From: Neisseriaceae bacterium JH1-16
GTDB taxonomy: Bacteria > Pseudomonadota > Gammaproteobacteria > Burkholderiales > Chromobacteriaceae
Assembly: GCA_025989215.1 (NCBI GenBank)
Contig: JAPDNP010000007.1
Coordinates: forward strand, 62,001 to 126,000
Length of the DNA stretch: 64,000 nt
Direction: 5' to 3'
Of this stretch, positions 1 through 64,000 are shown piece after piece. The number at the start of each line of letters is the position of its first letter. Position 1 is the first letter of the stretch. The notes beneath the pieces were generated by a model. It worked only from the letters and a program-made list of their open reading frames with translations, was not told where the DNA came from and made no database searches. The position numbers and the translations under genes are program-made.

Positions 1-1332
<1,332 letters not shown>

Positions 1333-1414
1333 GGTGCGTGCGTCCGGTAATTCCGAAGCGGTCGGGGGTGTCCAGGTCTACGAAACCGGCGCGCCTACCG
1401 CTCCAATGCATGGC

Positions 1415-1443
1415 AAAACGCCCCGTGCGGACACAGGGCGTTT
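1415..1443 (-). terminator. Hairpin between gcvH and gcvP
   Basis: An eight-base stem (AAACGCCC / GGGCGTTT) with a 12-base loop lies just after the gcvH stop. On the minus strand it ends in TTTT. As gcvP has no obvious promoter of its own in the gap, it may act as a partial terminator or attenuator, or as an mRNA 3' stabiliser. Confidence 0.5.
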
Positions 1444-1456
1444 GACAGGGTCAGGC

Positions 1457-1843
1457 TTAGGCGCCGATTTCCTTAGCGTACTGCTCGGCGGTCCACAGGC
1501 CGTCCAGATCGGCGACGTTGGCCGGCTTGATCTGGAAGAACCAGCCTTCGCCGTACGGTTCTTCGTTGGCCTGTTCCGGCGCGGCTTCCAGGCCTTCGTT
1601 GACGGCCACGACTTCACCAGCGATCGGGCAGTACACGTCCGAGGCGGCCTTCACCGACTCGACTACGCCGGCCTGCTCGTCGCGGGCCAGCACGGCGCCG
1701 ACTTTCGGCAGCTCGACGAACACCACGTCACCCAGCAGCTCCTGGGCGTGGTGGGTAATGCCAACGGTCACGACACCGTTGGCTTCGAGACGCAGCCACT
1801 CGTGGCTTTCGACGTATTTCAGTTCGGCGGGAATCTGGCTCAT
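1457..1843 (-). CDS. gcvH: Glycine cleavage system H protein
   Basis: This is the lipoyl carrier of the glycine cleavage system, shuttling the aminomethyl group between GcvP, GcvT and the lipoamide dehydrogenase. It has 128 residues, the usual size. The lipoylation site is Lys65 in the motif VESVKAASD. The start is supported by the conserved opening [16 protein letters not shown]. It lies downstream of gcvT in the same operon, separated by an inverted pair of the DUS-like repeat. Confidence 0.97.
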
Positions 1844-1871
1844 GGATAGTTCTCTCTCAGGATGACGAACA

Positions 1872-1900
1872 GGTTGGCCAAATACGATGTTCGGCCAACC
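1872..1900. repeat. DUS-like inverted pair between gcvT and gcvH
   Basis: The left arm GGTTGGCCAAA (1872-1882) differs from the 11-mer by one base; the right arm TTCGGCCAACC (1890-1900) is an exact reverse-strand copy. The arms can form a hairpin in the gcvT-gcvH mRNA. Confidence 0.7.
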
Positions 1901-1916
1901 CTGGGTTCAATCGGAA

Positions 1917-3008
1917 TTACTCGTAGACTTTTTTGCCGTTACGCACGAACGGCAGCTTGACGACACGCACCGGCGTCAGCGTACCACGCAGATCGACCGC
2001 GGCAACATCGGCGGTGGCCTTGGGCACGCGAGCGATCGCGATCGACAGCTTCAGTGTCGGGGAGAAGGTGCCGCTGGTGATCACGCCTTCGCCGACGCCG
2101 TCCACCACCACGCGCATGCCTTCACGCAGCACGCCGCGGCTTTCCATCACCAGGCCGACCTGCTTCATCGCCACGCCGGCGGCCTTCTCGGCTTCCAGCG
2201 CCTTGCGGCCGATGAAGTCGCGATCGGCCGGTTCCCAGGCCACGGTCCAGCCCATGCCGGCTTCGAGCGGCGAGATGCCCTCGTCCATGTCATGGCCGTA
2301 CAGGTTCATGCCGGCTTCGAGGCGCAGCGTGTCGCGGGCACCGAGACCGGTCGGCGCCACGCCGGCGGCGATCAGCGCGGTAAAGAAGCCCGGCGCTTCG
2401 GCGGCCGGCACCATGATCTCCAGGCCGTCTTCGCCGGTGTAGCCGGTGCGGGCGACGAACCAGTCGCCGAACGGCAGGCCCTGGAACACCTTCAGGCTGC
2501 GAATCTGTTCGGCCCAGTCCGGTTTCACCGCGCAGACCTTGTCGATCGCGTTCGGGCCTTGCACCGCCAGCATCGCCAGGTCGTCGCGCACGGCAAGCTG
2601 AACGTCGCGGCCTTCGCTGGTTTTCTTCAGCCAGGCGATGTCCTTGTCGCGGGTGCCGGCGTTCACCACCATGCGGTAGCCGCTCTCGGCGAGGTAAACG
2701 ATCAGGTCGTCGATCACGCCGCCCTGTTCGTTCAGCATGCCGGAATAGAGCGCCTTGCCGACGAAGCCGAGCTTGGCGACGTCGTTGGCCAGCAGGCCGC
2801 GCAGCCAGTCGCGCGCATCGGCGCCGGTGATGTCGAGTACCACCATGTGCGATACGTCGAACATGCCGGCGTCGCTACGGACGATTTCGTGTTCTTTGAG
2901 TTGGGAGCCGTAATGGATCGGCATCGACCAGCCGGCGAATTCGACCATCTTCGCGCCGGCATCGATATGCGATTGGTACAGCGGGGTACAGCGAGGTGCT
3001 TGTGTCAT
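1917..3008 (-). CDS. gcvT: Aminomethyltransferase (glycine cleavage T protein)
   Basis: GcvT takes the aminomethyl group from the H-protein lipoyl arm, releasing ammonia and giving 5,10-methylene-tetrahydrofolate. The protein has 363 residues, normal for the family. It opens [20 protein letters not shown] and carries the folate-domain signatures FDVSHM and [12 protein letters not shown]. An AAGGA ribosome site lies about 10 bases before ATG 3008. It is the first gene of gcvT-gcvH-gcvP and sits directly behind a tandem glycine riboswitch, so expression should rise with glycine. Confidence 0.97.
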
Positions 3009-3056
3009 CGGAGCAGATCCTTGGGCAGCCTGTGGGTGCGTGCGTTTCCCTCAACA

Positions 3057-3262
3057 CACCCCTCTGTCCTTGGACACCTGAGATTTTCAGATGGCGCGCT
3101 GCGCCACCCTTAGCCCCTTCGGTGGGCGCCGTGTCGCCACGCGCCGCTCTCCAGAGTTTGGTCGGTTGGCCGAATGGCCACCGGGTCCCATACAGTCCTT
3201 TTGCCTGAGCGATTGCGGGTGCGCTTGCGCCTTCGGCGGCCGTCCAGAACGGCTCTCTCCTG
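3057..3262 (-). promoter_or_regulatory. Tandem glycine riboswitch (two aptamers)
   Basis: Read on the minus strand, aptamer 1 (about 3194-3260) begins GGAGAGAGCC, contains CCGAAGGCGCAA and ends CTCAGGCAAAAGGAC. Aptamer 2 (about 3057-3157) begins CTCTGGAGAGCGG, contains CACCGAAGGGGC and ends AATCTCAGG followed by GGACAGAG. These are the conserved glycine-aptamer cores. The order aptamer 1, linker, aptamer 2, gcvT is the known arrangement. The linker is unusually long (about 35 bases) and contains a DUS-like copy that can fold into its own hairpin. Confidence 0.95.
3164..3174 (+). repeat. DUS-like 11-mer in the riboswitch linker
   Basis: Exact GGTTGGCCGAA between the two glycine aptamers. With the adjoining TGGCCACC it can form a hairpin on the transcript: GGTGGCC, a four-base loop, then GGCCAACC. 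Confidence 0.75.
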
Positions 3263-3274
3263 CATGTTGCGCGG

Positions 3275-3303
3275 ATTATCGTGGCTGGCCGGGCGAATGG
3301 CAA
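3275..3303 (-). promoter_or_regulatory. Sigma70 promoter of gcvTHP
   Basis: On the minus strand, TTGCCA (3298-3303) and GATAAT (3275-3280) are 17 bases apart, a near-consensus promoter. The predicted start near 3268 is just upstream of the first aptamer. Confidence 0.8.
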
Positions 3304-3403
3304 GCCGGTTTTAGCTTCATGTCAAGCAACATCGCGGCATATCGCCGAAATGTCATCGCCCCTCGCCAAGATGCCGACGAACGGTCGGCGATCATCGCAA
3401 GCT

Positions 3404-3433
3404 GGTTGGCCGAAACCGCACGCTCGGCCAACC
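3404..3433. terminator. DUS-like inverted pair after the HAAS-protein gene
   Basis: GGTTGGCCGAA (3404-3414, exact) and CTCGGCCAACC (3423-3433, one mismatch) form a hairpin 10 bases beyond the stop of the minus-strand gene ending at 3443. The placement suggests use as its transcription terminator. Confidence 0.6.
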
Positions 3434-3442
3434 TTGCACGGA

Positions 3443-4285
3443 TCAGCCGCGTCCCGGACCGCCGCGCTCGCCCGACAGCAGCGCCAGCTGGTAGCGGCCA
3501 AAGCGCGCCAGCACCCGCCAGGTCAGCCGCACCAGCAGCCAGCCGATGGTCAGGCCGATGCCGCCCGCCAGCAATAGCCCCAAACCAATGCTCAGCACCG
3601 CGCCGCGGTCGGGCAGCCCGTCGAACCCTTGCAGATTGACCGCGCCTTCGTCATCGCTCAGTTCCAGTCGGCTGACCGTGCCGTCGACATGGCGCTCCAG
3701 CCGTACCGAGCCGTCGACCCCCGACGCTTCGATGCGGGTCGTGCCGGTCTGCGGGTCACGATGGATCACCACCTGCTCCCCCTTCGCGCCACGAATGTCG
3801 ATCTGCGGCAGGTCGCCCACCGGCACCCTTGCGACCCAGGCTGCCGCCTGCTCCTGGTGCAGCAAGGGCTGGATCACCGGCCAGTCGAACAGGCTGTTGC
3901 TGACCCACAAGCCGGTCAGCACTACCCCGGCAAACAACAGCACGCCCGACACCACGCAGCCGATGGTCAGGAACCACAGGTAGATCATGAACGGGATCGC
4001 CAGCACGAAGTTGAGCACGCCCAGGCCCGCCAGCGCGCCGATCACGCCGAACAGGTTGCCGACCGAACGGCGCGATTCCCAGGCCTGCAACTTCGCCTTG
4101 GCCTGCAGCTCGCGCGCCAGTCGCTGCGGATCGCCGAGCGAGGCGGCCACTTCCTCTTCGCTGCGGCCGTCGGCCAGCGCATCGCCGAAGTACTCCGCAT
4201 AGTCGGCGAGAATCTCCCCCCGCTCGGCGGCCGGCAGCCCGGCCAGCGCCGCTTCCAGTTGCTGCATGAACGTCTGCTGATTCAT
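3443..4285 (-). CDS. HAAS/DUF1700 membrane protein, PadR partner
   Basis: A 280-residue membrane protein. Residues 1-70 resemble the HAAS/DUF1700 signalling domain: an N-terminal MNQQTFMQQLEAAL, then DYAEYFGDAL and LGDPQRLARELQ. Two or three hydrophobic segments follow (about 80-135), then a soluble stretch rich in Asp/Glu-Arg patches resembling an adhesin-like beta repeat, and a last membrane segment (about 230-255). It overlaps the preceding padR gene by four bases (ATGA). Such pairs are thought to form a PadR-controlled envelope sensing unit; the substrate is not known. The family assignment is from motif memory, not a search. Confidence 0.75.
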   Translation of the reverse strand: MNQQTFMQQLEAALAGLPAAERGEILADYAEYFGDALADGRSEEEVAASLGDPQRLARELQAKAKLQAWESRRSVGNLFGVIGALAGLGVLNFVLAIPFMIYLWFLTIGCVVSGVLLFAGVVLTGLWVSNSLFDWPVIQPLLHQEQAAAWVARVPVGDLPQIDIRGAKGEQVVIHRDPQTGTTRIEASGVDGSVRLERHVDGTVSRLELSDDEGAVNLQGFDGLPDRGAVLSIGLGLLLAGGIGLTIGWLLVRLTWRVLARFGRYQLALLSGERGGPGRG

Positions 4286-4647
4286 TCCACCTCTCCCTGC
4301 GGATTGTTCCGTTTAGCCTGCGCGGCCTCGCTCGCCGCCTGCGGCGCCAGCACACTGTTGACCTCGGCGACGAACTCCCGCCATTCGACCTGCATCTCGG
4401 CCAGGCTCTGCCTGCCGGTAGCCGTCAGCGCGTAGTACTTGCGTGACGGCCCGCTCGCCGACTCGACCAGATAGGTCGTCACCCAGCCCTCGGCCTGCAG
4501 CCGGCGCATCAGCGGATAGACCGTGCCCTCGCTGATTTCCATGCAATCGGCCAAGCGGCTGACCAGTTCGTAGGCGTAGCTGTCGGCGCGGGCCAGCAGG
4601 GCCAGCACGCACATCTCCAGCGTGCCCTTCTTCAGTTGTGTCTTCAC
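4282..4647 (-). CDS. PadR-family transcriptional regulator
   Basis: A 121-residue protein made mostly of a PadR winged helix. It has the typical opening KKGTLEMCVLALLARADSYAYEL and the recognition region SEGTVYPLMRRLQAEGWV, followed by a short C-terminal dimerisation helix. It is the first gene of a two-gene operon with the HAAS-domain membrane protein. PadR proteins usually repress their own promoter; the short dyad TGTATTACA upstream is a candidate operator. Confidence 0.85.
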   Translation of the reverse strand: MKTQLKKGTLEMCVLALLARADSYAYELVSRLADCMEISEGTVYPLMRRLQAEGWVTTYLVESASGPSRKYYALTATGRQSLAEMQVEWREFVAEVNSVLAPQAASEAAQAKRNNPQGEVE

Positions 4648-4687
4648 TCACCTTTCCTTGGCTGCCGCAGCAGCTCGCCAGCTACCA

Positions 4688-4696
4688 TGTATTACA
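4688..4696. promoter_or_regulatory. Candidate PadR operator dyad
   Basis: The odd palindrome TGTA-T-TACA lies about 40 bases upstream of the padR start. PadR operators are short AT-rich dyads with TGTA/TACA-like arms. A second palindrome, TTGCA-T-TGCAA, is at 4757-4767. Both are suggestive only. Confidence 0.3.
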
Positions 4697-4922
4697 CGAT
4701 AGCGAATCGGAGCATGCCACGGGGTGACAGTAGCGCCAGTATAGATCGACACTACTTTGCATTGCAAGGTACATGGCATTGCACAGCCTATCGCCATCCG
4801 GGCCGGCAAGCCAGCCACCGTCCACCGGCCCTTACCTTCCGCTCGTAAGCCCCACGGCTCGGCAGGCCTTCCGGCCGCCTATAGTGGGCAGGATGGTCAT
4901 GCCCATCCCCCAAGGAGGCATC

Positions 4923-6401
4923 ATGTCTTTTTCTCCCCCTCTTGGCACCGACGCGCCCCATCCCGAGCCCGACGAGCCCATCAGCAACGCCGACCCGCGC
5001 CTGTACAACCACGACCTGGCGCCGGTGCCGCGCAGCAAGCGCACCTGGACCGGCTACAGCATCTTTGCGATGTGGATGTCCGATGTGCACAGCGTCGGCG
5101 GCTATACCTTCGCCGCCAGCCTGTTCCTGCTCGGTATCTCCGGCTGGCAGGTATTGCTGGCACTGACCGTCGGCATCCTGTGCGTGTACGTGCTGATCAA
5201 CTGGGTCGGCAGGCCGAGCCAGGTGCACGGCATCCCGTTTCCGGTGATGGCGCGGGTCAGTCTGGGGGTGATGGGGGCGAATCTCGCCGCGCTGATCCGC
5301 GGCGTGGTCGGCATCGTCTGGTACGGGGTGCAGACCTATTTCGCCTCGAAGGCTGTCGCCACCTTGCTGCTGCTGTTCGTGCCATCGGTCGTGGCGCTGC
5401 GCGAGTTCAGCTTCATGCGGCTCGACGGGCTGGGCTGGATCTGCTTCCTGTTCATGTGGTTCTTCCAGCTGGTGATCTTCCAGCGCGGCATGGAAACCAT
5501 CCGTCGTTTCATCGACTTCTGCGGTCCGGCGGTCTACGTGGTGATGTTCGTACTGATGGGCTGGATCCTGTCGCAGGCCGGCCTGTCCAGCCTCAGCCTG
5601 ACGCTCGGCGGCAAAGTGCTATCCGGCACCGAGCAACTGCTCGGCATGGGCAACGCAGTACTACTGGTGATCAGCTACTTCGCCGCGCTGCTGCTCAACT
5701 TCGGCGACTTCGCTCGCTTCGCCAAGAGCGAGCGGCAGATGAAGATCGGCAACTTTCTCGGCTTGCCGATCAATTTCATCGTGTTCGCGCTGATCACCGT
5801 CATTGTCACCGCCGGCAGCACCAAGGTATTCGGCTCGATGATCATGGACCCGGTCGAAATCGTCGCGCGGGTCCATAACAAGGTCGCGGTAGTGATCGGC
5901 AGCCTGACCTTCGTCGTCGCCACCATGGGCATCAATATCGTCGCCAACTTCGTCTCGCCGGCCTACGACATCGCCAACCTGTTTCCGAAGCATGTCGACT
6001 TCAAGAAGGGCGGGCTGATCGCATCGATCCTCGCCGTGCTGGTCTGCCCGTGGATCTTCGTCGACAGCCCGAAGGCGATCACCGTGTTCGTCAGCCTGTT
6101 CGGCGCGGTGCTGGCGCCGCTGTACGGCGTGATGATGGCCGACTTCTATCTGGTCAAGCGCCAGGCGGTGAAAACCGCCGAGCTGTACACGATGGCTCCG
6201 ACCGGGCGCTTCCACTACGACGGCGGCTGGAACCGGGTCGGGCTGCTCGCGCTGCTGATCTCCGGTGCCATCTCGATAGGCTGGGAAATCAGCACCCAAT
6301 TGCTGAAGCTGCTGCCGGCCAACAACTTCGGCTGGATCATCGGCGCCGTCACCGGGGCACTGCTGTACACCGTGCTGATGCGCGCCGCCAAGCGCAACTA
6401 G
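4923..6401 (+). CDS. NCS1-family nucleobase/allantoin-type cation symporter
   Basis: A 492-residue inner-membrane transporter with about 12 hydrophobic segments. The N-terminal signatures RTWTGYSIFAMWMSDVHS and GIPFPVMARVSLGVMGAN match the nucleobase:cation symporter-1 family (cytosine, uracil, allantoin or hydantoin permeases). The start at 4923 was chosen over upstream in-frame starts because AAGGAGG lies five bases before it. It is followed 61 bases later by glyoxylate carboligase, which suggests import of a purine-breakdown product such as allantoin that yields glyoxylate. The substrate is inference; no allantoinase genes are in the window. Confidence 0.88.
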   Translation: MSFSPPLGTDAPHPEPDEPISNADPRLYNHDLAPVPRSKRTWTGYSIFAMWMSDVHSVGGYTFAASLFLLGISGWQVLLALTVGILCVYVLINWVGRPSQVHGIPFPVMARVSLGVMGANLAALIRGVVGIVWYGVQTYFASKAVATLLLLFVPSVVALREFSFMRLDGLGWICFLFMWFFQLVIFQRGMETIRRFIDFCGPAVYVVMFVLMGWILSQAGLSSLSLTLGGKVLSGTEQLLGMGNAVLLVISYFAALLLNFGDFARFAKSERQMKIGNFLGLPINFIVFALITVIVTAGSTKVFGSMIMDPVEIVARVHNKVAVVIGSLTFVVATMGINIVANFVSPAYDIANLFPKHVDFKKGGLIASILAVLVCPWIFVDSPKAITVFVSLFGAVLAPLYGVMMADFYLVKRQAVKTAELYTMAPTGRFHYDGGWNRVGLLALLISGAISIGWEISTQLLKLLPANNFGWIIGAVTGALLYTVLMRAAKRN

Positions 6402-6462
6402 GCCGCGCCCCACGGCGCGACCGTACTGACACACGAGACAACACCGATCAGGAGACCTTGTC

Positions 6463-8238
<1,776 letters not shown>

Positions 8239-8250
8239 CACCATCGCCAA

Positions 8251-8280
8251 GGTTGGCCGAACAAGACTATTCGGCCAACC
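8251..8280. terminator. Perfect DUS-like inverted pair downstream of gcl
   Basis: GGTTGGCCGAA (8251-8261) and TTCGGCCAACC (8270-8280) are both exact and form an 11-base stem with an eight-base loop, 12 bases after the gcl stop. This is the placement used by inverted DUS pairs that double as terminators in Neisseria. Confidence 0.75.
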
Positions 8281-8296
8281 TGGCCCCCTCAACACC

Positions 8297-8320
8297 AAGG
8301 GCGGCCCGCAGGCCGCCCTT
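8297..8320. terminator. Hairpin between convergent gcl and arcC
   Basis: A nine-base perfect stem, AAGGGCGGC / GCCGCCCTT, with a six-base loop lies between two converging genes. It has no long T-tract on either side, so it may work together with the DUS-like pair next to it. Confidence 0.55.
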
Positions 8321-8350
8321 CTCTTCATCGTCTTGCTAACGCGTTAGGAC

Positions 8351-9295
8351 TCAGTACCACTCGATCCCGGCCACCTCGGTCGAGATCACCGTGCCCGCCT
8401 CGCCCTTCACGATCGCCTCGATGTCCTCCAGCGCGCCGATCACCGCGCGCTTGCCAGTCAGCCGCGCGAACTCGCACGCCGCTTCCACTTTCGGGCCCAT
8501 CGAGCCGGCGGCGAAGCCGAGCTTGTCCATCTCGTCCGGGTGCGCGCGCTTGATCGCCTTCGCGTCCGGGGTGCCCCAGCCGATGAACACGGTCTTCACG
8601 TCGGTGGCGATGACGAAGTAGTCGGCATCCACTTCACGCGCCAGCAGCGCCGAGGCCAGGTCCTTGTCGATCACCGCTTCGACGCCGACCAGCTTGTCGC
8701 CCTGGTACATGGTCGGGATGCCGCCGCCGCCGGCGGCGATCACCACCGCGCCTTTTTCGATCATCCACTTGATCGGGCGCATTTCGAAGATGCGTTTCGG
8801 TTTCGGGCTCGGCACCACGCGGCGGAAGTAGTCGCCGTCGGCCTTGACGGTCCAGCCGTGTTCGGCGGCCAGCTGGTCGGCTTCTTCCTTGCTGTACACC
8901 GGGCCGACGAACTTGGTCGGGTTCTGGAACGCCGGGTCGGCGGCGTCGACTTCGGTCTGGGTCAGGATGGTGGCCAGCGGCACTTCGAACGGCAGCTCGT
9001 TGCCGAGCTCCTGTTCGATCATGTAGCCGATCATCCCTTCGGTCTGCGCGCCGAGTACGTCGAGCGGGTACGGGGTGACTTTCTCGTCGACGTGACGGGC
9101 ATAGGCGTCGTTCTGCAGGCCGAGCAGGCCGACTTGCGGGCCGTTGCCGTGGCACATCACCAGGTTGTGGCCGAGCCGGGTGACAGCGGCCAGCTGCTTG
9201 GCGGCCACTTGGACGTTGGCGCGTTGGTTTTGGGCGGTCATGGCTTCGCCACGACGTTGCAGGGCGTTACCGCCCAGGGCGACGACTACTCGCAT
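8351..9295 (-). CDS. arcC: Carbamate kinase
   Basis: The last enzyme of the arginine deiminase pathway: carbamoyl phosphate plus ADP gives ATP, ammonia and CO2. The protein has 314 residues, the usual length. It opens [12 protein letters not shown], the conserved nucleotide-binding start of the family, and contains [13 protein letters not shown]. The start at 9295 was chosen on that motif; the longer open frame upstream is not gene-like. It lies 239 bases after arcB in the order arcA-arcB-arcC. Confidence 0.97.
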
Positions 9296-9312
9296 GATGA
9301 GTCCTTTCGGGG

Positions 9313-9337
9313 GCCGGCGGGCGTTGAGCCCACCGGC
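9313..9337 (-). promoter_or_regulatory. Hairpin in the arcB-arcC spacer
   Basis: GCCGGCGGGC and GCCCACCGGC form a ten-base stem with one mismatch, just upstream of the arcC ribosome site. The 239-base spacer (9296-9534) is GC-rich and holds no convincing gene; the hairpin may set the arcC mRNA level by processing or partial termination. Confidence 0.35.
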
Positions 9338-9534
9338 GTGAAGCTGAATGAGACCGGCCGACCCGCCCGGTGCGGGGGGATCGGCCGGGATGGCGCTACA
9401 TGGCAAGGGATCGGCGACGCATTCGGGGTCGGGGCAAGACGCCGGAGTGGAGCCGCCGCGCAGACAGTACACGGAGTACGGCCAGCGGCGGCGGAGTCCC
9501 GGCAACGCGGCTCCGGCCCCGAAGGCTAGGCCGA

Positions 9535-10545
9535 TTAGCCGGCCAGGGTGGACACCAGGATGGCCTTGATGGTGTGCATGCGGTTTTCGGCTTGCTCGAA
9601 GGCGATGCACGCTTCCGACTCGAACACGTCTTCGGTCACTTCGATGCCGTTGGCCAGGTCCGGGTATTGCGCGGCGATTTCCTTGCCGACCTTGGTTTCG
9701 GCGTTGTGGTAGGCCGGCAGGCAGTGCATGAACTTGACCGCCGGGTTGCCCGAGGCCTGCATCAGCTCGGCGTTGACCTGGTACGGCTTGAGCAGCTTGA
9801 TGCGCTCGGCCCACACTTCGGCCGGTTCGCCCATCGACACCCACACGTCGGTGTGGATGAAGTCGGTGCCCTTGACCGCTTCTTGCGCGTCGTCGGTCAG
9901 GGTGATCTTGGCGCCGGTCTTCTCGGCGATGGCTTTACATTCGGCGACCAGCTCGTCGGTCGGCCACAGGTGTTTCGGCGCGCCGATCCGTACGTGCATA
10001 CCCAGCTTGCAACCGATCACCAGCAGCGAGTTACCCATGTTGTTGCGGGCGTCGCCGAGGTAGGTGTAGTTGATTTCCGACAGCGGCTTGTCGCTGTTCT
10101 CCCACATGGTCAGCACGTCGGCCAGCATCTGGGTCGGGTGGAATTCGTCGGTCAGGCCGTTGTACACCGGCACACCGGCGTATTTGGCCAGTTCGTGCTC
10201 GACCATCTCCTGGTCGAAGCCACGGTATTCGATCGCGTCGTACATGCGACCCAGTACCCGGGCGGTGTCTTTCATCGATTCCTTGATGCCGATCTGCGAG
10301 CCGGACGGGCCGAGGTAGGTGACGTTGGCGCCCTGGTCGAAGCACGCCACTTCAAAGGCGCAACGGGTACGGGTGGAGGTCTTTTCGAAGATCAGCGCGA
10401 CGTTCTTGCCCTTCAGGTGCTGCTGTTCGGTGCCGCTGTACTTGGCGCGCTTCAGGTCGCGGGCCAGGTCGAGCATGTAGCGGATTTCACGCGGGGTGAA
10501 GTCCAGCATTTTAAGGAAGCTACGGTTGCGCAGATTGAAAGCCAT
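9535..10545 (-). CDS. arcB: Ornithine carbamoyltransferase, catabolic
   Basis: In the deiminase pathway this enzyme splits citrulline with phosphate into ornithine and carbamoyl phosphate. The protein has 336 residues. The carbamoyl-phosphate motif is STRTR (in [12 protein letters not shown]), the ornithine-binding region includes [10 protein letters not shown], and HPTQMLAD is present. The start at 10545 follows a good AGGAG site. The catabolic role is inferred from its position between arcA and arcC; the sequence alone does not separate it from an anabolic ArgF. Confidence 0.96.
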
Positions 10546-10653
10546 GGTGCTGCTCCTGATAAGAGTCTGTCTGGGCAAGTGGCCGCCCCGGCTGAGTCGC
10601 GCCGGGCGGTCGACCTGTCGGTCGTTTGAATTCGTTGGGATGACTTTAGGGGG

Positions 10654-10680
10654 TTCGGCCAACCTACGGTCGGCCGAACC
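10654..10680. terminator. DUS-like inverted pair between arcA and arcB
   Basis: TTCGGCCAACC (10654-10664, exact) pairs with GGTCGGCCGAA (10668-10678, one mismatch), and the outer arms GGTTCGGCC / GGCCGAACC pair perfectly. It lies eight bases beyond the arcA stop, so it may be a partial terminator or a processing signal. Confidence 0.6.
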
Positions 10681-10687
10681 GTCCGGC

Positions 10688-11920
10688 TTACAGCTTCACT
10701 TCGTCACGGACGATCGGGCAGGTCATGCAGTGACCACCGCCACGGCCACGGCCGAGTTCGGAGGCCGGGATCTCGATCACTTCCACGCCGTTCTCGCGCA
10801 TCAGGCGGTTGGTGTAGGTGTTGCGGTCGTAGGCCACCACCACGCGGCGGTCCAGCGCTACCACGTTGTTGCCGTCGTCCCACTGTTCGCGTTCGCGTTG
10901 GTACAGGTCGCCGCCGGTCTGGATCACTCGAATTGCCGGCAGGCCCAGCGACTCTTTCACCACGTCGACCAGATGGACGCCTTCATGGCGCTCGAAGCGG
11001 ATCTCGCCGTCGCGCTCGCCGGCGTACATGCTGGTGCAGACAATCTCATCGACCACGTCCGGGAATACCGACAGCAGGTCGATGTCGAGGAAGGAGAACA
11101 CCGTGTCCAGGTGCATCGCGGCGCGCGACTTCGGCATCTGGCAGGCGATCACCCGGGTGGCGCCGCCTGGTTTGCCCAGCACGCGCTTGGCCACTTGCAC
11201 CACCGCCTGCGGGCTGGTGCGCTCGCCCATCCCGATCAGCACCACGCCGTTGCCGATCGGCATCACGTCGCCGCCTTCCAGCGTGGCCGGGCCGTGATCC
11301 TTGTCGCAGTCGCCCCACCATACGTTGACCTTGCCAGCGAAGGTCGGGTGGAACTGGTACACCGACTGCAGGATCAGCGTTTCCTGGCGGCGTGCCGGCC
11401 AGTACATCGGGTTGAGAGTGACACCTTCATAGATCCAGCAGCTCGGGTCGCGCTGGAACAGGCTGTTCGGGACCGGGGGCAGTACGAAGTCGGAACGGTC
11501 GAGGTAGCCGCCGAACAGGCCTTTCGGGTCGAACGGCAGATCGGTCTTGGCAATACCGCCGATCAGGTGTTCGGCCAACTTGGCCGAAGCCATCTCGTCC
11601 AGCCAGCTGCGCAGGTCGCCGAGCATGCCGACGCCGACGTTATCGGTTTTGACCTTGCGGTCGAGGATCCAGGCACGAGCAACCTGATCGTCCAGCACTT
11701 TGGCCAGCGCGTCGTGCAGCTCGATCACTTCGATGTCACGAGCGCGCATCTGCTCGACGAAGTAGGCATGGTCCTTCTGGGCGCGTTCGACCCAGATCAC
11801 GTCGTCGAACAGCAGGTCTTGACTATTGGCCGGGGTCAGCCGCTTATGCGCCAGGCCCGGGCGACACACCATCACGGTACGCAGCTTGCCACACTCAGAA
11901 TGGACACCGAACTTGCTCAT
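10688..11920 (-). CDS. arcA: Arginine deiminase
   Basis: This enzyme hydrolyses arginine to citrulline and ammonia, the first step of arginine fermentation, which gives ATP without oxygen and raises pH. The protein has 410 residues. The catalytic cysteine is in the C-terminal motif GGGHCMTCP, and [10 protein letters not shown] and [16 protein letters not shown] also fit. ATG 11920 was chosen because AGGAAG lies at proper spacing; a start five codons earlier is possible. No arcD antiporter is adjacent. FNR/ANR-like sites lie upstream. Confidence 0.97.
11570..11588. repeat. Palindromic DUS-like copy inside arcA
   Basis: TTCGGCCAAC followed at once by TTGGCCGAA gives a near-perfect 19-base palindrome within coding sequence; the gene reads Lys-Leu-Ala-Glu here. 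Confidence 0.6.
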
Positions 11921-12075
11921 GGCACTTCCTTTCATTTCTGCAGGAGTGACTCTCGCCTACTCCGAACTTGCCGGAATGCGCACCCGCGCAATTCCTGAAT
12001 CGTTGACCCGACCGGCTTATGGCCAGCAGAGCATCACAAATATTCGTTACACTGAATTTAATGAAACACTAATCT

Positions 12076-12089
12076 TTGATCACGATAAT
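12076..12089. promoter_or_regulatory. Candidate FNR/ANR box, proximal, upstream of arcA
   Basis: TTGAT-CACG-ATAAT resembles the FNR/ANR consensus TTGAT-N4-ATCAA, with a weak right half. It lies about 160 bases before the arcA start. Activation of arc operons by ANR without oxygen is known in Pseudomonas. Confidence 0.4.
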
Positions 12090-12131
12090 AGAGGCATGCC
12101 GCGAGCTAGGCAAACGGCATTCCCCGGCCAC

Positions 12132-12145
12132 TTGACCTAGATCAA
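12132..12145. promoter_or_regulatory. Candidate FNR/ANR box, distal, upstream of arcA
   Basis: TTGAC-CTAG-ATCAA matches nine of the ten fixed positions of the FNR/ANR site. It lies about 220 bases upstream of arcA in the AT-richer, gene-free stretch 11921-12278, whose other content I cannot assign. Confidence 0.55.
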
Positions 12146-12236
12146 ACGGCCGTATTAATCGTGGCAGGGCGAGCCTATAGACCCGCCCACTTGTGCAGAA
12201 CAATTCCTTGAAAAGCAACAGGAAAACGGAGAGTTG

Positions 12237-12247
12237 GGTTGGCCGAA
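12237..12247 (+). repeat. DUS-like 11-mer downstream of gluQ
   Basis: Exact GGTTGGCCGAA 32 bases beyond the gluQ stop. The next bases, CGGCCA, allow a short imperfect hairpin. Confidence 0.7.
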
Positions 12248-12278
12248 CGGCCAGGTAAAGACAGGGTAGAGATGCGCC

Positions 12279-13202
12279 TCAGACGACCGGCACCGGCGCC
12301 GGCGTCACCCGATCCAGCCGCCAGTTGGCCCGCGCCCATTGCCACAACTCGGCGACGCTCTGGCAGGCCGGGTCAGGAGCCTGCCCCAGCCGAACCAGTG
12401 CCAGGCGCAGCTCGGCGGCGGCACTCGCGGGCTCGATCGCCGGGGCCAGCGTCTGCTTCGACAGTTTCTCGCCGGCGGCGTTGACCAGCACCGGCAGGTG
12501 ACAATAGTCCGGCGTCACCACATCGAGGCAGCGCTGCAGCCAGATCTGCCGCGGCGTCGACACCAGCAAGTCGGCACCGCGCACGATGTCGGTGATGCCC
12601 TGTTCCGCATCGTCGACGACCACCGCCAACTGATAGGCCCAGAAACCATCGGCGCGCAGCAACACGAAGTCGCCGACATCGCGCGCCAAGTCCTGCGCGT
12701 AATAACCCTGCAGCCGGTCGACGAAGCCCAGTTCGCCCGGCTCGACCTTCAGCCGCCAGGCGCGCCCTTCCCGCCCGGCCGGCAGACCGGGTCGGCAAGT
12801 TCCGGGGTAGACCGGTCCGTCCACGCCGGGCCGGGCCGCCAGCGCGATCTCGCGCCGCGTACAGGCGCACAGATAGGCCAGGCCGCGTTCGGCCAAGGCC
12901 TGCAGCGCCTCGCGGTACAGCGCATGGCGCCGGCTCTGATACACCACCTCGCCGTCCCACTCGAAGCCGAACGCCTCGAGTGTGGCAAGAATGTGCACAC
13001 TGGCGCCGGGCTGCTCACGCGGAGGGTCCAGGTCTTCGATACGCACCAGCCACTCGCCGCCGCGGCTATGCGCCTCGAGGTAGCTGCCAACCGCGGTGGC
13101 CAGCGAACCGGCATGCAGCAGGCCGGTCGGACTCGGCGCAAAACGGCCACGGTATAGGGGGGCCAAAGCAGGCAAAGGAGTGGAGTCGGCGACAGCAGTC
13201 AT
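12279..13202 (-). CDS. gluQ: Glutamyl-Q tRNA(Asp) synthetase
   Basis: This enzyme attaches glutamate to the queuosine base at the anticodon of tRNA(Asp). It is a truncated paralogue of glutamyl-tRNA synthetase with no anticodon-binding domain. The 307 residues fit the family. The class I signatures are [15 protein letters not shown] (HIGH-like) and KLSKQT (KMSKS-like). A zinc site is suggested by CAC at about 110 and YPGTC at about 135. It is divergent from fdxA, with 65 bases between the start codons. Confidence 0.94.
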
Positions 13203-13267
13203 GAAAAGCAGGAGGAAACTTGGCTAGAATTGGGGTCGAGATCACGACACCCTAACAAGGAAGCACT

Positions 13268-13591
13268 ATGGCCTACGTTGTAACCGAAGCCTGTATCAAA
13301 TGTAAATACACCGACTGCGTCGATGTCTGCCCGGTCGACTGCTTCCGCGAAGGACCGAATTTCCTCGCCATCGACCCGGACGAATGCATCGACTGCACGC
13401 TGTGCGTCGCCGAGTGCCCGGTCGAGGCGATCTATGCCGAAGAAGACGTGCCGGCCGATCAACAGGAATACATCGAACTCAACGGCAAACTCGCCAAAAT
13501 CTGGCCAGTCATCGTGGCCCGCAAAGACCCGCTGCCCGACCATGCGGACTGGGCCGAGGTCACCGGCAAGCGCCAGCACTTGGAAGAATGA
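13268..13591 (+). CDS. fdxA: Ferredoxin, seven-iron type
   Basis: A 107-residue soluble electron carrier. The N-terminal part has [17 protein letters not shown] for the [3Fe-4S]/[4Fe-4S] pair and the second motif [12 protein letters not shown]. The C-terminal extension after residue 60 is typical of FdxA from proteobacteria. The ribosome site AAGGAAG precedes ATG 13268. The redox partner is unknown. Confidence 0.95.
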
Positions 13592-13595
13592 GCCG

Positions 13596-13612
13596 TGGGG
13601 CCTAGAGCCCCA
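13596..13612. terminator. Hairpin between convergent fdxA and sensor kinase genes
   Basis: TGGGGC and GCCCCA form a six-base stem with a five-base loop in the 21-base gap between two stop codons. No T-tract follows. Confidence 0.4.
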
Positions 13613-14782
13613 TCAGGCGCCGGCCAGCGGCAGGGCCAGTTCGAACAACGCCCCGCCCTCGGCCCGGTTGCCGCAACACACCCGCCCCCCCAACTCCTCC
13701 GCCACCTTCTTCACGATCGCCAGCCCCAGCCCGGTGCCCCCGGGGCGGCGGGTGAAGAAGGGCTCGAATACCTGATCTCCCACTTCTTCGGCCAGGCCCG
13801 GTCCCTGGTCAGCCACCTGCCAGATCACCTCGTTGCCCTGCCGCCGCAACCGCAACTCGACCATGCCGCCGGCCGGAGAGTGCTGCAGCGCATTGTCCAG
13901 CAGATTGGTCAGTGCCCCGCCCAGGGCCTTGCGATCACCGAAGATCTGCAAACTCTCGGTCAGCTCCGACACCCCATGCAACACCACACCCTGCGCCGGC
14001 GGTGGCAAGGCCTGTAACGTCTCCTCGGTCAACAGCGCCACGTCCAGCCACTCGCGCCGCGTCACCTGGCCGCGCACGAAATCGAGCATATTGTGGATCA
14101 GGCCTTCGAGCGCGCGCAGCCGCTCCAGCGACTTGTCGGCAAAGCGCGTCCGCGCCTCCGGGGCCAAAGCCCCCTCGCGCAAGTTGGCCGTATACAACAT
14201 CGCCGCCGACAAGGGCGTGCGCAACTGGTGCGCCAGCGACGCCGCCATACTCCCCATCGCCGCCAGCTTCTGCTGGTGCGCCAATTCGGCGGTCAGCTCG
14301 AACTGGCGCGTCACATCGTGCACCAGCACGATGCGACCGCCCAACTCGGGCAAGTCCTGGTACTGCAACATCACCCGCGGCCCCGGCCGACCGTCGACCT
14401 GCAAGCGGTAACTGTGCTCCAGCGAGCCGGGGTCACAACCGGCCAGCACCGTAGACCAGCGCTGCCCGACCAGCACGCGGCCAAACAGTGCGCTGGCGGC
14501 AGGGTTCTCGCGCCGCACCACCCCGTCCGCATCAAGCTCGACCACCCCACCGGGCAAGGCCGCCAGTAACTGGCCCAGCCGCTCGGCCAACGCAGCGTTT
14601 TCCGCCCCTTGCACCCGCAGCCGCTGGTTCGCCTCTTCCAGCTGCTGGTTCAGCTGCGCTGCCTGTTGCTCGAGCAACTGGTAGGCCTCGATCAGTTGAC
14701 CGGACACCGTGTTGAACTGGGCAAACGCGGCAGTCAGTTGCTGATGATCAAGCTCGGATGCAATAAGAGCAGAATTTGTCAT
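13613..14782 (-). CDS. FleS/FlrB-like sensor histidine kinase
   Basis: A 389-residue soluble kinase with no membrane segment. The N-terminal coiled coil (about 10-70) is Gln/Glu-rich. A PAS-like domain (about 75-175) follows, then HisKA with the phospho-acceptor in SLAHQLRTPLSAAM, and HATPase_c with NLLDNALQHS, DQGPGL and GTGLGLAIVKK. This build resembles FleS/FlrB of the flagellar cascade, and the gene sits next to the chemotaxis cluster, transcribed away from it. No FleR/FlrC-like regulator is adjacent, so the pairing is inference. ATG 14782 was preferred to the longer frame. Confidence 0.8.
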   Translation of the reverse strand: MTNSALIASELDHQQLTAAFAQFNTVSGQLIEAYQLLEQQAAQLNQQLEEANQRLRVQGAENAALAERLGQLLAALPGGVVELDADGVVRRENPAASALFGRVLVGQRWSTVLAGCDPGSLEHSYRLQVDGRPGPRVMLQYQDLPELGGRIVLVHDVTRQFELTAELAHQQKLAAMGSMAASLAHQLRTPLSAAMLYTANLREGALAPEARTRFADKSLERLRALEGLIHNMLDFVRGQVTRREWLDVALLTEETLQALPPPAQGVVLHGVSELTESLQIFGDRKALGGALTNLLDNALQHSPAGGMVELRLRRQGNEVIWQVADQGPGLAEEVGDQVFEPFFTRRPGGTGLGLAIVKKVAEELGGRVCCGNRAEGGALFELALPLAGA

Positions 14783-14793
14783 ACTGTAGCGAT

Positions 14794-14821
14794 TTGTAAA
14801 AAGATTCTTAAACGGTATGAT
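14794..14821 (+). promoter_or_regulatory. Candidate promoter for the cheV cluster
   Basis: TTGTAA and TATGAT are 16 bases apart, about 140 bases before the first cheV. A flagellar sigma28 promoter was considered; the fit to TAAA-N15-GCCGATAA is poor. Confidence 0.35.
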
Positions 14822-14961
14822 AGATACAAAATGCACCACTTACAGGCTTGGAGAAATGCTTTTGCTACACGCAATCGTCATGACTACACTTGCATAGTGT
14901 TTGCATTCGACCGTCAAAACTACGCACTTTTGATACATGAACAGGTTTCCTGGAGGCAACC

Positions 14962-15903
14962 GTGTCCGAGCTCCTGAAGAAAATTGACGCCCGTACCAAA
15001 CTGGCGGGTACCAACAACCTAGAGATTCTGTTGTTTACCCTTGGGCACGACCAGCGCACCGGACGCAAGGAAACCTTCGGCATCAACGTGTTCAAGGTTC
15101 GCGAAGTAATGCGCACGCCGCCGATCACCTCCGCCCCGGAAATGCCCGACACCGTCGAAGGCATGGTCAGCCTGCGCGGTGCGCTGGTTCCGGTAATCGA
15201 CTTGGCCAAATATGCGGGCATTGTGACCGAAAAGACCCCAGAAATCATGATTGTGACCGAATACAACGGTCACACTCAGGGCTTTCTCGTCGAAGCGGTC
15301 GACACCATCCTGCGCCTGGACTGGTCGGCGATGCGCGTGCCGCCCGACATGATCAACCACCGCATGGGCGGCCTGGTCACCGCTGTCACCGAGCTGGAAA
15401 ACAACACTCTGGTGATGATGATGGACGTGGAGAAGGTACTCGCCTCCACCACCCCGATCGACGACTCGCACTTCTTCGTCAACATCGAGCCGGTCAAGGA
15501 AGAGCGCATGGTGTTCTTCGCCGACGACTCGGCCGTTGCCCGCAAGCAGATCGAACGCACCCTCGACGCCATGCAAATTCGCCACATGTCATCGGCCAAC
15601 GGCCTGCGCGCCTGGGAAGACATCCAGCGCCTGGCCACCCAGGCCGATGCGGCAGGCCGAAAGCTCAAGGACTCGCTGCATCTGGTGCTCACCGACGTGG
15701 AAATGCCGGAGATGGACGGTTACATGCTCACCCGCATGATCAAGTCCGACCCGCGCTGCGAGGGCATTCCGGTATTGATGCATTCGTCACTGTCCGGCCA
15801 GTCCAACCAAAAGCTCGGTGAGTCGGTCGGCGTCGATGCCTACGTCTCGAAGTTCGAACCGCACAAGCTCTCGAGCAAAGTGCGCGAACTGCTCAAAATA
15901 TAA
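14962..15903 (+). CDS. cheV: Chemotaxis protein CheV (first copy)
   Basis: CheV is a CheW-like coupling protein fused to a receiver domain, linking chemoreceptors to CheA and allowing adaptation by phosphorylation. The protein has 313 residues: CheW domain about 15-170, then a receiver about 180-313. The phospho-acceptor Asp is in VLTDVEMPEMDGYML. The start is GTG 14962, with TGGAGG eight bases upstream. A second cheV follows after 57 bases. Confidence 0.94.
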   Translation: MSELLKKIDARTKLAGTNNLEILLFTLGHDQRTGRKETFGINVFKVREVMRTPPITSAPEMPDTVEGMVSLRGALVPVIDLAKYAGIVTEKTPEIMIVTEYNGHTQGFLVEAVDTILRLDWSAMRVPPDMINHRMGGLVTAVTELENNTLVMMMDVEKVLASTTPIDDSHFFVNIEPVKEERMVFFADDSAVARKQIERTLDAMQIRHMSSANGLRAWEDIQRLATQADAAGRKLKDSLHLVLTDVEMPEMDGYMLTRMIKSDPRCEGIPVLMHSSLSGQSNQKLGESVGVDAYVSKFEPHKLSSKVRELLKI

Positions 15904-15960
15904 AAAATAAAATTCCCAACAGAACGACGCAGAATGACCTGTCGCTAAGGTAAACAGACC

Positions 15961-16896
15961 ATGACGGCAACCAACGCCTCTTTGCTCACCTCGGTGGACG
16001 GCCGCACTATGCTCGCCGGCTCCAACAAGATGGAAATCCTGCTGTTCTCGCTGGGCACGCGCGAGACCTTCGGGATCAACGTGTTCAAGGTACGGGAAGT
16101 CTCACAGACCCCGAGCATCACCCGCTCACCCAACATGCCGTTCGGTGTCGAAGGGGTACTGTCGCTGCGCGGCAACATCATCCCGGTCATCTCGCTGGCT
16201 AAGTTCATCGGCGCAGAAACCCAGGGCAAACAGTACGAGACCATGATTGTCACCGAGTTCAACAAGAGCTCGCAGGCTTTCCTGGTCGAGTCGGTCGACC
16301 GCATCATCCGCGTCGACTGGGACAAGGTCCGCGCGCCGGAGAACATGGCCGGCGGCGCCAACCAGACCCTGATCACCGCGATCACCGAGTTGGCCAACGG
16401 CAAGCTCGTCTCCATCCTCGACGTCGAACAGATTCTGTCGAGCGTGGTCGGCGACCCGCATGTGCCGGACATCCCGACCGCCTCGCTCGAGGCCGACCAA
16501 TACGTCTACTTCGTCGACGACTCCGTGGTAGCCCGCAAGGAAATCACCATGGTGCTCGACAAGATGGGCGTCAAGTACCAGCAGGCCAACAACGGCCGCG
16601 AAGCCTGGGACCGCCTGCAGATGCTGGCCGCACGTCATCGCGAAGACAGCAATCCGCTCATCAATACGCTCAAGTTAATCCTGGTTGATGCCGAAATGCC
16701 AGAGATGGACGGATATGTGCTCACACGACTGATCAAAGCCGAACCCGCCTTCCGTGGCATTCCGGTAGTGATGCATTCTTCGCTGTCGTCCAACGCCAAC
16801 CGGGCAATGGGTGCCAGCGTCGGGGTAGACGCCTACGTCGCCAAATTCGACCCGGCCGTATTGGCCGAAACTCTGATCCCATTCCTGCAGCGTTAA
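15961..16896 (+). CDS. cheV: Chemotaxis protein CheV (second copy)
   Basis: A 311-residue CheV paralogue with the same layout: CheW domain then receiver, with Asp in LILVDAEMPEMDGYVL. It is clearly related to the first copy (both share LAGSNKMEILLF/LAGTNNLEILLF-type openings and FGINVFKVREV) but has diverged, so this is not a recent duplication. The two copies probably couple to different receptors. It is followed by cheY, cheZ and cheA on the same strand. Confidence 0.94.
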   Translation: MTATNASLLTSVDGRTMLAGSNKMEILLFSLGTRETFGINVFKVREVSQTPSITRSPNMPFGVEGVLSLRGNIIPVISLAKFIGAETQGKQYETMIVTEFNKSSQAFLVESVDRIIRVDWDKVRAPENMAGGANQTLITAITELANGKLVSILDVEQILSSVVGDPHVPDIPTASLEADQYVYFVDDSVVARKEITMVLDKMGVKYQQANNGREAWDRLQMLAARHREDSNPLINTLKLILVDAEMPEMDGYVLTRLIKAEPAFRGIPVVMHSSLSSNANRAMGASVGVDAYVAKFDPAVLAETLIPFLQR

Positions 16897-16945
16897 CCGC
16901 CGGCCGGCGCTGTAGCCTCAGGGATTACATTAGGAATTACGTTTC

Positions 16946-17338
16946 ATGGCAGAAAAAAACCTCCGCTTTCTTGTGGTCGACGACTTTTCGACGATGCGAC
17001 GCATCGTACGAAACCTGCTGAAAGAGCTTGGCTACACCAACGTCGATGAAGCTGAAGACGGCCAGGTAGCGCTGCACAAGCTGAAGACGCAGCACTTCGA
17101 CTTCATCGTGTCCGACTGGAACATGCCGAACATGACCGGCATCGAGCTGCTGCGCGCGGTGCGTGCCGACGCACAACTGCGCACCCTGCCCTTCCTGATG
17201 ATCACCGCCGAAGCCAAACGCGAAAACATCATCGAAGCGGCCACCGCCGGTGCCAGCGGCTATATCGTCAAACCATTCACTGCCGCCACGCTGGAAGAGA
17301 AGCTCAACAAGATCTTCGCTACCCTGACTACCGCCTGA
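16946..17338 (+). CDS. cheY: Chemotaxis response regulator CheY
   Basis: A single receiver domain of 130 residues that, when phosphorylated by CheA, binds the flagellar switch. The acidic pair is DD at 12-13, the phospho-acceptor is Asp57 in SDWNMPNM, Thr is in MITAEA, and the conserved Lys is in YIVKPF. It is followed by cheZ, the phosphatase that acts on it. Confidence 0.97.
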
Positions 17339-17376
17339 GGCTCCCCTCGGGTTTTTAGCATCGCAGGAGACGTATT

Positions 17377-18105
17377 GTGCCGGATCACATACTGGAAAGC
17401 GGCGACTCGCCAGAACTGGAAGCCCTGTTCAACAGCATTCTGTCCCAGCAGCCCGTGGTCAACGCGACCACGACCGCTGCGGCCGAGCCAGAGCTCGCCC
17501 CCGGCAGCGACATGTACCGACAGGTCGGCCAACTGGCGCGCCGACTGCACGACACGCTAAGCGAACTTGGCTACGACAAGTCGCTGGAGAAAGTCGCCGA
17601 AGCGATCCCCAATACCCGCGACCGCCTCGCCTACATCGCCGAGCTGACCGAAAAAGCCGCCGAACGCGCACTGAATGCTGCGGATATCGCCAAGCCGCTG
17701 CAAAGCGAGCTGGAAAGCCAAGCGAAGAGCCTGTCGACGCGCTGGGAGCAGCTCTATGCCAACCAGCTCAGTCCGGAGCAGTTTGCGGCACTCGCAGGTG
17801 AAACCCGCCAATACCTGAGCGCCGTCCCCGAGCGCACCCAGGCCACCAATAATCAGCTGATGGAAATCATCCTGGCTCAGGACTTCCAGGACCTGACCGG
17901 CCAAGTGATCAAAAAGATCATGGATGTGGCCAAGGTATTGGAAAGCGAACTGCTGGCCCTGCTGATTCAGCACCTGCCATCGGACAAGAAGGCCGAACTC
18001 GACCCGAGTCTGTTGAACGGACCGGTCGTGAACGCCCAGGGCAAGAACGATGTTGTCACCGACCAGGCCCAGGTCGACGAACTGCTGGAAAGTCTCGGCT
18101 TCTAA
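17377..18105 (+). CDS. cheZ: CheY-P phosphatase CheZ
   Basis: A 242-residue, mostly helical protein that dephosphorylates CheY-P. The conserved motif QDFQDLTGQVIKKI holds the catalytic Gln. A C-terminal CheY-binding tail ends QAQVDELLESLGF, as in the family. The start is GTG 17377, with AGGAGA six bases before. It lies between cheY and cheA. Confidence 0.94.
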   Translation: MPDHILESGDSPELEALFNSILSQQPVVNATTTAAAEPELAPGSDMYRQVGQLARRLHDTLSELGYDKSLEKVAEAIPNTRDRLAYIAELTEKAAERALNAADIAKPLQSELESQAKSLSTRWEQLYANQLSPEQFAALAGETRQYLSAVPERTQATNNQLMEIILAQDFQDLTGQVIKKIMDVAKVLESELLALLIQHLPSDKKAELDPSLLNGPVVNAQGKNDVVTDQAQVDELLESLGF

Positions 18106-18147
18106 GTCGCCGAGCGCCCCTGATCACCAAAGCGAAACGAGCCCAAC

Positions 18148-20049
18148 ATGAGTGAATTCTCGGGAATGGAAGAACTGCTGCAAGACTTCATCCTGGAGTC
18201 CTGCGACCTGTTATCCGACGTCGACAACAAGCTGGTAGAGCTCGAGAAGCAGCCCAACAATCCAGCTCTGCTGAACGACATTTTCCGCGGTTTTCACACC
18301 ATCAAGGGTGGAGCGGGCTTCCTCAACGTCAAGGCGATGGTGACTCTGTGCCATCGCACCGAGAACCTGTTCGACAAGCTGCGCAATGGCGAGCTCGCAG
18401 TCAACAGCCGCTTGATGGACGTGATCATGGATGCGACCGGCGTAGTTCGCGAAATGTTCGGCCCGCTCTCGCAGCGACAGCAGCCTGCTTCGGCCGACCC
18501 GGCCCTGCTGGCTGCACTCGACGAGGCCCTCGCAGGCGGCTCCGCTGAACCGGAACCGCCTGCGGCACCTGTCGCGCCAGTTTCCAGTGCCCCGGCAGCT
18601 CCGGCCCCGATCTCGGTCAACAGCGGCGAGCCAAACTGGGCAGGTCTGATGCAAGTGATCGTACCGGCCGCCGCCGCTGCGGCAGCCGCACCTAGCCCCG
18701 TGGCAGCGGTAGCCCCCCCAGTCGCTACGCCAGCCCCGGCCGCCGTAGCAGGCGAGGTATTGCCCGCCACCAAGGCCCCGGCCAAAGCCCCCCCAGCCAA
18801 AGCAGCTCCAGCCAAGAACAATACGCAGGTCAGCAGCCAGCAGGAAAACACCATCCGGATCGACACCAACCGTCTCGACATGGTGCTCAACCTGTCCGGC
18901 GAGATCGGTTTGACCAAGAACCGCCTGACCACGCTGCGCACCGAAATCCTGCAAGGCCATAGCGACCCGAACACATTGCGCTCGCTCGACGAGGCTGTCA
19001 GCCAGCTCGACCTGCTGGTCAGCGACCTGCAGAACGCGGTGATGAAGACCCGCATGCAGCCGATCGGCCGGCTGTTCCAGAAGTACCCGCGCCTGGCCCG
19101 CGACCTGGCCCGTCAACTGAACAAGGAAGTGGAATTGATCATCGTCGGCGAGGAAACCGAGCTCGACAAGACGATGATCGAGGATCTGAACGACCCACTG
19201 GTGCACTTGGTGCGCAACGCTGTCGACCACGGCATCGAGCTACCGGAGGAGCGCCTCGCGGCCGGCAAGCCGGCCAAGGCCGAAGTACACCTGACCGCCG
19301 AGCAGGTCGGCGACCACATCCTGATCGAGATCCAGGACGACGGCAAAGGCATGAATGCCGATGCTCTGCGCCGCAAAGCGATCGACAAGGGGCTGATCGA
19401 CGCAGAGACAGCCAATGCTCTGGACGAAAAGCAGTGTCTGCAGCTGATTTTCCTGCCGGGCTTCTCGACCAAGGACCAGATTTCCAGCGTGTCCGGCCGC
19501 GGCGTCGGCATGGATGTGGTTCGCACCAACATTCAGAAATTGAATGGCCGCATCGACATCAACTCGGTGCCGGGCGAAGGCACCCGCATCAGCATCTCGC
19601 TGCCGCTGACACTGGCCATCCTGCCGGTGCTGGTGGTGCGAGCCTGCGACCAGGCATTCGCCGTGCCGCTGGCGATGGTGCGCGAGATCATTCCGATCGA
19701 CCCGAACGTGATCCAGGAAGTCTCCAACAAACCGACCATCGTGGTGCGCGACGAAATCCTGCCGCTGAAGTCGCTGTCCCACCTGCTCGGCTGGGAGCCG
19801 ACCGACAAGCCAGCCTTCGGCGTTCTGATGCAGTCGGCCGCTCACTCCTTCATTCTCGCGATCGACTCCTTCGTCGGCCGCGACGACGTGGTGATCAAAC
19901 CGCTGCAGAACATCCGCCCGAAAGGCGTGGCCGGGGCGACACTGTCCGGCGATGGTTCGGTGGTACTGGTCCTCGACATGGAAGACCTGATGAACAACAA
20001 GGACGTCACGCCGACAGCCGTGCGCGCGCCTGAGTTCTACCCAGGATAA
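18148..20049 (+). CDS. cheA: Chemotaxis histidine kinase CheA
   Basis: The central chemotaxis kinase. The 633 residues comprise a P1 Hpt domain with the phospho-acceptor His in GFHTIKGGAGFL, a long Ala/Pro/Lys-rich linker (about 130-230), P3 dimerisation with NLSGEIGLTKNRL, the P4 kinase with LVRNAVDHGIE and GRGVGMDVVR, and P5 CheW-like at the C-terminus. No P2 CheY-binding domain can be recognised in the low-complexity linker, so this may be a P2-less CheA. No cheW, cheR or cheB is present in the window. Confidence 0.95.
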   Translation: MSEFSGMEELLQDFILESCDLLSDVDNKLVELEKQPNNPALLNDIFRGFHTIKGGAGFLNVKAMVTLCHRTENLFDKLRNGELAVNSRLMDVIMDATGVVREMFGPLSQRQQPASADPALLAALDEALAGGSAEPEPPAAPVAPVSSAPAAPAPISVNSGEPNWAGLMQVIVPAAAAAAAAPSPVAAVAPPVATPAPAAVAGEVLPATKAPAKAPPAKAAPAKNNTQVSSQQENTIRIDTNRLDMVLNLSGEIGLTKNRLTTLRTEILQGHSDPNTLRSLDEAVSQLDLLVSDLQNAVMKTRMQPIGRLFQKYPRLARDLARQLNKEVELIIVGEETELDKTMIEDLNDPLVHLVRNAVDHGIELPEERLAAGKPAKAEVHLTAEQVGDHILIEIQDDGKGMNADALRRKAIDKGLIDAETANALDEKQCLQLIFLPGFSTKDQISSVSGRGVGMDVVRTNIQKLNGRIDINSVPGEGTRISISLPLTLAILPVLVVRACDQAFAVPLAMVREIIPIDPNVIQEVSNKPTIVVRDEILPLKSLSHLLGWEPTDKPAFGVLMQSAAHSFILAIDSFVGRDDVVIKPLQNIRPKGVAGATLSGDGSVVLVLDMEDLMNNKDVTPTAVRAPEFYPG

Positions 20050-20055
20050 GGATCG

Positions 20056-21288
20056 ATGGCAGAAGTGACAGCGAGCGACGCCTATATCGGACGACAGGCG
20101 GTCCTGAACCGCAATCAGCAGTTGATCGGCTACGAGCTGTTCTTCAGGGCCAGCTCGCATGCTGCGTCGGCCGAACCGCATCCGCAGCTGGACGCCGATA
20201 CTCAGGTTCTGCTCAACACACTCAACCACATGGGCACCCAGTGGCTGGTCGGCAACCGCCTTGCCTTTATGAACGTGGGCGAGGCCATGCTAACCAGCGA
20301 TTTTCTCGAGCTGTTACCTGCACGGCGGGTGGTGCTCGACATTCCGGCATCGCTGGTACCCACCGGCGAGCTGGTTTCGCGCATCCGCCATCTGCGCGCC
20401 ATAGGTTTCAGCATCGCCCTTGATGACTTCAGCTTCGAAGCACCATCGGCCTCATTGCTGGAGCTGGCAAGCTATGTAAAGCTCGATGTCCAGTCCAATG
20501 ATACGACCACGCTACGCACCATCAATGCACGGCTGCGTCACCACCCGGTACTGCGGATCGCCGAACGGGTCGAGGAGCACGAGCACTATCACCGCTGCCG
20601 TGAACTCGACCTGGACGGCATGCAGGGTTTCTACTTCGCCCGACCGGAGACGTTGTCGGCCAAGGTGATCGACCCGAGCTTCTCCACTACGCTGACGCTG
20701 CTGAACCTGCTCCGCCAGGATGCGCCGATTGGCGAAGTCGAAGAGGTGCTCAAGCACGATGTCGCGCTGTCCTACAAGCTACTGCACTTCGTCAACTCGG
20801 CCGCCGCCGGGCTCAATACCACCATCGGCTCCTTCGGTCACGCGGTGACGGTGCTCGGCTACCAGAAGCTCTATCGCTGGCTGATTCTGCTGCTGATCAG
20901 CCGCAAGCCAGGCAGTGACAGCAGCTCTGCGCTGGAGAAGACCGCACTGACCCGTGGTCGCTTGATGGAGTTGGCCGGTCGCGAAGCGGGCTTGAGTGGC
21001 GAGAGCCTGGACAATCTGTTTATCGTCGGCCTGTTCTCCTTGCTCGACGCGGTATTCGACATGCCGATGGAAAAGGTGCTGCAACACCTGCACCTACCCG
21101 ACAACATCACTGCGGCACTGATCGATAACACCGGACCGTGCGCCCCCTTCCTGAACTTGGCGCTCGCCTGTGAAACCAGCGAGCTAACCGGGGTGGAACA
21201 ATGGTGCGACGAGGTCGGTATCGGCCCGCTTGCCCTGAACAACGCTCACGTTGAGGCGCTCGCCTGGGCCGAACAACTACGCGTATAA
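20056..21288 (+). CDS. EAL-HDOD signalling protein
   Basis: A 410-residue protein starting six bases after cheA. The N-terminal half (about 8-200) is an EAL-like domain. Its signature is degenerate (GYELFFR in place of the catalytic EAL), so it probably does not degrade c-di-GMP. The C-terminal half (about 200-400) is an HDOD domain (DVALSYKLLHFVNSAA). This YuxH/CdgJ-type build is known to affect motility, which suits the chemotaxis context. Function here is inference. Confidence 0.85.
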   Translation: MAEVTASDAYIGRQAVLNRNQQLIGYELFFRASSHAASAEPHPQLDADTQVLLNTLNHMGTQWLVGNRLAFMNVGEAMLTSDFLELLPARRVVLDIPASLVPTGELVSRIRHLRAIGFSIALDDFSFEAPSASLLELASYVKLDVQSNDTTTLRTINARLRHHPVLRIAERVEEHEHYHRCRELDLDGMQGFYFARPETLSAKVIDPSFSTTLTLLNLLRQDAPIGEVEEVLKHDVALSYKLLHFVNSAAAGLNTTIGSFGHAVTVLGYQKLYRWLILLLISRKPGSDSSSALEKTALTRGRLMELAGREAGLSGESLDNLFIVGLFSLLDAVFDMPMEKVLQHLHLPDNITAALIDNTGPCAPFLNLALACETSELTGVEQWCDEVGIGPLALNNAHVEALAWAEQLRV

Positions 21289-21327
21289 TTCGGCGCTTTC
21301 CCGCCCCTGCCGTTACTGCGCCCCTCG

Positions 21328-22005
21328 ATGAAGCTGCTCGCCCTAGACACCTCGACCCCGGATCTCTCGCTCGCCATCCAACATGGCGAGCTGCGTATCG
21401 AGTTTCATGAGACGGTCGGCCAGCAACATGCCGAGCGCGCCTTGCCCGAGCTGCAGAAACTGCTAACCGCCGCCGGCTTGCGTCTCGACGAGCTCGACGC
21501 CATCGTCTACGGACAAGGCCCCGGCTCCTTCACCGGCCTGCGCATCGGCGCTGGCCTCGCTCAAGGGCTGGCCGTGGCAGCGAAACTGCCGTTGATCGGC
21601 ATCCCGACTCTCGATGCAGTCGCCGCCCAGGCACCAACGACCGAGCATCTACTGGTCTGTCTCGACGCCCGAATGCAGCAAATCTACTTAGCTCGCTACG
21701 ACACCCGACGCGGCGTACGCCGGCAGGGGGCGATCGAACTGCTCGACCCGGCCGAACTAACGTTAACCGGTAGAGGCTGGATCGCAGCCGGCAACGGCCT
21801 GACAGCCTACGCGGAACGCCTGCCGGATGGGCTGCTTGCCCAACTGTCACTGCACTATTCTGAATTACGCCCGAGCGCAGCGGCCTATCTCGATCTGGCG
21901 CTCAGCGGCGCCTATCCGAGTCACGATGCCGCCTCAGCCGAATTGCTCTATGTACGCAACAAGGTGGCGCTGACCTCCCGTGAACAGCAGGCACAACGCC
22001 GATGA
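21328..22005 (+). CDS. tsaB: tRNA t6A synthesis protein TsaB
   Basis: An inactive TsaD paralogue of 225 residues that forms the TsaBDE complex making N6-threonylcarbamoyladenosine at A37 of ANN-decoding tRNAs. It opens MKLLALDTSTP and has the motif GPGSFTGLRIGAG. It overlaps rimI by four bases (ATGA), a common order in proteobacteria. Confidence 0.95.
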   Translation: MKLLALDTSTPDLSLAIQHGELRIEFHETVGQQHAERALPELQKLLTAAGLRLDELDAIVYGQGPGSFTGLRIGAGLAQGLAVAAKLPLIGIPTLDAVAAQAPTTEHLLVCLDARMQQIYLARYDTRRGVRRQGAIELLDPAELTLTGRGWIAAGNGLTAYAERLPDGLLAQLSLHYSELRPSAAAYLDLALSGAYPSHDAASAELLYVRNKVALTSREQQAQRR

Positions 22006-22448
22006 CCGAACTGACCCTGCGCATCGCCGCCGCAACCGACCTGTCCTTGATGGCCGCACTGGAGGCTCGCAGTACCGCGCACCCTTGGAGCGAGGGGCAG
22101 TACCGCGGCTCCTTCGAGTCGGGGCACCAGTTGCTAATCGCGCAAAACGGCGCCGATATCGTCGGCCTGGCGGTGATCATGCTGGTGCTCGACGAAGCCC
22201 ACTTGCTGAATATCGTCATCGACCAGGACTGGCAGGGTCAGGGACTGGGCCGGCGACTGCTGGGCCAGCTGATGCAAAGGGAGCGGCAGCAAGGCGCGCT
22301 GCGCATGTTCCTCGAAGTACGGGAAAGCAATACGATTGCCCGCGCACTCTATGAGTCGATCGGGTTCAGCGAATGCGGCATCCGCAAGCATTACTACCGC
22401 GCCGAGCAGGGCCGCGAACATGCGATCCTGATGGAAGCATCGCTATGA
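22002..22448 (+). CDS. rimI: Ribosomal protein S18 alanine N-acetyltransferase
   Basis: A 148-residue GNAT acetyltransferase that acts on the N-terminal Ala of ribosomal protein S18. The acetyl-CoA loop is QGQGLGRRLL, and the C-terminal ALYESIGF is typical. It is coupled to tsaB and to the following glycosylase gene by four-base overlaps, so the three form one operon. Confidence 0.93.
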   Translation: MTELTLRIAAATDLSLMAALEARSTAHPWSEGQYRGSFESGHQLLIAQNGADIVGLAVIMLVLDEAHLLNIVIDQDWQGQGLGRRLLGQLMQRERQQGALRMFLEVRESNTIARALYESIGFSECGIRKHYYRAEQGREHAILMEASL

Positions 22449-23269
22449 GTAGCTCATGGCAACGACTCGAGGCGATGGGACTGGGCCCGCTGTGGCAGCG
22501 ACGCTCGCTGCCGCTGCCTAGCCTCCTGGCTACGGCCCCCGCGGCGCGGAGCCTTACCGCAACGTCGGTCTCGCCACAGGTCACACCACCGCCGCGCCCG
22601 CGCCATGCCGGCCCGGTCGAACACCCGGCCATTCAGGCGATGCCCGCAGCAGCACCGATCGCGCCACTCGTCGCCCCAACTCAGCTCCCCGCCGCCGGTG
22701 AGTTACTTCCCTGGCCGGAGCTGGAAGCTGCCGTCGCCGCTTGCCGCCGCTGCCGGCTGTGCGAGACCCGCACCAACACCGTGTTCGGGCGCGGCCAACC
22801 CGGGGCACGCTGGCTCTTGGTCGGCGAAGCGCCGGGCGAGAACGAGGACCGCCAGGGGCTGGCCTTCGTCGGTCGCGCCGGCCAACTGCTCGACAGCATG
22901 CTGGCGGCAATCGGTCTCGACAGCGAGACCGATGTGTTCATCACCAATGTGCTCAAGTGCCGCCCGCCGGGTAACCGCAATCCATCCGGTGATGAAATCG
23001 CCGCCTGCCAGAATTACCTGCTACAGCAGATAGCACACCTGAAGCCGACCGTGATCGTTGCACTCGGCCGCTTCGCTGCACAGACGCTGCTGCAGAACAG
23101 CGACAGCATTGCCCGACTGCGCGGCAAGGTGCACCACTACCACGACATTCCACTGATCGTCAGTTTCCACCCCGCCTACCTGCTGCGCAACCTGCCGGAC
23201 AAGGCCAAGGCCTGGCAGGATCTGGTGCTGGCGCAGCGCACCCAGCGCGCCATCGAAAAGCCGCACTGA
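22445..23269 (+). CDS. Uracil-DNA glycosylase, family 4 (Fe-S)
   Basis: A 274-residue DNA repair enzyme that removes uracil. The core carries the cluster ligands CRRCRLC and a later Cys in VLKCRPPGNRNPS, the active-site motif GEAPGENEDRQG and the C-terminal SFHPAYLL. Residues 1-90 are a Pro/Ala-rich, poorly conserved extension. The start at 22445 overlaps the rimI stop. Such N-extended forms are often annotated as a DNA polymerase-related protein; that is a family-naming artefact. Confidence 0.92.
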   Translation: MSSSWQRLEAMGLGPLWQRRSLPLPSLLATAPAARSLTATSVSPQVTPPPRPRHAGPVEHPAIQAMPAAAPIAPLVAPTQLPAAGELLPWPELEAAVAACRRCRLCETRTNTVFGRGQPGARWLLVGEAPGENEDRQGLAFVGRAGQLLDSMLAAIGLDSETDVFITNVLKCRPPGNRNPSGDEIAACQNYLLQQIAHLKPTVIVALGRFAAQTLLQNSDSIARLRGKVHHYHDIPLIVSFHPAYLLRNLPDKAKAWQDLVLAQRTQRAIEKPH

Positions 23270-23286
23270 CCCCACCACAAACGACA

Positions 23287-23314
23287 AAAGGTTGGCCGAA
23301 GCCAACCTTTTTTT
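23287..23314 (+). terminator. Terminator built on a DUS-like copy
   Basis: An exact GGTTGGCCGAA (23290-23300) continues into GCCAACC, giving the stem AAGGTTGGC / GCCAACCTT with loop CGAA, then seven T. It is a textbook intrinsic terminator for the tsaB-rimI-glycosylase operon. Confidence 0.9.
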
Positions 23315-23353
23315 GTTCCCACCAGCCAAAGCTGGCCGAGAGCAGGCAACAAA

Positions 23354-23388
23354 AAACCCTTCGCCGTGCACCAGCGAAGGGTTTTTAG
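23354..23388. terminator. Bidirectional terminator before rpmG
   Basis: The stem AAACCCTTCGC / GCGAAGGGTTT has a nine-base loop and A/T runs on both sides. It probably ends the minus-strand rpmB-rpmG transcript. Confidence 0.85.
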
Positions 23389-23407
23389 ACCAGAACAGAG
23401 AAACGGC

Positions 23408-23563
23408 TTATTTCAGCTTGGTTTCTTTGTAGATCACGTGCTTGCGGACGACGGGATCGTACTTCTTGATCTCCATCTTTTCCGGCATCGTGCGCTTGTT
23501 CTTGGTGGTGGTGTAGAAATGACCAGTACCTGCGGTCGATTCCAGTTTGATCTTGTCGCGCAT
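23408..23563 (-). CDS. rpmG: 50S ribosomal protein L33
   Basis: A 51-residue ribosomal protein. It is too short for many gene finders but clear from [20 protein letters not shown] and [11 protein letters not shown]. It lacks the CxxC zinc pairs, the usual betaproteobacterial form. It follows rpmB with a 25-base gap. Confidence 0.97.
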
Positions 23564-23588
23564 GATCGTTATACCTCGTTACTATCGC

Positions 23589-23822
23589 TCAGATTTCGCC
23601 GCGGGCGCGCAGGTCGGCCAGCACTGCTTCGATACCGACTTTGTCGATAGTACGCAGGCCGGCGTTCGAGACGCGCAGACGAACCCAGCGGTTCTCGCTT
23701 TCTACCCAGAACTTGCGATACTGCAGGTTCGGCAGGAAACGACGTTTAGTCTTGTTGTTGGCGTGGGACACATTGTTCCCGGTCACCGGACGTTTGCCAG
23801 TGACTTTGCAAACACGCGCCAT
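23589..23822 (-). CDS. rpmB: 50S ribosomal protein L28
   Basis: A 77-residue ribosomal protein with the conserved opening [20 protein letters not shown] and FLPNLQ. ATG 23822 was chosen on this basis; the open frame continues upstream but is not conserved. It is the first gene of the rpmB-rpmG operon. Confidence 0.97.
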
Positions 23823-23853
23823 GGTTGAACTCCCAAAACCGGTAAAAGGGGCT

Positions 23854-23882
23854 TTATAACACAAAAACAGCAGGATACTCAA
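23854..23882 (-). promoter_or_regulatory. Sigma70 promoter of rpmB-rpmG
   Basis: On the minus strand, TTGAGT (23877-23882) and TTATAA (23854-23859) are 17 bases apart, 32 bases before the rpmB start. Confidence 0.7.
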
Positions 23883-24068
23883 GTCGACCACGCTCCGCCC
23901 CCTGCCCGGCGAGACGCAGGACGCGCATCATACCGGAGCCGGAGCCGCTTGTGGCAAGCATTGCACGCTGCGACGGACTAGTGTGGTTAGAACACCACCA
24001 TTCGTCGAGACGACATACCGACAAGCGGCAAGATGTCAACGGTTCAAACCGGACCGGTTTCGGGTTAA

Positions 24069-25736
<1,668 letters not shown>

Positions 25737-25745
25737 TCACCTGCA

Positions 25746-25768
25746 CGGGCGGCTTGCCGCCCGTTTTT
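25746..25768 (+). terminator. Intrinsic terminator between pyrG and kdsA
   Basis: The stem CGGGCGGC / GCCGCCCG with a TT loop is followed by five T. It lies just upstream of the kdsA ribosome site, so kdsA probably depends partly on read-through. Confidence 0.85.
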
Positions 25769-25782
25769 GCAAGGGAGCAAAC

Positions 25783-26634
25783 ATGAAACTGTGTGGATTC
25801 GACGTCGGTATCGACCAGCCGTTCTTCCTGATCGCCGGCCCATGCGTGATCGAGAGCCAGCAGATGGCACTGGATACCGCCGGTGCGCTGAAGGAAATCA
25901 CCAGCGAGCTCGGCATCAATTTCATCTACAAGTCGAGCTTCGACAAGGCCAACCGTTCGTCGGGCAAGTCGTTCCGCGGCTTCGGCATCGACGAGGGCCT
26001 GCGCATCCTGTCGGAAGTGCAGCGCCAGATCGGCGTGCCGGTGCTGACCGACGTGCACACCGAAGAGCAGGTGCCGGTGGTGGCCTCGGTGGTCGACGTG
26101 CTGCAGACCCCGGCCTTCCTGGCTCGTCAGACCGACTTCATCCGCGCAGTGGCGATGTCCGGCAAGCCGGCCAACATCAAGAAGGGCCAGTTCATGGCCC
26201 CGGGCGATATGAAGCACGTGATCGACAAGGCGCGCGACGCCGCGGCGGAAGCCGGCCTGTCGACCGACCGCTTCATGGCCTGTGAGCGCGGCGCCTCGTT
26301 CGGCTACAACAACCTGGTGTCGGACATGCGCTCGCTGATGATCATGCGTGAGACCGCCTGCCCGGTGGTGTACGACGCCACCCATTCGGTGCAGCTGCCC
26401 GGCGGCCAGGGCACCAGCTCCGGCGGCCAGCGCGAGTTCGTGCCGGTGCTGGCGCGTGCGGCGATCGCCTCCGGCGTGGCCGGCGTGTTCATGGAGACCC
26501 ATCCGAATCCGTGCGAAGCGCTGTCGGACGGCCCGAATGCCTGGCCGCTCGGCCGCATGAAGGAGCTGTTGAGCACGCTCCAGGCACTCGACAAGCTGGT
26601 GAAGTCACAACCGCTGCCGGAACATTCGTTGTAA
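25783..26634 (+). CDS. kdsA: 3-deoxy-D-manno-octulosonate 8-phosphate synthase
   Basis: KdsA condenses arabinose 5-phosphate and phosphoenolpyruvate into KDO 8-phosphate, needed for the inner core of lipopolysaccharide. The 283 residues include [24 protein letters not shown] and [14 protein letters not shown] 25783 has GGGAG seven bases upstream. Eno, which makes its substrate PEP, is encoded next. Confidence 0.97.
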
Positions 26635-26649
26635 GCTTCGCCCAGTCCT

Positions 26650-26677
26650 TTCGGCCAGCCTGCCCAGGTTGGCCGAA
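26650..26677. terminator. DUS-like inverted pair between kdsA and eno
   Basis: TTCGGCCAGCC (26650-26660, one mismatch) and GGTTGGCCGAA (26667-26677, exact) form a hairpin with a six-base loop, 15 bases after the kdsA stop. The right arm also supplies a possible -35 (TTGGCC) 16 bases before TACACT, upstream of eno. Confidence 0.65.
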
Positions 26678-26698
26678 AGCGTAACTGCTCTACACTGA

Positions 26699-28012
<1,314 letters not shown>

Positions 28013-28015
28013 GCG

Positions 28016-28300
28016 ATGCGCTGGCTCACCCTGACCCTGGTAGTCCTGATCCTGGCCTTGCAGTACCCGTTGTGGTTCGGCAAGGGCAGTTGGTTCAGGG
28101 TGTGGCAGCTCGACCGTCAGGTCGCCGAGCAGCATGTCGCCACCCAGCAGCTGTTGGCGCGCAATGGCGCGCTATCGGCCGAGGTACGCGACCTGAAGCT
28201 CGGTAACGACGCCATCGAGGAGCGGGCTCGCAACGAGCTGGGGATGATTCGCAACGGCGAAGTCTTCTTCCAGCTGCTCGAACCCGCCCACGCCGGCTGA
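28016..28300 (+). CDS. ftsB: Cell division protein FtsB
   Basis: A 94-residue bitopic division protein that forms the FtsQLB complex. It has one membrane helix (about 3-20: [19 protein letters not shown]) then a leucine-zipper-like coiled coil (about 28-65) and the conserved [10 protein letters not shown]. The order eno-ftsB is standard in proteobacteria. Confidence 0.95.
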
Positions 28301-28319
28301 CCGGTACGATCGACCAACG

Positions 28320-28347
28320 ACGAGTGGGCCCCGGCCCACTCGTTTTT
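28320..28347 (+). terminator. Intrinsic terminator after ftsB
   Basis: The stem CGAGTGGGCC / GGCCCACTCG with a tight loop is followed by five T; it ends the eno-ftsB transcript. Confidence 0.85.
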
Positions 28348-28402
28348 GCCAACCCCGATTTCATTCCGTCTGGCCCAAACGGCCCGACCTACAGTCCATA
28401 CG

Positions 28403-30229
28403 ATGGTGCGCACAAAAGGTCTCTCCCGCGTCTGGTCCCCTCCTCCGCACAACCCGACCGAGGTGGCCCGCGAAACGCTGAAGCAGCTGGCGCTGCAAAA
28501 GCTGACGCCGACCCCGGACAACTACTCCCGCGTTTACCACGACATCCTGCAGATGCCAGGCAGCCCCGAGCTGAAACTCGCCGGCGAGCTGTACCGCGCG
28601 CTCGAAGCCCTGCCTGGGCAGGCACCGAGCCAGCAGGCGCTGCTGACGCGGTTCCGCCAGGAAGCGGACAAGGGGCACTGGGAGTCCCTAGCCTCCATCG
28701 CCATCGATTACGTTACGCTCAGCCGCAACGCCACCGCCCTGGCCGAGCCGTGGGGCGCCTTGCTTCAACAGCTGATCAAACAGTGGGACGTCGCACACTG
28801 GGATCGCGGCCACCTGCATCGCCGCGCCTCGCTGGAGCGCGTCCTGCTCGCCTTCGGCAACCAGCCGGTCGAACTCAACCGCACGCTCGCCAATCTGGTG
28901 AAACAGTGGGGCAATCAGTCCGGCGATAGCGATGGTGACGAGGCCCGTTCGGCCAACCCGCCGACGCCGCCGGGCGCCGACTGGGCGCTGCTGCGCCGCC
29001 TGCTGCAACTGTGCTTCAAGTACGGCATCGAGCCGCGCGTCCAGCTGCACCCGGCCTTGGCCGAAGCCTATCAGGCGCTGCTCGCCGATATCGCCGAGCT
29101 CGACGACGACCTGGAGCTCGACAGCTTCGCCACACGGGTGCGCAGCTTCTTCTTCAATCTGGAACTGCGCAACAAGGGCGAAGAGAGCCTGGCCCGGGCG
29201 CTGCGCGACGTGCTCGGCCTGTTGCTGGAAAACATCGCCGAGATCTACCGGCCCGACAGCTACCTGACCGGTCAGATCAGTTCGCTGCAGAGCCTGCTCA
29301 CCGACGAACCGCTGACCATCGACAGCGTCGGCCAGCTCGAAGCCAGCCTGAAGGAAGTGTTCTACCAGCAGGGCATCCTGAAGAGTTCGCTCGACGAGGC
29401 CGCCAACGAATTGCGCAGCCTGCTCGACCGCTTCATCGACCGCCTGTCGCTGATGACCGAAAGCGCCGACAGCTTCCAGGAAAAGCTGACGCTGCATCGT
29501 GTCCAGATCAGCCAGGCCAGCGAGATGAGCGAGCTGACCCATATCGTCGCCGAGCTGATGGACGACACCACCTCGCTGCAGCTGAACCTGGCCGAATCGC
29601 GCGACGAGCTCACCAGCACCCGCGCCCAGATGCAGACGGCCGAACTGCGCATTTCCGAACTGGAAGCGGCGCTGGCCGCGGCCAGCAGCCGGGTCCAGGA
29701 AGACCAGCTGACCGGCGCGTTCAACCGCGATGGGTTGGCCGAACACCTAGAGCAGGCAATCCTGCGTGCCGAGCGCAACGGCCAGCCGCTGTGCCTAGCG
29801 CTGCTCGACCTCGACGACTTCAAGAAGCTGAACGACAACTACGGCCACCTGGCCGGTGACGAGGCGCTCAAGCACCTGGTCGATACCTTGCGCGACGGCG
29901 TCCGCCCTGGCGACGTGGTGGCACGCTTCGGCGGCGAAGAGTTCGTGCTGGTGCTGCCGACCATCACCGAGCACGAGGCGCTACGTACCATCCAACGGCT
30001 ACAACAAGCGCTGGCCCGTGCGCCGCTGAACACCGGCGAAGAACGGGTGGTGATGACGTTCAGCGCCGGGGTGGCCCGCTGGCAACCGGGCATGCTCGAC
30101 GTCGAACTGATCGACCGCGCCGACCGGGCGATGTATCTGGCCAAGCTGGCCGGTAAGAACCGCGTGTTCCTCGCCGATGACGGCAATGCGCCGACGATCT
30201 CTGACGAAGTGTCGTCGCAGCGCAGCTGA
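28403..30229 (+). CDS. Diguanylate cyclase (GGDEF) with large N-terminal region
   Basis: A 608-residue soluble enzyme making cyclic di-GMP. The GGDEF domain (about 445-600) has the active motif GGEEF and an inhibitory I-site RPGD five residues before it, so it should be active and feedback-controlled. The N-terminal 440 residues are helical. They open with a betaproteobacterial-type PDNYSRVYHDI region and end in a coiled coil (about 330-445); the signal they sense is unknown. ATG 28403 lacks a clear ribosome site, so the start is uncertain. Two exact DUS-like copies lie inside the gene (28948-28958 and 29733-29743). Confidence 0.9.
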   Translation: MVRTKGLSRVWSPPPHNPTEVARETLKQLALQKLTPTPDNYSRVYHDILQMPGSPELKLAGELYRALEALPGQAPSQQALLTRFRQEADKGHWESLASIAIDYVTLSRNATALAEPWGALLQQLIKQWDVAHWDRGHLHRRASLERVLLAFGNQPVELNRTLANLVKQWGNQSGDSDGDEARSANPPTPPGADWALLRRLLQLCFKYGIEPRVQLHPALAEAYQALLADIAELDDDLELDSFATRVRSFFFNLELRNKGEESLARALRDVLGLLLENIAEIYRPDSYLTGQISSLQSLLTDEPLTIDSVGQLEASLKEVFYQQGILKSSLDEAANELRSLLDRFIDRLSLMTESADSFQEKLTLHRVQISQASEMSELTHIVAELMDDTTSLQLNLAESRDELTSTRAQMQTAELRISELEAALAAASSRVQEDQLTGAFNRDGLAEHLEQAILRAERNGQPLCLALLDLDDFKKLNDNYGHLAGDEALKHLVDTLRDGVRPGDVVARFGGEEFVLVLPTITEHEALRTIQRLQQALARAPLNTGEERVVMTFSAGVARWQPGMLDVELIDRADRAMYLAKLAGKNRVFLADDGNAPTISDEVSSQRS

Positions 30230-30247
30230 CGCCAATCGTCTCGACGC

Positions 30248-30278
30248 AAAACAGGCCGCTATCGCGGCCTGTTTTTTT
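30248..30278 (+). terminator. Intrinsic terminator after the diguanylate cyclase
   Basis: The stem AACAGGCCGC / GCGGCCTGTT is followed by a T8 run. Confidence 0.88.
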
Positions 30279-30327
30279 GCGGGTCAGCGTCGTTCTTGCC
30301 TGAACCCACGCCTCGATGGCGCGACGC

Positions 30328-30651
30328 TCAGTCGTCGAGCGCTCCACCGCCCTTCTTCATCGCCTTGCCCGCCTCGGCGCGCTTGCGGCGCACCTCTTTC
30401 GGGTCGGCAATCAGCGGCCGGTAGATCTCCACCCGGTCGCGGGCGCGCAGCACCGTATCGGGCTTCACCGCCTTGCTGAAGATGCCGAGCTTGAGATCGT
30501 CGAGATCCAACTCGGGAAACTGTTCGGCCAACCTCGACAGGCGCACAGCCTCGAGTGCATTGGTGCCGACCGGCACCGACAGCGCCACGATCAGCTGCCG
30601 CTCCGGACGGGCATAGGCCACCTCGACCTCGATCGCCTCAGTCGTCGCCAT
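30328..30651 (-). CDS. rnfH: RnfH-family ubiquitin-like protein
   Basis: A 107-residue beta-grasp protein of the RnfH/UPF0125 family. It has the typical RDRVEIYRPLIADPKEVRRKRA near the C-terminus. The start at 30651 lies inside the 3' end of ratA, a 14-base overlap that indicates translational coupling. Its molecular role is not settled. An exact DUS-like copy (30523-30533) is inside the gene and reads Leu-Ala-Glu. Confidence 0.9.
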   Translation of the reverse strand: MATTEAIEVEVAYARPERQLIVALSVPVGTNALEAVRLSRLAEQFPELDLDDLKLGIFSKAVKPDTVLRARDRVEIYRPLIADPKEVRRKRAEAGKAMKKGGGALDD

Positions 30652-31075
30652 AGACGCGGTCCGCCTCCTTGATGAATGCATCGACCAGCGTGCCGGAAAT
30701 GTGACCGAATACCGGGCCGATCAGTTTCTCCAGGATCTTGCTGGAAAACTCGTAGGTCAGCCGAAACTCGATCTTGCAGCCGAAGTCGCCGACCGGATGG
30801 AACTGCCACACCCCTTCCAGATGCTGGAACGGCCCCTCGACCAACTCCATGGTAATCCGGCGGTCGGCCACATTGCTGTTACGGGTAGTGAAGTGTTGAC
30901 GGATCTTCAGATAATCGATGGTCAGGCTTGCCACCATCTCATGGCCGTCGCGCGAGTGCACCTCGGCCTTGCCGCACCACGGCAAGAAGCGCGGATAGTG
31001 CGGCACGTCGTCGACCAATGCGAACATCTGGGCCGGCGTGTGAGTGACGAGAACGTTCTTTTCTACTACGGACAT
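30638..31075 (-). CDS. ratA: RatA/Coq10-type START domain protein
   Basis: A 145-residue START/SRPBCC-fold protein. The motifs HTPAQMFALVDDVPHYPRFLPWC and GPFQHLEGVWQF are typical. It is called RatA in E. coli, where it was reported to block ribosome subunit joining; a ubiquinone-binding Coq10-like role is also proposed. It is next to rnfH and divergent from smpB, the conserved order in proteobacteria. Confidence 0.92.
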   Translation of the reverse strand: MSVVEKNVLVTHTPAQMFALVDDVPHYPRFLPWCGKAEVHSRDGHEMVASLTIDYLKIRQHFTTRNSNVADRRITMELVEGPFQHLEGVWQFHPVGDFGCKIEFRLTYEFSSKILEKLIGPVFGHISGTLVDAFIKEADRVYGDD

Positions 31076-31234
31076 GGCGATAGACTAGGAATCGGCTTGC
31101 CCGGCGAATGCGGGCAAAGCGCCATTGTGCCATCGCCACAGGCCCGGGTCATCCGCCAGGCTCGCGGCGCCGGGACAGGTGGCCGGCAAATCTGGTAAAA
31201 TCCTTGATTTCCCGCACATAAAACGCCGCTTTCC

Positions 31235-31681
31235 ATGAGCATTTCGCAAAACCGCAAAGCCTTCCACGACTATTTCATCGAGGACAAGCTCGAGGCCGGC
31301 CTGGTGCTGGAAGGCTGGGAAGTGAAAGCCATTCGCGCCGGCCGGGTCCAGCTCAAGGAAAGCTACGTCAACTGGAAGAACGGCGCGTTCTGGCTGGTCG
31401 GCAGCCACATCACCCCGCTGCCCACCGCCTCCACCCACATTCATCCCGACCCGGTCCGGCCGCGCAAGCTGCTGATGAACCAGGCGGAGATCGATCGCCT
31501 GATCGGCAAGGTGGAACGCGCCGGCTACACCATCGTGGCGCTCGACCTGCACTACAACAAGGGCCGGATCAAGGCCGAGATTGGCCTCGCCCGCGGCAAG
31601 AAGCAGCACGACAAGCGCCAGAGCGAGAAAGAGCGCGAGTGGGACCGCGAAAAGCAGCGCCTGATGCGCGACAAGGGCTGA
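31235..31681 (+). CDS. smpB: SsrA-binding protein SmpB
   Basis: The partner of tmRNA in ribosome rescue. It has 148 residues with the opening [20 protein letters not shown] and a basic tail ending [12 protein letters not shown] probable extended -10 (TGGTAAAAT) lies 45 bases upstream. The ssrA gene itself is not in the window. Confidence 0.97.
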
Positions 31682-31684
31682 ACG

Positions 31685-32035
31685 ATGCGTAGCGCTGCCG
31701 CCCCGGTCCTGCTGATCATCCTCGGCTGCCTGTGGTTCCTGAAGAGCACCGCCCTGCTGCCGAACACCACGACCCTGCTCGCGCTGCTGCTGGCGATCGC
31801 CGGCGTAGCGCTGTTGCTGCTCGACGGCCTGAACAAGTCGACGCTGGTCAGCTCGCCGCTACTGGTCTACGCCGGAACGGTGATTTATCTATACGACGCC
31901 GCCTCGTGGCGGCTGGCGCCGCTGATCGCACTGGGCATGGTATTGGCCGGCGTATTGATGCTGGTGGCGCGCAGCCCGCGCATCCCGGAACGCCGCCTGC
32001 CCGCTCTACCGAACAAGCACCACGAGCAAGACTAA
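31685..32035 (+). CDS. Small inner-membrane protein, unknown function
   Basis: A 116-residue protein with four predicted membrane helices (about 5-22, 27-46, 54-70, 77-94) and a charged C-terminal tail ([18 protein letters not shown]). It starts three bases after the smpB stop, so it is probably co-transcribed. Not recognised; DUF5668-like in appearance only. Confidence 0.75.
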
Positions 32036-32091
32036 ATTTTCTTTGCAAGACCGGCGCCTCACCCGCCCGGTGCCGCACCCAAAGGACGACC

Positions 32092-33663
<1,572 letters not shown>

Positions 33664-33695
33664 GCTGACACGGCTCCCCATCAGCAGTAGCACCC

Positions 33696-33729
33696 ACAGC
33701 CCCGGGCCAAGCCCGGGGCTGTTTGTTTT
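33696..33729 (+). terminator. Intrinsic terminator after guaA
   Basis: The stem ACAGCCCCGGGC / GCCCGGGGCTGT with a three-base loop is followed by TTGTTTT. Confidence 0.88.
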
Positions 33730-33857
33730 AGCTTCGGCATCACCCCCTCCAGACAAAGCTCGAATCATGCCTAACAAATAGGCATCATCGCTGCCTTAAT
33801 GACAATAACGTGGCGACTGCGCCTACGCACCCACTGCCCCCCTGATTCCGCCGCCTG

Positions 33858-34935
33858 TTGCTTCCCGTTCTAGCCTGCCTGCTTGCCCACACCGCGGTGG
33901 CCGACGAGGCGAGCGATGCCTCTCCCCCTAGCAGCGCTCGTCAAGTGCTCGAGCAGATACTGACCCCGGCTCAGCCCCCCCCCCATCCGGCTGAAACCCG
34001 ACGCGGGAGAAGCAGGGCGTTATCACGGCTTTGTTGCACCGATGCAGACGCCAGCGGAGCTGCCGAGCAACACCACTACACCGCAGCAGCCGCGCCAGTG
34101 GGATCGCGCGCTACCCTTCTTCGCCCAGCGCGTACTCGATCGCGGCTATGACCTGCCCAACCCCTACGACGTCGGTTATTCCTACTTCAATGGCTACCAG
34201 CGCTTCCAGATGAGCCAGCTGCAGGTTTCGGCAGGCAGCAATCCGCTGCGTTCGGCCGACTTCGTGCAGTTCGGCCAGTCGAAGATTCGCAATGAGTCCA
34301 ACCAGTTCCAGCTCGGCGCCTGGCTGTTCCCGTTCATGAACGTCTACGGCATCGTCGGCGACGTGAAAGGCAGCGGCGACATCGATATTGCGTTCTCGTC
34401 ACTGGCGGATCTGGAGAAATTCTTCAACATCAACATCGGCTGTGGCGGCAAGCGCCCCAAACCCGAATGCAGTCAGCCGATTAAGCTGCCGACCGCTCAC
34501 GCCAACTACAGCGGCCACACCTACGGCGCCGGTTTTACCCTGGTCGGCAACTACAAGAGCCTGTTCTTCTCGCTGCCGGTCACTTACACCGTCTCGGACA
34601 TCTCGATGTCGGAGACACCGATCGAGTCGATCAACATCGGCTCGCGGGTGGGCTGGAACCTGCACATGAGTTCCTATGGTCTGCTCACCCCGTATCTGGG
34701 CGCCACCTACTTCAATACCCGCGCCAAGGACGAGGGGCACTTTGATGTGCCGCTGCCCGACAGTAACGGCCAGACCGGACGGATCAATTACCAGATCGAC
34801 GAGAAGGTCACCGGTAACTGGAGCGGCCTGGTCGGCGCGCACTGGATGCCGCTCAAGAGCATCAGCCTGTTGGCCGAAGTGGGATACGGCTACTACCGCA
34901 ACAATGTGATCCTGACAGGCTTCTACCGGTTCTGA
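33858..34935 (+). pseudogene. Outer-membrane beta-barrel protein interrupted at a C10 tract
   Basis: The 5' part (33858 to about 33974) encodes a signal-peptide-like stretch, LLPVLACLLAHTAVADEAS, with no ATG and a TGA at 33843 just upstream in the same frame. At the run of ten C (33975-33984) the frame must shift for IRLKPDAGEAGRYHGFVAP to join the long downstream frame; nine or twelve C would restore it. From ATG 34042 an intact frame of 297 codons reads as a barrel with alternating aromatic strands and a C-terminal Phe. It is either phase-variable and switched off, or decayed. I do not recognise a closer family. Confidence 0.7.
33975..33984 (+). repeat. Poly-C tract (C10) in coding sequence
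   Basis: Ten consecutive C separate the signal-peptide frame from the barrel frame. Tracts of this kind and length are classical slipped-strand phase-variation sites in Neisseriales. Confidence 0.85.
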
Positions 34936-34937
34936 CG

Positions 34938-36088
34938 ATGGCGCACACTCCCTCCCGGCCGTTCGGCCAAGCTGCGGCCTGGCTGCTTGGCCTGAGCCTG
35001 CTATCCCCCTTGCTCAGGCAGACGAAAGCTCCTGGCTTGACCGGCTGCTTAACAAGCTGGGCTCATCCAAGCAGGTCGACCTAAGCCATGGCATCGACTG
35101 GGGCGTGCTGCCCGGCCCGTTCTTCAACCCCGAAATGGGACTCGGCATCGGCGTGGCGGCCGTCGGGCTCTACAAGCCGGCCAATGCCGAGGCGGATACC
35201 CAGCTGTCGACGCTGACGCTGAAAAGCTTTGCCACCACTACCGGGGCACTGGGCGTCGGGGTCGACAACACCACTTTCTTCGCCGACGATAGCTACCGCT
35301 TCATGCTGACCGGCGGCCTGGTGAACATGCCCACGGCCTATTGGGGCATCGGCTACGCCAACGACAGCAACCCCGACAACAAGGAGCGCTACACCAAGCA
35401 GGAAATCTTCTTGCAGCCGAAGATGATGTGGCGGGTGCTCCCCAACACCTATCTCGGCGCCGGGCTGAACCTGCAGTTCGACGATGCGACCAAGCTGGAG
35501 CGCGGCGCACAGAGCACCTTAGCCACCGACCCGAACGGCACCCGCGTGTTCAGGTCCGGCGTCAGCGTGCATGCCAGCTACGACACCCGCGACTTCCTGC
35601 CCAACCCCTACTCCGGTCAGGCGCTTTTGATCAACGCCACGCAGTTTGACCGGGCACTGGGCAGCGATACCGACTTCAAGGTGCTGGAGTGGTCCTACGA
35701 TACCTACTACCGGCTGCGCGAACGCGACGTCCTTGCCTTCGATATCTATCGTCGCTTCAGCTGGGGCGATGTGCCGTGAAACATGCTGTCGCAGCTCGAC
35801 GACAACAAGCGCATGCGCGGCTACTTCTTCGGCCAGTACCGCGACAAGGACATGTTGAGCGCGCAACTCGAATACCGCCTGCACCTGGTCGGACGGCACG
35901 GCATGGTGTTCTGGGCCGGCACCGGCGCCATCACCGATAGCGTCGGCCAGTTCGATACCGCTCATTGGCTGCCCAACGCCGGCGTCGGCTATCGTTTCGA
36001 GTTCAAGCCGCGCGTCAATGTGCGCTTCGACGTCGGGGCGGGTCGGGACACTGCCGGCGTCTACTTCCAGCTCAACGAGGCGTTCTAA
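34938..36088 (+). pseudogene. POTRA-less Omp85-like outer-membrane protein, broken
   Basis: The frame from ATG 34938 gives a signal peptide (AAAWLLGLSLLSP) but shifts at a C5 run (35005-35009); one extra C would give LAQADESSWLDRLLNK and continue the long frame. That frame then meets an in-frame TGA at 35777-35779, where the second copy has TGG (Trp). It resumes and ends GVYFQLNEAF at 36088. Repaired, it would be about 380 residues and resemble the barrel of BamA/TamA-type surface antigens without POTRA domains. With both a frameshift and a nonsense codon it is most likely a pseudogene. Confidence 0.8.
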
Positions 36089-36234
36089 CCGTGACCGGTC
36101 AGATTGCCCCCAAAGAACAGATTGCGCTGTTCGGCTGGCCAGCCGAACGGTGCTGACAGCCCCTTCACCTCTCCCCTCACACCAACTTGGCTCAAGCCAA
36201 TTCAAACTGACGGATTGGCTCTTGCCTGAACCGC

Positions 36235-36263
36235 AATACCTCAATACCTCAATACCTCAATAC
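36235..36263. repeat. Octanucleotide tandem repeat (AATACCTC) x3.6
   Basis: Three full copies of AATACCTC plus a partial fourth. The unit length is not a multiple of three, and no coding frame crosses it. Confidence 0.85.
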
Positions 36264-36394
36264 GCCAGATGCACCAGAATCCGCTTCCAGATAAATACCA
36301 TTTTTATATTTTCATTTACCAAATAAATATAAAAATCCCAAGCCATTTCCGCATCAACTAAATCACAACCACGAATAGCCATATCGCGCTAAAT

Positions 36395-36425
36395 AAAAAA
36401 AGGCCACCGGCAAAAACCAGTGGCC
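36395..36425 (-). terminator. Terminator of porin 1
   Basis: On the minus strand, GGGCCAC...GTGGCC forms an imperfect stem followed by seven T, 38 bases after the porin stop. Confidence 0.75.
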
Positions 36426-36462
36426 CAACGACTGAATGTAAGAAATCGCGCGATGAAGCGAT

Positions 36463-37530
36463 TTAGAGGTCGTACTTCAAGTACACGCCAACGCTGTTCG
36501 ACTTGTCGCTCTTCCAGCCTAGGTCCTTCTTGAAGCCTTCACCGTAGTTGATCTGCCCGTACTCCAGGCCAGCCCGGCTACGCTTGGACAGCAAGTAGTC
36601 CACACCCACCGCGAACTGCTGACGATCCAGCTTGTAGTGGCCGCCGTCGATCTTCGGATCACTGGCTTGCGAGTAGGTCACTTTCGGCTGGAACGCGCCA
36701 ATGGTGTAAGCAGCGGTCAGTGCCCAGATCTGGCCTTCGAACTTGGTAAAGTTGACGCCATCGTGGTGGATGGCACCGACACCCGGGTAGTACTTGGACC
36801 AGTTGTAGGTAGCGGCCAGGTACAGATTGTTGGCGTCGTAGCCTGCTTCTATACGGTTAATCGCCGAAGTCTTGTCGTTGTTGGCGCCCTGGTTCTGGAT
36901 AGCCTGGTAAGCGTAAGCACCGAAGAAGCCGGCGTTGTTGCTGTAGCCCAGACGCGCGCCAAGACGAGTACCCTTCGGCCGGCCGGCTTGCGCACTTTCA
37001 TCGGCGCCATAATGCAGGGTACCGGTGAAGCCATACAGGTTCGGGGAGTCGTAGCGAATCGAGTTTTTGAAGGTGGTGTCGGTGAAGGTTTCCAGCTTGT
37101 TTTCATACTCATACAGCGGGAATGTGAAGCCAGACTTGCGCGAGTCGTACCAGATATCGGTAGATTCGGTATCGGAAGTGACGTCTACCAGGTTACCAAG
37201 GCGGACCGTACCAAAGTTGCCTTCCAGGCCCACGAACGACGCACGGTTGGCGAAGGCGCCCGAAGAGGTGGTGCCGGGCTCACCGTTGGTGCCGTCCACC
37301 GCAAAGCCGGTTTCAACCTGCCAGATGGCCTTCAGGCCATTGCCCAGGTCTTCGTTGCCCTTGAAGCCGATGCGGCTGTTGTAGTCGTCGACGCCGTTGA
37401 TCCGTTGGTTAGTCTCGGCGGATTTATAGGTGTTCAGACCGGCGCGGATCGAGCCGTAAATGGTAACGTCGGCATGCGACAGCAGTGGTGCTGCAGCAAC
37501 CAGCGCAGCAATAAGTTTCAGCTTTTTCAT
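36463..37530 (-). CDS. General trimeric porin, first copy
   Basis: A 355-residue outer-membrane porin of the neisserial/betaproteobacterial Gram-negative porin family. The signal peptide is MKKLKLIAALVAAAPLLSHA, cleaved before DVTIYGS. The mature protein shows the pattern of a 16-strand barrel (RIGFKGNEDLGNGLKAIWQ; FVGLEGNFGTVRLGN). It ends KYDL, so the usual C-terminal Phe is replaced by Leu. The start at 37530 fits the signal peptide; an in-frame ATG at 37560 would add ten residues through a poly-A tract. The paralogue lies at 38884-39942. Confidence 0.92.
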   Translation of the reverse strand: MKKLKLIAALVAAAPLLSHADVTIYGSIRAGLNTYKSAETNQRINGVDDYNSRIGFKGNEDLGNGLKAIWQVETGFAVDGTNGEPGTTSSGAFANRASFVGLEGNFGTVRLGNLVDVTSDTESTDIWYDSRKSGFTFPLYEYENKLETFTDTTFKNSIRYDSPNLYGFTGTLHYGADESAQAGRPKGTRLGARLGYSNNAGFFGAYAYQAIQNQGANNDKTSAINRIEAGYDANNLYLAATYNWSKYYPGVGAIHHDGVNFTKFEGQIWALTAAYTIGAFQPKVTYSQASDPKIDGGHYKLDRQQFAVGVDYLLSKRSRAGLEYGQINYGEGFKKDLGWKSDKSNSVGVYLKYDL

Positions 37531-37937
37531 TATTTCCCTTTTTTTTTTGATGTAACGCATTTTGCCTCTAATTAGTCCTGTCGGGTTTTGCCCAAGCGGA
37601 TTTATTTAAATTGGCAATATGCGTGGGAAAGTAGTTTCCAAACTATCCACTTCTCTGTCAAAAATCCACTTCCAATCTATTAACTGGTATTAACAAATAA
37701 AATAGACTAAACATTAATTGAACACTTAAATAATAAATTGAGCTATAATTATGCATGCGACAACACTATGATTTATATATTAAAAATATTAATTATATTT
37801 AAATTCATATTAATTTTCTAAAAAATCACGTGTTGCAAATTTGTAACATGTGCCAATTGGTATTATCAACAACAGGCGAATCAATGTTGTCCTCAACCGT
37901 AATTAACTTATACTGAAACGGTTTATACTCCCCCGGA
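37531..37937. other. AT-rich control region upstream of porin 1
   Basis: A 407-base, strongly AT-rich stretch without a gene. It shares blocks with the region upstream of porin 2: GATGTAACGCA, TCTAATTA, GGTATTA, ACAGGCGAAT and ATGTTGTC. It therefore belongs to the duplicated unit. Promoter elements are likely but I cannot place them surely. Confidence 0.7.
37539..37548 (-). repeat. Poly-A tract (A10) next to the porin 1 ribosome site
   Basis: Ten A on the coding strand, directly before GGGAAATA-ATG. The matching site upstream of porin 2 has seven A. The length may affect translation or vary by slippage. Confidence 0.7.
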
Positions 37938-38514
37938 GTGAGGTGCGGACAGCGCCTTTGCCGCGCCCCGAATGGGACGCGCGTGTTCAGCTCCGGCATC
38001 AGCGCCCACTTCTCCTACGACACCCACTACTTCCTGCCCAACCCCTCTTCCGACCAGGCGCTGATGATCAACGCCACCCGGTTCAGTCGCGCGCTGGGCA
38101 GCGATACCGACTTCAGCGTGCTGGAGTGGTCTTACGACCGCGACTTCCGGATGCGCGAACGCGACGTGCAGGCCTTCGACCGATATGGGCGTGTCAGTGT
38201 CGACGACGTGCCCTGGAGCATGATGGCGACAACAAGCGCATGCTCGGCTATTTCCTGGGTCAGGGTCGCGACAAGAACATCTCTGACCGCCCAAGCCGAA
38301 TACCGCTACCACCTGACCGGCCGGCATGGCTTGGTGGCCTGCCTGGGCGCCATCTCCATCGCCGACAGCCTGGGCCAATACGATTCCGCACACAGGCCGC
38401 CCAACGGTGGGGTCGGCTACCGCTTCAAGTTCAAGCCGCGCGTCAATGTGCGCTTCGCCGCGCTCGGGCCGGGATACTGCCGGCGGCTACTTCCAGCTCA
38501 ACGAGCCGTTCTAA
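37938..38514 (+). pseudogene. Second Omp85-like remnant (C-terminal half)
   Basis: A 5'-truncated, multiply frameshifted relative of the gene at 34938-36088. Aligned blocks are PNGTRVFSSGIS, ALGSDTDFSVLEWSYD, DNKRMLGYFLGQ, AEYRYHL-GRHG and the end GVGYRFKFKPRVNV. The frame changes at least twice, near 38220 and 38280, and again near the end. The 5' break is at about 37940, where homology to the first copy begins abruptly. It faces porin 1 upstream and converges with porin 2. Confidence 0.85.
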
Positions 38515-38883
38515 GAACCCCACCACTTACGGCCAGACCTGGCGGCCGGCCGTATCCAATCGCCAGCAATGCATCGTTGCAATCATTGCTGGCGATTGCT
38601 TCAGCCAGCATCCCATCGGAATAAATATCCCGAGCAAAGATAATTGCTTGTGGCAATTTTTAATAAAACACTCAGGGGAAATTAATACTTGGCAATACGA
38701 ATAAATATTATACGTATGTACTATCTTTTTATTCTTAATAAGTAATTTGTGATAACTAATATAAATATGCCAATCGATGTAAGTTTTCGTAACTATCCCA
38801 CCAGACATTTTCCAAATAAAAAAAGCCGCTGGTTCCCCAGCGGCTCAACGACTGAATGATGGAAATCGCGCGATGAAAGCAAC
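38515..38883. other. AT-rich spacer between the remnant and porin 2
   Basis: No gene is seen. The sequence is low in GC and contains the porin 2 terminator near its right end. Confidence 0.65.
38814..38845 (-). terminator. Terminator of porin 2
   Basis: On the minus strand the stem AGCCGCTGG / CCAGCGGCT with a four-base loop is followed by a T-rich run, 39 bases after the porin stop. Confidence 0.85.
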
Positions 38884-39942
38884 TTAGAAGTTGTGCTTCA
38901 GGTAAACGCCAAAGCTGCTCGACTTGTCGCCTTGATCGTTGTTGGCCACTTGGAAGCCATGATTGTTCTTGATCTGACCGTACTCAGCACCAAGCAGGGT
39001 GCGCTTGGACAACGAGTAATCCACACCGACGGCCAGCTGCTTGCGACCCCAGTCGACGGTCTGACCGTCCACTTTCGGATTCTTGTACTGCGAGTAGGTC
39101 AGCTTCGGCTTGAATGCACCGATATCGTAGGCTGCAGTCACCGCCCAGGTCTGGCTCTTCAGTTCAGCACTGGTGTCAGTGCTGCCAATACCAAGGCCAG
39201 TAGCATCACCGTACGACTTGTTCCAGTTGTAAGTTGCAGCCAGGTACAGATTGTTAGCGTCGTAACCGCCTTCAATACGGTTGATCGAGGCAGTCTTATT
39301 GTTAACACCCTGGTTCAGCTTGGCTTGGTAGGCGTAAGCACCAAAGAAGCCAGAGTTGGTGTAGGCAAGACGGGCGCCCCACTGACCAGCCTTCGGCTTG
39401 CCTGCTGGAGCAGCTTCATCAAAGCCGTACTGCAGGATGCCACTGAAACCCGCCAGGGTCGGGGAGTCATAGCGGATCGAGTTCTTGAGGCGGCCGTCAC
39501 CGAAGGCACCGATCAGGTCGTTGCCTTCATACAGCGGGAAAGTGAGGCCACTGCGGCGCGCATCGTACCAAATATCGGTTGCTTCCGTTTCCGAGGACAC
39601 GTCGTCCAGATAACCGAGGCGGACCTTACCGAAGTCGCCTTCCAGGCCGACGAACGAGGTACGGTTGGCGAAGGTGCCAGAAGCGCTACCAGTACCGCCT
39701 TTGCCAGTAGCATCCAAGCCGTTTTCAACCTGCCAGATGGCCTTCAGACCATTGCCCAGATCTTCATTCCCCTTAAAGCCAATACGACTGGAGTAGTCAT
39801 CCACACCCATGCTCGACTGATTAGTATGGGCATCTTTGAACCAATCCACACCGGTACGGATCGAACCGTAGAGAGTGACATCGGCGTGCGACAGCATTGG
39901 AGCAGCAGCGAGCAGTGCAGCAACGAGTTTCAGCTTTTTCAT
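38884..39942 (-). CDS. General trimeric porin, second copy
   Basis: A 352-residue paralogue of the first porin with the signal peptide MKKLKLVAALLAAAPMLSHA and the same strand signatures (RIGFKGNEDLGNGLKAIWQ; FVGLEGDFGKVRLGYL). It ends KHNF with the normal C-terminal Phe, unlike the first copy. Loops differ most, as expected for surface-exposed regions. The two porins and the two Omp85-like copies make a degraded tandem duplication. Confidence 0.93.
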   Translation of the reverse strand: MKKLKLVAALLAAAPMLSHADVTLYGSIRTGVDWFKDAHTNQSSMGVDDYSSRIGFKGNEDLGNGLKAIWQVENGLDATGKGGTGSASGTFANRTSFVGLEGDFGKVRLGYLDDVSSETEATDIWYDARRSGLTFPLYEGNDLIGAFGDGRLKNSIRYDSPTLAGFSGILQYGFDEAAPAGKPKAGQWGARLAYTNSGFFGAYAYQAKLNQGVNNKTASINRIEGGYDANNLYLAATYNWNKSYGDATGLGIGSTDTSAELKSQTWAVTAAYDIGAFKPKLTYSQYKNPKVDGQTVDWGRKQLAVGVDYSLSKRTLLGAEYGQIKNNHGFQVANNDQGDKSSSFGVYLKHNF

Positions 39943-40513
39943 CGTTTCCCTCTGTATATAGGCAAGCTTTTTTTGATGTAACGCAGCAAGGCCTTCTAAT
40001 TAATCCGGCCAGGTTTTGTCCGACCAGATTTATAAAGCAGCAAGCACGTGTGTAAAGATTCTGCAAAGCATGCCCCCCCCTGTCAAAAAGCGCCTCCCCT
40101 GTCATCAATTGGTAGCAAACACAAAAACAACTGGTATTTTCATACCGTATACAAACAATTTCTGGCGTTACAAAAATTAACAATTTAAGTCGCTGTTTTT
40201 AATGAAAAAACATTCAAAAGATAAGTACATAACTTGCTTTTGTCAGAAAAATACATGTTGTAAATTAGTCACAAAATTGCAACTGGTATTACTTAGGACA
40301 GGCGAATTTATGTTGTCTACAATCGACTTGGCTAATTCCATATGCATCTATTGCCAAGCCGCTCCAAGCTCATCACGGCTTGACCTGGCGGTTTGACGCC
40401 TTTCGTCTCACCCTGTTAGGGTAAGACTCAGCCGTCACGCGGTTTCTTGGCCCTGAGTACGTAGCTGGCCCAGAGCCAACCCTCTTGAATGTTCCCACAG
40501 CAAAGGAGGTTCT
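39943..40513. other. AT-rich control region upstream of porin 2
   Basis: A 571-base gene-free stretch. The left 390 bases resemble the region upstream of porin 1. The right end leads into the ribosome site AAAGGAGG of the next gene. Short open frames here have no coding character. Confidence 0.65.
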
Positions 40514-40828
40514 ATGTCCGAGCAAGCATTCGCAGCTGAAAAAGAACGGTTGTTGCAAGACGTCCGTCAGGTGCTGTCCAGCACCGAGGATCTGCTGTCC
40601 ACCGCCGGTGATGAAGGCGGCGACAAGGCCCGTGTGCTGCGCCAGAAAATCGCGGAAAACCTCAAGCTCGCCAAAGATCGTCTCTACGATGCCGAACAGG
40701 TGGTTGTCGGCAAGGCCAAGGTGGCGGCCAAGGCAACTGATCAATACGTGCATGACAATCCTTGGAAGTCGATCGGCGTTGCTGCCGGTGTCGGCCTGTT
40801 GCTGGGCCTGCTGATCTCACGTCGCTAA
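40514..40828 (+). CDS. DUF883/ElaB-YqjD family membrane-anchored protein
   Basis: A 104-residue protein: a long amphipathic helix (about 5-80), the motif QYVHDNPWKSIG, one membrane helix (about 85-98) and a final SRR. In E. coli the relatives YqjD and ElaB anchor at the inner membrane and bind ribosomes in stationary phase. AAAGGAGG precedes ATG 40514. It is the first of three linked genes (yqjD-yqjE-yqjK order). Confidence 0.9.
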   Translation: MSEQAFAAEKERLLQDVRQVLSSTEDLLSTAGDEGGDKARVLRQKIAENLKLAKDRLYDAEQVVVGKAKVAAKATDQYVHDNPWKSIGVAAGVGLLLGLLISRR

Positions 40829-40836
40829 TCCTCTGC

Positions 40837-41226
40837 ATGACTGACAACACTTCTCAACCTCGCCCGGGCTCGCTGCGTTCGATCCTGGGCGGTCTCGTTT
40901 CCCTGCTGTTGACCCGCGCCGAACTGTTTGGCCTGGAGGCGCAAGAGCAGAAAGAAGCGCTGCTCTATAACATGCTGTCCGGCGTCGCCGCCCTGGTGGC
41001 GCTCCTGGTCGGCTTGCAGGCACTGCTGCTGTTCATCATGGTGCTGTCTCCGGAGCCTTGGCGTGCACTGGTACTCGGGCTGCTGGCACTGTTCTTCCTG
41101 CTGGGCGGCATGGTGGCTTTGTTCCGGATGCGTCGGCGTCTGCACCAGCAGCCCGCGCCGTTCTCGGCCACGCTGAGCGAGGTGCGCAAGGATTGGGACA
41201 GCCTGAACGAAAGGGGCGCGCCATGA
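40837..41226 (+). CDS. YqjE-like phage-holin superfamily membrane protein
   Basis: A 129-residue inner-membrane protein with two close hydrophobic segments (about 45-70 and 75-100) after a soluble N-terminal helix (LRSILGGLVSLLLTRAELFGLEAQEQ). It resembles YqjE. It starts eight bases after the DUF883 stop and overlaps the next gene by four bases. Function unknown. Confidence 0.85.
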   Translation: MTDNTSQPRPGSLRSILGGLVSLLLTRAELFGLEAQEQKEALLYNMLSGVAALVALLVGLQALLLFIMVLSPEPWRALVLGLLALFFLLGGMVALFRMRRRLHQQPAPFSATLSEVRKDWDSLNERGAP

Positions 41227-41498
41227 CCCCGCACGAACGCGCCATCAAGAAAGAACTGCTGCTGATGAAGGGCGAGGCGCTGCGGGTGAAGCTGCGCATG
41301 GAGCTAAACCTGCTGCAGCGGCCGTTGGCCAATCTGGCGGACGATGTCGGCGCCTGGAAAGAAGCCGGTCACTGGCGGCTGATGAGCGGTGTGCTTGCCA
41401 CCATCCTGCCCAGCCGTCGCCTGCGCGGTCTGTTGCGCAATGCCAGCCGTGCTTTCGTGATCTGGCAGGCCGCTCGGCGCATCTGGTCGCATCGCTGA
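41223..41498 (+). CDS. YqjK-like small basic protein
   Basis: A 91-residue basic protein with no clear membrane segment, overlapping YqjE by ATGA. The position matches yqjK of the E. coli yqjDEK cluster, but sequence likeness is weak. The C-terminal half is Arg-rich (SRRLRGLLRNASRAFVIWQAARR). Function unknown. Confidence 0.75.
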   Translation: MTPHERAIKKELLLMKGEALRVKLRMELNLLQRPLANLADDVGAWKEAGHWRLMSGVLATILPSRRLRGLLRNASRAFVIWQAARRIWSHR

Positions 41499-41551
41499 CC
41501 CCCGCACGTCCCCGCCCTATTCCTGCCCCGGCCACTCGGCCCCAGCATTGA

Positions 41552-42292
<741 letters not shown>

Positions 42293-42369
42293 AGCATGCT
42301 TGTTCCCCAAGCGCCGCAACATCCGTACCATTACTCGACAATACTGAAACAGCCCCTGGTCGTCATTCG

Positions 42370-43041
42370 ATGCAAGTCACCGCTATGCTTTCCCGCCTGC
42401 CGCCCCTGAGACTGCTGTTCAGTCTGATCACGCTCCCGCTGAGCGTAGCGGCCGGCCCGAGCGACCAGTCGCTAGCTGCCGCCAACTGGCTGCAGAACGA
42501 GCAAGAAGCCTCACCGCTGCTCCAGACCCATCCCAATCCATTCAGCGACGGCCAGCCGTGGCTGCTGGTCGGCGTGAAGAGCCAGACGCTGAGCTACTAC
42601 GACGGCAATGGTCTGCTGGCCCGGCAATACTCGGTTTCGACCGCGAAATTCGGTGTCGGCGAGCAGAAGAACAGCTACCAGACCCCGCGCGGCTGGCACA
42701 AGGTGTGCGACAAGATCGGCGATGGTGCCGAGAAGGACACGATCATCTTTCGCCAGAAGATCACGCCGTGGAAGTACAGCGAGACGCTGCACCAGCAGTA
42801 CCCGAACAAGGACTGGATCCTGACCCGAGTGCTGTGGCTGTGCGGGATGGAGCCGGGCCTCAATCAGGGCGGTGACGTCGACAGCTACGATCGCTACATC
42901 TACATTCACGGCGCCGGTTCCCATGTGCCGTTCGGTACCCCCAGCTCGCTAGGTTGCGTGCGGATGAAGAGCGACGACGTGATCGAGCTGTTCGACCACG
43001 CCGCAGTCGGCACCGACGTCTATATCGACGAGAACTCCTGA
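42370..43041 (+). CDS. L,D-transpeptidase (YkuD) family protein
   Basis: An exported protein of about 223 residues with the signal peptide MLSRLPPLRLLFSLITLPLSVAA. The YkuD catalytic region is IYIHGAGSHVPFGTPSSLGC followed by VRM; the Cys is the nucleophile. It likely crosslinks peptidoglycan or attaches proteins to it. The frame is open back to an ATG at 42289 that overlaps the tadA stop; I chose 42370 because it starts just before the signal peptide, but 42289 or 42385 are possible. Confidence 0.85.
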   Translation: MQVTAMLSRLPPLRLLFSLITLPLSVAAGPSDQSLAAANWLQNEQEASPLLQTHPNPFSDGQPWLLVGVKSQTLSYYDGNGLLARQYSVSTAKFGVGEQKNSYQTPRGWHKVCDKIGDGAEKDTIIFRQKITPWKYSETLHQQYPNKDWILTRVLWLCGMEPGLNQGGDVDSYDRYIYIHGAGSHVPFGTPSSLGCVRMKSDDVIELFDHAAVGTDVYIDENS

Positions 43042-43106
43042 CTTGACCCCAGGCCCCGCAGCGCTCACCGGCGCGAGGCCTAGATCGATACCGATACCCA
43101 CTGCAC

Positions 43107-43508
43107 ATGAACGAACTGTCGCTGACCACTCCCGCCCTGCTGTTTCCCGCCGTGTCGCTGTTGCTGCTCGCCTATACCAATCGCTATCTCGGCTTGGCCG
43201 CGATCATCCGGCGCCTCTACGATGACCACCGTGCCAGCCCCAGCGCCAACCTGCTCAAGCAGATCGGCTCGCTGCGTCAGCGCATCCGGCTGATTCAGTG
43301 GATGCAGAGCGCCGGGGTGTTGAGCCTGTTTCTGTGCGTGCTGGCGATGTTCGAAATCTACATCGGCGCCCACCGCTTGGCAGGCCTGACCTTCGGCGGC
43401 AGCCTGATCGGCATGATCCTGTCGCTGGCTCTGTCGCTATGGGAGCTGAAGACCTCCAGCGTGGCGCTCAATATCCTGCTGTCCGACCTGGAGCGCGGCA
43501 CGGACTAA
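43107..43508 (+). CDS. DUF2721 membrane protein
   Basis: A 133-residue inner-membrane protein. The pattern LTTPALLFPAVSLLLLAYTNRYLGLA, then RIRLIQWMQSAGVLSLFLCV and a Gly-rich helix, fits DUF2721, with three membrane helices. Function unknown. It is 65 bases after the transpeptidase, on the same strand. Confidence 0.85.
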   Translation: MNELSLTTPALLFPAVSLLLLAYTNRYLGLAAIIRRLYDDHRASPSANLLKQIGSLRQRIRLIQWMQSAGVLSLFLCVLAMFEIYIGAHRLAGLTFGGSLIGMILSLALSLWELKTSSVALNILLSDLERGTD

Positions 43509-43606
43509 GCTAACAAAACCCTCCTGGCCTTGTTGCCCAGTGCCTACGACTTGTACTGGCTGCGGCAGGACGCCTAGTCAGGATCGCTTCGCCGAGTTTT
43601 GTTAGC
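43509..43606. repeat. 98-base element with 11-base perfect terminal inverted repeats
   Basis: GCTAACAAAAC (43509-43519) and GTTTTGTTAGC (43596-43606) are exact inverse copies and flank 76 bases between two convergent stop codons. This could be a small IS-end relic or MITE, or a long-armed terminator. No flanking target duplication is obvious. Confidence 0.5.
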
Positions 43607-43633
43607 GACGCTAAGACACCTCTCAGTCGTCAT

Positions 43634-45295
43634 TTAGACCTTGAAACGAGCCAGCGTGACGCTGACCCCATGGGCCAGCTGGTCGAGCTGCTGGGAGCTT
43701 TGGGCAGTATTGTCCGAAGCGGCGTGGTTCTCTTCGGCCATCCGTGAGATCGTTGTGACGTGGCCGGCGATATCCTCGCTGACCGCGCTTTGCTGACGCA
43801 ATGAAGAGGTGATCTCGGCTACCGCGTCGGCAACCTTCACCGAACGGTCGCGAATGTCGCTCATCCGATTACCGGCATCGCTGGCCAGCGCACGGCCGCC
43901 GCCGACCCGTTCGACCACCTGCTGCATCTCGCTCACCGCCCCCTGCGCCACCTGCTGGATCTTGGTCACCATCTGACCGATGTCGCCGGTGGACGAAGCG
44001 GTGCGTTCGGCCAACTTGCGCACCTCGTCGGCCACTACCGCGAAACCGCGGCCTTGCTCGCCGGCACGCGCCGCCTCGATCGCCGCGTTTAGCGCCAACA
44101 GATTGGTCTGCTCGGCAATGTCGCGGATCACCTGCACCACGCTGGAGATCTGCTGCGACTCCTGACCGAGCACCTCGATCACCTGCGCCGCAGCGCTGAC
44201 GCTGCCGGCGATCTGCCCCATGCCCTCGACCGTCTGCACGATGATCTCGCCCCCCTGACGGGACACATCGCCGGCGTCGCGCGACAGCACCATCACCGAG
44301 TTGGCGTGGCTGGCGATGTGATTGATGCTGACGGTCATTTCCTCGACCGCCGCGGCCATCGACTCGGTCGAGTCGCGCTGCTGCGCCGACCCTTGCGCTA
44401 CGTTGGCCGAAGCCCCGGCCAGCGTGCCGACCGCACCGCGCACCGTGTCCATGTCGCCGCGGATACGGCCCAGCGTCTCCTGCAGCCGGGCGATCAGCGC
44501 GTTCAGTGCAGCGACCATGTCGCCGACCTCGTCCTTGCCGGCCGCGTCGATGCGCAGCGTGAAATCGTTATGCTCAGCAATCTGCAGCACGGTGGCGCGG
44601 GTACGCAGGATCGGCCCGAGTACCGCCCGGTACACGGCCACCCCGACCACCAGCAGCAACAGCGCCGCCAATGCGATCACCACCACGATCGCCAGTTGGG
44701 CGCTCTGCCCGTCGTTGTGGGCGTTGCTGACATTGTTCTTGGCCTGGCGTTCGTTCTCCTCGACCAATTGCCACAGTTGCCCATCGAGGCGCTCTACCAG
44801 TTGTTGTTCGGCCGACAGCTGTTGTTCCAGTTGATGAAACAGCATCTCCTGCTGATTGCCGGTGGCACCTTGCGCCAGGTGACTCAGGATTTCGGTCGAG
44901 CGGGCATCGCTCTGCAGCCACTGATCGGACAGGCCGTGAAAGCCCTGCCAGATCTGCGCCTCCTGCTGCTCTTGCGGGAAGCTGGCGTACTGCTTCAGGG
45001 CGGCCTGATAGAAGCCGATCGCGGCTTGCTTGCTCTTGAGCAGATTGCCGAAGAACTGCACCGCGTCGGCACCGTTATCGCCGCGGCGCAGCAGGGCCTG
45101 AGCATTCCACAGCCGCGCCCGGTTGAAGTTGGAGCGCGCATCCAGCAGCGCTACCACCGACGGCAAGTTGTTGCCGCCGATGTCATCGATGGCGGTGCGA
45201 TTGCTGGCGATACCCCGGTAGCCGAAGAAGCCGACGGACAACAAGGCGAATACAGCACAGCTGATCAGCAGGATCAGCCTGGCGCGAATGGTCAT
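43634..45295 (-). CDS. Methyl-accepting chemotaxis protein
   Basis: A 553-residue transmembrane receptor. It has a first membrane helix (about 8-27), a periplasmic four-helix-bundle-type sensor domain (about 28-190), a second helix (about 195-215), HAMP (about 216-270) and a signalling domain. The hairpin tip sequence includes [20 protein letters not shown] and [16 protein letters not shown]. The ligand is unknown. No methylation-enzyme-binding pentapeptide is seen at the C-terminus, which ends TLARFKV. Confidence 0.95.
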
Positions 45296-45563
45296 GAATT
45301 GTTCCCCAGAACGCTTGAATCTTATGGAATGAACGACAGTGGACTCGCAGGCCTGCCGGCACTATTGCCGCCGGGGCGCCGCGTTATATTTCTCTTTGAT
45401 CGCTTGAAGAAAAATTAACAGATACCACATAACAGTTGATAGCAACTGCCATTAAAACGCGACAGACCGAGTGGTCGAGCGACGGGAAAAACAACAAGGA
45501 AGCGAGCATTGGCATCGCAGAATGCCAACAGTGGCGGAAAGACGGGGAAGGAAAGGCGTGCGC

Positions 45564-46529
45564 TCAGGCCGCGATACTGTCTGCCGGACGAGGCTTGACG
45601 CTGTCCTGGCGAGGCTGCAGCAGGGGAGCAATATGCTTCAGGAAGCGGCGGCCGTACTGACGGCCGATCCGGTAGTCGCGGCTCAACGCCTCGACCGAAC
45701 TGCCCAGCACCTTGCTGGCCAGCGGCGTGCTCGGAGCGATTTCCAGAATACGCAGGCCATCGGGTGGCTGGTCGATGAACGCCTGGGTGGCGAGATAGCT
45801 CGACTCGTGGGTTTCCACTACATCGACCACCTGCTTGAGGCGGCTCTGCGACAGCAGCCGTTGCATGCGACGCCGCCACGGCGGTGGCTCATCGGCACCG
45901 GAGGGCAAGGTACGAATGACCACGATCAGATCGGCGCCGCGGCGGTATGCCTCGCGCACTGGAATCGCATCGCGCACCCCACCGTCTAGGTAGCGCACCC
46001 CATCCAGCTCGACACCGTTGCGATAGAACAGCGGAATCGCGCTCGACGCCTTGATCGCATCCAGCCAACTGTCTTCCAGTGCAGGAAAATACACCGGCTG
46101 AAAATCGTCGCTACGGCAGGCACACAACAACAGCTCGCGCCCGAGCAGCCGCTGGCGCGCCCGAGCCATATCGAGCGGAAAGTCGCGCGAGGTCGCTTCG
46201 ATCAGCCAATCCAGGTCGATCAGGTGACCGCCACGCAGAAAGCGCAGCGGGTTGAAGAATTCCGGTGAGGTGGTGAAACGGGTGATGACGTGGCGACCAT
46301 AGCCCTTTTGCCCGCAAGCGTAGGCGGACAGGTTCTGCGCACCGGCCGAGGACCCGATCATCAACTGGAACGGAAAGAAATCGGCCCGGATGAACTCGTC
46401 GAGCAGGCCAGCGGTGAAGATACCCCGCTGCCCGCCACCCTCGCACACCAGCGCGATCTTGTTGTATTCGAGCGGATGAGGGTTGGCGGGAGCCTTGGCA
46501 CCTGCGGCAAACGAAATCTTGTAACCCAT
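45564..46529 (-). CDS. Patatin-like phospholipase
   Basis: A 321-residue cytoplasmic serine hydrolase of the YjjU/RssA type. The oxyanion loop is CEGGGQRGIF, the nucleophile elbow is GSSAG, and the dyad Asp is in LDGGVRDA. ATG 46529 was preferred over a 15-residue longer start. It probably acts on phospholipids or other esters. The 268 bases to its left (45296-45563), before the MCP, hold nothing recognisable. Confidence 0.9.
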   Translation of the reverse strand: MGYKISFAAGAKAPANPHPLEYNKIALVCEGGGQRGIFTAGLLDEFIRADFFPFQLMIGSSAGAQNLSAYACGQKGYGRHVITRFTTSPEFFNPLRFLRGGHLIDLDWLIEATSRDFPLDMARARQRLLGRELLLCACRSDDFQPVYFPALEDSWLDAIKASSAIPLFYRNGVELDGVRYLDGGVRDAIPVREAYRRGADLIVVIRTLPSGADEPPPWRRRMQRLLSQSRLKQVVDVVETHESSYLATQAFIDQPPDGLRILEIAPSTPLASKVLGSSVEALSRDYRIGRQYGRRFLKHIAPLLQPRQDSVKPRPADSIAA

Positions 46530-46739
46530 GGCACCGCCTCGGAAACATCGAGTAGGACGGGAAAACTGGGGCACAAGCCAACGCCGCTCGCATTCGCCAG
46601 CGTTTGCCGTCTCACGCTCCAGAGACTACGTCAAGATAATAACCGACGAGATAATTTGCCGATTCACTACATAAATTCTAGAAGAAAACCATCGCCGCCG
46701 GTACAAAAATGCGACGGTTTTGACGACGCTTGTACCTGA

Positions 46740-47207
46740 TCAGGCACCGTTAAACAACGCTGCGGCCCGGCGCTGAATCTCCTCTTCCGACACGTCTTCG
46801 ATGTGACTGGCCAACCACCACAGATGGCCGAACGGGTCGCGCAGCTTGCCGCCGCGGTCGCCGTAGAACTGGTCTTCGACCGGACGCAGCAGCGTCGCTC
46901 CGGCTGCCAGTGCCCGTTGTACCACCGCATCGACATCGTCGACATACAGCATCAGGCAGACCGGCGAACCACCGATCGTGTGCGGCCCGTTGACGCCCCG
47001 GTCCGGAAATTCGTCGGACAACATCAGCGGTGCGCCGCCGAGCAGTAACTCGGCATGGCCAACCCGGCCGTCGGTAGCGATGCGCATCGTCTCGGTGGCA
47101 CCGAAGACCTGACAGTAGAAGGCGATCGCCGCGGCACCGTCATGGACCGTCAGGTAGGGCGTCACGCCGTGAGAACCGGGGGGAATCGGGTTGACCGCGG
47201 CCGCCAT
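46740..47207 (-). CDS. VOC-family (glyoxalase/PhnB-like) protein
   Basis: A 155-residue protein with the vicinal-oxygen-chelate fold, related to PhnB-like and glyoxalase/bleomycin-resistance proteins. The motifs VTPYLTVHDGAAAIAFYCQVFGA and GDRGGKLRDPFGHLWWLA are typical. ATG 47207 has AAGGAG eight bases upstream. The substrate is unknown; catalytic metal ligands are not certain. Confidence 0.88.
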   Translation of the reverse strand: MAAAVNPIPPGSHGVTPYLTVHDGAAAIAFYCQVFGATETMRIATDGRVGHAELLLGGAPLMLSDEFPDRGVNGPHTIGGSPVCLMLYVDDVDAVVQRALAAGATLLRPVEDQFYGDRGGKLRDPFGHLWWLASHIEDVSEEEIQRRAAALFNGA

Positions 47208-47360
47208 GGAGAGCTCCTTGTGAGTGTTCGCTGTCGGAAAAGCTCTTTCAGCATAGATGGCCGCCCATCGGCGAGCGCGCCAGAAAGCCGCACGGCCGAC
47301 AGCGTCACAGACACTGTCGGCCGTGCGGCGTCGCAACGAAGCGACCCCCTACCGTGCTTA

Positions 47361-48389
47361 CTACTGAGTCTTCGACTGCCCGCTCACCTTCACCAGCACG
47401 CGACGATCCGGGGCCAGGCAGCTGATCAGCTGCGCACGTTTCTTGATGTCGTCGCACTGGCTGCCGCTGATCGGTTCGGCCTTGCCGACGCCTTCGACGC
47501 TGACCAGACTGGCCGGGATGCCGTGGTCGATCAGGTAGTTCGCCACGGCCTGGGCACGCCGTTTGGACAGGGCCAGGTTGTATTTCTCTGAACCGAGCCG
47601 GTCGGTGTGGCCGACCACATTGATGTTGGCATTCTTCGGCGTTTCTGCCAGCAGCTGGCGTAGCAGTTCGGCCAGCGCGGTCTGCCCGCCCGGTTTCAAG
47701 GTGGCTTTGTTGAAATCGAACAGCACGTCGGAATTCAGGTTGAACTCACGTGGCGCCATCGGGGCCGGAGCCGGTTCCGGGGCTGCGACCGGCACCGGGG
47801 CCGGAGCACCACCGAACTTGTAGAGCAGGCCGACGCTGACCAGGTTGTTATCCGACTTCAGCCCCACCTTGTCCTTGTCGCCGATATTGCCGGTCCACTG
47901 ATATTCGAGGCGAGTCGCCCAGTTGGGATTGAACTGGTATGCGAGGCCCAAGGCGGCCAGCGGCGAGAAGCCGTTCTTGGTCTCGCCCAGGCCCTTGGCA
48001 CGGGTGCCCATGCCGCCGAGTCGGGTGTAGATATCGAGGCCGTCGGCAATCGGCATGCCGAGTTTCGCCGTCAGCTGGATGCCCTGACCGGTGAAGTCCT
48101 GCCGGCCGCTAATATTGCTGGCGTCGTACTTGAGCTTGTCGAGGTAATCGTAGCCACCCTCGACCCCCAACCACTGGTTGATTTGATAGCCGAGAAACAC
48201 CCCGCCGCCCACGCCATCCTTGGTGATATTGCCCGGGTTCTGCACACCATCGCCGAAGCGCTGACGACTCCAGTCCGACCAGCCCACCTTGCCGCCTACG
48301 TACCACGGTTCATCGGTCGACGCCGCCATCGCCACAGGCACACTCGCCAAGCCCGCCAACATCAATGCAATCTGAATGCTCTTGCGCAT
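47361..48389 (-). CDS. ompA: OmpA-family outer-membrane protein
   Basis: A 342-residue protein with a signal peptide (MRKSIQIALMLAGLASVPVAMA), an N-terminal eight-strand barrel (about 25-200), a Pro/Ala hinge (APVPVAAPEPAPAPMAP) and a C-terminal peptidoglycan-binding OmpA domain (about 220-335). The latter has NINVVGHTDRLGSEKYNLALS and a disulphide-type Cys pair in SQCDDIKKRAQLISCL. It ties the outer membrane to the cell wall. Confidence 0.94.
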   Translation of the reverse strand: MRKSIQIALMLAGLASVPVAMAASTDEPWYVGGKVGWSDWSRQRFGDGVQNPGNITKDGVGGGVFLGYQINQWLGVEGGYDYLDKLKYDASNISGRQDFTGQGIQLTAKLGMPIADGLDIYTRLGGMGTRAKGLGETKNGFSPLAALGLAYQFNPNWATRLEYQWTGNIGDKDKVGLKSDNNLVSVGLLYKFGGAPAPVPVAAPEPAPAPMAPREFNLNSDVLFDFNKATLKPGGQTALAELLRQLLAETPKNANINVVGHTDRLGSEKYNLALSKRRAQAVANYLIDHGIPASLVSVEGVGKAEPISGSQCDDIKKRAQLISCLAPDRRVLVKVSGQSKTQ

Positions 48390-48824
48390 GATTCACTCCG
48401 TTCGTCGAAACCGTGGCATGGTCGCTGGCCCTCATGTGACAACCGGGTCAACACTAGGGTGAGCAGAAACTTGCTTTGTATCCCAATGCCCACAGTCGAC
48501 AACCACTCTGGAACCGGCAAGGTCGAACTGTAGTGTCGATGGCCCTGGCATCATTTCGGTCTAAGCAAGTTTCTCGCGCTGCTCAAGGAAATACGACAAC
48601 ACAATAAGCAACACCATCAGCATTGCCCATAGCAAGTCACCGTGCAATGGCCGCAGCTCGACCACCAGCTATTGCGCTGGCTAACTCAGCGGCGGCTTAA
48701 TCTGCCAGTTCTGCCCGAAAAGTGCGCCAATCCAATAGCCGCTTCGGACTGTCGTGAACTGACCACAAAAAAGTCGGATAGAAAAGACAACGGAGCCTGC
48801 CGGCTTGGCATCTCAAGGGATGGA
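48390..48824. other. Gene-free stretch left of the exonuclease gene
   Basis: It contains the ompA upstream region at its left end. The rest has several short frames; one on the minus strand ends in a hydrophobic Trp-rich tail (GYWIGALFGQNWQIKPPLS, stop near 48680). I cannot tell whether this is a relic or chance. Confidence 0.5.
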
Positions 48825-49430
48825 CTAATGGCCGTTGGAGCGCAGCGCTTCGTAGACCCGCAGTGCAACATGGGCATCGTTGGCGGCATACAGCTGCTGG
48901 GCATCGCTGAGCACACGGCTCGCCCAGTTGGAGGTCGATACGCGTTTGGACTTGCGGAAATGTTGGCCGAACAACCGCGCCACCGCCTGTACCGCGCCGA
49001 TGGTGTGATGTTCACCCTCTTCGCGACACAGCTCACCGACCTCGACCAGCCCGGCGCACTCGATGCCGAACTTGTCGCGCAGCCGCTTCCGGTCCGACTT
49101 CAAATCGAAGCCGACCTTGAGCACCTCGGCCGATTCGAGCAGCGCCTTCAGCGGAGCAAGATCGGTATGCTGCGCCACCGGGATCAGCCAGGCACGGTCC
49201 AGGCTGGCAAGCTGGATCAGATGGGGGCCCTCCGACTCCTCGCCCTTGCGAAAGGTGGGACGCGATTCGGTGTCAAAACCGACCGTGCCGGCGGCACGCA
49301 AGGCGGCGCAGGCGTGTACCAATGCGGCCGCATCGCCGACGACCTGCACGGCGCGAAGCGACAGGCCGACATAGTCGGGCAGGGTCTTGATGTCGTCTTT
49401 CGACAAATGGGAGCGGGACGTGATCGGCAT
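48825..49430 (-). CDS. 3'-5' exonuclease, RNase D-like (DEDDy)
   Basis: A 201-residue single-domain exonuclease. The first acidic motif is GFDTES (Asp and Glu ligands), the second is KVGFDLKSD, and the last is the DEDDy pair in YAANDAHVAL. It lacks the HRDC domains of RNase D. It probably trims RNA or single-stranded DNA ends. Confidence 0.9.
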   Translation of the reverse strand: MPITSRSHLSKDDIKTLPDYVGLSLRAVQVVGDAAALVHACAALRAAGTVGFDTESRPTFRKGEESEGPHLIQLASLDRAWLIPVAQHTDLAPLKALLESAEVLKVGFDLKSDRKRLRDKFGIECAGLVEVGELCREEGEHHTIGAVQAVARLFGQHFRKSKRVSTSNWASRVLSDAQQLYAANDAHVALRVYEALRSNGH

Positions 49431-49528
49431 TGCAGGCTGACGGCAAAAGACAAGGCGCCATGGTGCAGCAATCGGGCGCATCCCGCCAGTTGGCGTTCGG
49501 CCGACCTCCCTAATCCGCCCCGCCTCTT

Positions 49529-50035
49529 CTATGTGACGCGCCGCTCAGGCAACGCCAAGCAATAACGCGCGACGTACCAGGGACCGGCCTGCCGGTGACT
49601 GTGCAACCGAAAGCCGAAGCCCTCATACAGCGCGCGCAGTGCAGTCCGGTCGGCCGAACAGTCGAGCCGCAAGTCGGCACAACCCTGCCCCACGGCATAG
49701 TCGGCGGCAAAGCGCAGCAGCGCCTGCGCGACGCCCTGCCCCGCCACCCGATGCCGCACCGCTAGCCGGTGCACGAAGACCGACACGCCTTCGGCCAACT
49801 CGGGCCAGAACAGCGGGTCATGGTGCGTCAACCGCACCGTGCCGACCACTTCGCCCGCCAACCGGGCCAGCCCAAACTGCCCGGCGGCCACGGCGTCGCC
49901 CACCTGCTCCACCGTCACCTCGTCCGCACGCCACATCGACTGGCCACAAGCCACCAGCCAGTCGGCCGCTTCGCGCAATACCGCGGCGACCTCGGGCGCT
50001 TCGGTCAAACAGGCCCTATTGATCACGATCTGCAT
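49529..50035 (-). CDS. GNAT-family N-acetyltransferase
   Basis: A 168-residue acetyltransferase. The acetyl-CoA motif is RVAGQGVAQALLRFA, and the C-terminal ALYEGFGF is typical. The substrate is unknown. It is the first gene on the minus strand from the 229-base gap before the DUF937 gene. Confidence 0.88.
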   Translation of the reverse strand: MQIVINRACLTEAPEVAAVLREAADWLVACGQSMWRADEVTVEQVGDAVAAGQFGLARLAGEVVGTVRLTHHDPLFWPELAEGVSVFVHRLAVRHRVAGQGVAQALLRFAADYAVGQGCADLRLDCSADRTALRALYEGFGFRLHSHRQAGPWYVARYCLALPERRVT

Positions 50036-50264
50036 GGCAAGCCCCCCATGAAGAGCAGAGATCGCAACTCAACATTCATCTGTTTGGCATTTCCAGATAC
50101 CACCAAAATTCGCCGCAAAGCCCTGTCCAGCCTGGTTTGCGTTCAGCAGAATCTCAAAGCAAAACAATCGATTGAAAAAACAATGCCTATACTGCGCCTG
50201 AACAGGCCACGGCCTTGTCAGCGGCCTCACACCACAATTCCGGCAATGCACACGGAGGAAGCCT

Positions 50265-51524
50265 ATGAGCATCGATCTGCTTGAGTTGACCCGCAATGCG
50301 CTTGGGGGCGATTTCGTCCAGCAGGTGAGTTCCCTGTTCGGCGAGGACGCCGGCAAGGTAGGTCAGGGCATCTCCGCCCTGATCCCGACGGTGCTGGCTG
50401 GCATCGCCCAGAAGGGCGCCACCCCCGAGGGGGGGCAGAGCCTGATCGGAGCGCTCGACAGCGTGCCGAGCGATATTCATCAGCCCGAGCAGTTCGGCAA
50501 ACAGTTGGCCACGCCGGAGAGCCGCGACGAGTTGCAACAGATCGGCCACGGTCTGCTGGACCAACTATTCGGCGACAAGGCCGACACGCTGGCCGATGCG
50601 GTGTCCTCGGTCAGCGGCATCGGTCGTGCAGTATCCGGCCATGCCGGCGAGCAGGAGGAAATCGCTATCGGCAACGGCATCAGCCACGAGCTGTCCTCCG
50701 TCTTGTTGCCCCTGGTGACACCGGCAATCTTTTCGGTGATCAAGAAAGTGGTCGGCGACAACAAGCTTAATGCACATGGTCTGTCCACCCTGTTGTCCGG
50801 TCAGCTCGGCCAGTTGCAAGGCGCGCTCAACCCGCAGCTGACCAGCGCCCTCGGCTTCGGCAGCGCGGCCGCCCTGCTCGGCAGCCTGGGCGGCAAGTTC
50901 AATGGTGCGGCGCTGGGTGGTGGGGCCGCAGCCGGGGCGGCGGCCGCCAAGATCGCCGAGCCGGTCAGTACCGTGGTGGCCGAGGCTCCGCGCACCCGGC
51001 GCTGGTGGCCATGGGTGCTGCTGGTCCTGGTGGCATTGGTCGCCTTCCCGTTGCTGCGCGGCAAGCCGTCCACCGAGCAGGCCGTCCCGACCACCGACGC
51101 CAGCACGCCGGTAGGCGAAAGCAGCACGATGACCAGTAGCGCTCCGGCGAGCAGCGCCTCGGCGCCGATGGCCGTGGCCGCCTCGGCGGCATCGGCTCCG
51201 GTCGGCAGCGCCGCCGGGCTGGCCAAGATTTACTTCGCCACCGGCAAGGCCGACATCGATGCCGACGGTCAGCAGGCGATCAAGTCAGCGGTCGATGCGG
51301 CCAAATCCGGTACGACCGGGGTGGACGTGACCGGCTACACCGACAAGACCGGCGATGAGCACGCCAACGAAGAGTTGGCGAAGAAGCGCGCGCTGGCGGT
51401 GAAGGACGCGCTGCTGGCGGCCGGCCTCGCCGACAGCCAGATCCACATGAAGCCGCCGATGAGCGTGACCGGCGGCGGCAACGACAAGGAAGCGCGCCGC
51501 GTCGAGATCACCCCGGCGCAGTAA
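50265..51524 (+). CDS. DUF937-OmpA fusion protein
   Basis: A 419-residue protein. Residues 1-190 resemble DUF937/YidB-like helical repeats (LGGDFVQQVSSLFGED, PTVLAGI). One membrane helix lies at about 247-263 (WWPWVLLVLVALVAFPLL), followed by a Ser/Ala-rich linker and a C-terminal OmpA-like peptidoglycan-binding domain (about 315-419: IYFATGKADIDADGQQAI; VTGYTDKTGDEHANEELAKKR). It is probably an inner-membrane protein with its OmpA domain in the periplasm. Confidence 0.85.
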   Translation: MSIDLLELTRNALGGDFVQQVSSLFGEDAGKVGQGISALIPTVLAGIAQKGATPEGGQSLIGALDSVPSDIHQPEQFGKQLATPESRDELQQIGHGLLDQLFGDKADTLADAVSSVSGIGRAVSGHAGEQEEIAIGNGISHELSSVLLPLVTPAIFSVIKKVVGDNKLNAHGLSTLLSGQLGQLQGALNPQLTSALGFGSAAALLGSLGGKFNGAALGGGAAAGAAAAKIAEPVSTVVAEAPRTRRWWPWVLLVLVALVAFPLLRGKPSTEQAVPTTDASTPVGESSTMTSSAPASSASAPMAVAASAASAPVGSAAGLAKIYFATGKADIDADGQQAIKSAVDAAKSGTTGVDVTGYTDKTGDEHANEELAKKRALAVKDALLAAGLADSQIHMKPPMSVTGGGNDKEARRVEITPAQ

Positions 51525-51640
51525 GAACCGCTAAAAGACCCGCCCGGCGTCGTTGCGTTACCGCACGACTTGTTCCCTCTGTGGCAGCATGCCAGCCGGG
51601 AGCACTTTTGCCGGCGACGCTCATCGTCTAGCGGAAACGA

Positions 51641-51676
51641 CACAGGCCAGCCCGAGTGAGCTGGCCTGTGTGTTTG
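51641..51676. terminator. Terminator after the DUF937-OmpA gene
   Basis: The stem CACAGGCCAGC / GCTGGCCTGTG with an eight-base loop is followed by TGTTT. It may also serve the convergent small gene. Confidence 0.75.
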
Positions 51677-51704
51677 GCGTGCGCCGCCGACGGGCGGCGT
51701 GAGC

Positions 51705-51905
51705 TCAGTGCAGCTTTTTCGGCGCGAGCTGCTGCTTTTCGCTAGCGGCCTGACGAGTCTGCTTGTCCATATAGGCGCGGAACTCGGCCTCGTCCGGCCA
51801 GCGGGTACGCAGCATCACGATCACCTGCTCGCGGTTCATGCCGGAGCTTTTGCCCTCGGGGCTGAACAGGAACAGGTCGGCGGCAATTTCATAGATCGAG
51901 CGCAT
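51705..51905 (-). CDS. Small hypothetical protein (66 residues)
   Basis: A 66-residue soluble protein starting MRSIYEIAADLFLFSPEGKS and ending in a Lys-rich tail (QQLAPKKLH). The body (NREQVIVMLRTRWPDEAEFRAYMDKQ) looks like two helices. Not recognised. Coding is supported by good codon use and by a terminator on each side. Confidence 0.6.
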   Translation of the reverse strand: MRSIYEIAADLFLFSPEGKSSGMNREQVIVMLRTRWPDEAEFRAYMDKQTRQAASEKQQLAPKKLH

Positions 51906-52030
51906 GGCGGATGACAAGGATTGATGGAAATGCGCCCTTTATACTGGCCGGGCCGGCGGCTGTAAATCGGCGTGGCGACAGGCGGCAGTACGGCCCGCGG
52001 TCACCGCCACGTCTCCAGCGCATGCGGCGC

Positions 52031-52061
52031 AAAAAAGCCGACCCCCTCGAGGGCCGGCTTT
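52031..52061 (-). terminator. Intrinsic terminator of fumarase
   Basis: On the minus strand, AAAGCCGG...TCGGCTTTTTT: a seven-base stem and a T6 run, about 50 bases beyond the fumarase stop. An exact DUS-like copy lies at 52080-52090, between the stop and the terminator. Confidence 0.8.
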
Positions 52062-52079
52062 CGCCATGTCAGGCGGCCG

Positions 52080-52090
52080 TTCGGCCAACC
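52080..52090 (-). repeat. DUS-like 11-mer downstream of fumarase
   Basis: Exact TTCGGCCAACC (reverse orientation) 20 bases beyond the stop of the fumarase gene. Confidence 0.75.
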
Positions 52091-52109
52091 CGGAGTGATC
52101 AGACAGCGA

Positions 52110-53636
52110 TCAGGCCACGTTGATGGTGATCTTGGCGATGCGCTCGCGCCATTCGGCAGGGCCGGTGTTGTGCACCGACACGCCACAGGAGTCGACCGCT
52201 ACCGTCACCGGCATGTCCTGCACGTCGAACTCGTAGATCGCTTCCATGCCCAGGTCTTCGAACGCCACCACTTTGGACGCCTTGATCGCCTTGGACACCA
52301 GGTAGGCCGAACCACCCACCGCCATCAGGTACACCGCCTTGTTGTCGCGGATCGCCTCGATCGCGGTCGGGCCTCGTTCGGCCTTGCCGATCATGCCGAG
52401 CAAGCCGGTGGTCTCCAGCATCTGGCGGGTGAACTTGTCCATCCGCGTCGCGGTGGTCGGGCCGGCCGGGCCGACCACTTCGTCACCGACCGGATCGACC
52501 GGGCCGACGTAGTAGATGAAGCGGTTGGTGAAGTCGACCGGCAGCTTCTCGTCCTTGTTCAGCATGTCGATCATGCGCTTGTGCGCGGCGTCGCGGCCGG
52601 TCAGGATCTTGCCGTTGAGCAGCAGCACGTCGCCGGGCTGCCAGCTGGCGACTTCTTCCGGGGTGATCGCGTCGAGGTTGACGCGCTTGCCCTTGGAGCT
52701 GTCGTAGGTGATCTTCGGCCAGTCGTCGAGGCTAGGCGGGGTCAGCTTGACCGGGCCGCTGCCGTCGAGGTGGAAGTGCACGTGGCGGGTCGCCGCGCAG
52801 TTCGGGATCATCGCTACCGGCAGGCTGGCGGCGTGAGTCGGGTAGTCGAGCACCTTCACGTCCAGCACGGTGGTCAGGCCGCCCAGACCCTGCGCGCCGA
52901 TGCCCAGCGCGTTGACCTTTTCCAGCAGCTCCAGACGCAGTTCTTCGGCGCGGGTCAGCGTCTCGCCGCGCGCCTTCTTCTCGCGCACCAGGTGGATGTC
53001 GGCCGGCGCCATCAGCGACTCTTTCGCCAGCAGCATGGCCTTTTCCGGCGTGCCGCCGATGCCGATGCCGAGGATGCCCGGCGGACACCAGCCGGCGCCC
53101 ATGGTCGGGATGGTCTTCAGCACCCAGTCGACGATGCTGTCGGACGGGTTGAGCATCACCATCTTCGACTTGTTTTCCGAGCCGCCGCCCTTGGCCGCAC
53201 AGATCACTTCCACCTCGTCGCCCGGCACGATCTCGAAGTGCACCACCGCCGGGGTGTTGTCCTTGGAGTTCTGGCGCTTGCCGGCCGGATCGAGCAGCAC
53301 CGAGGCGCGCAGCTTGTTGTCCGGATGGTTGTAGGCGCGGCGCACCCCTTCGTTGACCATGTCCTGCACCGACAGCGTAGCGTCCCAACGCACGTTCATG
53401 CCGACCTTCAGGAACACCACGGCGATGCCGGTATCCTGGCAGATCGGGCGGTGGCCCTCGGCGCACATGCGGCTGTTGATCAGGATCTGCGCCATGGCGT
53501 CCTTGGCCGCCGGGCTTTCTTCCTTCTCGTAGGCCTCGCTCAGCGCCTTGATGTAGTCCACCGGGTGGTAGTAGCTGATGTACTGGAACGCATCGGCGAT
53601 GCTCTGGATGAAGTCTTCCTGGCGGATAGTGCTCAT
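52110..53636 (-). CDS. fumA: Fumarate hydratase, class I (Fe-S)
   Basis: A 508-residue iron-sulphur fumarase of the TCA cycle. It is the fused class I form (alpha and beta domains in one chain). Cluster ligands are expected at Cys in RPICQDTG, in PNCAATRH and in the GWCPPGILG region; the C-terminal VDSCGVSVHNTG is also conserved. This class is oxygen- and superoxide-sensitive, in keeping with the anaerobic theme of the arc operon. Whether it is FumA- or FumB-like cannot be decided here. Confidence 0.95.
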   Translation of the reverse strand: MSTIRQEDFIQSIADAFQYISYYHPVDYIKALSEAYEKEESPAAKDAMAQILINSRMCAEGHRPICQDTGIAVVFLKVGMNVRWDATLSVQDMVNEGVRRAYNHPDNKLRASVLLDPAGKRQNSKDNTPAVVHFEIVPGDEVEVICAAKGGGSENKSKMVMLNPSDSIVDWVLKTIPTMGAGWCPPGILGIGIGGTPEKAMLLAKESLMAPADIHLVREKKARGETLTRAEELRLELLEKVNALGIGAQGLGGLTTVLDVKVLDYPTHAASLPVAMIPNCAATRHVHFHLDGSGPVKLTPPSLDDWPKITYDSSKGKRVNLDAITPEEVASWQPGDVLLLNGKILTGRDAAHKRMIDMLNKDEKLPVDFTNRFIYYVGPVDPVGDEVVGPAGPTTATRMDKFTRQMLETTGLLGMIGKAERGPTAIEAIRDNKAVYLMAVGGSAYLVSKAIKASKVVAFEDLGMEAIYEFDVQDMPVTVAVDSCGVSVHNTGPAEWRERIAKITINVA

Positions 53637-53824
53637 CTATGGTCTTCCTTGGGGTTCTCTTGAGGGTCTTCCGGGATAGTATCGGCGTGGATACGGCGCG
53701 CTTCTGCGGCGCTTGTCGGCGACATTGTAACCCCGGTGACGATGGGGCGTCACCGCGTAGCGCCTTCGATGACAGGCGTTGGGCATTACACTGGCCCGAT
53801 TGCAAACCGCATGAAAGGCTCCCG

Positions 53825-54109
53825 ATGAAACCGCAATGGCTGATCGCTACGGCGCTGAGCGCCGCCCTGGCGCTGCCCGCCGACGCCGCCCGTGTGCTCG
53901 GCCCCAAGGAACAATGCTTCGGCATCGCCAAGGCCGGCCAGAACGACTGCGCGGCAATGGACGAAAAGCACGGCTGCCATACCCTGGCCCAGATCGACCA
54001 CGACCCGAACGACTGGATCTATGTCGCCGCCGGCACCTGTCAGCAGCTCGGCGGCTCGCTGGACTCGGGCTCGGCGCGCAAGCCGGCGACGCAGGGCAAG
54101 CCGGCTTAG
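53825..54109 (+). CDS. Orphan bufferin-like precursor (BufA1/DUF2282)
   Basis: A 94-residue exported protein: signal peptide about 1-21 (MKPQWLIATALSAALALPADA), then a core with four Cys spaced C-x10-C-x8-C-x20-C. The same spacing is found in the BufA of the operon at 57842. Shared residues include C[FY]GIA.AG.NDCA, DP.D, YVA.G.CQQ and LGG/MGG. No DUF692 gene is adjacent, so modification would need BufB in trans. It lies upstream of nemR on the same strand. Copper binding is inference from the family. Confidence 0.85.
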   Translation: MKPQWLIATALSAALALPADAARVLGPKEQCFGIAKAGQNDCAAMDEKHGCHTLAQIDHDPNDWIYVAAGTCQQLGGSLDSGSARKPATQGKPA

Positions 54110-54164
54110 GGCCCGTCGCAGGCGGTGGCGTGATAACCTCAGCGTCGCCATTTATTTCTTGCAC

Positions 54165-54180
54165 TAGACCGACTGGTCTA
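54165..54180. promoter_or_regulatory. NemR-type operator upstream of nemR
   Basis: TAGACC-GACT-GGTCTA, a perfect dyad 15 bases before the regulator start. It fits autorepression by the TetR-family protein. Confidence 0.75.
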
Positions 54181-54194
54181 TTACGATACCCAAC

Positions 54195-54791
54195 ATGAAC
54201 AAGCCCACTACCCACCCCGATACCCGTGAACACATCCTCGCCGTCGGCGAGATGCTGATCCTCGGCCGTGGCTTCACCGCCATGGGCCTGGCCGAACTGC
54301 TGTCGACCGCCGGGGTACCGAAGGGCTCGTTCTACCACTATTTCAAGTCGAAGGAAGCGTTCGGCGAGGCGCTGCTCAACCGCTATTTCGACGACTACGA
54401 CAGCCGGATGGGCACGCGCTTCGGCACCGATGGCGAGGCGATGCGCGCCAAGCTGCTCGGCTATTTCGGACAGTGGCTGACCAGCGCCTGCGATGCCGAA
54501 CGCCATGGCAACTGCCTGGCGGTGAAGCTGGCCGCCGAGGTCTGCGATCTGTCCGAGCCGATGCGCAACGCGCTCGATTCGGGGATGGCCCGCATCGTCG
54601 AGCGGGTCGCCGCTGCGATCACCGCCGGCGTCGCCGATGGCTCGCTCGCCCCGGTCAGCGACCCGGCAGCGTTGGCCGAAGCGTTGTACTCGACCTGGCT
54701 CGGCGCCGCGCTGCGCGCCAAGGTTGGCCGAACGCTGGCACCGCTGGAGGCCGCACGCGCCGATACCGAGCAGCGCTTGCTGCCGGGCTGA
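54195..54791 (+). CDS. nemR: TetR-family regulator, NemR-like
   Basis: A 198-residue repressor. The HTH is in [26 protein letters not shown]. Cysteines at about 97, 105 and 115 ([21 protein letters not shown]) resemble the redox-sensing Cys of E. coli NemR, which responds to electrophiles and hypochlorous acid. It precedes nemA, and matching dyads lie before both genes. Two DUS-like sites are inside (54671 and 54722). Confidence 0.85.
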
Positions 54792-54853
54792 ATCTGGATT
54801 CAAACGATTACCCTACCGCCCGTGTCCGCACGGGCTTTACTTGACGCATTTCT

Positions 54854-54869
54854 TGAGACGACCGGTCTA
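54854..54869. promoter_or_regulatory. Second NemR-type operator upstream of nemA
   Basis: TGAGACGACCGGTCTA shares the right half (CGAC-GGTCTA) of the first operator with one change; the left arm is shifted. It lies 17 bases before nemA. Confidence 0.55.
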
Positions 54870-54885
54870 TTCGAAAGGAAGCATG

Positions 54886-55983
54886 ATGGCGCTGGACAAA
54901 CTGCTCTCCCCGCTCAATGTGGGCACCGTAACCTTGCCCAACCGCGTGCTGATGGCACCGCTGACCCGACTGCGCAGCATCGAACCGGGCGACGTGCCCA
55001 CCGTGCCGCTGATGGCCGAATACTATGCGCAGCGCGCCAGCGCCGGTCTGATCATCGCCGAGGCGACCCAGATCTCGCCGCAGGGCAAGGGCTATGCCGG
55101 CGCCCCGGGCATCTACAGCGAAGAACAGGTGAAGGCCTGGAAGGTGGTCACCGACGCGGTGCACGCCCAGGGCGGCCGCATCGCCCTGCAGCTGTGGCAC
55201 GTCGGCCGCATCTCGCATACCAGCCTGCAGCCGGATGGCCAGGCACCGGAAGCGCCGTCGGCGATCGCCGCCGATACCCGCACCACCGTGCGCAACGCCC
55301 AGGGCGAGCTGGTGCGCGAACCGACCTCGACGCCGCGGGCGCTGGAGCTGGCCGAACTGGACGACCTGATCGAAGACTACCGCCGCGCCACCGACAACGC
55401 CCGCCGCGCCGGCTTCGACTTCGTCGAAATCCACGCCGCGCACGGCTACCTGCTCAACCAGTTCCTGTCGCCGGAAGCCAACCTGCGCAGCGACGACTAC
55501 GGCGGCAGCGTGGAAAACCGCGCCCGCTTGACGCTGCAGGTGCTCGACGCGGTGATTGCCGAATGGGACGCCGCCCACGTCGGCATCCGCATCTCGCCGC
55601 TGGGCGTGTTCAACGGCCTGTCCGACGTCGGCCAGGAAGAGACCGCCTACTATCTGGTCGACGAGATCGCCAAGCGCCACATCGCCTTCCTGCACGTGTC
55701 CGAACCGGACTGGGCCGGCGGCCCGGCGTATAGCACCGAGTTCCGCCAGGCGCTGCGTGCGCGCTTCCCCGGCGTGATCGTCGCCGCAGGCGGCTACAGT
55801 GGTATCAAGGCCGAGGGGCTGATCGCCGCCGGCCTGATCGATGCCGCCGCCTTCGGCCGCACCTATATCGCCAACCCGGACCTGGTGCAAAGGTTGGCCG
55901 AAGACGCACCGTTGAATACGCCGAACCCGGACACTTTCTACGGTGGCGGCGCGGTGGGCTATACCGACTACCCGACGCTGTGA
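54886..55983 (+). CDS. nemA: N-ethylmaleimide reductase-type alkene reductase (Old Yellow Enzyme)
   Basis: A 365-residue FMN-dependent oxidoreductase reducing electrophilic alkenes such as N-ethylmaleimide and glycerol trinitrate. It has [16 protein letters not shown]-type opening, [18 protein letters not shown] (FMN site), [16 protein letters not shown] (substrate His/Asn-type pair) and [17 protein letters not shown] 54886 (rather than the adjacent 54883) gives better spacing to AGGA. An exact DUS-like copy is at 55892-55902. Confidence 0.93.
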
Positions 55984-55989
55984 GTCTTA

Positions 55990-56017
55990 CGGCCCGGCCT
56001 CAAGCCGGGCCGTTTTA
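55990..56017 (+). terminator. Terminator after nemA
   Basis: The stem ACGGCCCGGC / GCCGGGCCGT with a short loop is followed by TTT, close to the next ribosome site. Confidence 0.75.
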
Positions 56018-56038
56018 GAGCCGCCAGAGAGGATTCCC

Positions 56039-56719
56039 ATGAAGCACGTACTGTTCGTACTGACCAGCCACGACCGCCTCGGCGACACCGGCCACAAGAC
56101 CGGTTTCTGGGTCGAGGAATTCGCCGCGCCCTACTACGTGCTGGCCGATGCCGGTATCGAGATCACGCTGGCGTCGCCTAAGGGCGGCCAGCCGCCGATC
56201 GACCCGAAGAGCGCCCTGCCCGAGTCGCAGACCCCGGCCACCTTGCGCTTCAACGACGATGCCGCGCTCAAGGCCAAGCTGGCCGACACCGTGCCGCTGG
56301 TCGACATCAACGCCGACGCATTCGACGCGGTGTTCTACCCCGGCGGCCACGGCCCGCTGTGGGACCTGGCCGACGATGCCGACTCGCAGGCGCTGATCAA
56401 CACCTTCCTCGCGCAGGGCAAGCCAGTGGCAGCGGTCTGCCACGCGCCGGCCGCGCTGGTGAAGGTGCGCGACGCCGCCGGCCGGGCCATCGTGGCCGGG
56501 CGCCGCGTCACCGGTTTCTCCAATAGCGAGGAAGCCGCGGTCGGCCTGACCGAGGTGGTGCCGTTCCTGCTCGAGGACGCGCTGAAGGCCAACGGCGGGC
56601 TGTATCAGAAAGGCGCCGACTGGCAGTCGCACGTCGAAGAGGACGGCCTGCTGATCACCGGCCAGAATCCGGCCTCGTCCGAGGCGGTGGCCGAGCGGCT
56701 GTTGGCGCAACTCGGCTGA
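56039..56719 (+). CDS. DJ-1/PfpI family protein (Hsp31-like glyoxalase/chaperone)
   Basis: A 226-residue class I glutamine-amidotransferase-fold protein. The nucleophile Cys is in VAAVCHAPAALV, and a Glu/Asp-rich region FYPGGHGPLWDLADD is typical of the Hsp31/YajL-type group. Such proteins detoxify methylglyoxal or repair glycated targets. It follows nemA by 55 bases with a terminator between, so the two are linked by stress role. Specificity is inference. Confidence 0.85.
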   Translation: MKHVLFVLTSHDRLGDTGHKTGFWVEEFAAPYYVLADAGIEITLASPKGGQPPIDPKSALPESQTPATLRFNDDAALKAKLADTVPLVDINADAFDAVFYPGGHGPLWDLADDADSQALINTFLAQGKPVAAVCHAPAALVKVRDAAGRAIVAGRRVTGFSNSEEAAVGLTEVVPFLLEDALKANGGLYQKGADWQSHVEEDGLLITGQNPASSEAVAERLLAQLG

Positions 56720-56738
56720 GTCAGATTTCGACACGCCA

Positions 56739-56772
56739 CAAAAAAGGGGGCCCGATCGGGTCCCCTTTTTTC
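56739..56772. terminator. Bidirectional terminator
   Basis: A6-GGGG/CCCC-T6 arms around a GATC-centred stem. It can serve both the plus-strand DJ-1 gene and the minus-strand barrel gene. Confidence 0.88.
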
Positions 56773-56785
56773 TTACTCGATGCGC

Positions 56786-57481
56786 TCAACGGAAGCGGTA
56801 CGCCACCCCGAGCGATACCGCCGGCCACACCTTGAGCTTGCCGACGTCGTCATTGAGCTGTTGCTGCTGCGCGGCGACGTCGCTCTGCAGCTGCGCGCAA
56901 TCGCCGGCGCTCAAGGAACCGCAACTCGCGCTCAGATGCGCCTTGGGCGAGGTGTTGACCAGCACGCCGATATCGGCGACGAAGCTCAACCCCTTGCCGC
57001 TGGCGGTCGGGTTGCCCCAGCCGATGCCCAGATACGGCGACACCTTGTTGAAATCGACCCGCCCCTGCACCGGACCGATGTCGCTGGCGTTGTAGCTGTG
57101 GCCGTTCAGCGTGAAGCTGCCGTTGCTCGGCTTGCCGTCCAGGTCCAGCTTGTTGCCGTTGTAGACCAGGCCGCCGGACAGGCGGAACGCGCCGCCCAGC
57201 GGGTAGTAGTCGGCCAACAGCGCGGTATTGAACAGCTTGAGCTTGGCGTTGTAATCGACCCCCGAGTTGCTGCGGTCGGTGGACCACGACGCGCCGAACA
57301 CGCCCAGACGGGCGTTCAGCGTGTCCTGGATCACCGTTTTATGCAGCTCCAACCCGCCCCCCTGCACCAGGCTCAGCCGCCCCGCGACCGCGTAACCGTC
57401 GTCGAATGGGCTCACATCGGCAGCTTGCGCCACCCCCATGGCGGCAAGCAGCGACGCTGCGAGCAAGACCTTCTTTTTCAT
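56786..57481 (-). CDS. Small outer-membrane beta-barrel protein
   Basis: A 231-residue exported protein. The signal peptide is MKKKVLLAASLLAAMGVAQA. Alternating hydrophobic/polar strands and the ending SLGVAYRFR suggest an eight-strand barrel. A loop with one Cys pair (ASCGSLSAGDCAQ) is unusual. The strand YNAKLKLFNTALLADYYPLGG resembles generic barrel proteins; I cannot name the family. The start at 57481 fits the signal peptide and GGGGAATG site. Confidence 0.8.
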   Translation of the reverse strand: MKKKVLLAASLLAAMGVAQAADVSPFDDGYAVAGRLSLVQGGGLELHKTVIQDTLNARLGVFGASWSTDRSNSGVDYNAKLKLFNTALLADYYPLGGAFRLSGGLVYNGNKLDLDGKPSNGSFTLNGHSYNASDIGPVQGRVDFNKVSPYLGIGWGNPTASGKGLSFVADIGVLVNTSPKAHLSASCGSLSAGDCAQLQSDVAAQQQQLNDDVGKLKVWPAVSLGVAYRFR

Positions 57482-57841
57482 TATCATTCCCCATGATCTG
57501 ACGCTTCGACTATGAAGCATTCGCTTTATATTCGATGCGCAGAACGCATGCAATCTGGGTTGTTTTACAATGCACTCAACGATCGAAACATTGTCGCGAA
57601 AACGTAGCAGTACCGGCCCTGCCTCCGCCGCCAGCGAACCTTCGCGGCAGTATGCGCGTCCTATTCAGAGCAGCCGACTTGCCACACGTCCCGGCCTTTC
57701 GACCACGGTGACGTCGACATGGGCCAAGCGCACCCCGCTTGCCTATACTCGCGGCGCCCTGTAAGAAAAGCCGACAGCAGCCGACTGACTCAGCGGAAAC
57801 GGCCTTCGCCGTCGTCCGACCCACATCACAGGAGAAACACC
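57482..57841. other. Divergent spacer between the barrel gene and bufA
   Basis: No gene is seen in these 360 bases. It has an inverted pair around ACAATGC / GAAACATTGT near 57564-57595, and a TATACT hexamer at 57743, about 100 bases upstream of bufA, which may be the -10 of its promoter. The -35 is unclear. Confidence 0.5.
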
Positions 57842-58099
57842 ATGAAAGCATCCCGCACCCTGATCGCCTCCGCCCTCGGCGCCGTCGTTGCCATCGGCGC
57901 TGCCAGCATGCCGGCCCAGGCCGCCGAGAAGGACAAGTGTTACGGCATCGCCACCGCCGGCAAGAACGACTGCGCATCGGCGACCGGCCTGCACAGCTGC
58001 GCCGGCCAGGCCAAGACCGACCGCGACCCGGGTGACTTCAAATACGTCGCCAAAGGCAGCTGCCAGCAGATGGGCGGCATGCTGCAGCCGAAGAAGTAA
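57842..58099 (+). CDS. bufA: Bufferin precursor BufA (DUF2282)
   Basis: An 85-residue precursor of a copper-binding modified peptide. The signal peptide is about 1-27 ([21 protein letters not shown]). The core has four Cys with spacing C-x10-C-x8-C-x20-C (in CYGIA, KNDCA, HSCAG and GSCQQM). In characterised bufferins the inner two Cys become thiooxazole groups made by BufB, and the product is exported to the periplasm, where it binds copper. Here that is family knowledge. It is followed by bufB, bufC and bufD. Confidence 0.9.
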
Positions 58100-58117
58100 G
58101 CTTGCCCTCGTCGCCAC

Positions 58118-58143
58118 GGGAGGGGTTGGCAGAACGCCCTCCC
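58118..58143 (+). promoter_or_regulatory. Hairpin between bufA and bufB
   Basis: GGGAGGG and CCCTCCC form a seven-base stem with a 12-base loop, 19 bases after the bufA stop. No T-tract follows. It may protect or attenuate the transcript so that the precursor is made in excess over its enzymes. Confidence 0.45.
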
Positions 58144-58212
58144 CGCCCGGCGACCGATGCCGACCCAGGCTGCTCCGCCGGACAGCCACCGCTGCTGTAA
58201 CGCCGCCACACC

Positions 58213-59046
58213 ATGACCACATTGCCCGTTTGCGCCGGCATCGGCCTGCGCGCGCCCCACTACCGCCACGTGCTCGACAGCCGGCCCGCCATCGGCTGGC
58301 TGGAAGTGCATAGCGAGAATTTCTTCGACGGCGGCCTGCCGCTGGCGATGCTGCATCGCGTTGCCGCCGACTACCCGCTGTCGCTGCACGGCGTCGGCCT
58401 GGGGCTGGGCTCGGCGAGCCGCCCCGACCCGGACCACCTCGCGTCGTTGAAACATCTGGTCGACGCGATCGAACCGGCCGCGGTGTCGGAGCACCTGGCG
58501 TTCAACCATGCGGGTCAGCGCTACGCCAACGACCTGCTGCCCATCCCCTATACCCGCGCGGCGCTAGACACGATCGCGGCCCACGTCGCCGAGGCGCAGG
58601 ATGCGATCGGCCGGCCGCTGCTGCTGGAAAACCTGTCGAGCTACCTCGAATACCCGGCCAACGAGCTGAACGAGGCGGAGTTCCTCGCCGAGCTGGTCAA
58701 GCGCAGCGGCTGCGGCCTGCTGCTCGACGTCAACAATCTATACGTGAACCAGCAGAACCTCGGTACCGACGTCGACGCCTTTCTCGCCGCGCTGCCGGCG
58801 GCGGCGATCGGCGAATACCACCTGGCCGGTTACTCGACGCGCGGCGAACTCTTGATCGACACGCACAGCCGGCCGGTGCACGACGCGGTATGGACGCTGT
58901 TCGAGCGGGTGCTGGCATGCTTCGGGCCGCGCCCGACGCTGATCGAGTGGGACATCGACATCCCGCCGCTCGACACCCTGCTTGGCGAGGCGGCCAAGGC
59001 GCAGCGCCGACTCGACGCCTGCGCCGCAACGGAGGACGTGCGATGA
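58213..59046 (+). CDS. bufB: MNIO-family (DUF692) RiPP-modifying enzyme BufB
   Basis: A 277-residue multinuclear non-haem iron oxidative enzyme (TIM barrel) that modifies Cys residues of the bufferin precursor. Likely metal ligands are in LHGVGLG, SEHLAF, LLENLSSY, LLLDVNNLY, EYHLAGY, DTHSRPV and EWDID. It is the same superfamily as MbnB and TglH. It overlaps bufC by four bases (ATGA). Confidence 0.92.
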   Translation: MTTLPVCAGIGLRAPHYRHVLDSRPAIGWLEVHSENFFDGGLPLAMLHRVAADYPLSLHGVGLGLGSASRPDPDHLASLKHLVDAIEPAAVSEHLAFNHAGQRYANDLLPIPYTRAALDTIAAHVAEAQDAIGRPLLLENLSSYLEYPANELNEAEFLAELVKRSGCGLLLDVNNLYVNQQNLGTDVDAFLAALPAAAIGEYHLAGYSTRGELLIDTHSRPVHDAVWTLFERVLACFGPRPTLIEWDIDIPPLDTLLGEAAKAQRRLDACAATEDVR

Positions 59047-59801
59047 GCGACTGGCAACGCTGGCAGGCCGGGCTGATCGCCGCGATCCACGACCCCGCTG
59101 CGCCCGACACTGCCTATGGCACCGAGGGACTCGCGGTCTACCGCAACAACTACCGGGCCGGACTGATCGATACGGTCAAGTCGCTGTACCCGGTGGTCGC
59201 GCAGCTGGTCGGCGACGAGTTCCTCACCGGCCTTGCGCGCGAGTACGTGAGGCGCACCCCGTCGGCGAGCGGCAATCTGCACCGGTATGGAGAAGCCTTC
59301 AGCGACTTCGTCGGCGGCTTCGAACCGGCCGCCGGCCTGCCGTATCTGCCCGACGTGGCGCGGCTCGAGTGGGCGCTGCACCGCGCTTACTACGCCGTCG
59401 ACGCCGCGCCGTTCGACCCGGCAACGTTGGCCGAAACCGATCCGGAACGCTGGGGCGAACTGCGCTTCGCCTTCCAGCCGGCCTGCACGCTGCTGCGTTC
59501 GGCCCACTGGCCGGTCGTCGCGATCTGGCTGGCGCACCGCCCCGGCGGCGACCCGTCGCGCGTGGACCTCGCCAGCGGCGGCGAGAACGCGCTGGTGTAC
59601 CGCCAGGCCGATCTCGAGGCCGGATTGCTGCCGCTCGGCGATGCCGACGCCGCGTTCACCGCCGCGCTGATGAGCGGTGCGACGCTGGAGAGCGCCACCG
59701 ACGCCGCCCTCGCCATCGACCCTGATTTCGATCTGCAACCGCTGCTGGTCACGCTGCTGCAGTCCGGCTGCCTGGCCGCCGTTCCCACCGGAGAATCGTG
59801 A
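59043..59801 (+). CDS. bufC: BufC partner protein (DUF2063)
   Basis: A 252-residue protein. The N-terminal DUF2063 region is recognised by GLAVYRNNYRAGLIDTVKSLYP and LVGDEFLTGLAREYV. A less conserved C-terminal half follows. In MNIO systems this family is the partner that binds the precursor for modification. It overlaps bufB by four bases and bufD by one base, so all are translated together. Confidence 0.92.
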   Translation: MSDWQRWQAGLIAAIHDPAAPDTAYGTEGLAVYRNNYRAGLIDTVKSLYPVVAQLVGDEFLTGLAREYVRRTPSASGNLHRYGEAFSDFVGGFEPAAGLPYLPDVARLEWALHRAYYAVDAAPFDPATLAETDPERWGELRFAFQPACTLLRSAHWPVVAIWLAHRPGGDPSRVDLASGGENALVYRQADLEAGLLPLGDADAAFTAALMSGATLESATDAALAIDPDFDLQPLLVTLLQSGCLAAVPTGES

Positions 59802-60256
59802 TGAACGCTCTGTGCCGTCTGATCGCCAGCTTCGCCCCGCCGATCCGTCTAGCCAACGCGCTGCAACCCTTGCTGCTGCTGGGCCTGCGGCTGTTCGTCG
59901 CCAGCGTGTTCTTCAAATCGGGGCTGACCAAGATCGATGACTGGGACACCACGCTGACGCTGTTCACCGAGGAATACCACGTGCCCTTGCTGCCGCCGGC
60001 GGTGGCGGCGGTGATGGCCACCTGCGGCGAGCTCGGCCTGTCGTCGCTGCTGGTGGCGGGCCTGGCCGGACGCTTCGCCGCCACCGGCCTGTTCATCCTC
60101 AACGCGGTCGCGGTGTTCAGCTACCCGGGACTGACCGAGATCACCCGCTCCTACCACTACTACTGGTGCACCGAGCTGATGGTGCTTATGCTGTTCGGCC
60201 CGGGCATGCTGTCGCTCGACGCCTGGCTCACCCACCGCTGCCGCGCCCGGCAATGA
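59801..60256 (+). CDS. bufD: DoxX-family membrane protein BufD
   Basis: A 151-residue inner-membrane protein with four helices (about 20-38, 60-80, 85-105, 118-135). FVASVFFKSGLTKIDDWDTT and EEYHVPLLPP are typical of DoxX proteins in bufferin operons. The role is not established; an electron-transfer or export role is proposed. It starts at the last base of the bufC stop. Confidence 0.9.
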   Translation: MNALCRLIASFAPPIRLANALQPLLLLGLRLFVASVFFKSGLTKIDDWDTTLTLFTEEYHVPLLPPAVAAVMATCGELGLSSLLVAGLAGRFAATGLFILNAVAVFSYPGLTEITRSYHYYWCTELMVLMLFGPGMLSLDAWLTHRCRARQ

Positions 60257-60307
60257 GCGTCGTGGCATAATCGGGGCATCCGTTCAACACCTGCGCTGCC
60301 CCGAATC

Positions 60308-61159
60308 ATGCCGAATACCTCCCTGACCCTGGTGGTCCAGTCCGCCGATCTCGATACCGTCGACCTGTCCGAACTGGCCGAGTTGGCCGAAGCAGCCGCC
60401 GTCGACCGCACCGCCGCCGGTGTCGCCCGCCTCGCTGGAGCCAACCCGGCCCACCGCGAAGCGGTGCTGGAATGGTGCGAAGGCCACGAACTCGACGCCG
60501 CCTTTGTGCCGAGCGAGCGCTACTTTGCCGACTTCGGCCTGATCGTGTCCGACATGGACTCGACGCTGATCACCATCGAGTGCATCGACGAGATCGCCGA
60601 CCGGCTCGGCGTGAAGGACAAGGTCGCCGCGATCACCGAGCGCTCGATGGCCGGCGAGCTCGACTTCGCGGCCAGCTTGCGCGAGCGCGTCGCGCTGCTG
60701 GAAGGCCTGCCGGAGCGCGAGCTGGAGTCGGTGTACAACGAGAAAGTGGCGCTGACCCATGGGGCGCGCGAGCTGTTGGCAGCCTGCCGCCAGCACGGCC
60801 TGCGCTTCATGCTGGTGTCGGGCGGCTTCACCTTCTTCACCGAGCGCCTGAAGGAAGACCTTGGCCTCGACTACGCCTTTGCCAATACTCTGGAAGTGAT
60901 CGACGGCAAGCTCACCGGCCGACTGGTCGGCGACATCGTCGACGCCGCCGCCAAGGCGCGGCTGCTGATCGCAGTGCGCGGCGAGCTCGGCCTGAGACCA
61001 GAGCAGGTGATCGCGATGGGCGACGGCGCCAACGACCTGGTGATGTTGGCCGAAGCCGGTGTCGGCGTCGCATTCCGCGCCAAGCCGGTGGTGCGCCGCC
61101 AGGCCGACGTGGCGATCAACCATGTCGGGCTCGACGGCGTCCGCCACCTGTTCCTGTAA
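60308..61159 (+). CDS. serB: Phosphoserine phosphatase
   Basis: A 283-residue HAD-type enzyme for the last step of serine synthesis. The catalytic motif is DMDSTLI (nucleophile Asp and general acid Asp), with ECIDEIAD, VSGGFTFF and GDGANDLVM. The N-terminal 75 residues are an ACT-like region as in proteobacterial SerB. Two DUS-like cores lie inside (60382 and 61045). Confidence 0.95.
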   Translation: MPNTSLTLVVQSADLDTVDLSELAELAEAAAVDRTAAGVARLAGANPAHREAVLEWCEGHELDAAFVPSERYFADFGLIVSDMDSTLITIECIDEIADRLGVKDKVAAITERSMAGELDFAASLRERVALLEGLPERELESVYNEKVALTHGARELLAACRQHGLRFMLVSGGFTFFTERLKEDLGLDYAFANTLEVIDGKLTGRLVGDIVDAAAKARLLIAVRGELGLRPEQVIAMGDGANDLVMLAEAGVGVAFRAKPVVRRQADVAINHVGLDGVRHLFL

Positions 61160-61346
61160 AGAGCCGGTCGCGAGCGGTCCTCTGCGGGATAAACAGTAAT
61201 GCGGCAACCGGAAAGGATTTGAATTTCCGATCGCTGAGCACATCGCCGCGTGCATATCTGCACGACGCCCGGCGATAGGCACGCAGTGCCCACGAGCCCC
61301 GACCAGGGGTGCCGTAAGATGATGATGAGGCTCTAAGGAGACCTGC

Positions 61347-61865
61347 ATGCCACCAATCCTGCCATCACTCGACACCGTCAGCTTCGACGCCGACCTGCCG
61401 TTGCTGAGCCGCCCGCTCGACTTGCTGCCGGCGCGGCTTGATCGCGAGACCCGGCTGGCGCTGCGGCTGCTGGCGGCGCCCACCGAGACCCGCGACAACA
61501 GCGACCCGCTGCTGCTGCGGGTCGAGGCGAAGCTGGATCTGGCTCTGGAGCTGGGCCTGCTGGCGCGCCATCACGAACGCCCCGAGCACTGCGCGAGCCG
61601 GGTTGGGCTGGAAGCATTGGCCTGGCATGCCTCCCGCACCTATCCGGAGGGGGCACGGCTGTTGCTGTCGCTGTTTCCCAACCCCGATTCGGCGCTGGCC
61701 TTGAGCCTGCCGATCGAGGTCACCCGCAGCCAGGAAGACGGCCAGGGCGGTAGCGTGGTCAGCGCCCGCCTGATCGCGCCGTTCGACGAAGACAGCCGCG
61801 CCAGCTGGGAGCGCTGGGTATTCCGCCGCCACCGGCTGGCGCTGCAGCAGCGCACCGGCCACTGA
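61347..61865 (+). CDS. Hypothetical protein (172 residues)
   Basis: A soluble protein of 172 residues, with a good TAAGGAG site before ATG 61347. The N-terminal half is Leu/Arg-rich helical (LLSRPLDLLPARLDRETRLALRLL); the C-terminal half ends SWERWVFRRHRLALQQRTGH. The PSLDTVSFDADLPLLSRPL opening and a central segment recall atypical PilZ proteins, but the RxxxR/DxSxxG signature is missing. I would not name it. Confidence 0.7.
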   Translation: MPPILPSLDTVSFDADLPLLSRPLDLLPARLDRETRLALRLLAAPTETRDNSDPLLLRVEAKLDLALELGLLARHHERPEHCASRVGLEALAWHASRTYPEGARLLLSLFPNPDSALALSLPIEVTRSQEDGQGGSVVSARLIAPFDEDSRASWERWVFRRHRLALQQRTGH

Positions 61866-62031
61866 ACATCACGCCCGTACCGGACCTGGCGGTACCGTGG
61901 AGGCGTTCCGCTCGCAACGCGCTGGATTCCGTTGATGACGCCCCGGACTTGCGACGACGCTTGACCCCAGTCAACGCATAAGAAATTTCATATACACGAA
62001 AATAGTCTCCTACACACAGGGAGACTTCTTC

Positions 62032-63285
62032 ATGCAAACCAGCAGCGTCGCGATGAGCCGTCACGACATCGAATGGGTGCTGACCTTGTTCGGCACCGCG
62101 GTCGGGGCCGGCATTCTGTTCCTGCCGATCCAGGCCGGGCTCGGCGGCATCTGGCCGATGCTGATCCTGACCGTGCTGATCTTTCCGGTCACCTGGCTGT
62201 CGCACCGGGCGCTGACCCGCTTGGTAGTGTCGAGCGACACGCCCGCAGACATCACCACCGTGATCGAGAACGATCTGGGCCGCACCGCCGGCTTCATGGT
62301 CAGCCTGCTGTACTTCCTGTCCATCGTCACCATCGTGGTCGGCTACGCCACCGGCGTCACCAACATCGTCAGCTCCTTCCTGGAAAACCAGCTCGGCGTC
62401 ACCGGCATCTCGCGCTCGCTGCTGTGCATGGCGCTGCTGATCGGCTTGACCGCGGTGCTCGCCGCCGGCGAGAACGTGATGCTGCGCGTCACCTCGCTGA
62501 TGGTGTTTCCGCTGATCGCCTTCCTGTTCGGCCTGTCGGTGTACCTGATCCCGAGCTGGAACCTGTCCGCCTTCGATGCACCCGTGGTCACCGGCGACCT
62601 GGTGAAGAACCTGCTGTTGACTCTGCCTATCCTGGTGTTCTCGATGAATTTCTCGCCGATCTGCTCGGCGCTGGGCACGTCCTATCGCGAGCGCCATCCC
62701 CAGGGTGACGAGGCGCGCCGGCGCACCGACAAGATCGTGCTCTGGAACGCGGTAATCCTGCTGCTGTTCGTGATGTTCTTCGTGTTCTCCAGCGTGCTGG
62801 CCACCAGCCCGGCGGACCTCGCCAACGCCAAGGCCAACAACGTCGACGTGCTGACGATGATTTCGCTGCAGACCGAGCACCCGCTGCTGCGCTACGCGAT
62901 CCCGTTCGTCGCGTTCGCCGCCATCGTCAGCTCCTACTTCGGCCACTTCATCGGCACCCGCGAGGGCCTGCTCGGCATCGTCACCCGTCTGTTGGCCTGG
63001 AACGACCCGGCCCGTGCGGCACGGCTCGACCGGAAGACGATCGGCCGCATCACCACCGTGCTGATGGTGATCGGGCTGTGGCTGCTGGCGGTGGTCAACC
63101 CGCCGATCCTGAAGATCATCGGCGCGCTGTCGGCCCCGATCATCGCGATGTACTGCTACATCATGCCGGTGGTGCTGATGCGCCGTGTGCCGCGCCTGGC
63201 GATCTACCGCGAGAAATCCAGCGCGCTGGTGTTCGTGCTGGGGCTGGTGGTGATCATCGGCTACACCCTGGCCGAACTGCTGTAA
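62032..63285 (+). CDS. HAAAP-family serine/threonine transporter, SdaC-like
   Basis: A 417-residue inner-membrane amino-acid:proton symporter of the HAAAP family with 11 predicted helices. Signatures are LFGTAVGAGILFLPIQAG at the N-terminus and LVFSMNFSPICSALG in the middle. The nearest recalled relatives are SdaC and TdcC (serine, threonine). AGGGAG lies nine bases before ATG 62032. serB upstream makes serine, which fits a serine link. Confidence 0.9.
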   Translation: MQTSSVAMSRHDIEWVLTLFGTAVGAGILFLPIQAGLGGIWPMLILTVLIFPVTWLSHRALTRLVVSSDTPADITTVIENDLGRTAGFMVSLLYFLSIVTIVVGYATGVTNIVSSFLENQLGVTGISRSLLCMALLIGLTAVLAAGENVMLRVTSLMVFPLIAFLFGLSVYLIPSWNLSAFDAPVVTGDLVKNLLLTLPILVFSMNFSPICSALGTSYRERHPQGDEARRRTDKIVLWNAVILLLFVMFFVFSSVLATSPADLANAKANNVDVLTMISLQTEHPLLRYAIPFVAFAAIVSSYFGHFIGTREGLLGIVTRLLAWNDPARAARLDRKTIGRITTVLMVIGLWLLAVVNPPILKIIGALSAPIIAMYCYIMPVVLMRRVPRLAIYREKSSALVFVLGLVVIIGYTLAELL

Positions 63286-63297
63286 GCGCGACTCCTT

Positions 63298-63317
63298 TTC
63301 GGCCAACGTTGGCCGAA
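63298..63317. terminator. Perfect DUS-like palindrome downstream of the serine transporter
   Basis: TTCGGCCAAC joined directly to GTTGGCCGAA, a 20-base palindrome 12 bases after the stop. It is followed by a second, conventional terminator. Confidence 0.75.
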
Positions 63318-63318
63318 C

Positions 63319-63354
63319 AACGACAACCCCGGCGCTAGAGCCGGGGTTGTCGTT
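63319..63354 (+). terminator. Hairpin terminator after the serine transporter
   Basis: AACGACAACCCCGGC and GCCGGGGTTGTCGTT form a 15-base perfect stem with a six-base loop, followed by a short T/G run. Confidence 0.8.
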
Positions 63355-63435
63355 GTTCAGCGGCCGCTCGTGGAGACCAAGCCGGCGCCGCCTGCTTATA
63401 GTGAAGACACTTACCTCGCCCCACGGAGCCTGCCG

Positions 63436-64000
63436 ATGAAGCCCTACGTCCCGATGGCCCTCGCCGCCCTGCTCGCCGGCCTGGCGACCCCGCTCGCCCT
63501 CGCCGCCGCGCCCGATGCGCTGCTCGCGCTGCCCAAGGAGGCGTTCCAGCACTCGCCGTCCGAGCCGCACACCTATCGCTACCAGAAACCCGGCAGCGAT
63601 CTGCGCCGCTACCGCCAGATCCTCATCGCGCCGCTGGCCTTCCTGTCGAAGGCGCCGAGCGGCGATTGGAAGTTCTCGGTGGCCGACGAGCGCAACAAGA
63701 TCAGCCAGTACTTTCAGCAGAGCCTGAAGACACAATTGCAACAGCGCGGCATCGAGACGGTCGAGGTGCCGGGGCCCGATGCGCTGCGTCTGCAGGTAGC
63801 GGTAACCACGGTGACGGAAGAGAAACCCGGCCTGAAACCGATCGACATTCTGCCGGTGAAGGCGGTGTTCAATCTGGCGCGTAACGCCGCCGGGCTGGAA
63901 CCCTATCTGGTGAAGATTTCGACCCTGGGCCAGTTGGAGGACTCGCAAAGCGGCGAGTTGCTGGCCGGCGCGATCGACCTGAAGCAGGCCGACAAGGCCA
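63436..64000 (+). CDS. DUF3313 family protein, N-terminal part
   Basis: An exported protein whose gene runs off the right edge; 188 codons are visible. The signal peptide is about 1-22 (MKPYVPMALAALLAGLATPLALA); no lipobox Cys is seen. The body (ILIAPLAFLSKAPSGDWKFS; SQYFQQSLKTQL) fits DUF3313. Function unknown. Confidence 0.8.
   Translation, partial: MKPYVPMALAALLAGLATPLALAAAPDALLALPKEAFQHSPSEPHTYRYQKPGSDLRRYRQILIAPLAFLSKAPSGDWKFSVADERNKISQYFQQSLKTQLQQRGIETVEVPGPDALRLQVAVTTVTEEKPGLKPIDILPVKAVFNLARNAAGLEPYLVKISTLGQLEDSQSGELLAGAIDLKQADKA

Follow-up and report, generated by a model that had tools for sequence, protein, structure and literature searches.

A BufA1-type bufferin operon with a candidate ECF promoter and dispersed precursor paralogues in Neisseriaceae bacterium JH1-16

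A bufferin-type operon of four genes

Four consecutive genes at positions 57842–60256 of a 64,000-nucleotide stretch of the Neisseriaceae bacterium JH1-16 genome (hereafter, the window) raise the question of whether they produce a modified metal-binding peptide, what might switch them on, and whether their enzymes serve further precursors. We consider it very probable that they constitute a BufA1-type bufferin operon, started by an ECF sigma factor, whose BufBC-oxidised and Sec-exported product sequesters copper, with paralogous precursors probably matured as well.

All four genes lie on the plus strand. bufA (57842–58099; 85 aa, from the ATG at 57842 to the stop ending at 58099) encodes a bufferin precursor of the BufA1 type with a DUF2282 domain (PF10048; 82.8 bits, Pfam cut-off 22.4), and bufB (58213–59046; 277 aa) the MNIO bufferin maturase (MbnB_TglH_ChrH, PF05114; 340.7 bits, cut-off 25). 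They are followed by bufC (59043–59801; 252 aa), encoding a partner protein in which DUF2063 (PF09836; residues 7–90; 77.2 bits, cut-off 27.2) is joined to a second domain resembling that of known partners, and bufD (59801–60256; 151 aa), encoding a DoxX-family membrane protein (PF07681; 60.7 bits, cut-off 23.6). A complete bufABCD operon of this order and extent, with DoxX in fourth place, had been proposed in the original prediction, and the Pfam families and, for BufB, NCBIfam agree with it. The overlaps it described exist between bufB and bufC (4 nt) and between bufC and bufD (1 nt), but bufA and bufB are separated by 113 nt, a gap that folds no better than its shuffles (z = −0.46).

Among the NCBIfam models, BufB exceeded the curated cut-off of MNIO_BufB (NF050167; 358.4 versus 310) and scored below those of the other four listed MNIO models. 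The NCBIfam search returned no match for BufA, and scores for the HvfC model and for the HvfX family with BufD (58 bits, cut-off 80) stayed below threshold; the peptide was therefore assigned from its Pfam DUF2282 match together with the order of the genes. BufA carries all four core cysteines (C33, C44, C53, and C74), and its N-terminus, with a K/R start, a hydrophobic stretch (12-mer mean 2.6), and an AxA site, resembles a Sec-type export leader (leader and AxA judged by eye). BufB contains the MNIO motifs HG59, EHL93, EN139, DVNN172, HLAG203, DTH216, and IEWD244, and its relatives in the PDB include 3bww, 8hci chain D, and 7tcr. The predicted structure of all 252 residues of BufC, a confident model (pLDDT 93.7), has the fold of known MNIO partner proteins: it matched chain A of the TglHI complex (8hci; E = 1.2e-5, 284 columns), taken to be TglI since the DUF692 chain is D, as well as NGO1945 (3dee; E = 5.9e-5, 227 columns) and, weakly, the RRE protein TbiB1 (5v1v; E = 1.8). 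Gene content, order, families, cysteines, MNIO motifs, and partner fold all fit the bufferin-type architecture first suggested for this locus.

As such, bufABCD is an ordinary operon, and its bearer one more host of a large known bufferin family. Within the bacterial family, DUF2282 occurred in 57 of 61 genomes and MNIO in 58, and no genome had DUF2282 alone. Crenobacter oryzisoli carries the same operon (BufB 92% identical), followed by serB.

The original prediction compared the locus to Caulobacter; the architecture is indeed the same, but gigPABT of the betaproteobacterium Cupriavidus metallidurans and the Neisseria rpoE operon are close analogues too, the latter with what is presumably a different precursor family, marked by EGKCG repeats. 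The Caulobacter bufferin 1 operons CC3254–CC3257 and CC2907–CC2905 are described with an identical DUF2282–DUF692–DUF2063–DoxX order, an ECF-type promoter, and several precursor paralogues per genome, as here (PMC3511200, PMC12452194). The locus studied here differs from them in its promoter element (TGTAAG..CGAC, not GTAACC..CGAA), in having paralogous precursors without enzymes of their own, and in that contig C16, on which the operon lies, gave no match to Sigma70_r4_2. gigPABT is reported to match all four families and their order and to be induced by copper and gold; unlike here, its ECF gene rpoQ is adjacent and divergent (PMC10304878).

A promoter-like element upstream of bufA

A putative ECF-type promoter element, TGTAAG-N16-CGAC, lies at 57760–57785 on the plus strand and begins 82 nt upstream of the start codon of bufA; the original prediction had not mentioned it. 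Across 94 unique regions preceding an operon-first bufA, TGTAAG-N16/17-CGAC was present in 52, compared with none for the reversed pattern and 0.01 for shuffles. The spacer was 16 nt in 43 of these regions and 17 nt in nine; spacers of 11–15 and 18–23 nt were not found, and one of 10 nt occurred twice. The position of the element ranges from 69 to 227 nt before the predicted start codon. A second element class agrees with the sigma-F site GTAACC-N16-CGAA, and 23 of the 94 regions had none of three exact element classes. The Neisseria sigma-E consensus is given as GTMAGBWTT-N12/13-CGTCTAAH, which shares the −35 core and spacing with the bufA element but reads CGTC where the latter reads CGAC (PMC2893595).

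Conservation by itself does not tell what binds at the element, so TGTAAG-N16/17-CGAC might instead mark a repressor or activator site. We regard this as very improbable given the restriction of the spacing to 16 or 17 nt, the position of the element, the sigma-E-like −35 core and spacing, and the agreement of the second class with sigma-F. Read as a promoter, the signature ties many operon-first bufA1 genes that have no sigma gene nearby to an ECF regulon. Over the whole genome, TGTAAG-N15–17-CGAC was not enriched (12 matches versus 10 for the reversed control), and this search revealed no wider regulon, the frames after the sites being mostly uninformative.

Other scans of the region returned little. 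Between 57500 and 60330, we found no sigma-70 promoter (0.3 in shuffles) and two terminator hits, close to the chance level of 1.1, and Rfam gave no match in 50000–64000. An inverted repeat before bufA (CAAGCG..CGCTTG), considered as a MerR-family site, was dropped because it is absent from the upstream region in Crenobacter oryzisoli.

A candidate sigma/anti-sigma pair

The ECF sigma factor that would act at the bufA element is most likely encoded elsewhere, on contig C18, by a minus-strand gene (L164:1456–2019) with Sigma70_r2 and Sigma70_r4_2 domains. The gene after it encodes a small putative zinc anti-sigma factor (MMIKCKEAS...HLMLCGNC), judged by its early cysteine and HxxxCxxC motif, so that the two would form a pair of the sigma-E/MseR type. 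Ten loci combine the element with an ECF gene no more than 4 kb away; in all ten, the C18 sigma factor was the best match of the nearby ECF gene when four of this genome's ECF-type proteins served as queries. The Neisseria rpoE operon (NMB2140–2145) likewise has an ECF factor and a zinc-binding anti-sigma factor, sigma-E and MseR; there, both genes lie in the operon, whereas here they lie elsewhere (PMC2893595).

The same element also occurs inside the C18 sigma gene, ahead of the anti-sigma gene. It falls within the region-4 codons as TGTAAG-N16-CG(A/T)C, 101–136 nt before the anti-sigma start, and covers two codons (TGT-AAG) that, in a comparison of 16 relatives, are the sole ones without any variation among those for 33 invariant residues. 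If this is a hidden promoter, the active sigma factor would directly raise its own inhibitor, a possible negative-feedback arrangement. In E. coli, rseA is reportedly listed with a sigma-E promoter, and the principle of an embedded promoter may therefore not be new. For the Neisseria operon, one promoter before the whole operon is described (PMC2893595).

Proposed maturation and the metal concerned

In our model, envelope or metal stress would lead an ECF sigma factor to start transcription at TGTAAG-N16-CGAC. BufC would present the substrate to BufB, a multi-iron oxidase, which would convert the two central BufA cysteines (NDC and HSC) into 5-thiooxazoles in the cytoplasm. The modified peptide would then pass through Sec, its outer two cysteines forming a disulphide, to sequester copper in the periplasm, and the DoxX protein BufD would probably lend redox or export support at the membrane. 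The chemistry, copper binding, and export are proposed by analogy to relatives; the sigma assignment and the service to other precursors in trans we infer from the present analysis. 5-Thiooxazoles on the two central bufferin cysteines, along with copper binding, are reported for Caulobacter and other species (PMC12452194, PMC12668002), and a gonococcal cluster is described as making a thiooxazole peptide via MNIO and a DUF2063 partner (PMC12668002). The homologous gigPABT operon is reported to be copper-induced, although its dependence on RpoQ could, according to the same source, not be shown (PMC10304878), and the Caulobacter operons are placed under sigma-F control (PMC3511200).

A genuine MNIO RiPP operon could also be directed at gold, mercury, another soft metal, or oxidative or sulfur stress. 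Related operons are reported to respond not only to copper but also to gold (PMC5413113, PMC10304878) and to chromium and cadmium (PMC3511200), and the Neisseria operon to be controlled by a zinc-binding anti-sigma factor (PMC2893595). Furthermore, a third DUF2282 gene of this genome (orphan-2) lies beside MerR, MerT, and MerP, and in another genome (L137) some 3 kb separate a DUF2282 gene from a mer set. Even so, we deem a target other than copper unlikely, given that the bufferins characterised in PMC12452194 sequester copper and that the island harbouring orphan-2 encodes SCO1- and DsbD-type proteins, which fit copper.

One maturase and three precursors

The genome encodes three DUF2282 proteins against one MNIO and one DUF2063 protein. 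Orphan-1 (53825–54109, plus strand; 94 aa, 71.2 bits in Pfam), which the original prediction also missed, lies 3.7 kb upstream of bufABCD with no adjoining MNIO gene, and its product retains the four core cysteines and is 45% identical to BufA. A related element, TGTAAC-N16-CGTC, at 53726–53751 on the plus strand, beginning 99 nt upstream of the start codon of orphan-1, is a possible promoter of the same type; the general pattern was matched in the 300-nt region by 69 of 20,000 shuffles and has three hits in the window, and it was widened after the orphan-1 site had been seen. Orphan-2 is located on another contig. Stand-alone bufferin precursors have already been reported as common; with one maturase and three precursors, this genome lets the question of their modification in trans be asked.

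BufBC probably also matures both paralogues. The alternative, that unlinked DUF2282 peptides are unmodified, cysteine-bearing metal binders of the periplasm, is a serious one that we nonetheless rate somewhat below maturation. Two genomes (G398, rated 100% complete, with two DUF2282 genes, and G240, rated 94% complete) contained DUF2282 without an MNIO match, implying that these peptides need not always be modified. Since the peptides of both retain the NDC and HxC motifs, we rejected core-motif decay as a marker of unmodified orphans. In addition, unlinked copies with DoxX directly after them and no adjoining MNIO gene occurred at five loci (L133, L134, L136, L139, and L144, with MNIO encoded some 3 kb upstream of the last). 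Against this, all seven genomes in the order sample with unlinked copies away from contig ends possess MNIO (7/76 MNIO genomes versus 0/74 others; Fisher p = 0.014, or 0.06 when the contig-end case G066 is counted), and all 21 unlinked copies, of which two lie at contig ends, retain the four cysteines; NDC is conserved in 19.

Orphan-2 resides in a 7.9-kb island inserted about 20 bp beyond the glmS stop codon. The island is bounded by perfect 26-bp inverted repeats, with two end sites per side, these four being the only ones that a genome-wide count allowing up to two mismatches returned, and is flanked on both sides by ACAAC, a 5-bp target duplication. The cargo around orphan-2 comprises mercury/copper genes, including those for MerR, MerT, and MerP. 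A Pfam scan of 13 cargo proteins, plus one frame spanning the right end, detected no transposase, and we therefore describe the island as having Tn7-like ends rather than as a complete Tn7-like transposon. A limited literature search found nothing linking DUF2282 with Tn7-like elements. Taken together, we tentatively propose, as a reading that may well prove wrong, that bufABCD belongs to a sigma-E/MseR circuit with the anti-sigma promoter hidden in the sigma gene, and that BufBC serves three precursors, one of which travels without enzymes in the island and relies on the host for maturation. If true, such peptides could spread as metal-resistance cargo dependent on host enzymes.

More than one DUF2282 gene per linked enzyme is also seen in two Chromobacterium-like genera of the same family, where 28 of the 29 genomes (G001–G029) have two copies separated by a few hundred bases; here, by contrast, the extra copies are dispersed, one 3.7 kb upstream and the other in a mobile-looking island on a different contig.

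The bufABCD operon is intact and conserved

All four genes of the predicted bufferin operon were located where the original prediction had placed them, on the plus strand (bufA, 57842–58099; bufB, 58213–59046; bufC, 59043–59801; bufD, 59801–60256), and each product scored above the cut-off of the expected Pfam family. The claimed overlaps hold for bufB/bufC (4 nt) and bufC/bufD (1 nt), and not for bufA/bufB, which are separated by a 113-nt gap. Against NCBIfam, BufB exceeded the curated cut-off for bufferin maturases, the HvfC-type (BufC) and HvfX-type (BufD) models scored under theirs, and BufA had no match. BufB has 3bww, the DUF692 chain of 8hci and MbnB as sequence relatives and keeps the motifs HG, EHL, EN, DVNN, HLAG, DTH and IEWD, which we take to include metal ligands. 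A structure of BufC predicted from 57 aligned sequences out of 74 available, the window's own among them (pLDDT 93.7), matched TglHI complex chain A (assumed to be TglI) and Neisseria NGO1945 in structure comparison; its match to the RRE protein TbiB1 was weak (E 1.8). The finding is correct, and it is ordinary, joining the known bufferin kind; dispersed precursors, an island and a regulatory signature lift it somewhat over routine annotation.

The nearest named operon is that of Crenobacter oryzisoli (BufB 92% identical), and in G036, a genome of the same genus as the window's, the operon sits at the same place on its contig. After the operon, both here and in C. oryzisoli, lies serB (TIGR00338 above cut-off), found in 30 of the 125 loci that matched bufB, short and duplicate ones counted. 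Within the family, DUF2282 occurs in 57/61 genomes and an MNIO gene in 58/61, the latter accompanying DUF2282 in 57 of 57 cases. Of 323 genomes sampled across the class, 84 carry DUF2282, and 81 of these have MNIO, versus 193/323 overall; the exceptions were G240, G398 and, by a weak match, G448. Most of the association reflects physical linkage.

Several other features lie in the window. A TetR regulator, an N-ethylmaleimide reductase and a DJ-1/PfpI-type protein are encoded in series at 54195–56719, resembling an electrophile-response cluster; in NCBIfam, the reductase scored over its cut-off, the best TetR match (CurR) under it, and the DJ-1/PfpI-type matches all under. Among the 125 bufB loci, NemA matches occurred in ten, DJ-1 in ten and TetR in eight. 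On the minus strand, transcribed away from bufA, 56786–57481 encodes an outer-membrane protein that weakly resembles CarO porin, scoring 55.7 bits where the cut-off is 300, and matches nothing in Pfam. A tRNA-like ARAGORN match with undefined anticodon (32739–32826, minus) is probably spurious.

A promoter-like element precedes bufA

The stretch upstream of bufA shares 69% mean column identity with that of C. oryzisoli, and both the TGTAAG and the CGACTGACTC block are retained. Among 94 unique regions (≤300 nt) preceding operon-first bufA genes, TGTAAG-N16/17-CGAC occurred in 52; the reversed pattern occurred in none, and shuffles averaged 0.01. No match had a spacer of 11–15 or 18–23, and two had a spacer of 10. 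A further 13 regions carried TGTAAC..CGAA, of the Caulobacter sigma-F type, and six TGTAAT..CGAC; none of the three classes was present in 23/94. The general pattern was present in 71/94. TGTAAG-N16/17-CGAC preceded 2 of 33 second-in-tandem bufA copies and none of 21 unlinked DUF2282 copies; genome-wide, TGTAAG..CGAC was not enriched (12 versus 10 for the control). The Neisseria sigma-E consensus (GTMAGBWTT, spacer 12–13, CGTCTAAH; PMC2893595) is alike in −35 core and spacing, but has CGTC where most bufA sites have CGAC.

With TGTAAA left out, the general pattern occurred three times in the 64-kb window: before bufA, before the unlinked precursor gene orphan-1 (TGTAAC-N16-CGTC), and on the minus strand at 53765–53790 (TGTAAT-N16-CGAA), pointing to a fumarase gene. 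The chance figure for the orphan-1 site, 69/20,000, is optimistic because the pattern class was widened after the site was seen.

The element recurs inside a candidate sigma factor gene

Using four ECF-type proteins of the window's own genome (G000) as queries for ECF genes near the element, we found that the factor encoded on contig C18 (L164:1456–2019, minus) was the best match in all ten loci with element and ECF gene within 4 kb. Its gene is followed by that of a small protein in which an early Cys is combined with HxxxCxxC, the pattern described for the zinc-binding anti-sigma factor MseR (PMC2893595). Of the 52 element-bearing loci, 42 showed no ECF gene inside 4 kb (14 of the 42 being shorter than 8 kb, with the flank partly covered), which suggests that element-bearing operons are controlled in trans; the operon's own contig in G000 gave zero Sigma70_r4_2 matches.

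TGTAAG-N16-CGAC also lies within the C18 sigma gene itself, ahead of the MseR-like gene (G000:C18:27125–27150; L164:1541–1566; minus). Among the loci examined, 30 distinct tblastn matches to this factor cover the site (L068 has an in-frame stop). Sixteen encode Cys-Lys there, invariably as TGT-AAG, and 15 of these continue after a spacing of 16 with CGAC (13) or CGTC (2); the 14 others lack both Cys-Lys and element. The remaining codons of the 16 genes are TGC 35 and TGT 16 for Cys, and AAG 60 and AAA 32 for Lys. Leaving aside Met and Trp, the 16 genes share 33 invariant residues, and among these the Cys-Lys pair alone keeps to a single codon for each residue, a test with an effective n of about 7, since eight genes fall in one cluster; among seven representatives of 60%-identity clusters, 3 of 39 invariant residues were single-codon—the Cys, the Lys and one Asn. 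The element is conserved at the DNA level. In all 16 genes it starts 101–136 nt before the anti-sigma start codon (picked mechanically), and it may act as a promoter.

Two unlinked precursors may share one maturase

The G000 assembly (4.6 Mb, 18 contigs, completeness figure 100%) holds three DUF2282 genes, one MNIO and one DUF2063 gene. Orphan-1 (window 53825–54109, plus) is flanked by the fumarase gene on the opposite strand and the TetR-NemA pair. It looks lineage-specific: a search of 150 genomes from the order gave no match above 55% identity other than itself, and only one DUF2282 gene is present in the sister genome G036. Buf1 precursors that stand alone or in tandem have been described previously (PMC12452194).

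A tblastn search of the order sample with orphan-1 as query gave 77 DUF2282 places, of which 13 lacked MNIO inside 1.5 kb. Two are contig-end cases (G066 and, on a contig ending at 3,420, G136); the other 11 belong to seven genomes, G000 included, all with MNIO. Leaving out G066 and G136, unlinked DUF2282 occurred in 7/76 genomes with MNIO versus 0/74 without (p 0.014; 0.06 with G066 counted; with G136 still included, 0.006 and 0.03). Unlinked copies in the loci examined (n = 21, two at contig ends) retain four cysteines in 21, NDC in 19 and HxC in 14. Against modification in trans, G398 has two DUF2282 genes and G240 one, motifs intact, with no MNIO match. On balance, we lean slightly towards the orphans being served in trans by BufBC.

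In L133, L134, L136, L139 and L144, a DoxX gene directly follows unlinked DUF2282 with no adjoining MNIO gene, possibly a two-gene bufA-bufD unit; L144 has an MNIO gene ~3 kb upstream of the unlinked DUF2282.

Orphan-2 lies in an island beside glmS

Orphan-2 (G000:C12:330382–330633; start codon TTG) lies inside a 7,869-bp island with Tn7-like ends (L115:4119–11987). The island has perfect inverted ends of 26 bp, two end sites per side with no other copies in the genome (19-letter pattern, ≤2 mismatches), and a flanking ACAAC duplication. It is inserted ~20 bp beyond the glmS stop, the classical Tn7 site. No transposase was found within it. Besides orphan-2, it encodes MerR, MerT, MerP, a GDCCVxC protein, DUF2933, DsbD-type, F510_1955, TlpA/ResA-type and SCO1 proteins, and three small proteins without Pfam match, a cargo that includes mer and copper-type genes. 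Our literature search found no paper on an island with Tn7-like ends carrying a stand-alone Buf1 precursor; in Legionella, gig operons are known on a conjugative element (PMC5413113). A setting like that of orphan-2 was seen in L137 (G083:C29), where an unlinked DUF2282 lies ~3 kb from MerR, MerT, MerP and a GDCCVxC gene.
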